A stretch of 64,000 nt of DNA from Earliella scabrosa (lineage: Eukaryota > Basidiomycota > Agaricomycetes > Polyporales > Polyporaceae), in assembly GCA_022605405.1 (NCBI GenBank), contig JABYQQ010000001.1, forward strand, positions 434,001 to 498,000, read 5' to 3'. This document shows, piece by piece, positions 1-64,000 of the stretch. The position numbers were made by a program, and so were the translations under genes. Position 1 is the first letter of the stretch; the number at the start of each line of letters is the position of its first letter. The notes under the pieces were generated by a model. The model did not search any database and had not been told where the DNA came from. It saw only the letters and a list, made by a program, of their open reading frames with translations.

Positions 1-33
1 AACACCCAAGAAGATGATACAACAGCGGGGCAT

Positions 34-1099
34 TTACAGCTCTGAAGGCGTTGTGTAAGGATCAATGTCACGTCGGCAGGAGATGTGGACTTACTCTGCA
101 TGGCGACGACATCGGAGCTCTGGACGTAGTCCTCGAACTCGGCGACCTTCTCCTGGAGCTCATCCAAAGAGACCAATTCGTCCTCTACAGGACACACCCG
201 TCACACAACTGTTCAACGGTGGACTCGTGGACACCACGTACCGACGACAAGGGTGATCTGGAGCTTCTTGATACCGTAACCGATCGCGACGAGCTTGCTC
301 GCACCCCAAACGAGACCCTCCATCTCGATGGAACGAACACTCTCTTCGAGCTTGACCATGTCGGTCTCATCATCCCAAGGCTTGACCTCCAAGGTGCAGA
401 CAGACTATGTGCAGATAGTCAACATCGTATTCAGACATACCGTACATACATAGCAGTGCACAACTCTCGACAGGATGTGAACAATTGGATGAAAAGAGAC
501 GAACCTTGGCAACAGTCTTCGGCTTAGCGGCCTTCTTCTCCATGTAGGCGGCAACACGCTCAGCCTTCAGCTTCTCAGCCTCTGCATCTTCCTCGTCGTC
601 GGAGCCAAACAGGTCAATTTCGTCATCGTCATCGGCCTTCGCGGGCTCAGCAGCAGCAGAAGAGCCACCGAGGAAGGCCTCGCCAGCTTGACTGGAACCA
701 GAGAGCGAGGCAAACTCAGCCTCGTATGATTTGATGTGGGAGTACCAGCGGGCAACCGAAGGGTACGCAGACGCGTCGGGGGCGGAGGAGATCGCCTTGA
801 AGACGGCAACATCCGCTTGAGACGGCGTGTACCTGTGCAGGAATCGTCGTCAGCAATGCAAAACGATGCGACGTGATGACTGAAGATATAATAGAGATCA
901 GAGGGCTAGGTAATGGATTGTCGGCATACTGGAGCAGCGGTGTCTAGTCGCTTCTTGGAAACACGGACCATAGCGTTGTATTCATCACATCGAGAAGTCT
1001 CTCGCGATAATCTACGACGGACGCGGAAAAAAGCACTCACCCCTCAACGTAGGAGCGGGTCGCGAGGTGAGACTCGAGCTTTGCGAGATCGGCAGACAT
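34..1099 (-). CDS. Translation elongation factor 1-beta (eEF1B-beta)
   Basis: Guanine nucleotide exchange factor that reloads eEF1A with GTP in cytoplasmic translation. Five exons on the minus strand: 1041-1099, 505-832, 242-404, 95-184 and 34-41 (648 nt, 215 aa, normal family length). Visible: N-terminal GST-like region starting [12 protein letters not shown]; an acidic linker with a [16 protein letters not shown] stretch; a Lys/Ala-rich segment; and the C-terminal exchange domain with [27 protein letters not shown] and [16 protein letters not shown]. The final exon is only 8 nt; it completes the AAG codon and adds CTG TAA, giving the canonical KL ending. All splice phases close. It is divergent from the deaminase gene, with about 340 bp between the start codons. 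Confidence 0.95.
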
Positions 1100-1443
1100 C
1101 GTTGAAGAGCGAGGAAAGGTGGTGGAAAGAAGAGAGATCGATGGATGGACCTGCAGAAAAGTAGCGCGCAGAGAAACGCGAATTTTATGAAGTCCCGTGA
1201 CTCGCTTCAGGGCAGGCGCTTCAACAACTTCGCATATTTTGATGCCCTCATGACTGAGACTCTCCTCAAGTCCAGGTTATCTTCCTGAACAACTAAACCG
1301 TTGACCGCTCTTCTCGCCGTCATCCACGACGCCAACGAATCCTACAGCTCGCATCTCTGACAGTAAGTGTCGGCTGCTCATCCTCGCCCCTGTTACCTCC
1401 GTGCTCATCGTGCGTCATTAGTATCTGTCGCATACCAGCCGTC
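1100..1443. promoter_or_regulatory. Divergent intergenic promoter region
   Basis: This 344-bp gap separates the minus-strand eEF1B start from the plus-strand deaminase start, so both promoters must lie in or near it. No clear TATA box was seen. Confidence 0.4.
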
Positions 1444-2465
1444 ATGAACAAGACCCAGTTTTACCTGTCGCAGTGCGCGGAGGCCGCTTCTAAGAGCCCG
1501 ATGTGCTTCACGTTGGGTGCAGTGATGGTGAAGGGTGGCAAGGTCATATCGTCGGGCTACAATCATCATCGGCCCCACTATGACGGCGCAGAGGTCAGGA
1601 CGCATGGTCACCGCAAGGTACGTCTCCTCTCTCGCGAGCCTTCTCAGACGCCTCATGTCTGAGACGTTGCGAAGCCCGTCTCTATGCATGCGGAGATGCA
1701 CGCCATCTTCAGCTTGACTGGCATGTCCCCGTCGTTCAAGACGCAGGTTCAAGGCATGGAGCGTCGGGTTTCACCGGGCACACCTCCTCCACCATATACA
1801 ACAAAAGGGTCGAAAGGGACAGCGGGCCTTGAGAACACCTTCTCAGGGCCCACCAACCCCACCTTCTTCGACCTCGACGAACTTCACCGCGAGTTCGAGC
1901 TCCCTTGCGACGCCCGACCCCGGGCCCTCTAAGCAGCCCAAACGCAAGGGCAAGCGCGGCAGGCGCAGCTCTAGCCGGAGTGACTCCTCGACGTCGCGGC
2001 CGGGAACGAGCAGCGGGCTGTCGAGTGCCGGAGACAGCAGTGGCGAGAGTCGACCTTCTTCCCATGGTCGCCCGGGGTTCGTCCCAATGACGTCATATTG
2101 TTGCGCGTCCTTGAACGCCAACACTGCGGCCCGTCTGAAGGACGGCGACAGAGGGTGGGATGCCCGACGCCGCGATCCTCGCGCGAACGGCGCGGATATC
2201 TACGTGGCGCGCTTCACGAAGAACGGCTTTGGAAGCGCCAAACCGTGTTGGAGGTGTCTAGAGTGGTGTCGGTGGGCGGGGGTGAAGCGGATATTCCATT
2301 GGGATGCCGACGGGGGTAGGTTCGAGGTCGTGAAAGTGAACGATGCCGAGACCGGACAGTACGAGACGCATGCGGACATACGGCTCTTTGCCGGACTGGT
2401 GCGTTCGTCCCGTCATTTTCGTGCTTGTGCAATGCTGATTGTCGGGGTTGTTCCAGGGTTGGTAA
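1444..2465 (+). CDS. Cytidine deaminase-like (CMP/dCMP deaminase fold) protein
   Basis: Exons 1444-1617, 1675-1767, 1823-2398 and 2457-2465 give 283 aa in frame. The N-terminus (FTLGAVMVKGGKVISSGYNHH) is the first strand of a deaminase fold. The zinc ligand motif H-A-E lies at about residues 63-65 (MHAEMHAI), and the second ligand pair P-C-W-R-C at about 231-234. Between them is a long low-complexity Ser/Pro/Arg-rich insert of roughly 130 residues, not usual for a free-nucleotide cytidine deaminase. The last exon adds only Gly-Trp before the stop. Substrate is unknown: the fold covers cytidine, dCMP, riboflavin-pathway and tRNA deaminases. Activity is inferred from retained H-A-E/P-C-x-x-C only. 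Confidence 0.75.
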
Positions 2466-4119
2466 TATTGTCTGACGTGTATGTATTGATAGAACTTCGT
2501 ACATGCAACTGTTACGCCAGCTCTCACCAGCTGGTCGGATTGCGGCTTTCATCGTCACCCCGACAACTGCTCCGCGTCCTTGCCAATGGACGATTGGAGT
2601 TACTAATGCGGGGAAGAGCAAGCTTCTGTAGAGAAGGCATCAATTCAGCCACCAGACCGTCCGCTTGTCTTGTGGTTTTACTATGTGTCTAACATACTTC
2701 GTTGCTTGCTAGGCTTGTACCGACATCGATCCATGTACATATGACCTCTACGATGGACCAAAATTCGACGCATGTTACGCAAGTTCAGGCATGAGTTTCC
2801 ACTCTGACAACGTCCGAAATACCCCCGTACACACTGCCCTGCATCCTCTTCTTTGGTCGTACAGGTTCTCAGGGGGGCGACGTGCACTCGTGTCACCATC
2901 GCTCGTTGTTTCTGTTTGTGTCCACGTAGGAAGTCGAAGTCTCATGTTTCATGTAACATGACTGTCTTCGCAACTTCTCAGTGGCGGAATGCAAGAAGCA
3001 CAAGGGTCAGTGCATTCGACTCACTATAATGGACCATATTGACCCGAAGCTTGAACAGCGCTAGGCCTCTTCGTGCTATTTATGGCAGGAAGCCTTCAAC
3101 ACTACTGATCATCGATGAACGTCCAACCCTGGCCCTGGTTAGGCCCATGGACGTTACGTTGTTTTTGTATGGTCTGGCAAGTACCTAAGCCTGGCGAGCA
3201 CCGATGACTCGGACGCGTCCATTCTGATGTGCATGCTAGTGTTGCGGTAAAGCATAGCATAGAGTTGCGCCGTCTCCAAGACGCTCTTCGTCCGGATGTA
3301 GGACGTGACGATGCATGCCGCTGGTACGGTCAACCGAAGAGTGTGAGTGGCAGTAATGGTGCGCTCTTGTCTGTCGAAGAATGACGAACTCATGCAGAAC
3401 AAGCGTAGATTTCATATCAGATGCAGCTGAAGGGATCCTTCGTCGCGTCCATCTCTGTGGAGTGGTGATGATGTGAGCTTTTACGCGAAGAGATCCAGAG
3501 TCTCTCTCACTGTTCTATCACTCACCGTAGCTGACAAGATATCTCTCAGAGACTGATAACTCGCGGCTAGATGGAAACAAGCTTGAGAACTGGGAAGAAC
3601 CACCTTCGCTGATGCTGCATGTGGCGGCTGTCGGACGGAGTCCGAGCGTCGCACGAATCCCGCACGACGTCGGGGATCCGGCGCGCTGAATATCTCTATT
3701 CCCTTAGGCAACGGAGTCGAGCAGATGGTACGTATGCCGTTACACTTGGTTTGCGCTGTCAAGCAACTCCTTCGCTATTCCACCCTCCCTTCACACACCT
3801 TGTACCCCGCCGCCTGGGGAGACGCGCAGCTCTAATAATCCTTACATATGATAGAGTTGGGACTCAACATGGGAAAAACAGGTTCCATGGACTGCTTCTC
3901 CTCGACGTCGTATGGCTGACCTGCGCTCTCGTAGCCCAACGAGCTTGACTACAGGATATGGCCATTGTGTCTGCCGGCAGGTATCTCCCCCTGATCCCTC
4001 AACATCTTCGCACACGGGGTGGAGTCAGTGGACACGGAACATTCGGAAAGGTACTATTTTCTAGGTTTTGCGCAGCGGGTGAGCATGCATACGAACGGAT
4101 GTAGTTTGACGACAAGGTA
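2466..4119. other. Intergenic, no gene recognised
   Basis: Only short ORFs without recognisable motifs or good splice chains are present on either strand, including an 82-codon minus ORF near 3154-3402. No RNA gene or repeat was identified here. Confidence 0.4.
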
Positions 4120-4450
4120 CGACTCACGCGGGTCGACAGGCCCACCAGTAAAGTGAGGCCACCTGAAGGCATGCGTCTGATATACCCGAGTAGAAGTACT
4201 TCCTTGTTTTACGAAGTACTTCCATTTCCATCTTTGACTCAGCCTATTCTCAAGTCCTTGAACTAACGATCACCAGACAAGCAGGCATACCGTACGGCGT
4301 CAAGACACGACTCACGCCAGATATGACGCCCTACCCCGTAAGGGTGGGCTGTTCGAGCCCGGCGTCTGATATAGGTGCGTAGAAGAACTTCTCTGTTTTA
4401 CGAAGAACTTCCTTATTCCGCCTTGACTCAGCCAACTTCTCAAGCTCGCT
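4120..4450. repeat. Diverged tandem duplication with palindromic 10-mers
   Basis: Two related copies start at about 4120 and 4308 (both open with CGACTCACGC) and lie about 189 bp apart. Shared landmarks in order are GTCTGATATA, GTAGAAGNACTTC, a TTTTACGAAG linker, a second GAAGNACTTCC and TTGACTCAGCC. In copy 1 the 10-mer GAAGTACTTC occurs twice and is a perfect palindrome; copy 2 carries GAAGAACTTC. The repeat ends about 150 bp before the methyltransferase start, so it may hold upstream regulatory sites. That role is inference. Confidence 0.6.
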
Positions 4451-4598
4451 CAAAAATAGTTGGCCAATCCTTGAAGACAGACGACATGTCTCCAAAAATA
4501 GAGGCGGAAGGGTGTATATGTACACCGGGAACAGTGGAGAGTGTCTCGCAACCCCCTCCAAGTTCTCTTCTCCAAGTCTGTTGTACACCCACTTCGAA

Positions 4599-5571
4599 AT
4601 GGCCAGCGTGGAAGTCAACAAGCGGTGGTTCGACTCTGAGGCCCACTCTGAGTTCGGTGCTCTGCGGGCCACGATTGACGCCAAGAAGGAGCAAGGATGG
4701 GACGAGGCCTGGTCAGTGCATTCCCCTTAATGCCGCTTTTGACCGTCGAGCGCCTCGGCTGACTCCGAAGTTTGTGTAGGAAAGGCAAAGACACCCCGTG
4801 GGATGCGGGTAAACCACAACCCGCTCTGACGGGTCTTCTCAAGTCGGGAGCGGTCGACTTCCCTCGTACTGGCCGTGCGCTCGTTCCCGGATGCGGTAGG
4901 GTAAGCCCCACCATCATCAGGGTTGTGCAGGGCACGATGTCAACAGCTCACTGGGTGGTGCTCCAGGGATACGACGCTATCGCCATCGCGTCCATCCTCG
5001 GTCTAGAGACGTTCGGGACCGATGTCTCTACCACCGCTATAGAGGCAGCACGCAAGTGAGTGGGGCTTGGTTGTACTCGCCGAGACCTACTCCTAATGAG
5101 CGATATCCCCAGCTATGTGCAGACCGCAGGCGTCACCGACGCAAAGGTCAAGTTCGATGTGGTCGACTTCTTCGCATCAGAAGAATCCGCGGCATATGAT
5201 CTCATCTATGACTACACGTAAGTCCGCCCTTACTACCCCAATCTATGTGATATGGGAGAGGTGAGGTCATAACTTTCGGCATCCGCTGACGATGGTTTAG
5301 GTTTTTCGTCGCCATCCCGCCTGAGAAGAGGCCCGACTGGGGGCGCCAGATGACGAAACTCGTCAAGCCTGGCGGGTACTTGATCACGCTGATCTTCCCT
5401 ATCGTCCCATTCAAGGACTTCGGGCCCCCGTTCTTCATCCGCCCGGAGCACTACGACGAGGTCCTTGGAGATGGGTGGGAGACTGTGTTGGACATGGTCC
5501 CCGAGGTGACATCCGAGACCCTCCCGGACCACATCGGTACGGAGCGGATTGTCGTACGGAAGAAGCTGTAG
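4599..5571 (+). CDS. TPMT-family thiol/halide S-methyltransferase
   Basis: Exons 4599-4711, 4780-4900, 4967-5055, 5113-5217 and 5301-5571 give 232 aa in frame, close to other fungal thiopurine/thiol methyltransferase family members. Seen: an N-terminal W-K-G-K-D-T-P-W-D-A-G motif typical of TPMT enzymes; SAM-binding motif I as ALVPGCGRGYDAIAIA; acidic motif II region GTDVSTTAIEAAR; FDVVDFF; DLIYDYTFFVAIPPEKR; and a terminal strand GTERIVVRKKL. The family transfers methyl from SAM to thiols, thiocyanate or halides in the cytosol. The true substrate cannot be read from sequence. The start was chosen at MASVEVNKRWF; an upstream in-frame ATG at 4512 would add 29 unconserved residues. Confidence 0.9.
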
Positions 5572-6047
5572 GGCCTCAACCCTGCGAGAAAGGCTGATCT
5601 GCTAGGGGTGCATTCAACTGCAGTCTCTGGGCTAGTAGCCTTGTCGCTTTCTAGCGCTTCCGCAGACGTCGCTGTCATTGCGTCTGATACACTAATTCTT
5701 GCTTCAACTGCATGTAATATATTGTGTAGCATAACATCAATACGGGCATAGCTGATACACGGTCTTCATTGCGGTCCACTGGCAGCTCATTGGGCCGAAG
5801 AGTGTTACTTCTCACGGTGAGGGATGCTTCACCCCTTCTCCGACATCGTTGTACAAAGTCCGATGATTGACGTGACCTGGCTACTGTCTCCAGTTCAGTG
5901 GTGGGATGGAAGAACCATCCATGAGCGTCCGCAGTGGCGTCTGTTCAGTATTCCGGTCACAAGGTTCGACATGAGTAAGGTTGGCCCCGTTATTTGTGCA
6001 TGTCATCGCGGCATCCCGCAGATAACCCTCAACTCCGGTCATCATCG
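5572..6047. other. Intergenic between methyltransferase and OYE-like gene
   Basis: No coding signal was seen. The region should hold the methyltransferase 3' UTR and the promoter of the OYE-like gene. Confidence 0.4.
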
Positions 6048-7427
6048 ATGAACGACAGCCCTCACCATCCGGCTCTGTTCCAGCCTATCAACGTTGGAAA
6101 CATCGCGCTTGCGCATCGCGTCGTCCTCGCGCCGCTGACAAGATGTCGTGCGAATGATCGTGGTGTGCATGGCGATCTCGCTGTCGAGTACTACGCCCAG
6201 CGCGCCTCCGTCCCCGGGACACTGCTCATCTCGGAAGCAGTGTACGTGTCTTATCTAGCACAAGGAGTGTCAGCCCATGCCCCCGGTATATATACCGAGG
6301 ATCAGATCGCATCGTGGAGGCGGGTGAGTGAATGCGCTTTAGTAAATACATAACAAAGAGAGACGAGCTAATACTAGTATCTGCAGATTGTGGATGCCGT
6401 GCATGCGAAGGGCTCCTTCATCTTCATACAGCTTTGGGCTCTTGGACGAGCCGCGACGCTCGAGTATCTGCGTGAGCGAGACCCGGACTTCCCGTACGTC
6501 TCTGCATCGGATATTCCACCTACCGAAGGAGAGGAGAGACCGAGGCCATTGACCACGGCTGGTACGAGACGCTTCGCCTTGATTCTGAGCTAGGGGCAAC
6601 TCACGACGCGGTGCAGAAATCCGGGAGTACGTGGCTGCGTTTGCCCAGGCCGCTCGAAGCGCGGTGCACTTCGCAGGCTTTGACGGAGTTGAGGTTCATG
6701 GAGCATATGGCGCACTCGTGGACCAGTTCACGCAAGATGTCTCGAATGCCCGGATCGATGAATATGGCGGGTCCGTCGAGAACAGGTGCAGATTTGCGCT
6801 GGAGGTGGTGGATGCGATCTGCAACGAGGTCGGCGAATCAAGGACCGCTATCCGTATCAGTCCATGGAGTCGGCAGAACGGTGTGCACTCACTCAGCACT
6901 CGTGATGACTTCGGGTGGCTGACGATGGGCTCGGACCATGAAGGTATGCGCATGGCTGACCCGGTGCCCACCTTTGCGCACCTCGTCTCTCGCCTACTCG
7001 AGGAACATACGCGTCTTGCGTATCTCCATGTCACGGAGCCTGGATCAAACCCGAACGAGGTTGGTTCGAAGGCTTTCGCTGACAGAATTGAGCTGATCCC
7101 ACTGTCCTCACAGTCAAACGAGTTCATCCGCAAGATATGGCTCCCGCGTCCACTCATTACGGCAGGTAGGTACACTCGGGAGAAGGCGGTGGCCGTCGCA
7201 GAAACCACGGGTCAACTCATCGCATTCGGGAGGGCCTTCATCAGCAACGTGAGTATGTTTTGGTTGCCACTCTTCGACCAGGCTGTTGAGAGATAACGAG
7301 CCCCGGTCAGCCGGATTTGCCAACACGCTTGCGCAAAGACATACCTCTGGCTCAGTGGGATGAGGAGCTGTTCTATACTCCAGAGGATCCGCACGGGTAT
7401 ATAGACTACCCGTTTGCGGAATCTTGA
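6048..7427 (+). CDS. Old Yellow Enzyme-like NADH:flavin oxidoreductase with altered active site
   Basis: Exons 6048-6323, 6387-6561, 6617-7248 and 7311-7427 give 399 aa in frame, full OYE length. Family landmarks: FQPINVGN and LAHRVVLAPLTRCRA (FMN-binding strand 1), IQLWALGRAA, DVSNARIDEYGGSVENR, VTEPGSNP, and a C-terminal PDLPTRLRKDIPLAQWD followed by FYTPEDPHGYIDYP. OYEs are FMN-dependent TIM barrels that reduce activated C=C bonds with NAD(P)H. The usual H-x-x-N-G-Y active-site motif reads HGAYGAL at residues 178-184. The first His is kept, but the Asn that binds the substrate carbonyl is Tyr and the Tyr proton donor is Ala. Activity may therefore be altered or lost. No frameshift was found. 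Confidence 0.9.
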
Positions 7428-7803
7428 AGCTCGCGGTGTTCTGAGCTTACTTTACGAGATTGAGTCGATAGTCCTAATCATAGCCCAACGCAATGAATAG
7501 ACATTTGGGAGCCTACTAGTAGTAGTGACGGAGGATGTTGAACTGAGACACAGTGAGAGAACTTCATTAGGCACTGAGTCTAGACCGGTCCGAAGTGTCA
7601 CGGTGATGGGGCACCGAGCTGGGATTTTCCGAGCGGCAGCCACCGACGAAGGCCAAGGCCGTTTGTTTGTACATGTTGTCTTAGCGACGCTCAACAGGAC
7701 CCCACCGACTCCTGCTCGCTCGGCTCACCTCTTCTTTTCTCTCCGCCGTCGTCGTCGACATTAAAGAACCCGTCCGCTCTTTGCGCCAGCCACTCTCCTT
7801 GCC
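7428..7803. other. Intergenic / promoter of the secreted-protein gene
   Basis: No coding signal. A pyrimidine-rich stretch just before 7804 resembles a fungal core promoter and 5' UTR. Confidence 0.35.
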
Positions 7804-9057
7804 ATGAAGACCATCGCCGCAGCAACCCTTTTCGCCACGGTCGCGTTGGCACAGACGGTGAGTGATCGTCTCATGTTCAAGGTGTGAAGGGCGGTGGGAA
7901 TGCGGCGGGAGCACACGGCTGGATGCAGCACACACGCAAGCAGAGCGGCTTGGAGAAAGTCTGCACATTGAGAAGCGCATATTTCCATGCGGTACTCAAT
8001 TGTGCCGATGCTGGTATCATGGACGCCAAGGATGCCATGACACTCTGCCAGCTCGCAAGCACACTCGTCACTGCAGTGAGCTGGATGCACCCGCTGCTGC
8101 AGCCCTGTTGTTCACCTGGCTGCTTATCATCGATACAAGAGTGGAAGCTGACTAGAATCGCAGAACTCCCTCATCCCTTCAGGGATCAGCTCTTCATGCT
8201 CGAGCTTCCTCACCGAGTTCGATGCTGACGCCAGCCTCTCGAGCTGCACCTCTTCCATCATCACGGCCACGGGTGCCTTCGCGCCCAGCTTGAACGCAAC
8301 TGCGTCCACGTCCACCCCCACGGCCGCGCAGGTCAAGTCCGCTCTTGCGGCTGTCTGCTCCGCCACCACGTGTTCAGATGCCACCATCCGCTCCAAGCTC
8401 GCGGACTTCTACGAAGCGTGCAGCGACGAGCTCACCACGAAGGCAAACAAGGATGTGATCCGCACCTACGACGTTCTCTACGCCCTGACGCCTCTCAAGA
8501 ACGCGCTCTGCACCAAGGATGACGGCAACGATTATTGTGTCAGCACCCTCGCGTCCACGACCGAGCCGTCGCAGACTTTCCTCTCGACGGTTGCGAAGTA
8601 CGTCATGATCCCTGTGTCCGTCGTCTCGGCCTCCCTCTCCCGTAGGGCAGTGCCAGATGCCCAGGAGATCGCCTCCATCGCCCCCAACGCAACAACATTC
8701 GCGAACAACAACCTCCTCTTCCTCATGCTCCAGCCCGATCTTCCCGCGGACAAGCTCTGCCAAACCTGCACGCGCAAGACCATCCTGGCCTACATCAGCT
8801 TCGAGTCATCGACGCCCTACGCGCCGGGTCTCGGTTCCTCCATCCTCCTTGCCGGCCAGTCGAAGCTCTACCAGGCCGTGACCAACACCTGCGGCGCGGA
8901 CTTCCTCAACGGAGGTGTCGCTGCTGCTGCCGGCCTCTCCGGTGGTCTCTTCGGTGGTGACGACGACAACGGTGCCTCGCAGATGATGCTCGCCAACACG
9001 GGTGTCACTGGTGCCGTCGTCGGTGTCCTTGCGCTCATGCTCGGCATTGTGCTCTAA
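7804..9057 (+). CDS. Secreted/GPI-anchored Ser/Thr/Ala-rich protein (DUF7729-like)
   Basis: Two exons are proposed. 7804-7857 encodes the signal peptide MKTIAAATLFATVALAQT, and 8164-9057 encodes the rest, starting NSLIPSGISSSCSSFLTEF, for 315 aa. Evenly spaced cysteines (CSS, CTS, CSATTC, CSDE, CTKDDGNDYC, CQTC, CG) suggest disulphides. The C-terminus is a Gly/Ala segment followed by a hydrophobic tail (GVTGAVVGVLALMLGIVL), typical of GPI-anchor addition. The pattern resembles the basidiomycete DUF7729 family; that name is from memory. The 306-nt intron is long for this genome and could hide a small exon. Function unknown, probably cell wall or surface. Confidence 0.75.
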
Positions 9058-9699
9058 TCCGGCCTAGCTGGACGTGTCGCAGAGGTGATGGTGGATGCTG
9101 CTTTGGCGTGTGCTCTCCTTTCGCGACGGGGTGCCGTCGTGTGTCGCTATTCGTAGTATACCCACGTAGTTGTGTGTTGCGGTTCACTAGAGTATGCAGA
9201 TGGTATATTGACCACGTAATATCTGGATCTTGTCCTGACTTCGAACCTCATTCCATATGGTGATGTTGTGCAGAGCGTGCGGACTGCCCGTAGCGGTCAA
9301 GCTCATGCTAAGTCGAAATGAAGAAAGGAGCTGGAGCGGTCTGCCAGTGTTTTGGCCGTTGAAGTTCTTGATTCCATGAAGCAAACGTGTAGATTAGCAC
9401 GATGTAGGCCTTTGCTGGGTTACTTGTCGGCACTTCCGAAGAGTCAGGTATACTTAGTAGTTAGCAGTGCACGCAGGATGGTGGCGAGTATGTACCGATA
9501 CATAATTCCACACTTTGCATTGGATGGCAAGGTGAGATTAGGTAAGCAACGATTGCACGATCACATGTTCAAGCGCGTCAAACCTCCCAACCCGATCAGA
9601 TCTGGACCAAATAAAGCCATTCACCACCAAACCCTCTTCCCTTGCGCCTTTTCCTTCACTCCTCCACCATCCTCTCACTTACTGCTTCAAACCACCAAC
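9058..9699. other. Intergenic
   Basis: No credible gene seen. A C-rich tract leads to the next start codon. Confidence 0.35.
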
Positions 9700-11348
9700 A
9701 TGTCGATGCGGAACAGTCCGTTTTACAGGTAAACCAACTGGCATCGATCTTATCGATCACGATGGGCTTACAAAATTCAGGGCGAGGAAAAGGAATCTGT
9801 CCACCGAGTCTCTCGAAGCAACAGAAAGCAAGAGGCTACGAAGGCTCTCCACACAATCCATCGGCGACAATGCATCGTTTAACATGGTGAGCACCCCGGA
9901 TGACGCGTCGGACACGTCTCCCTCTCACTGCGGACTTACCACAGCCATCTCCCGGTCCATCCCGGATATCTGACGCTTCATTCCTCGATGACTTCTCCGC
10001 GAAGGTCGAGCGAAGCCCGAGTCGCCCTCGCTTGAGCACTTCATCATCATTCATACGCTCGGCACCCCTCTCGCGGGCGTCCTCGATGGACAGCGAGGGT
10101 TTCAACGCGCTTATGCGCAGCGCTTCTGTCAGCGAGCCTCGGACGGGTCCCACGTTCTTGGAGCACTCTGCCTTTCACAACGTGCGAGCGGTTAACACGA
10201 TTGACTACTCTGGCTCGTCTGCGAGCGACGCCACAGAGGTCCCGACAGGGCCGCCAATCGGGTGGTCGCACTCGAACGCTCTTGTCTTTGGCCGTGGGAA
10301 CCGTGTGTACCACAAGACGATGGCCGACACGGAGGGGGTGGCACAACAGCTCACGAAGCTCGGCGACAGCATGGGCAGCCTCCGGCTCGTGGAATGCGCG
10401 GGCAAGGAGCAGCCGAACACGATCGTGCTTGCGACATCGACCGGACACACCCAGCTCTGGGACCTGGCGGCGAAGAAGGTCGTGCAGCAGTGGAAGATGA
10501 AGAGCCCAAGCGCCATGGCGTGGAACGGCGCGTTGCTGACGATCGGCGACGAGAAGGGCACGCTGAGGCACTACGACACGCGTGCGACGGACCCTGCGAA
10601 GATGAGAGACCAGACGAAGAAGGTGACCCGCCACCAGGGTCGGATCACCGCGCTGGCATGGGCCCGCGACGGATACTGTGTGGCGAGTGGGGACCAGAAC
10701 GGACTCATTCTCGTGTGGGACATTCGCAAGCCCCGCATCCCCCTCGAGGTCGGCGAGATGGTCCAGCGCCGCCGCAAGATGCAGCACGTCGGCGCGATCA
10801 CGGTGCGTCCCTTTGTTCTCTCCGGGTGTGTGCGTGCGGCCGCTGACCTCTCGGTGGGCGAGTAGGCACTCGCGTGGTGCCCGTGGTTTGGCAAATACCT
10901 CGTCTCTGGAGACTCGGCGCCGGACTGCACGGGCACGATCCGCATCTGGGACCTCGCGGACGACGAGTCTGCGCGACGCCATCCCGAACGGCCCACGAAG
11001 CTCGAGCTCGAGGCCCAGGTGACCTCGTTGCACTTCTCGCCTCAAATCAACGAGCTCCTTTCGACGCACGGCGCCGGGAAGATCACGGAGGTTCCTTCGC
11101 TGAGCCACGCGCCGCCGCTGAAGCCTCGCATTGCGAACTCAATTGCGGTGCACCAGTTCCCGCTCATGCGCCATGTGACGACGCGGGCGGTTGGAGACAA
11201 GGGCGTTGCGGGGAGCGTGCTGAGCCCGAACGGTCAGCGGGTCGTGCTGGCGGTACCGGAGGAGGCGCAGCTGAAGGTGTGGGATGTGTGGGGCAAGTTC
11301 CGGGAGGCGAAGCAGAAGAGCCTGCTGGAGACGTGCATCATCCGGTAG
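9700..11348 (+). CDS. Cdc20/Fizzy-family WD40 APC/C activator-like protein
   Basis: Exons 9700-9728, 9781-9886, 9945-10802 and 10866-11348 give 491 aa, all phases closing. Residues from about 150 form a WD40 propeller with Cdc20/Cdh1 signatures: GHTQLWDL, LLTIGDEKGTLRHYDTR, HQGRITALAWARDGYCVASGDQNGLILVWDIR split over two blades, HVGAITALAWCPW and SGDSAPDCTGTIRIWD. The protein ends in Ile-Arg, the IR tail by which activators dock on APC/C subunits. The N-terminal 140 residues are Ser/Arg/Pro-rich with many possible phosphosites. No C-box (D-R-x-I-P-x-R) could be found there. It may be a divergent Cdc20, a meiosis-type activator, or a model missing an upstream exon. Confidence 0.85.
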
Positions 11349-13543
11349 GGGGAAGAAGAGGAATAGTAAGCAGTTCCGCCTCCTTCATTTTGTTGCCGAT
11401 TCTGACCGCAGATGTGTGCAGGTGCGGCTCTCTCAGGTGGGACTCCGCATGACTCGTGACATGACGAACGACGACAGCATTACGACGCTAGATGCTAGAA
11501 GGTAGGTACCGGCTTTAATATGCTAACTTATGGTAGCCCCCTACGATGTACCATCGCTCTCGCGCGAGCCGGGAACAGTGTTGTTTGTGGTGTAATGTCG
11601 GTGTATAATTCTCCTGTCCGTTGGGAAGCGGTGTACTGGGTTAGACGGGCTACGTATGTGTGTACGCTTCTGGACGAGGGCATGGTAATCAATCGGTGTG
11701 TTGTGCAGCTTCGGACTATGTGAGCGTGTGACGGTGTGAGTTGATAATTCGATAGTCGCGAGTAGGGATGCCACATGGATAGATCTAGCGGAGAAGTCTA
11801 CTCCAGAGTGACCGAATCCTTTGTCGCAGACGTCCGTGTTGTTATCCGGTTAGGCCTGTGAGCGCGACCCCGCTCATTGTCAAGTTCTCAACCAGGCCGA
11901 TCTGGGGACAATCCGCTGATGAACAAAGGAGGCGCCATGTTGACTTCGTGAACTCAAGGTTGAGAAGCAGAGTCTGTACCAGGAGGTGAACTGCGGGACG
12001 TCTCCTAGTAGTAGAGTGGCACTGGTGACCCACTAACTTTGCGCAGGTACTCCAACGGCTGCTTTCAAGGTCTTCTGGCAAGGTCTGCCTGGATCAAGGA
12101 CAGCTACTTCCATGGGCATACATGATGCAATAATTCAAGTTGAGAGGATACGGCGTGCGCCGGTAATAAGGCACGATGGAATAATCCATTGCCGGTCAAT
12201 TCGTCTCCATAAATGGCGAAACCGTGTGCTTCCCTATCGAACTCTAAGTAAACCCCGCGATCGGACTTTGGACCACGTTTATAGGCGATTGCTACTCTAC
12301 AGACCCCATTGAGACTCTCCCCAGCTCCTCGAGCAGTCCCCCTGTACTATGCCACGGCACGAGAGGCGCGGACTCTGCCGACTACTTACTGGTAGCCGGG
12401 CCTATCCCTAGATCGACCCAGAGTCAAGTCTGGTCATTGAAGCGCGCAAGGAGGGTGGTGATGGTGATCTCTGGTGCCAGGTGATCGACAAGTCAAGAGC
12501 ATCGGACGGCAGCAAGCTCAATGCTCAGCGATCGTGCACGGTAAGCTGGATTACCCGTTCGGAAGTTGCAATCCGAAAGTGTTTGAGATTGTGGGTCCAC
12601 GTCGACTCACAGCCGTCGTTTTAGGTTTACCAGGGGCCCCCAGCACAACCATGTCGACTCCTCCCAACACCGAAACAATATTGAACTGTACCATCTTCGG
12701 TGGAAGAAGCTTGTGAATGTCGCTCTCGACAACCGACCGACGGTACTTATCCGGCGATTCCAGGCTGTCAACACAGCCTTGATGTGATGTCACATCAACG
12801 TTTTTGAGTCTTATCAGCTTAAGTGTTCGCCTGCCCACTGGATAATCTCAGAATTTCATCATCACCCTCTGCGCTCCTCTGCGGTCGGGATGTCTGAATG
12901 CTGACCACAGCCACACTCGCAATCACTGACCGCTCCAGATAGGCGAGCTCCATTCGACAGATCCCGGTCAATAGGCGCGGCTTGGAATCACCACTTTGGG
13001 ATGACGAGGGAACGGCCGTGATGCGCACCGACCTAGGTACATCATCGACCGTCCGGCTAGATGATGGGTTGGCCCGGCCCCGGTCAGCGCAGCGCGATTT
13101 CGTGGCCACTTCAGCGTCCGAGGTGGACGCTCGCACCTCGCGCACCTTCGACGAGGTCGTCCATCGTCTGGCACCGGGGGCCCCTGCAGGTCGGCTTCCT
13201 TCCCTTCGTTTCTTCGCTGCTCCTGGTGAGCCCGCTACGCCTCTCGGGCTGGTCTCGGACTCGTCTTGCACGGTCCCGTCCCCCGTTCGCTCTTTGCTCC
13301 CGCAGCGCGGCTTGGTCACGGTGGAGTGCTTGAAGGACGGTTTCAAGTTCGAACCCTCCCTCTGCTCGAGAGCGAGCTTTCATTCTTTTCGTGTACACAC
13401 GGATTTTCTTCCCTCCTCTCTTTCCCGCACGGTCATTCGGACGGTCGGCAGTCGCTTTCTTCGTTCTTCAGGTTTCCCGGTTCCAGGCGACACATTGGAC
13501 TCTCTTTTTTATTTGCTTTTGGTTTTGACTGCCCTCAACCTCC
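11349..13543. other. Intergenic, about 2.2 kb
   Basis: Short ORFs occur on both strands (for example minus 12819-13346, 175 codons), but they show no domain, codon pattern or splice chain that supports a gene. The stretch just before 13544 is C/T-rich with a TTTTTTATTTG run and looks like the promoter and leader of the next gene. Confidence 0.4.
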
Positions 13544-15708
13544 ATGTCCGACCCCAACACCTCCCTTCCTTTAGATCCCGGCTTGGATCAACCCCCCACG
13601 AACCCCACGGACCCTAACGCGACAGATGCCAACCTCACGAACCCCACGGATTCCAACCCGACCGACGCCAATGCAGGTACGTCTACCGCCGATCCAAACG
13701 CCGGACTCGACCAGGGCGGGCTGAATTCAGGCGATGTAGGAGGGTTTGACCCGAATGGGGGCGCGGTTGGTCTACCGCAGGCGACGGGATCTGCAAACGC
13801 ATTGCCCAGGTGAGTACCTCCAGTCGTGTTTGTTCACCCAATCCTCAAAAGGAGCACTTGTAGCGTGCTACCAAACGGGTCCGCCCCTCCCGTACCATCC
13901 GCCTCGGCCATCTCTGGGAATGACAGAGTCAACAACGGCCTCGGATTTGACAGGAATAGGTGCGTCCTATGTCGAAGTATATCCGGCGACGCGACTCATT
14001 GCGTTGTTGCAGCCCGGACTCCCGCAAGGCTATTATCATCGCGTCCGCACTCAGCGGGGCGGTTGGGATTATCCTTGTGATGATAGTGATTTGGGCTGTC
14101 TACAGGCGCCGCAATCGGCGCAGGGGCAATGCGGCATTCGTTGCAGCGGCGCCCAGTTCCCAAGGCAGTGGCCCCAACCGCCCAGCGAGCGACGACACAT
14201 GGATCGGGACGCGTATCGCGAAAGCGGAAGACTCGTTTAACGAGAGCAAGCTCGAAGCTGGTGACAGGAGCAGCAACGCGGGAAGCATCGATTCACAGGT
14301 CACGCTCGCCGACATCGCAGCTGCACGCAAGAAGTCCGGCGCGTTTGGCACCCCGTCGCACAGTCCGCATCCTTCCTTGGATTCCAAGATCAGGGTCAAG
14401 AACATGCCTCTGGTCCCCGAGGATCCATTCGAGCCGCCACGTCTGTCCATGTCCATCTCTGACAGGCCCCGTCCATCGCTCGACAACATCGCACCGCTTC
14501 CACCTGCCCCGCGGAACAGGCGAAGCGGTGTGCCGAACATGCGCATCAACTCGAGGACTTCGTTCAGCAGCGACGTTGTCATCGAGCAGGGATACGACAA
14601 CGGCCTTCCCCAGTCTCCAGGGTTCCCCTTGATCCCGCTCATGACTCCCATCGAGCCACCTGCAGGGTGGCGCGGACAGCTCGACGAGATGGAGTTCCCG
14701 CCAGTGCCGGCGATCCGCGACTCGATGGCGTCGCTCTCGCGCCAATCATCTCGTGCGTCGTCGCGCAACGACGTCGAGGTGACCAGCCCGGCCAAGAAGT
14801 CCGTCTTCACGACCCTGGCGAAGAAGCGGCGCTCGCGCGCGGACAGCATCGACCCCTTCCGCAAGTCCGCGGGCCCCCGCCCCGTGCGCTCGTACACTGT
14901 CGGCGGTATCATGCGCCGCAAGTCCTCTCTCAAGGGCCCGAAGAGCCCCAACAGGAGCCCGAAGAGCCCTAAGAGCCCTAAGAGTCCCAAGAGCCCAAAG
15001 AGCCCCAAGAGTCCCAAGCGCTCGCAATCCGCCCACCCGACTGTGAACCCGGCGCAGAAGATGAACTACTTCGCACCTGTGGGCCCAGTCCTCCCCGGTC
15101 TCCCCAAGACGCCCCGCACGCCCACCGCGGCGCGTCAGTCTCGCGTCGTCAACGGCGCACCCCGCACCCCGCGCACCCCACGCACATCCGCGCTCCCCAC
15201 GCCCCGCGCCTCAGTCATCCCACGTCCCGCAGCGCCTCGCTCCCAGAGCGTCCCGCGCCCCGCCACACCTCCCACCCCCACCTCCGCCATCTCGCGCCTG
15301 GTCTCACGTCCGACGACGCCGATGAGTGCCCGCGAGCTCCCTCTCACGCCCAAGACGCCCCGCGAGCTCCCGCGCCCGCCCAACAGCGCGCGCGAAACCC
15401 GCACGGCCCGCCGCCAGTCCCGCGCGGCCGCGATCCGCCAGTCGCGCATCGCGAGCCGCGAGTCGCGCCCGCCGAACCCCATTCGCGACACCCGTGAGTC
15501 CCGCGAGTCCCGCCGGACGCCCCGTGCGCCGGTCCCGCGCACGCCGACGTCGCTTGATGATGCGCATTGGGAATCTATTCCTGTGCCGCCTGCGCCCCCC
15601 GCGCCGACGCCGCGCCCGTTGCGGGTCCCGTCGACGGGGCGTGCTGAGCTCAGGTTGTCAGAGCTGTCGCGCACGCTGTCGGAGGTGTCGAGGAAGTCGC
15701 CCATCTGA
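13544..15708 (+). CDS. Single-pass membrane protein with SPK/RTP repeat cytoplasmic tail
   Basis: Exons 13544-13809, 13864-13959 and 14013-15708 give 685 aa with phase-2 joins that fit exactly. The N-terminus (about 120 aa) is rich in Asn, Asp, Thr and Pro, with repeated NPTD/DPNA units and no signal peptide. One transmembrane helix lies at about residues 128-150 (AIIIASALSGAVGIILVMIV) followed by RRRNRRR, predicting a short outside domain and a long basic, Ser/Pro-rich cytoplasmic tail. The tail holds at least seven consecutive S-P-K units near 14940-15020, RTPRTP repeats near 15160, and RESR repeats near 15480; these are potential proline-directed kinase sites. It resembles fungal SKG6/Axl2-like scaffolds in layout only. 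No function assigned. Confidence 0.8.
14938..15021 (+). repeat. In-frame SPK tripeptide repeat
   Basis: Codons for Ser-Pro-Lys (AGCCCTAAG, AGTCCCAAG, AGCCCCAAG) are repeated in tandem about eight times inside the membrane-protein gene. Synonymous variation between units suggests selection on the peptide rather than recent slippage. Confidence 0.85.
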
Positions 15709-15834
15709 TCGTGCGACGATGATGGCCACGGACTGACTGACTGCGATGCCGTTCCCCGAGGTGTTCGCGTTGTGCTGTGCGATTATCGAAGCGAACGCTG
15801 TGTGCGTGTGTACGGATACATGTGTACGATGTGC

Positions 15835-15844
15835 GAGGTGCGAA
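15835..15844. repeat. 10-bp target-site duplication, left copy
   Basis: GAGGTGCGAA immediately precedes the left terminal repeat. The identical 10-mer directly follows the right repeat at 21787-21796. Confidence 0.9.
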
Positions 15845-15970
15845 TAGTCTCGTGACCAGACGTTCGGAGCATGAATCGGAGACGAAAATTCGGAAGTCTC
15901 CGTGCTCCTGAACGTCTGGTGGCTTTACCCCCGTGACTCACCCCTTGGTGACAGGCGTGACGGTCTCGCC
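15845..15970 (+). repeat. Left terminal inverted repeat (126 bp)
   Basis: Reverse complement of 21661-21786 without a mismatch seen by eye. It contains an imperfect palindrome (15855-15920: ACCAGACGTTC ... GAACGTCTGGT, with GGAGCA/TGCTCC and CGGAGAC/GTCTCCG inside) and a 21-codon ORF (15871-15936). It ends 38 bp before the first ATG of the DUF6589 gene, so it must supply promoter or leader sequence. Confidence 0.92.
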
Positions 15971-16007
15971 TCTTCTCCGACTACCCCGAGCTGCTTCTCC
16001 CGCGCCT

Positions 16008-18749
16008 ATGGACGAGTACTCTGCCGACCCGAGTCCGACGGAGCTGCATACCGGCTGGGGCGCGCTCTTCGATGACGGATTCGACGACGACGTTGAGTAC
16101 GCACCTTCGGCTGAGGCAGAATACGATAGCGACCGCCTGTCCGATGATTCCGATTGGGATCCCGTCGAGATCCAGGAGCCCCCCACCCATCCTCCCATCC
16201 AATTACAGCAAACACACGCCCTTCGTGCACGTCTCGAGAATAGTCAATTCTTGAGTATGGTAGAACGTGTGTGTGCAGTTCTCAAATATATGGAAGATCT
16301 CGAGATGAACCTGCCGATCTTTCTGGATGCTCTGAGCTGGGGTGACGATGACTGCATTGTCAACCCGAAGGTTCAGTATGCACGGACCGCGCTCATGGTT
16401 AGTGAAGAGCTCCCGAGAATACTGGACCGGTGGTACAAAGTCCCCCATGCTAGCACCTCCCGAACCCGCCATGTCCGTCCGCAAGGTGCACGCAAGGCCC
16501 TCGAGAAGTTCGCAATGAACTGCGTCGCCGATATCATTGATCGCGAGCTGGAAGCAACTGCGCCGATCTTTCGCTCCAGGAAGAATGCACTTTCGGAAGA
16601 CGGCCTCAAAAGCTTTCAGTTTGCAGAGGTGGCATCGCAGCTAGAGGGGGACTCCGGAGCACCCAACACGTTTGCATTACTACGTGGAGCGATGCATCGA
16701 GCGGTCCGCGGCAAGTCGCAACCTGATACAAGAAGTCGGAAGAACACTATCTACGTGCGTGATTCATGTGTAACAGGTGTAGAATACAACCATCTGAGTG
16801 ACATTGATATTAGAGCACAGTCATGGTGTTCAGCCAGCTCCAATACATGCGCTCGCACAGCTTAACAGCATGGACGAAGCCTCTGACCGTCTTTCTCAAG
16901 GCAAAGGGGGTCTCAGCAAAGGCTCTTGACCTGTTGCACATGCTCGGAATCACAATGAGCCATAGCTGGAGTGTGCGTGCTTACGCCAAAATATCAAGGG
17001 AAGCCATGGAGTTACTGCAACGGATCATTGTCGTGCTCGCATGGTGGCTCGCATACGACAATGTCAACTTCGCGTTCCGAGTCTTCTCCCAACGTCTGGA
17101 CAACCAGTCCCACTTCGACTCTGGCACTACAGGGTCCGTCTTCGTCAAACCCAATGCCCCACAACCACGCCCGATGTCCAGCCCTGCCCTGCAAGAACAG
17201 CGACGCAAGGGACGTCTGGAGCCAATCACCGTCGCTGAGATCATCGAGCTCGAGTCGGCGGCAGCACCACGCGTACATGGACACATTGTCTATGCTGTTC
17301 TCAAGATACTGCTCGACTCTCCTGCCTTCGACTTCGAAACATACAAGCATCGAGACCATCCCGCACTTTCCCCTCCTTCCCCTGTGCGCCGCCTTCCTTC
17401 CGGACCCGAACATATAACAAAACAGTTTGTACTCGGTACGGTGCACATTGATGAGGCCAGCTACGACGGAACCGACGACCTAATCAAAGAATGGCTCCGT
17501 CAGCTGAAGCTCGACACTCCGGAGGAGCTCCGGCGCATGGGAGACGAACGGGTACTCGTATGGATCGGGGACCAGCTCACCGTTGACCGACTCCGAGGAC
17601 TGGCAAACTTGCACGGCGAAGATGACAACGGATACGACCGCTTGGACTGGCTCGTAACCGTGTTCGGATGGTTCCACTTGCAGATGGCGTTCGCAAACTC
17701 TCTCCACCGCCAGTACTTCGGGTCGGGCACGAGCAAGGGACTCCGCGCCGCGTTCGCACTGCTAAACCGGAAGGGACTACAGTCAGTTCAAATCAAGGGA
17801 ACGTTCCACCATCACTTACATGAAGGGATCCTGCACGTCGCCGAGGCCCATATCCGGGACTGCTGGTCCGAGGTCAGTGGGGTGGAGAAGCTGAATGAGC
17901 TCCGTGACCGGTCACCCGAGGAACTCGTTGCACTCGCAGAACGCCTTGTAGACGAGTATGCGTCGAATGAAGCGGTCGAGGATCTAGAAGAGAAGCCGGA
18001 AGGTCAGAGCGACGACGTCATGAGGCAGGCCGTAATGTGGAACCGCGATGTGCTCTACTACCTTGTGCTGCAGCGCGCAATGAAGACAGGGGACGTCGGC
18101 TTGATGGAGGACCTACTTCCACACCTCTTCTTCCGGTTCTGTGGGGGTGGAAACCACAAGTACGCTGTCGAGATCTTGGAGCTGCTGCAAGGCTTGCACA
18201 AAGAATGGACTAACGAAGTCAAGTGAGTACTTGAACTACGTAAACTTTGAGTTACCGACTTACCTAAGACATAGAGAGTTCGTTCGTGAAAACTGTTGGC
18301 TTGTCAATCTGAAGGGCGGTACCGAAGACTTCGCTGCAATCGACCTAGTTGAGGAGCACACTGTGAAGGATGTCAAGGTGACATACCGGCCTAAGGGTCC
18401 GAACTCGTCATGGGACTTGATGAAAGCACGCGCACCTGCAATTCCAACCCTACGATCCCTGGACGAGGACTTCAACCATCAGTTCCGCACGATCTACAGA
18501 GGGACAGGGCACACAGATCCAGAGAAGGAGAAGGACGTACAGAAGCTTACGGAACATTACGCACACGCCGGGCTACACACCTTCCAACCAGGGCGAACAG
18601 TGACGAACTCAGCCGATACTGTCAAAGAGTTCGTCAGTGATGGAGTTCAGACAGCCGCGTCGAAAATCGTACCAAAATGGGTGAAGAAACGGGAGATCTT
18701 TGAGCGCTCCTCGGCGCAGACATGGCCAGCATCGTCTCGCTCGGAGTAG
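16008..18749 (+). CDS. DUF6589-domain protein, candidate transposase of the TIR element
   Basis: Exons 16008-16758, 16821-18222 and 18275-18749 give 875 aa. The first donor (16758/16759) is the only one that keeps frame with the 16820 acceptor and is less certain. The acidic N-terminus (DDGFDDDVEYAP) is followed by the DUF6589 region: FSQLQYMRSHSLTAW, LAYDNVNFAFR, VWIGDQLTVDRLRGL, LVTVFGWFHLQMAFANSL, FHHHLHEGILHVAEAH, GGGNHKYAVEILELL, RENCWLVNLKG, and a C-terminal DLVEEHTVKDVKV block. Candidate acidic catalytic positions, by inference only, are Asp330 (YDN), Asp501 (GDQLT) and Glu701/704 (AVEILELL), spaced like a DDE nuclease. An in-frame GTG inside the TIR (15933) could extend the N-terminus, but the ATG at 16008 is simpler. 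It ends 7 bp from the helicase stop codon. Confidence 0.8.
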
Positions 18750-18756
18750 CGCCGCG

Positions 18757-21552
18757 TCATAGGTCAGAACCAGGGCTTGCGCGGCGAAAGTCAGGTGCTG
18801 GTAGTGGTACATGGGATGGTGTGGGTTGACCGAAGATGTGGGTGGACCGTGATGTGGTCTCAGCAGGTGACGGGGGTGCATAGTACATGGGCGCGGGCTG
18901 ACTTTGAGATATGTAATAATGGCTATGATATCCTGTGTACGGTACTGCCAGATATGGCGATGGGGAGGTTGAAGATGAGGAGATGGGATAGCCAGCAGGA
19001 ACTGGGATGGTCGTGGAAGATGACGCTGCTGGCGTTGTGTATACCGGACCCGTGTAGCAGTAGTACGGTCCGGGCTGTGGCGGCAACGGGTATGGTGTGG
19101 TGGGGGCATTCAACGCTGCGGAGTAACCCATGAGACCTCCATAATGCGCGGTGGTACGGGCCCACTGCGCATACCACCGCCGTGACGCCTCCTCAGCTCG
19201 TGCTTCAGCCTGTTGTGCTTCTCTAGCGGCCTTACGCTGTGCCTTCGCCGCGAGGTTGGCAGCTTGACGTCGCTCGAGATCTTCAGCATCGAGCCTCTTC
19301 ACAAGTTGCAGTACCTCGGCACCATGGATGTCCAGCAGAGCCCATGGGGGTCTGAGAATCGCGCGGAGATCCTCGACCGTCTTGATACCACGACGGTTGG
19401 AAGCGATAGTGCGGAGATTGACGTCGGGGAGGATGTTGGTGGTCTTGAGAGAGGTGTGCTTGTATTTTGAGCGTCGTATTTCTCTGCGCCATTCTGCAAG
19501 CGCTGTTTTGACGTTCTTGAGGTGCTGTCCAGCGCGACGTTGAGGCGATTGACGAGGACGTGCCTGCCCGCCGGCGTGCCGAGAGGGGGTTCGTGGTACA
19601 ACATTGTTGCTGCATCTCTCCGGAGGTGTATTCTCGTCCTGTAACCGTAAGAGCAATATAACAGTAGAGTAAAACACAGGCATACCTGTACAGGGGATCC
19701 GACATGGTCTCCATGGTCGTCATCCTCCGAGTCCACTTCTACCTCGGAGCCCGGGCCATCCGGCGCTTCACCCATGGGAACTCCACCTCCCTCGGCACGG
19801 GTATCTGCAAAGTCGCTCGGCGAGCTTGAGTCGCAGTGTCGCACCTGGGCGTGTTGTCGAGCGCAATTGTCGCAGCAGAGAGTGGGAGTAAGAGCTGCGC
19901 AACATACATGAGCAATGAAGAATAGAAGCACGGCGATATCCGGACGGGCGTCTAACCTTAAACGTACCTGCAGTCCGTGGTGGATTGTCGAAGTACTCGT
20001 CTGCTACCTTGCGCCGGCAGCCCTCTGTTTCGATCCAGGCGCGTAGACTCTCCTCAATAGTCTTCTTGTACTTAGGCTTGTCCTTCTCATCCGGATCCAG
20101 TCTTTCCTCTTCTTCCTCAAACTCAGAGTCACTGGACTCCGAGTCGTCCTCAGGATCTTGGCCGTCCGAGCTCTTCTTTGTGTTCCCACCTCCAACTCTC
20201 TGTACGGCGGATTTCTCCACCACCATCACTGCTCGTGCTTGCACAGATGGGGAACGACCTGCTCGCCCCGCTCGTTGCAGCCAAATCCCGAGACTTTGCG
20301 GGATGCCAAACTGCACCGCCAATTCTATATCTGGTACGTCCATGCCCTGTCACGCCGTGAGCCAGACTCTCTCAGTCGTATGACCATTCCCTGACTCACC
20401 ATTGCAGCAGCCTCCGTTGCGACAAGAACACGTAAATCCCCACGACGGAAGCGCTCCCAGGTACTTGCTCGTGCACTTGCAGCTCTTTTGGCGTGCAGGA
20501 TCCCAATTTCATGCCGTAGCGCTGGCCCGGCGATCTCCCGCAGACGATGCGCCACACCATGGCACTTCTGAAGGGCGTTGACGAAGATAATTGCTCGCGG
20601 TAAGTCGTCTCGAGCTTTGGCACCCTCAACGATGAAGTCAAGTGCAGCGTAGTCATTTGCTGACTTCATAAATCGCATTTCTTGTTTGATATTGGGACGG
20701 TCGTTCCCCAGATTCAAGTGGAACGACCGTGATGAGACGATACCCAGCCGTGAGCGCGCTTCCGCCAAATCGACAGGTGTGAGTGTTGCCGAGGTGGCGA
20801 GGACGGGTACCGGACAGGGAACGAGCGCGCGCAGGGTCGGCAAAGATGTACTGTATTCCTTTCGGAACTCATGTCCCCATTGTGGGATACAATGAGCCTC
20901 ATCTATAATGAAGGCTCCGATTCGACGCGCGAATTTCGGGTCCGAGAGCAGCTTTCGGAACCCGGGATTCTGCGTCATCTCAGGGGAGGCTAGTACTATA
21001 CGGTACTTTCCCCGGGCTACGCCCTATGTAAGTGTCAGCGAACAACGCCTGTCACGAGTCTTACACTAACACGCACCTCTAATAGATGTGTGGAGTATGT
21101 TTCCCTATTCACAGCGGCCGCCGGTACTTTCAGATCTGTGAACCGCCTTTCCTGGGTGATAGATTCTCGTAAGCCCATTGCCAAACCCTTATACTATGTT
21201 GTATCTCTCTTACTTGGTCGGTTTCTAGAGCATTTAGAGGTGAAATGATAATGTACAACTTGTCTGTCTCAACAAAAGCGGGCATGACAAACGGCATTGT
21301 CTTCCCACACCCAGTACCGGCTATGACAGTACAATCGAGCCCCAGTAGTAGAGCCTCCGTGACGTCCAACTGCCATGCATGCGGAGACTTGCCTCCCATT
21401 CGCTCCCGGAACTCCTCGGTAACCTTCAAGCGCGTTGCAACCGAGTCGTATCCTCGAGAGACCCGAGCGGCTTCGCGGGCGGCGTCTAGCAGGGCATACG
21501 AATGGGCGGTTTCTTGATCATGAGAGCGTAGCCGAGAGAAGGCGGGCGACAT
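18757..21552 (-). CDS. RecQ-type DEAH DNA helicase of the TIR element
   Basis: Exons on the minus strand: 21214-21552, 21077-21151, 20400-21023, 19968-20346, 19686-19894 and 18757-19638 (835 aa, all phases close). Helicase motifs in order: Walker A AGTGCGKT (about 78-85), SPLNALETDQ, Walker B/RecQ signature IIDEAHCIPQWGHEFR (about 177), LATSATL, IIFVNALQKC, VLVATEAAAM joined to GMDVPDIE, and QRAGRAGR (370-377). A Cys cluster LCCDNC follows, like the RecQ zinc region. The C-terminal 350 residues are a long extension: acidic, then coiled-coil-like Ala/Glu/Arg-rich, then Pro/Tyr/Ser-rich. It would unwind DNA 3'-5' in the nucleus. Start chosen at 21552; the frame is open upstream into the right TIR. 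Its pairing with DUF6589 inside the TIRs points to a role in transposition or repair. Confidence 0.88.
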
Positions 21553-21660
21553 GCACGCGCAGCGAGATTGATGAGGAAGGCGGACGGCGGTGATGTGGTA
21601 GCTGGAAGAGGATTGTTCTTCTTTTGCGCGTTCGGGCTGTTCGGATTGTGTTCCGATGGC

Positions 21661-21786
21661 GGCGAGACCGTCACGCCTGTCACCAAGGGGTGAGTCACGG
21701 GGGTAAAGCCACCAGACGTTCAGGAGCACGGAGACTTCCGAATTTTCGTCTCCGATTCATGCTCCGAACGTCTGGTCACGAGACTA
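21661..21786 (-). repeat. Right terminal inverted repeat (126 bp)
   Basis: Inverted copy of 15845-15970, with the same internal palindrome at 21711-21776. It lies about 110 bp upstream of the helicase ATG. Confidence 0.92.
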
Positions 21787-21796
21787 GAGGTGCGAA
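21787..21796. repeat. 10-bp target-site duplication, right copy
   Basis: GAGGTGCGAA directly after the right TIR, identical to 15835-15844. Confidence 0.9.
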
Positions 21797-23619
21797 GTGC
21801 GTTGTTATGATTGCGTAGATGCTCTGCCCTTGAGCTTGGAGACCCGGACTCCCCCCATTCACTCGTTGTACGATGGTGCGATGTACGATTACTTGTAGGT
21901 ACTAGTAGGCTGTCATGGTTCTTCCACATTGTCCTGTCGATCAATGTCATGCTGCGTGCGACGTTGCGCATTTGCTTGTGCGGCGTCGCGCGGCAGTCGT
22001 TGCTGCACGCGATGGGATCAGAGGATGCGTGGTCGTTACTTGGCTTCGTGGGATAGGATCGTAGGAAGTGATTGCCCATCCATTGGTGATAACGTTCCTC
22101 CCTGTTCCTCCTCCTGATCCGGACACGACTGCGGTTGAAATGCACGAGGATTCGGTCGGGTTCTCGATATCGGATTGGTAATACCGTCGAGGATGTACAG
22201 CATGGATTCGTGTAGCCGATGGTGTTTGTTGAGATGTCGAAAGACCCGGCTAAAGGAACGTCAAGGAATTGTCTATTGAAGGTGTAATGGCCATTGACGA
22301 AAGGCTCTGGAGGGATTGAATCGATGCGAGAAGGTAAATATTCCTAGTCATCGCCACCCAATTTTGACCGGGGTGGGGGCCGAATATCACGTCCAGCCGT
22401 CTGCAGGTGGGCGGGACGATGATCGACATGACGCAGGGTGCGAAACCTAGAAACTTGCTAATTGGGGGTACCCGTGAACAGGTAAGTGATAGACCTATGG
22501 CAGCGTATGGCGTACTGGCCTGGGCTCCCTTACAGCTACGTACATCCCGAACCCGGCTTAATGTTGTCCTAATAAGATGAGCCGCTTCTGTGTGATGTCC
22601 CGGGGTTTGCTCTCGTCAAGCACGAAAGTACGTCCAATAGGGGCTCAGAGGCAACCTTTGAAAGGGGCGATCGGCATCGTCCCAGGTGAACACACGTACC
22701 GCGAGTTATCGAGATTTGAAAGAGGTCGACGAGCTTCTTGTATCGGTGACGCGCCCGTCTGTGCGCAGAGTATATGCGCTGTGCAGTTAAACGTTGTACA
22801 TGGGACATTTGAAGAATCCCGGGGTCCACAGTTGTATTTGCGATTCTGTCTACGTACATGGATTTAGATGTAAGGCACCTCGTAAGGTCGTCGCCTCGTT
22901 GAGATGCGAAGGCCGGCCGAAATAAATGCCTGGAAACAACAGTTGTTCTTCCCTTTATTAGCAACTCCCGACTCGATGGGTTATATGTCGCGCTAGGAGT
23001 GAATAGCAAGGGGTGCGAAGCGTCGCAGACGCAGAGCAGAAGGTTTGGGGTGCTGGAGATGTCAGGGGTCCAACTTCCGACTCGGTATTGTCCTTGTCTA
23101 TTGTTTTCGGGTGTTGTACACAAGCAGAGAAGGCCTCAGCGATATTGTCTTCGCATGCAACATAAGGTCAGATGGAGATGGCAAGAGAGCGGAAAGGGAT
23201 AACAACAAGGCGCTAGAGCCCAACTCGTTCCTCTTCAGGGCAGGCATAAGAGATTGGCGCTCGTGCCTATAGCAGGCGCTTACGACGAACAATCGTTCAT
23301 AGTCGTTGATTCTTCCGCTTGGTCTCTGGAGTACCACATGCTATCCCATCATTGTCCTCACGCTGGCTACGAAAAACCGCGCGATGCTAGTCGACACGCA
23401 GAGGGACGGGGCCTGGACGCAAAAAGAGGGCCCACGGTCGGACCGCGCGCGGCGGTTTCAGATGAGAAGCACACAGCCGCCATAATAGTCTGGCGCAACT
23501 TCGGTAGAGTTGCTCCCCGGCCACAGCGAGGCCCATCTAGGATGTTATACGGCGTCCTATACCCCTAGCCAGCGCAACGTCTTCCACATCATTCTCCCCG
23601 AGGCCGAAATCTCCTTCTC
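21797..23619. other. Intergenic, about 1.8 kb
   Basis: No recognisable gene or repeat. ORFs of 60-184 codons overlap on both strands without motifs. Confidence 0.35.
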
Positions 23620-25302
23620 ATGGAATGGAACGTCCCCAACAATCTCACCAGGCCGGAAGACTTCTGGGCTCTGTGGCAGGCGGATCAGAGCGTGTTTGCG
23701 GTGATAGGGCTCGTGGAAGGAGCGGAAAGGAGCGGCGGTACGGTCCAGAGCGTGTTCGTCTCGGGGAGCTGCAACTCACCCTCACCTGCAGTGGCAGCGC
23801 TCGCGCTGCTCGTCTGGGACATCCTCACCACAATGGACGAAGAGGTGCGTGTGCCTGGTGGTGAAAGAATAGACGGAAGGTTGACTGACAGTTCATGTCA
23901 AGGTGAAGCTGATCTGGCGGTGCGTCCCTCGTCTCTGTTCAAATACGATTTGTCCCTTATGTCCGCTTAGATCAAGCTGGACCGTCCCCAAGTTCCTGTA
24001 CTTCTTTGTACGCTACTACTCCCTCATCACCTTGATGTGCGTGCATACCAAGCATGTTCAACGCGCACGTCTCTGATTCACGTCGACCGCGTACAGCCTC
24101 CACAACATCCGTGTCATCCCGTGCGCCCCGTGGCTGATCTTCGAAATCGTGTCAACGTTGCTCGTCGAGCTCGCGGCAGAGCTGATAATCATCTTCCGAG
24201 GTACGTGATTGCCTCTCTTCCCCGCCGTATGTCCGAAATGAATCCCGGTCGACGCCCAGTGTATGCCGTATACGGAGGCCAGCAGAAAATTCTGCGGCTG
24301 ATGCAGCTCGGATTTGCTCTGCAAGTTGCCATAATGGCCGTCAGCCTCGGCGTCAGCATGCCCAAGATCGCGACAGGCTTCTACTGTAAAGCTGCAGATC
24401 TCCCTGCGGAGATGGTCATCTTCAGGTGCGTAGATCCTTCGTGCCGGGCATCATCTGTGGTTCTCAAACTGCCGTGTTGCTATAGCACTGCGTCGATCAT
24501 GTACGAGACCTTCCTCTTCGGCCTGATGATGGTTGGCGTCATCAGAGGCTCGAAAATCGGCCTCTCGGACACAGCGCTACTCAGAGTCATCGTGCGTGAC
24601 GGCGCTATGGCCTTCGTTGGTATCTACCGTGAGTGCAAGGCCGCGACGCATCATCTAGTGTTGCGGTTGCAGTTGCTGATCTATCTTTGACGATATAGTG
24701 GTAATGCTTCTCAACACAATCCTATTCACCATGGCTCCCACCACCCTCGTCACTCTTGGCTTCCCGTGAGTTCTACCCTGATCTTCCCCTACCACAACAT
24801 CGGTCTAACGGTGGATCGTTGACCTGCAGGTGGCTTCTCGCGATTGTCGGCGCGCTGGTAAGTCGTAACCCTGCCTGTATGCGCAACCTCTTGGCGCACA
24901 TACCCATCATCTATGCTTCCACCATGACGACTAACACGATGGTGCCCCCAGGGATCTCGCCTCGTCCTCAACGTGCGCGCCAAGCACGCAACCAAGATCA
25001 CCTCCCCTTCGACCATCGCTGACCTCCAGCTCAAAGTTCCCACCCATCTGTACTCGTCTGTGCATCTCGACGACCTCGAAGGTCCGCGTAGACGCGGCAG
25101 CCTTGACGACACGTCCTCTTGGGATTCCGAGGACGAAGACAGCGACTCGGACCGCGAAGATTCGGCGCTGAACCCGTCGCGGCAGAACTCGTATGGGAGC
25201 AGTGGTCGGAATCGCCATTCGCGCGCGCCGAGCGACGTGCCGAGCGATATCTCTGGGACGCCATCGTCGCCTTTGACCCCGATAACGCACTTCGCAACAT
25301 GA
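23620..25302 (+). CDS. DUF6533-type multi-pass membrane protein
   Basis: Exons 23620-23844, 23903-23919 (17 nt), 23971-24036, 24097-24200, 24260-24425, 24486-24628, 24699-24765, 24830-24857 (28 nt) and 24952-25302 total 1167 nt, 388 aa, in frame. The basidiomycete DUF6533 signature is clear: VAALALLVWDILTTMDEEV, then KLIWRSSWTVPKFLYFFVRYYSLI, then a VYAVYGG helix. About seven hydrophobic helices follow to residue 270. The cytoplasmic tail is polar with an acidic cluster (DEDSDSDRED). Role unknown in this family; a seven-helix layout has led to GPCR-like speculation. The N-terminal exon is the least certain part: an intron 23692-23791 is an alternative. Confidence 0.8.
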
Positions 25303-26610
25303 GATAATATGAACTTCGTCTCGCGTTCGTGGACCGCACACAAGTCTCTACCCCATTGTATCGATATATGTGGACATTCGTTGCGTTTGGGCGTGGTGCG
25401 CTCCCTTGATTGCTTTCTTCGGTGCGAAGGACTATCTTTATCTTGACACTGGTTATGTGTGTGTAGTAGCTGTACGACTAGCTAGCCTTCGGCCTATGGA
25501 CGCATATGCGTTCGGGTTGTGTCTTCTATTGTATATAGTCCATATTGCGCTGTCCGCGTACTGTAATACTACTTACCTCAACCCTTTCTTCCCTATCTTT
25601 CGCGCACGAGTGTACCCTGTCGGATATGTATGTATGTTTGTTCGCGCGACGCCCCTCCCACATGTGCGTATGTCGCCTCGCTGGCGAGTACTGACTGCTC
25701 TACAGCTCGGGCATGAACTGGGACATCCGTACGGACTTTGGCTGTTTCAATCGGCCGGTACACAAGGCTGTCGTGAGTCCTGTATCGTGGTCTCGATCCG
25801 TACATATGCTCGTGCTGATCTGGTTATGATCCCAGGTCCGCTGAGGCTTGTGATGCAGACGAGCCTGCAACAGCTCGTATCGAATTCGAGTCAGACCTGG
25901 CATCCGAGAGGGATGACGTCGGTCGCCGGAGGAGTCAGGCTGGATTCGAATCTCGCCTTCATCCATTCTCATTCGAGCCGAACCAACAAGTTGGGTACAG
26001 GGTGTGTATGTGAGTGCCCGTTCCGCATAGACTACATGTGCTAACTTCATTGTCATCGGGATGCCGCGCGTGCCCATACAGAGGTCGAGCTACGGCTTAC
26101 AAAGAGCTCTTCGTCGTGTACGCGATGCGGACGTCGACGTCGGACGACTCTACGAATATCGCGATCGAGCCTGGCACTTCGTAGCTGAAGATCCTCCCGA
26201 GTTGCTGCACCAGTCGAGATCAGAACGCATCCGCCACCCGTGTCGGTATATCGCGGATCGCACACGAACCGATGGCGGCTCTGGTCCCGGTCGCAATATC
26301 GGACTACCGTACCAGGATGTCCTCCCTGTTCCGCGTTCTTGGTCTGCAGGATATGTCCCGGACTGGCCCAAGGTAGACCGATGCGCCAGTGATCTATCTC
26401 CCCACTGAGAGCCGTTTCCGACCATAAGGAACTCGGATTTTGTTCGAAGTCCCACATCCGTCCCATTGGGAAGGTTGAGGAGACGGAAAGGTATATAAGC
26501 ACTCCAGGTGTCGACCACAGCACTCACCTAACTCATCCACTCTCATCTCGAGCTCACTCACCAAAGCCTATCCATCCAACCTCGCTCTACCGCCCACGCA
26601 ACCACTCAGC
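25303..26610. other. Intergenic, about 1.3 kb, weak coding-like segments
   Basis: A 224-codon plus ORF (25370-26044) and an alternative frame near 25850-26160 look partly coding but could not be joined in phase into a credible gene. The last 120 bp is the promoter of the next gene. Confidence 0.3.
26490..26500 (+). promoter_or_regulatory. TATA box of the secreted Pro/Ser/Ala-rich gene
   Basis: GGTATATAAGC lies about 115 bp before the ATG at 26611. A CT-rich leader follows, a strong-promoter layout in fungi. Confidence 0.65.
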
Positions 26611-27651
26611 ATGATGAACGCCAAGTTCGCCGCTCTCGCCATCTTCGTCTTCGCTGCGTGCACGGGCGTCGACGCTCGTCCTATCGACCAGGACAACCGT
26701 CACGGTGAGCATCTCTTTAGCCTTACGATCTGACGTTGGACTGACATGCACATCTCAGGCGTGACCGTTCCGGGCTCAGTCCTCAGCACCCCATCGCAGA
26801 TGCGGGACTTCAGCACCCCGACTGCTTCCCCTGCAGTCCCCTCGGCCAGCACTCCCTCTGTCCCTTCAGAGAGTGCTTCCGCTGTCCCCTCGGCGGGTAC
26901 TCCCTCGCCGGTCGCAGTCTTGCTCGAGACCCCTTCGGCGGTCCCCCAGGTGCCGTCCATTAGCACGCCTGCGACTCCCGACACCGGTGCACCCTCCGCT
27001 CCGAGCATCACCACACCCCAGGCCGCGGTTCCTACTATCAGCGTCGGCGCGCCCTCTGCCCCCGATCTTGCGCCCAGTGACATCGTCCCCACTCCCAGCG
27101 CAGGTCTCTCGTCGACGCCTGGTGCCCCCAACATGAGCGCGCCCGCATCACCCAAGGTGCTCGTTGCGATTCCCTCGAACCCGGCGGTTCCGGATGCGGA
27201 TGTCAGCGCACCGTCGATGCCGGACGTGGGCGCGCCCTCTACTCCCAGCACGCCTACCAATCCTGATCCCAGCGCGCCCTTTGGTCCGCAGGTCAGCCCG
27301 CCTGCTACTCCCAGCGCCGGCACTCCTTCCGCTCCTGCTGTGACCACGCCCGCAGCACCCGCCGCCAGCGCGCCGGTCGATGTGCCCAACGTGGGTGCCC
27401 CCTCTGCTCCTGAGGTCGACACTCCCAGCATGCCGGCTGTGGGTGCACCCTCGACGCCTGACGCGAGCACGCCGTCTGCTCCTGCGATTCCGGCCGTGCC
27501 TTCTGCTCCTGCAATACCCGCGACGCCTTCGCTGATCGATGCGCCGTCGGTCCCCTCCGAGGACCCTACCACTCCTACGGCACCCATCGACACGGAACCC
27601 TCCGTCCCCTCCGTGACAAATTCGATTTCGGATGTAGGGAGCGAGCTTTAG
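26611..27651 (+). CDS. Secreted Pro/Ser/Ala/Thr-rich repeat protein
   Basis: Exons 26611-26704 and 26759-27651 encode 328 aa. A signal peptide is evident (KFAALAIFVFAACTGVDA). The mature protein is almost entirely short degenerate repeats such as APSTPDAS, GAPSAPE, TPSVPSE and NVGAPSAP, with no Cys or aromatic-rich fold. That suggests an extended, probably O-glycosylated wall or matrix protein. The opposite strand holds a long open frame made of complementary Gly/Ala codons, an artefact of this composition. A TATA box sits upstream. It lies between two DUF6533 genes; no functional link is shown. Confidence 0.8.
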
Positions 27652-27804
27652 TGGTGGCACGCAATGCAGCGGAGACCGGGTGTCCTCCTTGATCCTGGTG
27701 GTCAATCCAATTCAATGACTTTGTCATGTACGGCCGTGCCATTGAATAACATTACATAGCCTTTCATGGTATCACACGCGTTCAGTCCCAATCCATGCGG
27801 CCTG

Positions 27805-29462
27805 CTAGGGCATTTCCAAATCATCTTCACCGTCATCCCAGTCCCACGCGAAGCGAACAGGAGCACCGATGTTGCCCAGATGGCTGAATGAAATCAGACT
27901 GTTTGTGCCCGAATGGCCGTGCCACTGGTGAGAGACGATGCCGCCGGTACCATCCGATATATGTGACCCGGCCGCGCGGAGGTTGAGAATGAAGCGGGAC
28001 ATGATGACCGCGTTCAAGCTGCATCTTCCAGAGTCAAGCACGAGACGACATGGATGGAGTTCAGGCAACTCACATGTAGATCTGAGGGATGAGCGCACTC
28101 AAGCCCTGTCCGAGCTATCGTCAGGTCTCAGGATGCAGATTCAGAGACGAGTGTGCAGACCCCTATAACTGTGGCAATTGCTGTAGCGTTAATGCTGATC
28201 ATGATTCTACGCACTGTTGTCAGCCTCGCCACCAACGTGGGTATTGAAGAGTCAATGTCGCACAGAAAGTATGTTGTTCCTGCATTCGCTCCTCTATCAG
28301 TGTCTATAGGGCACATAGTAGTTGCTGAATGACATACCGTCTCGCAGGAGAGTGAATACGATATGCGTACGGGTACTGGCCAGTCCAGCCACGATCCCAG
28401 ACGTGCGGTACCACGTAATGCCAAGGACCAGGGCGTCCTGAACTATCGTGCAAACCCGGATAATAAGGGACACTATATCCAGCCAGTCAACTCGGAAGAC
28501 GTGGTTGTAGAGCCGTGACCGTGATGAGTTACCTCTGCAAGAAGAACATATGAAGTGGGCGTTCAGGATGGACGATCGCACTGAAAGCATGACGAACCTA
28601 ATCCATCCCTGACGGCTGGGTCCCACGACCCCTAGGGTACCGTAGCATCCATAGGCTCTAGGGGCATTTGTCCCAACAGCAGCTGATGCAACCACCATCT
28701 GAGGAAGATGCGTGTCCATGGTTCGGTCATATTCGCCCAGTAGGTAATGCGCGGGCCGGACTCACGATGTTTACCATGATAGCTATAAGCCCGAGAAGCG
28801 ATACGAGGAAAGTCCAGCTCCATTTGCGATCGTTAATTGCATGTACGCGCATAGATGTGAAGACTGTTCGAAGGACGCAGATAGCTCCGTGAACGGGACG
28901 GCGCAGCGATAGGGGAAATGGTGAAGACCCACCCACGTTGACAATCAAGAGCACTACGCTGAGGCTGATCCTCACGTTCGAAATCACTTGGCAGCTGAAA
29001 GGATTCCCGAGATGATCCAGGCGAACAAGGCTGGGACAATGCGAGCGTAACGTACCTCTACATGACTCACAGGAATGGTTAGTAACCGTGCCGGCCTTCG
29101 ACCTTAGGAGATGTTCGCTCACCCAATCGTCCTGCCACCATGCTAAGGTTGAGAGCGGATATATTGCCGCGAGGATCATTAGGACATATCGGTTAATGAT
29201 GAAGAGGGCAGTAGGCAGGGAAAGCTTGCGCTTCCAAACCATCTCATATTCTTGCTGAGCGGTGGATATGTGCTCACATACGATGAGCACTATAACATTC
29301 CCAGGGAATAAGGAACAGGGCGACTACTCGAGAGATGGACTCACCAACGGAGGCCACCGTCAGATAGTCTGTTTGAGAGGCCCTATTGGATGGAAATGAA
29401 TGAGCAATACTAGATATAGGTATTGGAACGTACCATGTCCCTTTCAGATTATCGGAAGCCAT
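27805..29462 (-). CDS. DUF6533-type multi-pass membrane protein (second)
   Basis: Resolved N-terminal exons: 29434-29462, 29345-29382 and 29123-29289. They give MASDNLKGTWASQTDYLTVAS, a helix VVLIVCEHI, QEYEMVWKRKLSLPTALFIINRY and YPLSTLAWWQDDW, matching the DUF6533 start. Further exons include SCRALFAWIISGILSAAK (probably preceded by a 10-nt micro-exon), VFTSMRVHAINDRKWSW with the next helix, a loop near 28640-28720, VQDALVLGITWYRTSGIVAGL, and the terminal exon 27805 to about 28020 (MSRFILNLRAAGSHISDG ... GEDDLEMP). The middle boundaries are not fully resolved, so whether the locus is intact is not proven. The ATG is about 300 bp from the copia LTR, so the retrotransposon sits in its promoter region. 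Confidence 0.7.
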
Positions 29463-29764
29463 ATGCAAGGGTGACTCTCCGAATACCCCTCGAGGGTTGG
29501 GCCCGTATATATATATGGCACCCTGTCATGGGGAAGGGTTGTACCCGGAGTATGCGAGACTCCTACAGTGAAATCTGTCCGGGCGAAGATGGCCCAACAC
29601 TGGTTTCGGATGGACACAGGCATGGAAAATGCGACGCGTAATTGCTGTGCGTCTCTGGGGAAGTATGTCAATGGCATCCATCTAGACGCATTATAGATGA
29701 AATTGCTCACAACGTGACATCTTGAACGTCTCGCAAGATGGCTCGTTGCGGACCTGCTCGAAGG

Positions 29765-29769
29765 TGTAT
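29765..29769. repeat. 5-bp target-site duplication of copia element, left
   Basis: TGTAT before the left LTR; the same five bases follow the right LTR at 34599-34603. Confidence 0.9.
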
Positions 29770-30027
29770 TGTCAGAGAGTGCGATACTTAGCGTAGAACG
29801 AGGACGACGAGCCTACTGCTCGAGTCCCGCTATATTTATAGACTACCGTAGAGTACATGTATAGTAACTATCGCGAACTATCTACGAATGTCCAGTCGGT
29901 CCTCCCAGCCTGCTCACGTCAGCGCGCCTTGGCCAAGAGTGGACATGGCGGCGCTGACGTCACTTCCTAGCGAGCCGTAGCTCGGAGGCGCATTGTCCCC
30001 GAGCGCTACGCGCTGCGCCTTCCAACA
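29770..30027 (-). repeat. LTR (3' LTR in element orientation)
   Basis: 258 bp, TGTCAG...CCAACA as read on the plus strand; identical to 34341-34598. It contains a TATA-like CTATAAATATAG in the element's direction. Confidence 0.95.
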
Positions 30028-30047
30028 CTCCCCCTCGACTCCGAGCG

Positions 30048-33000
30048 TCAGGCACGCATGCCAAGTCGTTCGACTAGGGTCTTGAAGCGCGGGCGTGGGA
30101 GCGGCTTCGTGAGGAGGTCCGCGACGTTGTCCTCGGATGCGCAGTGGATGACCTCCACCTCGTTAGAGGCGATGCGCTCGCGAATAAAATGGTAATGGAC
30201 GTCAATGTGTTTCGTGCGCGAGTGTGAAGCCTGCGCGTTTGCGTTCGCGATCGCGCTCTGGTTGTCGACGTAAAGCGGGGTCGCGCTGGTAGGTGGGAAG
30301 CCGAGCTCCGCCAAGAGGGCGCGCAGCCAAGCGATGTCAGAAGCGGCGGCGCTGGCTGCCATATACTCCGCTTCCATTGAGGACTTGGCGACGGTGCGTT
30401 GCTTGCGTGATGACCAGAGGATGGGCGCGCCGCCCAGGAAGAAGACTTGGCCCGAAATGGACTTGCGGTCGTCGACGTCATTGGCCCAGTCCGCATCGGA
30501 GTAGCCGAAGGGCTCGAGTGGTCGGTCCGCGCTCGCGTCAGTGTAGTACGCGAGTCCGAGCGTGCGCGTGCCCTTGAGGTAGCGCAGGACGCGCTTCGCG
30601 GCAGTAAGGTGATCGGGTCCGGGGTTGCTCGCGTACTGACTAAGTTGCTGGACGGCGAGCGCGATGTCGGGGCGCGAACCGAGCGCGGCGTACATGAGCG
30701 AGCCGACGATCGCTTGGTAGAGCGATCGGAGCTCCGGGTCCTCGGGTCCGTCATGGGCGCGGAGGCGTTTGTTCGCGTCCATGGGCGTGTCCACGGGGTT
30801 GGCGTTAGTCATCCCGAAACGGGCGAGGATCCGGTCGATGTACTGGGCTTGACGAATGGTGAGTGTGCCGGCGGCGGTGTCGCGCGTGACCTCGAGACCA
30901 ACGATCTGCTTGACGGGGCCTAGACGCGAGAGCTCAAAATGGTTGCTGAGCTCGTCGTAGAGGGCGTCGGTGTCGGCGGGGGATGACGTCATGGTGAGCA
31001 TGTCATCGACGTGGACGCCGACGATTTCGGACTTGGGCGGACGCGTGCGGATGTAGACGCACTGGTCGGATAGGAGGCGCGTGAACCCGATGGCGAGGAA
31101 CGCGCCGTCGAGCTCGTGGTTCCATTCGCGGCCGGACTGCTTGAGTCCGTAAAGAGTGCGGCGGAGGCGGCAGACGGCGGGGCTGCCATCTTCGTACATG
31201 GGCGGCTGCCGCATGTAGATCTCCTCGCGGAGGCGTCCATTCAGGTACGCGCCCACGATGTCGAGAACTTGCATGTCGAGCCGGAGGAGATTGCCGAGGG
31301 CGATGAGAGTGCGGAGTGTTTCGAGACGCACGACGGGCGCGAACGTCTCGATGTAGTCGATACCGGGGATTTGCGAGAAGCCTTGCGCGACGAGTCGGGC
31401 CTTGTGCTTGACGATGCAGCCGTCGGAGTCGCGCTTGAGGCGGAAAACCCACTTGCAACCAATGGGCTTCCGGTCCGGGGGGCAGGGCGCGAGCTCGTAC
31501 GTACCGAGGCGCTCGAGCTGCGCAATTTCGCGATCCATCGCGTCCTTCCAGTCCGGCCAGTCGGGCCGTGCCTGGGCTTCCGCGAGGCTCTGCGGGTCGT
31601 CGTTAGCATTCGCGGCAATGAGCGCGTACTCGCGCTCGTCACCTGAGTCGTCGTCGACGAAGTTGGAGTGGTCGGGTACGACGCGCTGCCAGCCAGGTGG
31701 CGCGCGTTGAGACGAGGGGTTGTTGAGCGGGCGGAATGCGGCCTTGTGGCCAAGCGCGGACGCGCGATAGTCCGGGCGGCCAGTGGTCGCGTACTTGTCG
31801 TAGTAACGGGTGCTGGATCGGACGGGGATCTGAGATGGAGACGGCTTGGGCTTTACAGGCGCGGGCGCGGTCGTGGCGGTGTCTTTGCCTGATTTGGAAG
31901 TCGAAGCGCCCGTAGGCGGTTGCTCGGACTGCTCCTCCTCCCCCTCAACCGCCGAAGGGAGAGGGACGGAGGGCTCCCCCTCAAGCTCCGCCTCGGTCTT
32001 GTCAAATATGACGTTGCGTGACGTAAGGACCTGGCGGGTCTCGGGGTTGTAATAACGATAGGCGCGGGATTCTTCAGAAAATCCCATAAACTTGCAGGGA
32101 CGGGCCTTCCGTGCGAGCTTGTTAAGTTTCGTGTCTTGACGTAAAACCCAGCAGTCAGCGCCGAACTCGTGGAGGTGCGCGACGTCGGGTTTGCGGCCCC
32201 AAAAGGCCTCAAACGGAGTGGTGTTGGGGAGAGCGCGGGTCGGAGATCGGTTGCGGAGATAGATTACGTAAGAGACGGCTTCCGGCCAGAGGAAAGCCGG
32301 TAGGTCGTGCTGGAAAAGGAGAGCGCGTGCGGCGTCCATGATCGTCAGGAACCGGCGTTCGGCGATGCCGTTTTGGGCTGATGAGTAAGGGGCGGTGAGC
32401 TGGAGTTGAATGCCGTGCGATCTGAGATATTGCTTGATGGCGCGATTAACGAATTCCTTCCCATTATCGAAGCGGATGGCCTTCATGCGCTTGTCAGCTT
32501 GGGTTTTGAGAAAAGCGCGTTGGGCTTTGACGAAGTCGAGTTCGTGCGCTTTGTCGGACGAGAAATGGCGCGTCATGTAGCGGGACTTGACGTCGGTGAA
32601 CACAGTGAGATACATCTCGCCGTGAATGCCGCGGGTAGGCGCTGGACCCCATAGATCGGCTACGACGAGATCGCCGATCTCCGCGACTTGCGTAAGCGAT
32701 TGCTGAGGGAAAGGGGCAACTTTGAGTTTGGCCTGGATGCACACGCGGCACTGCTCGCTCGACGGAATCGATTCGTCTACGGCCATGCCCGTAACGAGCC
32801 CTTTGCGTGCTAGCTGACGTAGGTACTCGTAATTTAAGTGCGCGTAAATACGGTGCCATTCGTCCCACGTGCGCGGCTCGACAGCTGCGAACGCGCGGGC
32901 GTGCGGGACGGAAACGGACAGGCGGTAGAGTCGGCCCGTCTTCGTGCCGACAGCGAGCAGATCGCCGGAGGCCGATTGGATCTCGACGTCATTGCCATGG

Positions 33001-34235
33001 AAGGCAATGCGTGCACCCGAATCGGTGATGCGAGAGACGGAGACGAGGTTGTGTGTGGCGGCCGGTACGTGCGCGACGTTGAGGAGCTGGAGGTCGCGCG
33101 TAGTGTTGGGCGCGACTTGCGCGATGAGCGAGATGCTCCCGCGGCCGAGCTGGGGGACGGACTGTCCGCCAACTCCCTTGATGGTCTTGCCGGGCGTCTC
33201 GGAGTATTCCCGGAAGTCGATCCGGTCTTTGCAGATGTGGAGGGTGGCGCCGGAGTCGAGATACCACGCGTCAGAGTCCGCTGCGAGTGCCGTCGCGCTC
33301 GCGTCGAGCGCGGTCTCGTCAGCGATCCACGCGGTGCCGAGGGACTGGTTGGAGGTGGTGGAGTCTTCGCGCGGGGGGTTGTCTGGGTCGTCGCGCGACT
33401 CAGCGACGTGCGCGCGCTGTCCGTTCGAGCGCTGCCCTTGGCGTGGGTTGCGCGATTGACTTTGCGGGCGCGATCCGGATCCCGGGCGCTGTTGCTGTTG
33501 GTTCCGAGCGTTTGGGTTCGGCGGGGAGCGGCACTCGTCAGCGTAGTGGCCGCGGCGTCCGCAGTTGTAGCAGGTGATGCGCGATTTGTCGCGCGCGGCT
33601 AGAGCGGTCTCGGACTCGGCGGCCTGGGAGCGGAAGCGGCGCTCCTCTTGCAGGATGCGCGAGATGAGCTGGTTGGAGGTGATGCGCGGAGGCTTGCCGG
33701 CCTCGAGAGGCTGGAAGTCGGAGGGGTCGAAGACGCGGATGAAGGAGTTCCACGACTCGGGTAGGGAGGTGAGGATTGTCATGGAAAAGTCGGCGTCGGA
33801 GAGCGGCTGTCCGAGCGTACGGAGCTCGGAGCGCCAGTTGCGGAGCTGCCGGATGTGCTGCTCCATATCGCCGCCTTCGGGACACTGCGCGCGGTAAAGC
33901 TTGCGTCGCACTTCAGCAATCCCGAGGAGGCCGGCGGGTTGGTAGATCTGCGCGAGCGTATCCCACGCTTCCTTCGCGGTCTCGGAGTCGCGAACGTCGG
34001 TCACGATGTCGTTCGCGAGCCGGAGCCGGATAGCGCGGAGTGCCTTGGCGTCTTTCTTCCGCCAGCCGGTCTGTTGGGTCTTGTCGTCGGGGAGAGGCTT
34101 CGAGCCGTCGACGTACTCCCAGAGCTCGAGTTCGTTAAGGATGTCCGTCATCTGCACCTTCCAGGTTTGGTAGTTAGCCTCACCCTTCAGGGGTTCGATG
34201 CGGTAGGATCCACTCGAGGTCGAGTCGTCGGACAT
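30048..34235 (-). CDS. Copia gag-pol polyprotein
   Basis: A single 1395-codon frame. In order: a gag region (UBN2-like, YQTWKVQMTDIL); a CCHC zinc knuckle CYNCGRRGHYADEC; an aspartic protease WYLDSGATLHIC; an integrase with a zinc-binding H-x-x-x-H/C-x-x-C region and a D-D-E core (VVADLWGP, IRFDNGKEFVN, GIAERRFLTI); a reverse transcriptase with GCKWVFRLK and the HVDDML catalytic motif; and RNase H (YSDADWAND, SSMEAEYMA, LYVDNQSAI). The protease-integrase-RT-RNase H order defines copia. No stops or frameshifts. The absence of a gag/pol frameshift signal means gag and pol are made from one frame. Confidence 0.97.
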   Translation of the reverse strand: MSDDSTSSGSYRIEPLKGEANYQTWKVQMTDILNELELWEYVDGSKPLPDDKTQQTGWRKKDAKALRAIRLRLANDIVTDVRDSETAKEAWDTLAQIYQPAGLLGIAEVRRKLYRAQCPEGGDMEQHIRQLRNWRSELRTLGQPLSDADFSMTILTSLPESWNSFIRVFDPSDFQPLEAGKPPRITSNQLISRILQEERRFRSQAAESETALAARDKSRITCYNCGRRGHYADECRSPPNPNARNQQQQRPGSGSRPQSQSRNPRQGQRSNGQRAHVAESRDDPDNPPREDSTTSNQSLGTAWIADETALDASATALAADSDAWYLDSGATLHICKDRIDFREYSETPGKTIKGVGGQSVPQLGRGSISLIAQVAPNTTRDLQLLNVAHVPAATHNLVSVSRITDSGARIAFHGNDVEIQSASGDLLAVGTKTGRLYRLSVSVPHARAFAAVEPRTWDEWHRIYAHLNYEYLRQLARKGLVTGMAVDESIPSSEQCRVCIQAKLKVAPFPQQSLTQVAEIGDLVVADLWGPAPTRGIHGEMYLTVFTDVKSRYMTRHFSSDKAHELDFVKAQRAFLKTQADKRMKAIRFDNGKEFVNRAIKQYLRSHGIQLQLTAPYSSAQNGIAERRFLTIMDAARALLFQHDLPAFLWPEAVSYVIYLRNRSPTRALPNTTPFEAFWGRKPDVAHLHEFGADCWVLRQDTKLNKLARKARPCKFMGFSEESRAYRYYNPETRQVLTSRNVIFDKTEAELEGEPSVPLPSAVEGEEEQSEQPPTGASTSKSGKDTATTAPAPVKPKPSPSQIPVRSSTRYYDKYATTGRPDYRASALGHKAAFRPLNNPSSQRAPPGWQRVVPDHSNFVDDDSGDEREYALIAANANDDPQSLAEAQARPDWPDWKDAMDREIAQLERLGTYELAPCPPDRKPIGCKWVFRLKRDSDGCIVKHKARLVAQGFSQIPGIDYIETFAPVVRLETLRTLIALGNLLRLDMQVLDIVGAYLNGRLREEIYMRQPPMYEDGSPAVCRLRRTLYGLKQSGREWNHELDGAFLAIGFTRLLSDQCVYIRTRPPKSEIVGVHVDDMLTMTSSPADTDALYDELSNHFELSRLGPVKQIVGLEVTRDTAAGTLTIRQAQYIDRILARFGMTNANPVDTPMDANKRLRAHDGPEDPELRSLYQAIVGSLMYAALGSRPDIALAVQQLSQYASNPGPDHLTAAKRVLRYLKGTRTLGLAYYTDASADRPLEPFGYSDADWANDVDDRKSISGQVFFLGGAPILWSSRKQRTVAKSSMEAEYMAASAAASDIAWLRALLAELGFPPTSATPLYVDNQSAIANANAQASHSRTKHIDVHYHFIRERIASNEVEVIHCASEDNVADLLTKPLPRPRFKTLVERLGMRA

Positions 34236-34340
34236 ATCGGGGATGTGGCGGTGCGATTAGGTAACGCGAGAAGTCGAGAAGTTTGATCGAGGGAGATAGA
34301 GAGTCGAGCGCGGGGTCAGAGCCAGGCAGGGCTCATAACC

Positions 34341-34598
34341 TGTCAGAGAGTGCGATACTTAGCGTAGAACGAGGACGACGAGCCTACTGCTCGAGTCCCG
34401 CTATATTTATAGACTACCGTAGAGTACATGTATAGTAACTATCGCGAACTATCTACGAATGTCCAGTCGGTCCTCCCAGCCTGCTCACGTCAGCGCGCCT
34501 TGGCCAAGAGTGGACATGGCGGCGCTGACGTCACTTCCTAGCGAGCCGTAGCTCGGAGGCGCATTGTCCCCGAGCGCTACGCGCTGCGCCTTCCAACA
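34341..34598 (-). repeat. LTR (5' LTR in element orientation)
   Basis: 258 bp identical to the left LTR; it should contain the promoter that transcribes the element leftward. Confidence 0.95.
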
Positions 34599-34603
34599 TG
34601 TAT
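34599..34603. repeat. 5-bp target-site duplication of copia element, right
   Basis: TGTAT directly after the right LTR, matching 29765-29769. Confidence 0.9.
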
Positions 34604-35221
34604 CACCTCAGCCCGGTTTTCGTCCGCTCTACTAGGGTAGTACTCACTGAGTGTTAGTGGGTGAGCACCGTTCGCAAATATGGGCAGCGAGCATCGCCAA
34701 TGCGCAGGCCTCAGGGTTTAGTGAATATGGTGTGAAGCGACGAGCAAGTTGCGCATCCGAATGGGTGTCTAGGAATCTGAGGCATTCGTTCTTCGAGCTG
34801 ACAGTTGGGTTCGGGTGCAGAACCGAGAGCGACGTCGCGTGTGGAGCAGGGATCAGGTAGAGAAGAACACCGACTAAGTGGCAGGACCTGGTGACATCGG
34901 GATATCAGGAGGCCGAGACGTGGATGTACGACTGACCCTACGCGGGCAGTGCTACCTCCGACGTCGATGCTTGACGGCTCTTCGCGATACCTGGTGGAGC
35001 AGTCAACCTGAACATGAATTGAAAAGGCTAGCAGACAATCGCATCCTGTCGACCGTCCCACGCCGTGCATCGTCACAAAAACGTCAACGCTCGTAAAACA
35101 TGAATCTAGATGGTAGTGAGAAGATACTTTTGCCCAGCTCCATTCTATCCCTCTATTAGACTGAACCGTCCCAAAGGCCCAAAGTAATCCAACGTGGCCC
35201 ATCAACCAAGCAATACGAACC
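34604..35221. other. Intergenic between copia element and CHO2
   Basis: No gene or RNA recognised; includes the CHO2 3' UTR. Confidence 0.35.
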
Positions 35222-38200
35222 TTACTCGGACAGCAGCTCCTTGGACACGAGGATGCGGTTCGCAAGCGCGGAGATGTTCGCGTCCGCAACGACGACCTCG
35301 GGCGTGAGCTCGACATCGAACGCCTGCTCGATCGCGAGCGAGATCCGCTTCGCCTGCCGCTCGGACCAGAACCGGAAGTCGTCCGGGTCGCGGCCGTCCT
35401 CGGGGCTCGCGTCCGGCCCGTGCGCCTTGCACGACTGCGGGATGAGCGACGGGTCCGAGTCCAGGCAGAGCGGCACGATGTGCATCAGGCTCTCGCGCAC
35501 CGACGCAAAGTCGAGCGCGCGAGGCTTCTCCACTGCAGCATACACCGTGAGAACTGGTGGCAACGCGGGAATGTGTGAGGTGAGGACGCACCGACGATCT
35601 CTAGTGGCCCGCTGAGGCCCATAACGTTGTACTTGCCGTCGTGGTGGTACCGGACTTCGTACCTGCCCGTCCGCCACGGGAGCACGCTGCCCTTGAATAC
35701 GACCTCGCCCTCCTCCCAGTCCGCACCGGCGTCCGCACCGCGTTTCGGGTGCTGGAGCTCGAGCGGGATGTCACCGTCCCACTCGTCGTCGTGGACGGGC
35801 ACCCAGCAGCCGAGCGAGGACGTCTTGGTGACGAGGGTCGACTGGTTTGCGCCGACGCGGTAGATGCCGATCCAGTCCTTGCGCGAGTGGTGCAGCGGCG
35901 CGCGCCACTTGACGCGGATCGGCTCACCGAGATGGAATCGGAGGGTGCCGTCTGCACTTGGGACGATGGATAGCTTGTACTTGCGGGCGTCGTAGGAGGA
36001 GAGGTCGTTCGCGACGCGAGAGATGACGAGGCGCTCGCGAGATTGCTGCAGGAGGACCTTGGTCTCCTCTACCACTTCGGAGATCCTCGGGCGAGCTGGG
36101 ATGAATGTGAGAGGGGCCATGTTGTACGAGAGGTAGTCGACACTCACATTTCGCGAGGAACTCCTCGACAACCTCAGCGGTCTCCTCGTATACCTTGTCG
36201 ATGGTACCCTTGACCTCGCGGGCCACACGCTTGATCTCCGGAGCATGCTTGCCAGCGCGGGACTCGAGCAGCCGCGCGTTCTTCTGCGCGACCTTCTTGA
36301 TCACCTTCACGAAGCCAGCGTCGCTCCTGATGGAGTCGCCGTACAGCTTGCGCATGTGCGGGCTGCGCACAAACTCGTGAGCATTCAGGTCTTCACAGTG
36401 GAAAAGGGGGCAGGACTAACTTCTCAACCTTGCTCAGGAACCACCACTGCGAGAGGTGACGAACGACGGCAAGAGTGAAGACGAGCTTGCTTCCGCTGAT
36501 GAGCGCGAGACCGAAGAATGCTGCACCGCTGATGACTTCAGGGTTGTTCAGGTAGCTGAGCCACACGGGTCAGAGTTGCCACAGCAACATCCGGTAGAGA
36601 ACACTTACCGGTAGATACCAGTGTACTCGAGGTGGGAAGGGAAGTCCTCGATGAAGAAGTCGCCAAAGAACCAACCTGCGGGACGTCATCAGCCTGGGAG
36701 GCATGGAGCACGATGAAGAGATAACTATACCGAACAGTCCAAGGACCTCGTACGACTCGAGACTCGACCAGATGTGCAGACCGATCATGAGCTACCACGC
36801 GCAACACGTCAGTATCGGAATCGATACTTTTGGGAAGACATGCACTCACGACACCGAGCGTGTGACGCAGGAGCTCGTTACCAACAGTCCACTGCTGAGG
36901 AATCGAATACGTCTTCCACGCCAAGCACACAGAGGACACTGCCGGGTACCATCAGCAGCCGACCACAACAGCGAACGCAGCGAGGCCAGCCTCACCGTAT
37001 GTCATGCACATGCTCAGATTGTAGATCGTCTTCCAGTTCTGGAACGCCTCGTGCACCGCACCCTGGCCGCGGTCGTGCTGCGGGTAGTGGTAGTGCTTGA
37101 GGTAGTGGCGGACGAGGAACTTGCTCTGCGACTGCGCGCGCAACAGGAGGCCAAGCCCGACCGAGTGGAAGAGGCACCACGCGAGCGCGTGCAGGAAGTG
37201 CAGCGTCAGCGAGCTCGTGGCGAATAGCGTGAGCGTCGCGGCGTAGAAGAGGACGAGGACGAGCTGGAAGTCGGACGCACTGCACATCATCTACAATCAG
37301 CATACGCTGTGCTTGGTGAGTGCATGAACGACGCAGACGCACCGAAGGAGGTCAACATGATGGAGGAGGAGGGTGTCCTTGCGGAAGTACTTGTGGAAGA
37401 GATCGTGCTGGGAGACCGTCTGGCGACGCGTCGGTGTCCTGTGGAAGTTGTCCTTGGGCGAGACGGAGCCAGGAAGAGGCTTGTGGCGCTGAGACTGGCG
37501 ACCAGGCGGGGTGCCCTCCTCGATCTCCGTCTCAGTCTCAGTTTCGGTCATCGGCGCTTCCGATTCTGTCGCAGTCTCGCCTTCGGTGGCGGCAGGGGTA
37601 GACGCTTCGGTGGATGCAACGGATGATAGGGATGCGGTCCGGCTGTGGGTTTCGTGGGAATCGTCGGAGGCCTTGCGTCTGGGTTGAATGGGAGACCGGT
37701 GAGCGAGGGGCTTACGCTGACCATATGTCCGCTCAATGTCTGCGATTGGGTCAACACCTATGGCGCGACGCATGGAGAGCTCTGCCACTCACGAGGGTTT
37801 TCGAAGAACACCAGGAAGCCAAATTGAGCAGCATGGGCGGCGAGGCTGACAAACAAGACGGCGTAGCTGCCCACAATCAGAGAGAGGCCATAGTATCCGG
37901 CGTATCCTGCACATCACGATTAACACTAGAGGATTGGCGAAGAAGAGGGCACTCACCGACGGAGTACATGGGATGAGGCGCGAGTTCGAAGACACCATCA
38001 AACACGAGAGCACCACGCTGGAAGAACACATCGCCCCAGTACCAGCCGTAATCCTTCACGACATTGTGCGCCTCAGTCTTGACCCACAAATTGAAGGCAA
38101 TGAGCGCGATACCGCCGATCCACCTAATTCGGCATTAGGTTCACTGCGGAAAAGTTTGAAATAGGCATGGACATTACCTCATGAGATGAACAGTCACAGA

Positions 38201-39161
38201 GAGACCTTCCGGGACCCGGAAACACGAGAACGCGAACATGCAGTACGCAAGGAAATCACTGTATATTCAATCGAACGTCAGAGCATGCCGGCACGAATGA
38301 ATGGCGACACGGACTTCAGGAGAATGATATCCACCAGCTGCCGGAAGAGAAGCCATGTGTTGTACTCTAAAGGCAACTCCTATTCATAGCGCGTGGGTAA
38401 GTCGGATTGTAGGTCGTGTGACATAAAAGGATGCGACGAACATCGAACGAATAGTCTTTGCCCATTTTCCCCGCCAGTTGTCTCTTGATCCATTGCCTTA
38501 CCTCCGGTCGTCGCTTCTCGTCGAGCCAGCCAAGACGCTGGACCTCCCGCACAATCCATTTGCGCTTGCTCTGTTTCGTGAGGACCCAACCGAGGCCAAC
38601 GTCATACGCAGCTCGCCAGAACGCGAAGTAGAAGAAGAAGAACAGGCGTGATGCAGATCGCGGAAGCGTCAAGAACAGCACAAGCTGCAGTCCGAGGAGG
38701 GCGAGGTTGAACAGATCGATGTGAGACTTGGGGTATCCAGGGTGGAAGAGGGTGAGGACATCATGCGTGGTTGGAACGCGGAAGACTGAGCACAGAAGAG
38801 GTCAGATCGTAAGCACATTCGCGAGGTGGAGAGATGTTTGCATTGCAGCGCGACTGCACGGATTGATGATCCCATGGCGTCCATCACTCAGATCGAGCGG
38901 TGAGCGTGCTGGCAACGGGTGTCTCCTGGCACCGATCCACCAAATGGAGGCTTGAACTGTCTCCAGCCCATGTGGTTTGCAAGTCAACGAGAACAGAGAG
39001 GACGTACCCTCGCCCCCTGGTGTCTTCCCCCAGACTACCTCCTCCCGCTTCGGAGCGTCCTCGCCGCCACTGGTGATCGTCTCGTCCGAAGGCGTCCTCT
39101 GTTCGATTCGCCGGTGCCTGAGGGTCGCCTGAGGCTCCGCTGGCATGGTCGCGGAGGACAT
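35222..39161 (-). CDS. CHO2: Phosphatidylethanolamine N-methyltransferase (Cho2)
   Basis: First step of the methylation route to phosphatidylcholine (PE to monomethyl-PE with SAM), in the ER membrane. Fifteen exons, from 5' to 3': 39008-39161, 38442-38785, 38315-38379, 38178-38258, 37957-38123, 37793-37906, 37343-37739, 36996-37279, 36850-36938, 36731-36791, 36609-36675, 36421-36555, 36148-36362, 35592-36095 and 35222-35532. Their sum is 2988 nt, 995 aa, all phases closing. Landmarks: [92 protein letters not shown], the second hydrophobic half ([40 protein letters not shown]), [13 protein letters not shown], and a soluble C-terminal domain ([24 protein letters not shown]). Two methyltransferase halves are typical of fungal Cho2. 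The first intron (222 nt) is long for this gene. Confidence 0.95.
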
Positions 39162-40197
39162 GGTGGATGGGAGCAAGGCGCAGTCGTGGCCAGCGTGTTT
39201 CGCCAGAGGACAGCAGAAAGACGTAAACCAGCAGAGGCTTCTAGACTTTATTGACACGTGTTTATTGGCCCCATCATCGTCGCCTCAATAGTTCGCGCGT
39301 CCGGCGCCCCGCCGCGCGCGCCTTTTATGGACACCCCGCCGGCGGCGCACGGCTACTCAACGACAACTTGAGCATATGCGTCAACGTCGGCGCAGGCCAC
39401 CGTGCGTCCACAACCGTACGAGAATGGATTGATCTGGGTTAAAGGCAGCATGTGCGAGTTCTTCGATCTACGACGTTATAGTGCCACGCGCTATCACTGA
39501 CCACCCATGCCAAGACTTACTAGTAGAACTTCAGACTACTTATGCCCCAAGAAGGAGGGAGCTGCAGGAAGATATGCTATGCTTAGTCACGTACTAGGTC
39601 ATGTCTGTGCAGCGCCACTGTCGCAACTACACGACAAGTCTCATACACTCACCGCTTCACCGGAAGGTAAGGCTCACAAAGAACATACGACTGAGCCGTG
39701 GTCTCCAGGCCATTCGCCGTCGAACAGCTCAGTCACAACGATGATCGGAGCTCGGGGCATGCATCATGTACTCGTGACTGCACAGGGCAGCATGCGGCCG
39801 GGGTGTACAGTGGTTATTCATGGCATGCGTTTCGGACGTTACATGTACAGTTGTCACGGTGGGACGCACGGGGATACTACAGTGATGACAGACCAAAGAA
39901 TACGCCTAGATAACACAGCTAGATCTATTCAATGCAAAATTACGAGGAAACATGACGATGAGCCATCTATGCGAGGTGCTTCTAATTGTAGTGCGGATGC
40001 GATCTAAAGAGTCTATGGGGCAGCATTAAGGAGTAAGTCATGCAAAACTGGTGTATGCGGGGGCTTCGAGTCATCGAGTCATCTGGGACATGCAGAGCGT
40101 GGACGTGATAGCGTGAAGACGAAGAGGATGATGGCGCGAGCGTGTATGGTCTAGGGGTAGGGGATAGGTATCCGAGGATTGAACGGTGAATGGAGCA
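39162..40197. other. Intergenic, about 1 kb
   Basis: Contains a very GC-rich patch (39297-39350) and no credible gene. It should hold the CHO2 promoter and the 3' end of the transporter gene. Confidence 0.35.
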
Positions 40198-42636
40198 TCA
40201 GAAGCGCGCGAAGAGCTTCGGTTCGCGCTTGAAGCGGGCTATAAGAACCGACGCGTCAATAGGGGCCCTCGCGAGTCATGGTCAGCAAGAACAAATACTC
40301 ACCGTACAGCAGTACGCCCGCCCCGACAATCTGCAGGCTCCCAGAATATAGCGAGACGGCGAGCCAGTTGCCGCCAGTGGCGCTGAGGATCGCACCTCCG
40401 AGAGGAGCACCGGCCGAATTACCTGGGTTGGATATGAACGAGACCATTAGCACATTATGAGCGCGGACAGGGAGAGGCAACACGAGCGCACCTGGGAGAT
40501 TGAAGAGGAGCATGAGTCCCGAGAGGCCCGCGAGCCTTCCGGACCCGTACAGCTGTGCGGAGACGGCCGGCGACAGCGAGAGGAAGCAGCCACACACGAA
40601 CCCGTACAGGATGCCGAACGCCATCTATCGTCGCACACCGTGGCCACGAGTGACGAGCGCACGTATCGAGGGGTTGGGTAGAAACGACGAAGAACCCCTG
40701 ATCAGCCACTGCGGGAGAAGACAGAGAGAGAGAAGGAAGACGCACAATGCCCGCGTACGTCGAGACGAACGACCAGATGAAGATCTGCGTGAGCCCGGAG
40801 AGCATGATCACAGTCCAGAGCGCGTTTATGGGGCCGATGCGGTCCGCTACGAATCCGACGAGCGTGCGGCCTATCGCGGCGGAGAAGTTGAGCATGGTCA
40901 CCGGCAGCGCGGCGAGCTACGCGGCGCAAGTCCACGGCGTATCGTGCACGGTTATGTCGTAACGCCACCAGTATGAGTTGGAGTCGGGAGACGCGATGCA
41001 GTAGATGCAGGGCAAGAAGAAACATTAGCAGCGCACGCATGCATCGAAGTTGCAGTTACGTACCAGAGGCGACAGATTCGGCAGCTTCTCCCGAGCGTAT
41101 GTCGGCAGGAAGAAGATGGGCGAGAGGTACCCGCTGAAACGATGAACAAATCCCGATGATTGTCAGTATCTGACCACGGCGCTCCGAACATAGAGAAGAG
41201 ACGTACAAGACAGTGAAGAAGAAGCATAGCCCATAGCTCCAGAAGACAGGATCACGGAAGAACGCGACGTCGATCCAAATAATCTTCCTGCGTAGCGTGG
41301 GGGGTCGGCGCTCGGAGATCATGAACCATGCTGCGAGGAGCAGCACGCCGTCGATTGCGGTGTAAATGGCAAACGATCGCTTGAGGCCGAGCGAGGTGAG
41401 CATCGCGCGGAACATGAGGGAGGACACCGCGCCGCCTGCGGGAGTTACGCAATAGGAAGCGAATCGCGAGCGAGTAGAGAGAAGCAATGCGGAACGAGGT
41501 GAGCGGACGGTTCATCGGTAATGAGAGGGTATGAGCGCACCTACGGAGCTGCCCGCGACCACGATGCCCGTCGCGAGAGCGCGGTACTTTAGGAACCACT
41601 GTGCTGGGAGCGCGACCTGCATTCGCAACAACATTGTCAACGTTGTTTCCACGATCGGAAGCAATCCGAAGGAGGACATACAATAAGGGGGAACACGAGG
41701 GCGTTCGCGATACCCTGTATCGGACCCTGTTGGAGCACATGTCAGTGAGCGTGCCCAATCACTTGATGGCCACGCGCGCACAACGTACCATGATGACGAA
41801 GAAGTGCCACAATTCTGTCGCGAATGTACATGCGAGCATGCTGATCGTCCACAGCAATCCGCCCGCGGCTAGGAAAGGCTGTAGACGGGGTCATGTTGTG
41901 CGCACGGAGTGCCCGCGGAGTCCTCGCGGACGTACCTTGTACCCACTAGGGCACATAGTCAACAACTCGATCGCGATACGGAAGGGAAATATTACTTACT
42001 AGCGGTCTGCAAGCTTGCCGGGGATCACGCTCAGCAAGGTCATGAACTGGACAGAGAAGCAATGTTAACGCCGAACAAAACGAGAAGCACAACACGAGGC
42101 AAGGATGCGACTCACAATACCAGACATGCTGCCGAGCGTGCTGAGAACCGATTCAGACGCGTCGGGAAAGACGTGTTCCGTGAAGTACGCCTGCGTGACG
42201 CCCCACACCTAATACAACATGACATTGTGAGCACACAACGCGCGAGGGGGAATGATGCCCGGGCAGGAATGTCCGCTGCTCACAAGCCTTCCTCCGCGAA
42301 AGGGAGATCACGGCAGGCGTTGAAGAGGATGCGTTGAGATGTTCAATGCAAGGTCATTCTTTGGACGAACGCGAGCACATACCCCCAGCCGACCGTCGCG
42401 GCGGAATAAATGACGCAACCAAGGATGACGAGCCACCCGCGGCCACCGTCAGGTGGGAGATCGTCCACGTCTGTCGTCTCGAGGAGTGCGGTGCGCCCTT
42501 TCTCGTCGATATCGACGTTGTGTAGCGACGGCGCAACAGATGTCGCGGCCGAGAGGGCGCCTGCATCCTTGAGAGCCTTGCGAACCTGCGAGAACTCGGT
42601 CTCGACATGGGTTTTGTCAGACATTGGGGTCTCCAT
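40198..42636 (-). CDS. MFS monocarboxylate-transporter-like permease
   Basis: Twelve-helix-type MFS protein of the fungal MCT family. Starts at 42636 (METPMSDKTH; Met at 42624 is an alternative). Exons resolved: 42379-42636, 42116-42208, 42000-42046, 41936-41945 (10 nt) and 41789-41878. Later exons carry GPIQGIANALVFPLI, LPAQWFLKYRALATGIVVAGSSV, GGAVSSLMFRAMLTSLGLKRSF, YLSPIFFLPTYAREKLP, VTMLNFSAAIGRTLVGFVADRIG and YGSGRLAGLSGLMLLFNLPG. A last exon ends RFKREPKLFARF at 40198. The PPDGGRGWLVIL start of helix 1 and the GFVADRIG loop are MCT hallmarks. Plasma-membrane import of carboxylates or related solutes is likely but unproven. Donor GTGCTC after the first exon is weak. Confidence 0.88.
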
Positions 42637-44386
42637 TGCGAGCGTTCACGTACACCGTCGGGGAAGGGCTCGGCAACGAGTCGGACACAGACGCAAAGCT
42701 AGAGGAGGAAGCTGGGAGGAAGTCAGTCCCAGGTCCGGATGAGCTATCCCGCCCCAACAGGATTCAAGTTGCTTTTATGTGGGGAAGAAGGTGAATGCCC
42801 TTTTTACTTACCAATCAAATCAACACGCGCAGTGACTCATGACTAGCAACACCTCGGGCTCGGGGCCTGGACTGTAAGGCCTGCAGATCCGCGGGAATGG
42901 CTTTGACGTCAATCACTCACTCATTGGTCGCGCCGGAGAGCGCTCGAACGGTTGCAAGGAACATACAGGCGGCCTCCTCCTCCCCATGTCCATCCCAGGG
43001 CATCCCTGTCCAACCACGACCGCCGCTGCAAGTCAGCTGCGTGCGCTCAACATGCCGGTCCGGGGAAGAACTTACGGCTGATCCTGCTGACGGCTTCCCG
43101 TTCGGTGCGATCCCTGCTTCGCGACTCTCGGAGCTCCGTAAAATTTGCCCCGTCGCCATACACTTAGTCCATGCTCCACCTTCCCTGCCCGCATTTCATA
43201 GCCAATTCATCTCCTGCAGACACATATAGACTGCCATTGACAAGTAAGTAACGAAGAGCAACTGTATTGCCTCTGAATATTACTCGAAAGAGAGTGTCGG
43301 ACATGGGGAGAAAACGAAAATTGTGGCGTTCGGCAAACAGGGCAGCGGGCGCGGCGGTTTTCTCACTGCGGAGAGTCGGCCCGGATGCACAGCCGCCGCG
43401 ACGACGCCTAAAATGGGAACGTAGATCGACGGTTAACCGGTTTGAGCCGTTTCGCTATCGGTAACGAAGCATACGTTTCTACGAGCCACCAGTGCCACAT
43501 AATCCATCGACGCGGATCTGCGAAGAACTCAGAAAACACATTGCTAGCAGACACATCTTCAACTTCGCTAACCAGTCGTCTGGGAGTCCCGCACTAGCCT
43601 GGGCGGAGCAATCCTTCGCCAGCCCCACACTCAGGTTTTCACCGTCTGATAGGGCCCTAGTTATTGAAGGCGCATCATCGAGGAGGGTGGGCCTCTCCCA
43701 CTGGTCGTAGTATGGCTAGTACAGTGGCATCGACATGGTTCACCAGGGGGAATTTCGGACGAATTCCTCCATTGGAAGGAGACGAGTCCAGAGAGTTAGA
43801 GTTTTGAGCACTGCGTTCCGGTCTGCCGTTCCATTCAGGCAGCTCCACAGCCATACTGTGGTATGTGGTATGATGCTCAGCGATCAAGCTGAAATATCGC
43901 ACGCCCTGAGGTCGACTCAGGCATCTCGCCCTCGGAAACTGCGCCAGGTCGCAGATCCCCTGGGCTGGCAATCCCATCTGTCGGGTCAAGGTCAAGCCGT
44001 CGTGTCGCTAAGCCCGAGACATAGAGCGAAGACTTCGCGATTCTCGATCGGAGTGGCATACGTAGGTTTATATATGAAGTCTTAAGTGGTCTTGAGGACT
44101 CTCGGGAGTCGTACGTGCCATTGACGACCTCATGACCGCGGCGATTGGGTGGAGACGGCAGGGTCACCCGAGCGTGGCTTTCATGGACAGATATTCTACT
44201 CACTATGCGGATGTTGACCCATTAGTCGGGGCAACGTACCAGACACAGTGAAGCTGGATGCGATGACAGACAGAGAAAGAGACTAGTCGTCATATGCTAA
44301 GTCACAGATTAGCTACACCTAGGGGAAGACCACATCTATCGCTGCACCCACAACACTTACAGCTCTCCAAACAGCGAACGCACCGG
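42637..44386. other. Intergenic, about 1.75 kb
   Basis: No gene with a supporting motif or splice chain. Includes the MFS promoter and the NHX 3' UTR. Confidence 0.35.
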
Positions 44387-46923
44387 TCACGACACCCTGT
44401 CCCGACTGTGGCCCCCCTCGCTCTCCCGCCTCATCATCGGGCTCGCCAGCCCCCTCTCCGACCTGCTCTCTTCCCTCCCCCCAGGCGTCGGCGGGAACGG
44501 ATGCGCACCCGCGCCAGCCCCCGACGACCCCTGCCCATGCGCACTCTGCCCCGCGAACACGGTCAGGTCGAACTCGGGCCGGTCGTCCGCCTCGTCGTCC
44601 GTCTCCGCCGGCGTCCCGAACCGGCTCCCGCTCCCGCTCCCGCCGCCGGCGGGCGACACTGCCGCGGATCGCCGCGCCTTGCGCGCGTGGAACGACCGGC
44701 TCGCGGTCGCGTTCGAGAACAGCGGGAGCAGATACCTCTCGTCCAGGGTTTGGAACCACTTCCCGTCCGCGTCGCTTGGGGGCACAGTGGCTGCCCCCGC
44801 GGCGGCGACGCCGTCTCGCGACTTGCGCCGCGCGTGCGCGCCGCTGCCGTCGCCCATTGATGCGGTCGACGCGAGCGGGAGCACCTCGCCGCCATCTGAG
44901 TCATACGAGTCGGATGACGCGGCAGAGAAGATTGTGTTCGCGAGCGCGCCCGAGCCGGGCTCGGGGTAGTGCTGCCCGTGGTGGTTGTACGTCGTGGGCT
45001 CGCTGTAGATCGTGCCTCCGCGAGGCCGTGGCGGCACGAAGGGGACGTCGTCGTCGGCGAACCGGGAGGCCCAGCGCCCGGAGCGACGGAAGAATTGGTT
45101 TCGGATATCCTCCTCTTCGTCACTGCTGCTCGCCTCGTCGTCCTCGACGCCAGTGCGGATTCCGAGCACCTCGAGCATGCGCGCGGTCGTACCGCCAAAG
45201 ACGACGACGGTAAGGACGACGACGACGAGCACGGTCGTCCGCATCGACTCGGCGTTCTCGCCTTTGAAGCCTGCGGCAAGCGCGACGCCGACTGCGCCGC
45301 GGAGGCCAGCCCAGAAGAGCATCATTTGGTACGAGTGCGGAAGCTCCTCTTGACGCTGGCCGCGTGCGTGGCGGTGGAAGAAGTTGATCATTTCCGAGAG
45401 TGGGAAGACCGCGGCGTAGCGGGTGAAGACGACGGCAACGGTGGTGACGATGATGAAAAGCGGCTTGAAGTAGCTCGTGACCTTGGTGGAAGACGGCGGG
45501 CTTGTGAAGAGGGAGAGACCAAGGTAAATGAAGATGAAATTCTCCGAGAGCTGCGCGAGCGTGGAGAAGATGTACTTCGTCGCGCGTTGTGTACGTCGCG
45601 ACATGGTGTGGTATGCGTAGTGCTTCAGGGTGATGCCGCAGAAGAGCAATGAGACAATGCCAGACATGGTCATGCCGTTGGAGAAGAAGTAGCACATATA
45701 CGCGCACAGCGCCACGAGGCAAGTCTCGATCGAGGGATACAGTGACAGCGAGGAGTGCTTGAGGATGAGGGACATCGCAAGGCCGAATACCACGCCAAGC
45801 GCCATCGATCCGCCGAACGAGAGTAAGAAGATGCCTACTCCGTGGAACAGGTGCGTCACTGAGAAGTCCGATCCGTGGAATTGAGACAGGGTCCTATGAA
45901 GGGATCAGCGCGAGACAATCGCATACCAGATCAGCACCCTACTCACTCGTACATAACGATACTGACAGCATCGTTCAGCAAAGACTCGCCGAAGATGACA
46001 GTGTACAGTTTGGGGTCGACCTTGTACTGATTGAATATGGCAAGGATTGTTACGGGGTCTGTTGCGGACAGTGTAGACCCAAACGTGAGACATTCAATCA
46101 AGCTGAGTCCAAGGTGTTCCAGTCCTAATGATGAATAGATGAAGACAATCACCCTGTAGAGTACATGGTGAGTGGAATTTCACTTGATATGCAAGAGACA
46201 CCACACACCCAACACCGACGGCAGAGATGAATGTGCCGAGGAATGCGAAGACCAAGATGGACCCGAAGTTCCGGAAGAAATTCTCTTGCTTCAGCTCGTA
46301 CCCGGAGTTGAGGATGATGGGTGGCAGGAGCAAGTTGAAGAAGAGTGTATGTTTGAATGTCTAGCAACGTCTGGTTTTAGCTACTGAACACAGGTTACAG
46401 GACAACAAAGGAGGTGAGAATTTGCCCTGCTCAATACCGACGTCTGCAACCATCACCGCGCATCTGCAGAGCTTCTTAGACCAACTACCAGCCTTCTCCA
46501 CTCCAACACCCTCTGGCTCGCAGTACCTGGATATTGACGCTGCTAGCATAGTACGCGTACCCCACCAAGCAGCGTACGTGACCCCGCAAAGTCGTACATT
46601 GCAGCGGTACATTGAAGGCAACGGTCCATGGATCCACAGGTATAAACAGGTAGACTCACCAGCATGTCTCGTATCATTGTCCCGGGTGCCAGTCGGACCA
46701 CCAACCCAACGAACATCCCCGCCACAATAGCGACCAGAGTTTCATGGATAGCTCGTATCCGCTTGATTTGAAGGTAGTATGAGGTCCATAGCGAGAGGAC
46801 CAGGAGCCCGCAGACGAGGAACAGCGACCAAGACGAGTAGTACTCCTCTTCCTCTGGAATAGCGGTAGTTTCGGACGGGGCAGCAGCAGCAAATACGGGC
46901 GTCGGTAAGTACTGGGAGGCCAT
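44387..46923 (-). CDS. NHX1: Endosomal/vacuolar Na+(K+)/H+ exchanger, NHX type
   Basis: Exons 46660-46923, 46209-46360, 45947-46153 and 44387-45893 give 709 aa, phases closing. CPA1 exchanger signatures: [17 protein letters not shown] (the amiloride-site helix), [37 protein letters not shown] (catalytic ND pair), [30 protein letters not shown] and [17 protein letters not shown]. The cytoplasmic tail of about 250 residues is acidic and Ser/Gly-rich ([12 protein letters not shown]). It exchanges luminal protons for Na+ or K+ in late endosomes or vacuoles. The 4-exon structure with one 1.5-kb exon is simple for this window. Confidence 0.93.
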
Positions 46924-47660
46924 CGGAGCAGCCTAGCTGGCGAGGCGGCGATGCGCTGGGTGCAATGAAGCCCCAGATGGGGAGCGGGGATGGTGGACGT
47001 TGGACGAGAGGTGGACTGCGGGCGCTAGGTACAGCGGTGCGGTGGCATCGCGCGGCCCCGCAGTCAGTATCGCGCGCGCGCACCTTAACTTCGACCTGGC
47101 TGGGACTTTGCTAGGCTAGGACGCCCCCTCAGGCTCTGACGCTACCTTGTTTACCTGGGCGTTGCAGCAAGCTCGTAGTGAATCTATCTCAACATCTCAT
47201 TGGAGTCGCACTCAGCGTTCCCGACCTCGGGGAGCGGTTCGCGGAACTGTTGCTTTATTTCCGAAAGGACATCCTCCGCTAAGTACAACATTTTATCCTC
47301 CTCTGCCAGTGACGATCCTCTCCTGTTATACATATATCAACTTGGAGCTCGGATTTTCTTTTCGTGAGCTCAGACTGAAGACGGGATGCCAAGCTAAGCG
47401 TGCGGCATGAATCCCCCAGCCATCGTTCGACGTCGCCAGGGTTCTTGAGCTTTTCCACTTGTGCAGTCGCGTTTGTTCCGTAAGAACTAGCAAACTCTCG
47501 AAGCCACGACTTTGGAGTGGCAAGTGCTGCATCAGCGGCGCTTGGCGATGTGGACTTGACCGCTCGTCACTACTGTATTCCCAAACTCGCCTGTGCAGCA
47601 GACACACCCCCAGACTTTGACTACCGTTGAAGGTGCACGACGTCGTCTCAACCTTCGTCA
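46924..47660. promoter_or_regulatory. Divergent promoter region of NHX1 and the DUF6534 gene
   Basis: 737 bp between divergent start codons. No gene, TATA box or repeat was identified with confidence. Confidence 0.4.
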
Positions 47661-49678
47661 ATGAGCCGTGACGGGACCGCAGGTGTGACCCTGATCGGTA
47701 CCACAGCAGGTCTTCTGTACGTGAGCATCCAGCTCTATATCATAGGGTGTCGCTGATAGTGACTATCAACTGGCAGGATATACAGAGTCATCGTGCATCA
47801 GACGGTCTCATACTTCCGTACCAAAGCCGCTGCGACTGATGGGGTGCAACTCAAATCATTCGTGAGCTCGTCCTGGACCCTCTCTTCACATCTCCCTCAT
47901 CTCCCTTCTCTGTAGATTGTTGTGATCTTGTAAGTCTCCAGCCTTGCAGTATCGCGTTAAAGCGAACCTTGCATTTTGCCTCAGCTTGGCAGCTACTTCG
48001 TCTATCACCGCTAGTATGCACATATGGTAAGTCCTCAAGCTGACTCAAGAATATGAACCTCATGTTCTCACAGCTATGCTGTGCTAGTTGGATTAAATCG
48101 ACATCCCACATCTCAACGCGGCAGGCTGACTACATGGTTAGTCTCATGAGCTGAATCCCGATGATAAGGATAACACTCATCAAGGATGAATAGGTCGATG
48201 CAAGTGAGCAGATAATCATGCCCGCTTATATGTCGCACGTTGAAGTACCATCCCCTCATGATATCACGGTCATTGTAGTGGCTGACAATGTCAATGGTGT
48301 GTACCCACTGTTACCCCGGAATACCCAACAGGCCACACTGATGAACATGAGCTGTAGGAACTTTCAATACTACTCGTGCAAGGCTATCGTACCCTCGCCG
48401 ATTACGATCCTGCGGACCTCTTTTAACATCAAGCGGCAGATTTCATGCTCGGCGTATCTATCTTTGTTGGTAACCAACCTCAAGCAGCTGTACAATCCCG
48501 GCTTGACCCTATTTTTCCGTAGTCGACAAAAGCTGCAAATTGCGGTGATCGCTGTGGTAAGCTATGTTCTTTGTACTTAGCTAGGGAATGTCTGCCTTAC
48601 AACATCATATCTGCAAGATGGCTGGCGACCTATGTGAGGCCGCTGAACCATGTGCTGAGAAACCATCGATCTAACTGCTGCATTTATTCGTTTCAAAACT
48701 TGGCATTTCTAGCCGTGAGCATCGGTATGTCGCGTGTTTAGTATATCATGTTTACAACTGACATGAATGTATCCCGGACAGTCGGCATGGTCATAGGGTA
48801 ATGTACTCGTTGACGGACACTGCATCTCACACTCACACAATTCTTTGTAATCTTAGGATGCACGCCGCTTCGATATCTGATTGGAGTGGCTACGTAGTAA
48901 GTGTCATGGTTAGCTAGGGGACACCAAGCCGTGGTGAACGTTAGGATTAGCACTTCTACGCCGCAATCATGAGCCTGTTCTTCGCTGGGGATCTCATCCT
49001 GACAGGAACGTTCCTACTCCATCGGGGTCGTTCATCGCTTCGACGGTGAGCAGTCAATGTCGTCGGAGGTGCAGGGACTAATGGCTCGCTATCCCCACTC
49101 AGGATGAACACAATTGTCGACACACTTATTCGGTACGCGCTGTGTGCGAGTACGTCCATCCTGTTCGCTCAAACGGACTGAACTGACCGATGGCGCTCTA
49201 CGCAGCTCTACTCTTCAGGTGATGCCCTCGAGTCCTCAAGCGAGATTGCGTCTATCTGACTCTGACGAAGCTCCCTTGCAATGGTGAGTTCCCTTCTTGA
49301 ACGCTTCTGGGCATCTACCGTATGCATGCTGTCCCAGATGATCGCGCTGTCGAAGACGTACGGCTATGGCGCACTCATCGTCCCAACCACCCACAGTCAG
49401 TCCTTCCTCTCACTTTGTCTCGATCTCACGGTCGAACTTTGATACGTGACCTGCAGTCTACGTATCGTCCGTCCTGGTATTGTGCGTCCATCGCTCAATA
49501 TATCAGACCCCGTACACTGCGCGCTCACTTCTCGTGCAGCCTTAACAGCAGAGATGCACTCAGAGAGCGCGATGTCGGCATAGGCCCTTCGACGATACTC
49601 GCCATGAGTGTCCTGCGTGAGACTCGCGTGGATGATCGTACGATGGAATTCGTCAGTCTTCCTCTCTCCCATTCTTGA
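47661..49678 (+). CDS. DUF6534-type multi-pass membrane protein
   Basis: A chain of many short exons split by 50-60-nt introns. Exon 1 encodes MSRDGTAGVTLIGTTAGL, followed by LIYRVIVHQTVSYFRTKAAATDGVQLKSF, IVVIFLAATSSITASMHI, YAVLVGLNRHPTSQRGRL, FHARRIYLC, SRQKLQIAVIAV, then YAAIMSLFFAGDLILTGTFLLHRGRS with MNTIVDTLIRYALCA. The last exon ends at 49678 with LNSRDALRERDVG ... PLSHS. The TTLIG-type first helix, the FARRIYL motif and the T-x-x-M-x-x-x-x-D-x-L-I-R-Y block define basidiomycete DUF6534 proteins. Several exons are only 13-15 nt, so exact boundaries between 48180 and 49330 remain uncertain. Function unknown. Confidence 0.72.
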
Positions 49679-50273
49679 ATTTGTATTGACCACCTCCTGT
49701 CAGAGAGCGTCCGCAAGTAATGAGTAATGGAGCCCAACGAGGCTTGGCAACTGCACCTATCCGGAATCTAAACTTAGAGAGCGCCATAAGAGTAATCTCG
49801 TCCGTATTGAAAACAACTGACGTTTCATGGAATTTCGTATCGCATGGCTCAGTTTGCCAATACTCAAGAGTACTAATACTGCGTAGACACCGATGTAGCC
49901 CGAACACCGGTCGATCGGAGTCGCTCGCAGCGCAATCCACATATTTCGCCACGCAGTCGACCTGCGCTCTCAGAGGGAGGAACACTAGTATTGCTGACAG
50001 GATTTGCAGACAAGTAGAACAGCCGTCTTGGTCGGACACACGCTTGAGCCCTTGGCAGGTAAGTAGGGGAGAGCCATATACGATGACATCATCATGCTTA
50101 CATCTTCATGTGAGTGTACTTATTAAAGTCCTCAATCGTTCGCGGTTCACACCAAACCCGAGTTGGCCCGCGCGACATATGGCTTTAAGTAGTGGAGACT
50201 CGCGAAGACAACCCAACAACCATCCGCGCATATCCTGTCATCCACCACCCTCGCATTGCAGCCACCTGATACT
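49679..50273 (+). promoter_or_regulatory. Upstream region of ADH-like gene A, duplicated upstream of gene B
   Basis: Patches here (ACTGACGTTTCAT near 49820, TAGACACCGA and CGGTCGATCG near 49885-49920, ATGACATCATCATG near 50083) recur in the same order upstream of gene B (near 52790, 53160, 53190 and 53455). So the tandem duplication included the promoter. The TATA-like position reads TTTAAG here. Confidence 0.65.
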
Positions 50274-51649
50274 ATGTCTGCTCCCCAGAAAACACGTGCA
50301 TATCGCCTCCCGAAGGTAAGGAGGATCTGATCCACGGTGTGACGCAGTGCGTGCAACAGATTTACAATGCCTATTGCACTGTATTCAGGTGGACGGCTTC
50401 CATAACTTGACCTTGACAGAGGGTGCGATACCCCAGCTCAAGCCATCAGAGGTCCTCGTGAAAGTCCATGCGGTCTCGCTGCAGGTACGCATATTCCCGC
50501 GACAAGTCCTGTCACATAAAGTTGACGATGATTGCTCGTCCTGCTCTAGCACCGTGACCTTATTGTCGCCTCGGGCCAGTACCCGTTCGGGAATAAGGAG
50601 AACCTAGTGCCCGGCTCGGACTTGGCTGGAGAGATCGTCGCCCTCGGTGATGAGGTCAAAGGATGGAACGTCGGCGATAGAGTCTGCTCCAACTTTTGTA
50701 CGGACCACATCTTCGGCGACACAACGGATGAGATCAAGCTAACCGGCCTCGGCGCGCCCATCGACGGCGTACTCACCGAGTACAAGGTCCTCCCTGCGCA
50801 CGTAAGTGCATGCTCTAAGATACAGTTGAAGCCTATGCAAACTCATCACGTTTGGGGATGGGACGATAGGCCCTGGTTCTCATCCCGGAGCATCTGAGCT
50901 ACGAGGAGGCCTCGACCCTTCCCTGCGCCGCCCTCACGGCGTACAACGCCCTTATGGGCCCGAATCCGCTTAAGGGCGGCGACACCGTGCTCGTGCAGGG
51001 CACCGGTGGCGTCTCCATCTTTGGACTCCAACTCGCCGTCGCATCGGGCGCGACGGTCATCGCGACGTCGTCCTCGGATAAGAAACTCGAGATCGCGAAG
51101 AAGCTTGGGGCGGCGCACGTCATCAACTATAAGACGACACCCGACTGGGACAAGGAGGTCCTGAAGCTCACAGGCGAGAGGGGCGTCGACCACGTCGTCG
51201 AGGTCGGCGGTCCGGGCACGCTCTTGAAGAGCGTGAACGCGCTCAGGTATGGCGGATCGATCAACGTCATTGGAGTCGTTGCCGGGGTGAGTTGTCCCAC
51301 TCCGTGATCGGTCGGACGGCGAGCTGACCTTCTTTGTGCCATATGTTGACAGTGGCAAGCGGACACGAGCGCACTCCCGTTCATGATCCTCGGCAAGTCC
51401 GCCATCATGCGCGGCATTCAAATTGGCTCGCGGGTCCAGTGCGTCGCACTCGTCTTGCTTGAGCAGTCTGCCCAGTCGTGCTCACTTGTCTTGTATAGAT
51501 TCGAAGACATGAATCGCCTCATCTCCGCAGTGAAGCTCAAGCCTGTGGTCGACAAGGTGTTCGACTTCGAGCACGTCCGCGACGCGTATGAGTACCTGCA
51601 CAGCCAGCAGCACGTTGGCAAAGTCGTGGTCAAGGTGTCCAAAGACTAA
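50274..51649 (+). CDS. MDR zinc-independent alcohol dehydrogenase/quinone reductase-like, copy A
   Basis: Exons 50274-50315, 50389-50484, 50550-50801, 50870-51286, 51353-51438 and 51499-51649 give 347 aa in frame. GroES-like N-terminal domain (VLVKVHAVSLQHRDLIV, GSDLAGEIVALGDEV), then a Rossmann fold with VLVQGTGGVSIFGLQLAVASGA for NAD(P)H binding, and a C-terminal DAYEYLHSQQHVGKVVVKV. The catalytic-zinc Cys and the structural-zinc Cys quartet of classical ADH are absent, so it belongs to the Zn-independent ADH/QOR branch. Reaction likely reduction of quinones, enals or ketones. Same exon structure as copy B about 3.4 kb downstream. Confidence 0.92.
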
Positions 51650-51909
51650 GAATCGCGGTTGTTGTGGGTGACGTCGCGCCCTGTCCACACGGTCAGATGA
51701 TAGTGCTGGGCGAGTGGAGCCGTTGTGGAGGTTGGCACGCCTGTGGGAGCGAGGGGATGGTGCCTCTAGGCTGACAAAGAAGCACAAGGTCCAGCAGTAT
51801 AGAAATTTTCAACTTGAGCGCACATGTGGGTTGTAGGCCGGGGCCGTAGTAGAAGAGTGTTTGGTACAGTGTTCACTGCGACAGTTGAGCAGGCGTGATC
51901 AGTAGATTG

Positions 51910-51941
51910 AAAAAATTGTGGTTAAGGTGTCGAAGGTCTGA
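51910..51941 (+). pseudogene. Remnant of the 3' end of a third dehydrogenase copy
   Basis: The stretch reads K-I-V-V-K-V-S-K-V-stop, matching the last codons of both dehydrogenases (KVVVKVSKD-stop). A further match about 110 bp on (GTATTCGCATCGCGTTG near 52041) resembles the 3' flank of copy B (GCATTCGCATTGCGTCC near 55070). The rest of the copy is gone. Confidence 0.6.
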
Positions 51942-52904
51942 CTCCGAGTCGTATTGCGTTTGCCCAGGGTGGCGACGAGAAAACGAAAGATTCCAAACAC
52001 CTGAAATGGGTGAGATGTATGGATAGAGTATACAACCGTCAATGTATTCGCATCGCGTTGAAAAAGTAGTAGCCTCTCTGGTGACTCCACTCGCATGTTT
52101 GGATCTTTCGTCCGGACATTGCGCTTCACTTGAGCGCCCCCTGAGTCAGGCAATTATCTTAGCCGGCAGCTGGTGAGTCCGTCCTCGGTCGGCTACCACT
52201 CAGGAGACAACTACCCCCACGGGCGTAACTTGACAAAGACTCACAGAGCCGAATCATGTCCTCCCTAAAGTAAGGCCATCCCAGCCATGACTGTTGCTCT
52301 GGCCACCCGCTGAGGGGACTCCAGCGCCGGAAAAACGTCCAACGTTTGTGGGAGCACATTGCGAATTCAAGGAACCCAATGGCGTGTCTCTCATACCAGA
52401 GCAGCGCAAGTCCGAGCCGTGACGGTCTCAGGCTGTCACGAAAATGAAAGACGAGCCTTGCCCAAGAGATATTTTTGTAAGTTCGGTGACTAGGAGATAG
52501 CAGGTACAGATTCTGATATCGCCACTGCACACAGGGGCCCCGATATCGATGGGTACCAGTTCAGGGGCAGCCCCACAGAAACGGCCTCTTCCCGGCCAGT
52601 GTGGCTTTCAGATTGTACAACGGCAGCCTGGTATCGGACGGGTACGGACACGGAAGATGATTCGACTGAGATTCTCGTTATGAATCAATTCACAGGTATT
52701 TATGATGGTCATCATGAGGCTCAGGAGTCAAAACGCTCACCTGCTTCGATGCCTCGGCTTTCCCGGTGTGATAGTGTCAGTATTGAGAACCACTGACGTT
52801 TCATTGATATTCGTATTGCATGACTGAGGTTCATCGAAGGACATTATCGGAGTCGACGTCAATGGTCTACACAAGGTCGAATTCAGCATACCTTGGGTCA
52901 GAAT

Positions 52905-53111
52905 ATGGTAAATATTACAGTAAGAGAACTCTGATCATGTTTACCATACTCTGGCCGAGGTTCCGTAAAGCTCTTTGTGCATCTATTGCATGTTGGCCGC
53001 TTTATTGTGTTTGTCGGGTGATGTCTACAAAGGATTTTCATCAGCTTCACCATACCTCGATGTCAGATCCTGTAAAGAAAACCAAAATTGTTTTACCATA
53101 ATCTTTACCAT
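52905..53111. mobile_element. 207-bp MITE-like insertion
   Basis: AT-rich segment absent from the equivalent region of copy A. Ends are ATGGTAAATATT and the reverse complement of ATGGTAAAGATT (11 of 12 matching, weaker similarity for about 9 more bases), flanked by AAT on both sides. No coding capacity. The short TIR and 3-bp flank would fit a PIF/Harbinger-like MITE; this is inference. Confidence 0.45.
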
Positions 53112-53556
53112 AATTGAAGTTAGGTATGCTATGATCCATCCTGTGCTACAAGCAACTTTTAGACACCGAAGTTCGAGTCGTAACACGGTCGATCGATCAG
53201 CAATGCATTCGACCTGAGCGCGGAGCTCTCTGGGGCTCGATCGAGATAGCGACAACGATGAGGGACTTGTGAATGGTGACCGGCCATTGATGAACAAGTA
53301 CTATTTACTTACTGCTGCCAAGAGGGTCTACTGGCGCGGAATGTCGACCCTGCGAGTCACCTGGCCGGTCGTCATTCAGTTATTCGTGTCGTTATCCCGA
53401 TCAAGGAGAGTGACAACTTCACAGGAGCCGTAAGGCAGTGGGTGCGTATTGGATGACATCATCATGCCGTGTTACCGGTCGGATGCTGCCAGAATACTAT
53501 TAGTCAGCCCAGTTGATTTGTAACCATCTCGCAATCGTTCTCGATTCTCACCTACA

Positions 53557-53567
53557 ACATATAAGTA
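53557..53567 (+). promoter_or_regulatory. TATA-like element of ADH-like gene B
   Basis: ACATATAAGTA about 85 bp before the ATG; the aligned position in copy A has lost the TATA core. Confidence 0.45.
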
Positions 53568-53648
53568 GTCTGCAGCAATGAGAGCGTTCGGGAGCATATC
53601 GATTGCCCGTCAGTCCTCCGCACACCCTATCGTCGAGACCATCCGACA

Positions 53649-54997
53649 TGTCTTTTCCCCAGAAAACACGGGAATACCGCCTTCCGAAGGTTAGAATGCC
53701 TCGGATTTAATTACACCACCTGCGCGTGGCGGATCGATGATGCTAATTGCATCACCTTTAGGCTGACGGCTTCCACAACCTGACTTTGACAGAGGCGGCG
53801 ATCCCCAAGCTCAGGTCAACAGAGGTCCTCGTGAAGGTCCATGCCGTCTCTCTGCAGGTACGCCCGGTCACCCCGCCATCTCAACATCATTGTGCATGCT
53901 CATCACACTGTAGTACCGCGACCTCATCGTAGCTAAGGGCCAATACCCGCTCGGGCAGAAGGAGAACCCGGTCCCCGGCTCAGACTTGGCCGGAGAGATC
54001 ATCGCGCTCGGCGAGGAGGTCAAGGGCTGGAAGGTCGGCGACCGCGTCTGCTCCAACTTCTCGACCGACCACATCTTCGGCGACATCACAGAGGAGATCA
54101 AGCACACCGGGCTCGGTGCGCCCATCGACGGCGTTCTCACTGAATACAAGGTCCTCCCTGCCCATGTGAGTGTACGGTCCATACGGCACAGACGTATACG
54201 ATCTAATCCGCTGTGGGGCAGGCCCTGGTTCACATCCCCGAACACCTGAGCTACGAGGAGGCCTCGACGCTCCCCTGTGCCGCGGTCACAGCGTACAACG
54301 CCCTCCTCGGCCCAAACCCGCTCAAGGGCGGCGACGTTGTGCTCGTGCAGGGTACCGGCGGCGTGTCCATCTTCGGCCTGCAACTCGCCGTCGCGTCGGG
54401 CGCGACCGTCATCGCGACGTCCTCCTCGGATAAGAAGCTCGAGATCGCAAAGAAGCTTGGGGCGACGCACGTCATTAACTACAAGACGACGCCGGATTGG
54501 GACCTGGAGGTCCTGAAGCTTACGGGTGGCAGGGGCGTCGACCACATCATTGAGGTCGGCGGCCCTGGTACGATCATGAAGAGCATGAACGCGATCAGGT
54601 ATGGCGGATCGGTGCATATCATCGGGTTCGTCGCTGGTGTGAGTTTCAGAATTAGTTAGACATTGGTCAAAGAACAGCGAGGCTGACCTTGGTTGCTTCT
54701 GTGACAGCAAGCGGACACGAGCGCACTCCCGTTCTTGATTCTCGGCAAGGGCGCCATCGTGCGCGGAATCCTCATCGGTTCGCGCGCCCAGTGCGTACTA
54801 GTCGTCATGGCTGAGCAGGCAAAGATACTCATGTTGACCCGCACAGGTTCGAAGACATGAACCGCCTCATCTCCGCGGTGAAGCTCAGGCCCGTGGTCGA
54901 CAAGGTGTTCGACTTCGAGCACGTCCGCGACGCGTACGAGTACCAGGACAGCCAGCAGCACGTTGGCAAGGTCGTGGTCAAGGTGTCCAAGGACTGA
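53649..54997 (+). CDS. MDR zinc-independent alcohol dehydrogenase/quinone reductase-like, copy B
   Basis: Exons 53649-53690, 53762-53857, 53914-54165, 54222-54638, 54708-54790 and 54847-54997 give 346 aa in frame. Exons 1-4 and 6 have exactly the same lengths as in copy A. Exon 5 is one codon shorter: copy A has an extra Trp at the acceptor. Same NAD(P)H motif VLVQGTGGVSIFGLQ and the same lack of zinc ligands. Introns and flanks have diverged far more than exons, so purifying selection kept both copies. Conserved exon/intron structure shows DNA-level tandem duplication. Confidence 0.92.
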
Positions 54998-55732
54998 GCA
55001 GAGCCGTGCGATGAAGAAGGCAATGTCAGCACCATAAAGGTGCAATCTGTATTATACCTGTCTGTTAGTGCATTCGCATTGCGTCCAAATATGGACTTTC
55101 GCTTACCTGGAAGGCTGGAAGCGATGGTCGCGCTCGTTCCCTTCGATCTATATCACAGCTCCGCACGACGAGCCGCACAGGATCGAGGAACACTGATGAT
55201 GTGTGAGACGGGACGGGTGGAGGTATCACGGACGTTGCGATTAGAAGACCATAATAAATAACGACCGCATCCGTGCACGAACAGGTATGAGGAGCAGGGC
55301 GTCGTCACAAGCATTAGCCGGGTGTGTAGATATACGCATGCATAAGTAGACTGGACACCGAAGAGCGACCCAGGAGAAGGGCGAACGGAGGGGAGCGTTG
55401 TACGCGCGGGGGTACAAAATACAATAGGTATCATGATTGACGACCAGACGACAGCCAGGGGAGAAGTGAGCACGCGAATGCAGACGCGAAGAAGATCATG
55501 ACGGAACGAGATATGAGGTCGTGAATTGTGGTGGTTCGTGAACGCAGCAAGGAGCCCCAGGATAGACAATAAGTAAGCAAATATGATGTACATCGAATCT
55601 TCGTCGGTTCGTTTGAGCTGCTGGGCGAGTGGGACCACGATCGAGAGGCTGGAGACAATCGGTCAATACAACAAGCACAGTGCACACCAAGCCCAAAGGA
55701 GTACGCACCAAACGCAACAGGGGGCTGCTGCT
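54998..55732. other. Intergenic between convergent dehydrogenase B and the Ser/Pro-rich gene
   Basis: No gene seen; should contain two 3' UTRs. Confidence 0.4.
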
Positions 55733-58700
55733 TCACCGGATCCGCCACCCTCCATCGCCCTTCCTGCTGACTTTCCCCACTCCACCAAACCCTTCCCGGA
55801 CTACGAGCCACAGCGCAGTGCTCGACACGACGTCCTTGATCTCCTCCGCCGTCAGGATCAGACCATCCTGGCTATGTCCGTTGCCATGGCCCGCGCCCTG
55901 TCCCCCGCCCTGGTTCTCCTTCGCGCCCCCAAAGAGGCTCTTCATCGCGCTGCCGCCCGCCTTCCCGTTGCCCGCGCCATTCCCGTGCGCGTTCGCGGTC
56001 CCAGGGCGCTCGTCAAACGTCGCGGGGCGCGCGACACCCGCAGGCGTGATGATCCGCTTCCGCACGTTCACCCGCTCGACCTCGATGTCCGGCAGCGGGA
56101 ACGGCACTTTGAGCAGCGCGACAACTTTGGGGTGGTGCGGCGTCGGCACCACGCCCGCGATCTTGACCTTAACCGTGCCCGATTTGGACTGGCCGTGCGC
56201 CCCCCCGGCCTCGCCCGCGGGCGGCAGGCGCGACGCGGACAGCTTGCGGATGACGAGCGTGCACGTCCACGGCGTCTCCGAGTCCTCCGGGTCGCTCTCG
56301 TTCCCGTCGTCCTCCGCGGTCGTCGACGGGCTCGCCTTGTGCTCCTCGTCCGACCCCGCGGTCGTCACGCTCTTGCCCCCAGGCGAACCCGACCTGCGCG
56401 AGTCCATCGAGCGGCGGCCCCGCAGCTCGCCCCCGCCCGCAGATGCTGACTGGCGCTTCTGCTTCTTGGTGATCGGAGCGTCCTCGATGACAACCTGCGG
56501 TGGCTGGTGAAGCGACGTCGTCGACTGTGCGGCCGAGGACGTCGCGAGACTGTGTCGCTTCGAGCGCGCGCCCTCGTCCATCGTGCTGTCCCTCCGGCTC
56601 TTGCGTTTCTTGCCGCTCCGGCTCCATTCGAACCGGACCTCGACGAGGCTCTCTACCGGGGTTTGGTGAATAAGGCTGCTGCGTGCCTGAAACTTGTCCT
56701 TCATGCCGCTCAGCAGGTTGTCGGGGCTGCCCTTCAGCCACTTCCGGACGATCCACACATACTTCGTCGGGCGTCCCCGTGGCGGGTAAGTCGGCGAGCT
56801 GAGAGTTGGCTGGATGCCAAGTACCGGTGGTTGCAGGTAGACGTTCTCCCGGGCTGATGGAGGCGGCTCTGATCCAGATGCGGCGGGAGAGTGACCTGAC
56901 ACATTAAGGTTCCCTCCGAGAAGCAAGGACGAACGGCGAGCCGCGCGAGTGTTCTCGGGGGTAGGGGTGGCGGCAGAGGGTAATGGTGTCGTGGGTTGTT
57001 GCGGCGAGGGCGGTTCGGCGGTGATTGGTGGGATAGGCGTAGTTGGGAATGTAGGTGAGCTGACTGGGGAGTCGCCGCGACGCTTGAATAGCTTGCCAAA
57101 CAGCTTCTTCGCGCCGGGGGTATTCCTGGGCGTGCTTGGTGTAGCAGGCGTCCCCGGAATAGGCGTGAGGTGTGCAGGTGTCGCAGGGGCAGGGGTGTGC
57201 GGCAACTCATCAGAAGTCAGGGAGAGCGCCGAAGAAGTAGGCGTGTGAGCGCCATGGGAGAGGTCGGTGCTTCTGCGGGGCGTGCTCTCGTCAGGGAGAG
57301 AAGTCGATGCCATGTTAGGTGAGTGTCCTGGGAGCGGTGCGGGGATGCCGCCTTCGCCCCACACCTCGATGGGTTCGAGGACAGCTAGGCCAATGACCTC
57401 CAGGCCTCGCTTCTGGAACTTCGCGACTTTGGCATCTGTTCCGGCATCCACGATGGTGTTGGTGAGCACGCTGTGAGCTTGGAGGTTGTATAGTGGAATG
57501 ATCATGCGGCGGCCGGAAGATGTCGTCGAGGTAGACGTGACAGATGAGAACGAAGTCGAAGAGTAGGAGGAATACATTGAGACGTCTGAGCGGTTGGAGC
57601 TTGTGCGCGTGAGCTGAACGTCGGAGGCGCCATCGTCTGTTTCTGCAGCGATAGAGGAGTCTCGAGAACGACCACCGGTAGATCGATTGTTATCACGGCT
57701 GCTGGGTGGCACGAGTTGTACTTGCAGATTGAGAGGATGGTTTGTTTTCGAGGGAGGTGGCCGTACAACGATGAAAGACTGGGGAGGCATTTGTGAGTAT
57801 GGATGATCGGCGAAGTCGCAATCGGATGGATGGACGTTTGCGAACCAAGATCCTTTCTATACACGAGTAGCCCTGCAGCGCAGTTCGCATATTGCATTCA
57901 ATGGGTCACCGAAGTTCTCCCAAGGACACTGCGCAGTTCGCCACCGCGCAACTGCGCAATGGCGAACTGGCCTGCATCTCCTTCCAGTTGACAACGTCAA
58001 GGCCGCACGCTCAAGATCGACAACGCTTAGGCGCTGAAGTCTGATGTGGGCATTACGCTGCGCGCGGCGTAGTCGGTGAACAGTCGTAGCCCCAACACAT
58101 TTCGTCCTGCTGAGACCTCATCACCGCAGTGTGGACCTGCCCGCAGTGCATCCCCATTGGGCGCAGGCCACAAGATAATCTGGTCAAAAGAACATATGCC
58201 GGAAACGGGCACCGAAGCGCACGCACAGCAGGAACACTCAGAGCAGATGCGATCTGCCGTCCTGAATGAGGCGCTTGTGCGGCATGTCATAGCATACCAT
58301 CGAGCGCGGTCAGGGTAGACTCAAACGCACTACATACTCCCAGCGCTGATGGACCGGAAAGGAACGGAGTGGTATGAAAGGCGTGGAAAGGCAAACGAGC
58401 CACGTCCTCCATACCACCCGCGGAAACTCGTAAGGCCCTCCCCGAGGCTCGTGGATGTTGCAGGCGGGGCAAGGGTGTAACATAGCACGCCAAGGAGCGC
58501 GAATACGCAATCCAACTGACGTGCGATGCACCCTACAACCATAATGGACTTAGGATGGCGTCCGTTCGTGTAACGCGTCGTGAACGCCTGGAGGGGACCA
58601 ATGACAGTTCGCGTCACAGATCAATATCATACGACGTCGTACAGGCGCATCCGCTGCCGGGCGGCCACTCGGGGAGGCATGCAGAGGGAAGAGCAAGGGG

Positions 58701-59142
58701 TGTCTTGACTAGCTTTGCGAGGAATGCGAGGATCCGCGAGTTGCAAGCCTCCTGAGAGAGTGCATGGCCTGCAATGAGAGCGAGTCGTCACGGCATACAC
58801 CATGTGTTGCGACCCTATTCCCACCGGCGTATGACTGTTTGCAGCGTTGCCGTGGCCCATCCACCATCGCTATGCTTGACCGGAGAACCCGTGCCAACCC
58901 GAAGCCAAAGAAAAGTCGAAGACCACGCGAGAGAGTCGCGTGCGACGGCGACGAAGAAGGAGACACACCTCGTTTGTCCGGTCTTTCTTCTTCTTGACTC
59001 CGTGCTCGTCGACGGTCATGTCCTCGTCGTCCTTAGCGATGGGTGACTGGGTCAGTTGTCTGTCTTCGTCCGCGGTTGGCGGGGACTTGTCGTTGCTAAT
59101 ATGGAGGGCTGAGGGGAGGAAGGAGGAAATCGAGGAGAGCAT
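55733..59142 (-). CDS. Conserved Ser/Pro-rich protein of unknown function, with a 1.19-kb intron
   Basis: Two exons, 58969-59142 (58 codons, MLSSISSFLPSALHI ... HGVKKKKDRTNE) and 55733-57778 (682 codons, beginning SFIVVRPPPSKTNHPLNLQVQ), join in phase 0 to give 739 aa. Exon 2 includes MIIPLYNLQAHSVLTNTIVDAGTDAKVAKF, EVIGLAVLEPIEVW, a Pro/Thr/Ser-rich middle with KKLFGKLFKRRG, KYVWIVRKWLKG, VEVRFEWSRSGKKRK, and a C-terminal conserved block WTCTLVIRKL, KVKIAGVVPTPHHPKVVALLKVPFPLPDIEV and GLILTAEEIKDVVSSTALWLVVREGFGG. No known domain recognised. A start at 57790 inside exon 2 would be possible without exon 1, but the SFIVVRPPPSK segment fits a spliced N-terminus better. Confidence 0.75.
57779..58968 (-). 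other. Exceptionally long intron (1190 nt)
   Basis: About 20 times the usual intron size in this window. It contains a hairpin near 57927-57971 (CAGTTCGCCA ... TGGCGAACTG) and no convincing exon or nested gene. Confidence 0.55.
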
Positions 59143-61254
59143 CGGAATCAGATGAGATGGAGGTAGTTGTAAGGACTGCTGAGAGCTTGCCGCTCACTCG
59201 GAGTCGTCCATTTCCACTGCGTCATATGCGCGTCTATCCCATTACCCAATCGCCTTTACGCATCCTTGTCCTCCTCGCCTCTCCTCCCGAGTCTCGCGCG
59301 ACGCCTTCTCACATCCCTTCGAGCGCGCGAACTCTCAGCCTCGTGTAGCTGCTCATCCACGCATAGACCGCAAATGTCACGCAACTTACCTCTGGTCCTG
59401 TTTATTTACTTATCAGATCGAGGACGACGCTCACGACTTAGCGCTTCAAGGTGCGCGCAAGCACCTCGGCAGACCGGGTGTGCACACCCAAATTTTCCCT
59501 CCCGACGGCCGTTGCGCTTCCGGGCTTGATCACCACCACAGGCCACATCCAGAAACAGAAACCTTTGCATATTCGTTCGGTGCATGATCGCCTCACACGC
59601 TTGTGTCATCACCGCTCGAGTGTCCCGGAGCGCTCACCGTCACGATCAGTCCACCCACCATGGCCCATTGCGGTCTCTTCCTGTAACCTGTTGCAATCCC
59701 CCAGAGCGGACGTCGCACCGAGAAAATTTGGATGAAGATGTGATTTCGAAGGCAACCGGCGTCGCGCCCGGCGGCGAAGAACCGCAACGCCGCAACCACG
59801 TCGGCGGGCGCAACAAGCTCGCGTGCCACCGCCAAGAGGGGATCTGATCGCGGCGGAAGAACCCTGGCCATCTCGCATTCGCCGGCGCAATACGTACTCG
59901 CCGTTGGGAGACGCATCCGGCCACGTCGACGACACGAGTACGTGAGGTCCCAGTCCCGAGCGTTTGGATCATCATCTTACAAGCCACGACAAGCCCACTG
60001 CGCCTGTCAATGTCGAGCTTCAGCCTTCAGCGTTTGAGACCCCGCCTTCGAGTCAGAACTAGTCAGCACGCCGCACAGTCCGAACTCCAGCCACCGCAAG
60101 AAATGCGTGTCCGTGACTCTGCAAGTTTTGGCCTGCGTGGTGGGGACTTTTGGCCGCCGGTATAGCCAATAATCCTGATGCCTCCAGAGTCCTGAACTCC
60201 CGGTCTATCAGACCGCCGATGTACTACGCACATCCGCCGCCACTCATAGAACAACCCCAGTAAAATGGCCCACTATACCAGGAATTGGCAACGACTCGGA
60301 AACATTGCATCCGCCTCCCGTCCCCGCCGGCAAAAGCGGACGAAGGCAGCGGTGTCGATCCGATCTATCCCGACATGGATATGTAGTCGGGCCTCGGGTG
60401 GCACAGGGAATCAGATGCACCTATCCTATGTGGGTCACACCCGGGATCCCGAGTGGGTCGGAGGGATGGCAAGATTGCAGCCTGCAGGCAATCCGCCGCT
60501 CGACGATTTGAATTTTGGGGTTCCACACAGCCACAGCTGCACCTTATAGGAAGTGGTTAGCATTCGACGCTTACTCGGCGAAAGCCCCTATCTTAGCGGC
60601 TAGCAGATCGGATCCCATACTTCAGGTTTGTCAGGCGGCATGACACACCCTCGGCGACGTTCGATGCATACTACGTAGGCACAGACCATGTAGGTATCTG
60701 AGTACAGGTACATAGGCTTGAGGCGGCGGATGTCGCCGCTTGTCGGTGCCGTAAATTTGATGTTGGTGTTCAGTATCGAGGCGGCCAAGAATGGCACAGC
60801 GCACAGCGTCCTCGGCTCGGAGTCTCCCTCCGAACGCCCGGGTACTTTCTGTCCTATTCATAGGGTCTCAGGCTGGGTCCAGCCCGGACCCGCTGGTCGA
60901 CGGGTGCAATCAGGCTGTGAGCCCGGACGCGGGGTATCCGCAACGACTGTTGTCCGGTCCGGGCAAAGACTCCGTGTGCCGGAAACATACTAGGGATGCT
61001 CATGGCAACACCGATAGCATCTGAACTCGGGACCACCAGCGAGTGTACATGTCACGCCGGTTACTACATAGGCGAAGTCGCTGCTGCAACTCGGTCTCTG
61101 CCCGCCGAGTCATTCCACATACAAATCCGTCATACGCGGTGAGAGAGGGGCATGGACTCGGTCCGCCAAGGGTTCATTTCCATCGGCCGCAAGACCTCCT
61201 CGAGTCGGATGCGAGTAGAGCGCGGAATACTGCTTAGGTGGTACAATGCTGGAT
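59143..61254. other. Intergenic, about 2.1 kb
   Basis: Overlapping 60-113-codon ORFs on both strands, none with a motif. No tRNA or repeat recognised. Confidence 0.35.
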
Positions 61255-63271
61255 TTAAAACGGGGGGCGCGCCCACCGAGGCAGACCGGCGAACGCGCCG
61301 GTAGCCACGGTTGGCAGGGACATTCCTGGGCAGGGACGAGTTTCGATGGCTTGAAGAGGACGAGAGGTCCTCACCAGGGCCGCTAGGGATGGCCGCGTAA
61401 CGGTTGGAAGAGGTCCAAGACTAGAAGCCCAGTAAGCATCCAATCGTTGAACCAACACGGAGCGGGAACAAACCTCGTCCTCACGCTGCTCGGGCTCTTC
61501 GCGCAGTCCGTGGTAGCGCCAGTTGGGCCGGAACCTTCGGATATGCCAGTCGGACAGGACCAGGGTGGACGCGGGATTCCACCGACAGCGGGCGAATGCC
61601 AGCGTGACGGTGTACAGGCGCCATTCATCCTTACGGACGACGTTGATCTCGAATACCTTTGTGAGCTTCGGCCACGCGAGTATATGGTCGGCCGGGCATT
61701 GGTGCTCATCGCTCCGGCGCGACCTCACGTTCGCCCATAGCGGACCGGGCTGTTCGTCACCTGCACCGTGGGCAACGCATCGTCCGATATTGACTTGAAC
61801 GCGTGTCAGAACGTGTCTCGTTGGCTGTGGTGTCCGCAAGGTGATTGTGATGGCTGGGTCTCCGGTCCAGGGGAACTCCATGGCAGTTATATCAATGACC
61901 TTCACATCGTCTGCAATCCGCAGGGGTGCGGACCATCCGAGTGTGATGGGAACAGACGTAATGCTGTCGGTCTGCGTCGGCTGGAGGTGTTGAGCCAGGA
62001 GCACCTCTCGGAAGGTAGAGACATAGGACCCGCCACCTATTGGGTGGGAGTCGAATGTGACCATGCGAATCATGCTGCCCATACCGTAGACCTCGAGGCT
62101 AGGTTGTCGGCTGTGTCGAGTTGGATATAGAGTCAGGAACACGGCACTACCGTTTTTGACCCACGAGAGATACGCTAATAGCCGAGTCTGGTGTTTGAAG
62201 ACAGGAATGTGGGCTCGGATGCCATGCGGTGTGAGGGAGAAAGACATGAGCTCGTCTTTGTCACCCGGGCCGGGACTAGTGGGCTGTAAACGGCGAGATC
62301 AGAGGCAAGCATGCGGCTGAAATATCCCTGCTTACTTCGGCTGTCGCTTCGGCATGCTCTACTTCACGAGAGACCATGTACTTGATAGAGTTTGAGTAGC
62401 GGAAGTCAGCGGGCGATGTCGCGAAGAGACCGCTGAAGCCTGTATAAGGTTCGTCTGTCCCTATATCAATATTCCCCCACGCGAACAAAGTGGTGTCGGA
62501 CGACGTCTTCATGATCTCCTCCTGTAGACGCTGGAACGCCTTCCTTCCCTCTCCGTATAGGGTAGGCATGTTGATGTCGAACAGTCCAAGAAGGCAGTAA
62601 GCTTCGTCCTCCAACCGCGTCGTCCTTCGGTAAGCTGCCCACGACATGCGTTCCGCGATGCTCGTGCTCGCGGGACTGGCCTCGAGTCTGAGGACGGACA
62701 CAGGAACGTTCGTGACTTCCTCCAGTTCGTGGGCGAGGTCCGCCTTGGAACCTAGGACATCCCAAGTCTGTGAGAGGAAGATAACCATCCTGGGCGCGAT
62801 GAGCTCCTGCAGCGTCCACCCTCGGGTGTGCCACACGCTGCTCTCGAACGGAGAGGGTTCCGGGCGGCGGCGGCGGTTCCGCCGCATGGGCGACTGTTCC
62901 TCCAAGGCGCCCTCTGTGGGAACGTCTCTGAGGTACGCGTAGCAGATGTGGGCGAGGGAGTAGTAGCGAAACATGGAGTTGATCGCCTCAGAGAGCTCGG
63001 CGCTGCTCGTCTTGTCGATGCAGCAGGTGTCTGCCCACGCCCACTCATACCCATGTTGCTCCGCGAGCGCGCAGAACTGCGTGATCTTGTCGCACAGGTA
63101 GGATCGCGGGGCGTCTCCTGACGCAGTGCACCGCTCGTGGATTCGTTGGATGTCTTGGAAGGACTGCTCCTCTTCATCCCAACAGTGGGAGAGGATCGCG
63201 TAACCACCTGGGACTGTCTCGGGTGAGACGAAGTACTTCAGCTTGAATGTGCTGGTGTGTATGAGCCACAT
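61255..63271 (-). CDS. HET-domain protein
   Basis: Exons 62336-63271 and 61255-62283 give 654 aa. Start at MWLIHTSTFKLKYF, the usual beginning of basidiomycete HET proteins. HET domain in residues 20-200: GGYAILSHCWDEEEQSFQDI, KITQFCALAEQHGYEWAWADTCCIDK, LSEAINSMFRYYSLAHICYAYLRDV and WHTRGWTLQELIAP. Then LEDEAYCLLGLFDINMPTLYGEGRKAFQRLQEEI, which closes the region. The C-terminal half (about 340 aa) is poorly conserved. HET proteins trigger incompatibility-type cell death in ascomycetes; in basidiomycetes they are abundant and mostly uncharacterised. No NACHT or Goodbye partner is fused here. Confidence 0.93.
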
Positions 63272-63684
63272 GTCCGCAGCTGCCAAAGTCGATGAGTACG
63301 TATATCCACACTCACATTCGCGTAGAGGAGACACAGATACCTTAGATGATCGTTTTTCTGAGAGCCGGTTTACGATGGCACTAAGGAGGTACTTGAAAGC
63401 TGGGAACCGGAATGAGTATACGAGGTGACTGGTGGAAGGAATTGTCAGCACCCACTCTCAATGACGGTGTTACACAGGAAGATAGCCCTTCTGATGACCT
63501 GGGCTGTAGGATAGTTGAGAGCTTCAAGTTCAACAGGATCGCGCGATGCAGGGGACCTTGAGATGACTACCGTGATCCCCTCCAGGCTGGGATATTCATA
63601 AACTGCACGAGCACGATCTCGGAGAGTTCTGCTCTCACCTTCAGTCTCGCTCTACTTACTGCGCGTTGATCAACCTTGTTCGAC

Positions 63685-63979
63685 ATGAGAGTGTGGGTAG
63701 ACATGCCGATGTATCAATTCGAAGCGCTGCAGGCCGGCCATCTCTGGCCATCCTACTTCTCGGAGTGTGGACACAGGTGACATGTATGTACCTCATGATG
63801 GACGTGAGGCCGTCGGAAATACTGTCAAGTCATGCGGCCAGCCTAGTCCCTCGCCGTGGTCTCTGCGCGATATCAGACTCCGATTCACTGTAGACGTCGG
63901 CGATGACGAAGGTTATGAAGTAACACCCTCTTGGCGATTCAAACTTATAGGCCGTATACCGAGGCTGAAGGATCCATAA
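63685..63979 (+). CDS. Possible small gene of unknown function
   Basis: Two exons, 63685-63776 and 63847-63979, joined through a GTGACA...CCTAG intron of 70 nt, keep frame and give 74 aa: MRVWVDMPMYQFEALQAG ..., then SPSPWSLRDIRLRFTVDVG ... LIGRIPRLKDP. It is divergent from the HET gene, about 410 bp apart. No family recognised, and the donor is weak. It may be a fragment of a gene. Confidence 0.35.
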
Positions 63980-64000
63980 CTCACTGCTGGTCCAAAGGAA

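What the first reader, a model, noticed from the sequence alone, without database searches (positions are those of the whole stretch)
15835..21796. Complete DUF6589 + RecQ transposon with 126-bp TIRs and a 10-bp TSD
Seen directly: 126-bp inverted ends without a mismatch, a perfect GAGGTGCGAA duplication, and only two genes inside. This defines a mobile unit at base resolution and ties DUF6589, a family without assigned function, to a RecQ helicase inside one element. I know of no described superfamily with this pair (inference). Intact genes and identical TIRs imply recent activity.
Basis: partly seen in the sequence, partly recalled or inferred. Interest (0 to 1): 0.95.

Follow-up and report, generated by a model that had tools for sequence, protein, structure and literature searches.

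The report
AcademH-type transposon with hairpin ends
A complete 5.9-kb jumping gene in the fungus Earliella scabrosa carries a RecQ-type helicase gene and a gene predicted to encode its cutting enzyme, and likely belongs to the already described AcademH group; its ends, like most tested ends of its relatives, are predicted to fold into hairpins whose paired letters vary between families, which would point to ends recognised by shape.

Summary
It is not an unknown kind: helicase-encoding fungal transposons with 9-10-bp TSDs are already named AcademH (Kojima 2020; I saw only passages citing it). Added here: (1) DUF6589 is predicted to be a DDE transposase; the model's best solved matches are Hermes, P element, ISCth4 and RAG1, with D331/D502/E746 conserved. 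(2) 15 of 18 related elements examined in this genome have perfect TSDs (14 of 9 bp, one of 10). (3) A helicase lies near DUF6589 at 10 of 12 genome places, and both genes are under purifying selection. (4) 13 of 17 tested end segments fold into clear hairpins, with stem sequences differing between families and between ends of one element; two are weak, two have none. Best reading: a cut-and-paste AcademH-type transposon. A RecQ role at the hairpins is inferred. Homology to Academ reference transposases was not testable.

The parts
15835..15844 (.). left copy of the 10-bp target-site duplication GAGGTGCGAA
15845..15970 (+). left terminal inverted repeat, 126 bp, begins TAGTCTCG
   Evidence: same TIR on C6 and C7
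15855..15920 (+). predicted subterminal hairpin in the left TIR (outer stem ACCAGACGTTC / GAACGTCTGGT)
   Evidence: z -7.1; 0 of 300 shuffles as stable
16008..18749 (+). DUF6589 gene, predicted DDE transposase, 876 aa; exons 16008-16754, 16814-18222, 18275-18749
   Evidence: (PF20231 E 6.1e-129); introns GT..AG
17057..17059 (+). codon of predicted catalytic D331 (D317 in P0001)
17570..17572 (+). codon of predicted catalytic D502 (D488 in P0001)
18354..18356 (+). codon of predicted catalytic E746 (E732 in P0001)
18757..21552 (-). RecQ-type helicase gene, 835 aa; exons 21552-21214, 21151-21077, 21023-20400, 20346-19968, 19894-19686, 19638-18757
21661..21786 (-). right terminal inverted repeat, 126 bp, identical to the left
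21711..21776 (-). predicted subterminal hairpin in the right TIR, same stem as left
21787..21796 (.). right copy of the 10-bp target-site duplication

Best explanation
This is a complete DNA transposon, likely of the AcademH group, whose DUF6589 protein is predicted to be a DDE transposase that would cut the element out at its TAGTCTCG ends and paste it into new sites, and whose RecQ-type helicase would help by melting or processing ends that are predicted to fold into hairpins. Shown: TIRs, perfect TSDs at 15 insertions of this and related elements, intact genes, purifying selection on both proteins, and strongly self-complementary sequence at most tested ends. Predicted: an RNase H-like DDE fold with a helical insertion as in Hermes and RAG1, and the D331/D502/E746 triad. 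Inferred: the 9-10-bp stagger is made by this transposase. Inferred and least certain: that the hairpins form in the cell and that the helicase acts on them or on hairpinned donor DNA left after excision.
Confidence: 0.85

Rival explanations
1. A superfamily distinct from AcademH that independently pairs a DDE transposase with a RecQ helicase, for example a KolobokH-like lineage.
For: KolobokH also encodes a RecQ helicase and is described as found only in fungi (passage); no Academ transposase could be compared.
Against: TSDs are 9-10 bp with no fixed motif at 15 insertions (one 9-bp TSD happens to contain TTAA), whereas Kolobok is recalled to duplicate TTAA; AcademH is the lineage stated to make 9 or 10-bp TSDs.
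Confidence: 0.1
2. The hairpins do not form; the palindromes are double-stranded binding sites for a transposase dimer, or lie in the 5' leaders or promoters of the two genes and act in expression.
For: The outer stem CCAGACG/CGTCTGG is partly constant in several families, and the two genes start 37 and 108 nt inside the TIRs.
Against: Inner stems differ between families and between the two ends of L032 and of L030, yet pair within each end; similar hairpins sit at ends of elements of 0.7-0.9 kb, too short to hold either gene.
Confidence: 0.4
3. The RecQ-type gene is a captured passenger with no role in transposition.
For: The 8 short elements and the C7 derivative have TSDs although they are too short to carry both genes (supply in trans would explain this too).
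Confidence: 0.08

Closest known systems
AcademH lineage of Academ DNA transposons (Kojima 2020, Mob DNA 11:15; title and citing passages seen, paper not read)
   Same: fungal DNA transposon, helicase with PF00270/PF00271 domains, TSD of 9 or 10 bp
   Different: no difference shown; the DUF6589 label and hairpin ends are not mentioned in the passages I read, and I cannot say whether the paper itself mentions them
KolobokH
   Same: fungal DNA transposon with a RecQ helicase (passage)
   Different: Kolobok TSD is TTAA (recalled); here 9-10 bp without motif; the helicase here is a separate gene on the other strand
Hermes / hAT
   Same: best structural match of the predicted transposase
   Different: no hAT or BED Pfam domain; TSD 9-10 bp against 8 bp (recalled); helicase present
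IS200/IS605 ends and integron attC sites (recalled)
   Same: ends or sites where the fold matters more than the stem sequence
   Different: those use HUH or tyrosine recombinases; here a predicted DDE enzyme

Membership tests
AcademH | TSD of 9 or 10 bp | tested here: met
   15 of 18 elements examined: 14 of 9 bp, 1 (the window) of 10 bp; 1 none (L036); 2 whose second end was not seen (L029, L038)
AcademH | encodes a helicase with DEAD and Helicase_C domains | tested here: met
   both over Pfam's cut-off; feature from passages
AcademH | DDD/E transposase | tested here: met
   by prediction only: fold match and conserved D, D, E; Foldseek E not below 0.001; no biochemistry
AcademH | transposase homologous to Academ transposases | not testable with these tools
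   no Repbase, Dfam or Academ sequence at hand; defining paper not held
AcademH | occurs in Basidiomycota | tested here: met
   Earliella scabrosa, Basidiomycota; Basidiomycota listed for AcademH
KolobokH | TTAA target-site duplication (recalled) | tested here: not met
   none of 15 TSDs is a 4-bp TTAA
hAT | 8-bp TSD (recalled) | tested here: not met
   9 or 10 bp at 15 insertions
hAT | hAT dimerisation or BED domain | tested here: not met
   PF20231 is the only Pfam family at E <= 0.01 in 37 of 37 members
Helitron | no TIR, no TSD, HUH nuclease (recalled) | tested here: not met
   TIRs and TSD present; no such Pfam domain in the two proteins

The most novel reading that the evidence does not exclude
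These transposons carry structure-coded ends: between an outer TAGTCTCG and an inner CGTCTGGTG that stay constant in the window, L032, L030 and short-element families lies a hairpin whose stem sequence is free to change but whose fold is kept, and the element's own RecQ helicase together with a DDE transposase reads or processes that fold. It would be a DDE cut-and-paste system that recognises folded DNA, comparable in logic to attC sites or IS605 ends.
Probability: 0.22. Interest if true: 0.82.

Novelty: new member of a known kind. Interest (0 to 1): 0.5.

Why it matters
It gives Pfam DUF6589, labelled as of unknown function and with 198 and 822 hits in two searches of mostly Agaricomycete proteins, a concrete predicted function: a transposase with a named catalytic triad. 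It supplies an intact autonomous element with short partners that could be tested. The varying terminal hairpins make a clear question testable: why would a cut-and-paste transposon carry its own RecQ-type helicase?

Tried and rejected
Tried without result: reading Kojima 2020 and the fungal cut-and-paste survey, not held. Held papers with the word DUF6589: none; PF20231 occurs only in an unrelated optics paper. Searches for subterminal hairpins in transposons with helicases and for RecQ or Academ transposons in basidiomycetes: I saw nothing on such ends in the listings or in the passages opened. Relatives in viral contigs and prokaryote genomes: none confirmed. PDB by sequence with the DUF6589 profile: none at E <= 1. 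Animal relatives: not reached; the searches list only the best 120 hits, and the named DUF6589 hits there are fungi, many others being unnamed.

Rejected: E691 as third catalytic residue - invariant in A1 but kept in 1 of 15 distant rows. E667 is harder to exclude: kept in 37 of 37 and 13 of 15 rows, but Y and L in L031 and L029, which both keep E732; E732 also lies in the helix that follows the last strand of the model. TSDs of 10 bp at L037 and L032: the tenth matching base is the terminal base of the element, so I read 9. Dating by TIR identity (see full report).

Rows dropped and results against: one search used 17 end segments of 12 elements; not folded there were C6 and C7 (same stem as window), L047, L050, L054 and the other ends of L055-L058, mostly near-duplicates; one of these, the right end of L058, has a partly lost stem (own-arm score 6 against 13 with the arm of L056). 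L058-left and L057-left are weak (11 and 19 of 300 shuffles as stable), and in the swap test L046-left and L058-left are not best with their own arm. In the first swap test (15 ends, several closely related) own was the single best of its row in only 6 of 15, and ungapped matches differed little (8.3 own, 6.5 swapped); only the summed gapped score was beyond all permutations. A possible end of L038 shows no strong hairpin. L029, L036, L031 and L037 ends were picked because a hairpin or terminal motif had been seen, so their z-scores are not blind. The 27 matches (two are L032's own ends) were not fetched.

Full report
Observation. The window holds an element at 15845-21786 (5,942 bp) with 126-bp exact inverted repeats and a 10-bp duplication GAGGTGCGAA directly outside. 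The organism is Earliella scabrosa (Basidiomycota, Polyporales): the protein P0001, identical to my gene model except around the first intron, lies on a contig of 5,425,013 bases, the length of the window's contig C1.

Genes. DUF6589: 876 aa in three exons, PF20231 at E 6.1e-129. Helicase: 835 aa in six exons on the other strand, DEAD and Helicase_C above cut-off, RecQ zinc-binding domain below cut-off, best PDB sequence hits bacterial RecQ, BLM and WRN. The two genes end 7 nt apart. Gene models are mine, from open frames and GT..AG introns; no RNA was available.

Copies and target sites. The TIR search of the whole genome gave 8 matches: the window, a copy on C6 whose two ends are 24.7 kb apart because about 18.8 kb of other DNA lies in its helicase gene, a 2.8-kb derivative on C7 with one further internal piece, and a 41-bp piece on C16. 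PF20231 gave 20 matches at 12 places, 11 of them over the cut-off. A helicase match lies within the fetched stretch at 10 of 12 places (and the window): convergent at 8, divergent at 2 (L029, L040), absent at L039 and L041, whose DUF6589 matches are weak. Perfect TSDs were found at 15 of 18 elements examined: window 10 bp; C6, C7, L030, L031, L032, L037 and 8 of 8 short elements (708-933 bp) 9 bp. L036 has both ends but no TSD. Of L029 the second end lies outside what I could fetch, and of L038 only a possible end was seen.

Cross-species pairing. Of the 76 best helicase hits (74 bear names, all fungi), 21, the window's own included, lie on a contig of the same length as one of the 120 listed DUF6589 hits; 15 of the best 20 do. 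Contig length is a proxy for contig identity. No foreign fungal DNA could be read, so TIRs elsewhere are untested.

Selection and age. Window against the C6 copy: 91.2% identity over 5.5 kb and 97.3% over the last 446 bp. DUF6589: 97 synonymous and 30 non-synonymous differences, pN/pS 0.09, no stops. Helicase: pN/pS 0.18 overall and 0.08 in the core, pS 0.27 and 0.36. Introns differ by 7-25%. Yet the two TIRs show 0 of 126 differences each and the adjacent 37 and 108 nt show 0 and 1. Either the ends are under extreme constraint or they are homogenised; in both cases TIR identity does not date an insertion.

Hairpin ends. From nt 11 of the element each window TIR contains a long predicted hairpin. 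Pattern searches TAGTCTCG-N-CGTCTGGTG found 15 and 27 genome matches against 0 for the reversed pattern. In L032 and in L030 the two ends of one element have different stems at the same position; short elements, L029, L031 (left), L037 (left) and L036 have further ones, the last four with other flanks. Of 17 end segments tested, 13 are more stable than all 300 dinucleotide shuffles, 2 are weak (11 and 19 of 300 as stable), and 2, the right ends of L031 and L037, have no hairpin. In a swap test over 11 distinct stems, own-arm complementarity averages 15.4 against 7.2 for swapped arms, own is the single best of its row in 9 of 11, and 0 of 200,000 permutations reach the observed sum. An earlier version with 15 ends, several closely related, gave 0 of 100,000 for the sum but own best in only 6 of 15 rows. 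So pairing within an end tends to be kept while stem sequence changes; the case is strongest for the autonomous elements and weak for some short ones. Some ends were chosen after a hairpin or motif had been seen. In the 64-kb window only five perfect stems of 11 bp or more with loops up to 200 exist, two of them these.

What is known. A passage in PMC10045372 states that AcademH makes 9 or 10-bp TSDs and AcademX 3 or 4, linked to the helicase and nuclease they encode. Passages in PMC10799480 tie AcademH to PF00270/PF00271 helicase domains and report it at low copy number in Basidiomycota, Ascomycota and Mucoromycota, and cite Kojima 2020 by title. PMC9587614 (passages) describes KolobokH with a RecQ helicase. 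I conclude AcademH-type, with the homology test to Academ sequences left open. Whether Kojima 2020 mentions hairpins I cannot say.

Mechanism. Shown: ends, TSDs, coding capacity, selection, self-complementary ends. Predicted: DDE catalysis, hairpin folding. Inferred: cut-and-paste with a 9-10-bp stagger. Inferred and least certain: the RecQ-type helicase melts the hairpin ends, or deals with hairpinned donor ends such as Hermes- and RAG-like enzymes leave (recalled).

Noticed in passing
TSDs of 15 insertions: The first base of the TSD, read with the transposase side on the left, is G in 12 of 15 (window G 29%; binomial 6e-5, seen after looking at all positions), while the last base shows no matching C excess (5 of 15). 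Orientation of the C7 derivative is not certain.
   Followed up: partly
C6:1412188-1430953 (L033-L035): The sister copy has about 18.8 kb of other DNA in its helicase gene, with TCACGATGATTCA-type inverted repeats near both edges; identity not determined.
   Followed up: no
C1, C2, C4, C6, C7, C11, C12, C20, C21, C23 and C33: Twelve short pairs of ends, in ten cases about 0.6 kb apart, carry the two different hairpins of L032, one at each end; at C20 one pair lies inside another; C33 has a single end.
   Followed up: partly
L029 (C5) and L040 (C10): DUF6589 and helicase genes point away from each other, unlike the convergent order at the other 8 places.
   Followed up: no
window 15971-16007 and 21553-21660: Non-coding DNA next to the TIRs is nearly identical between window and C6 copy (1 of 145 differences) although introns differ by 7-25%.
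   Followed up: partly
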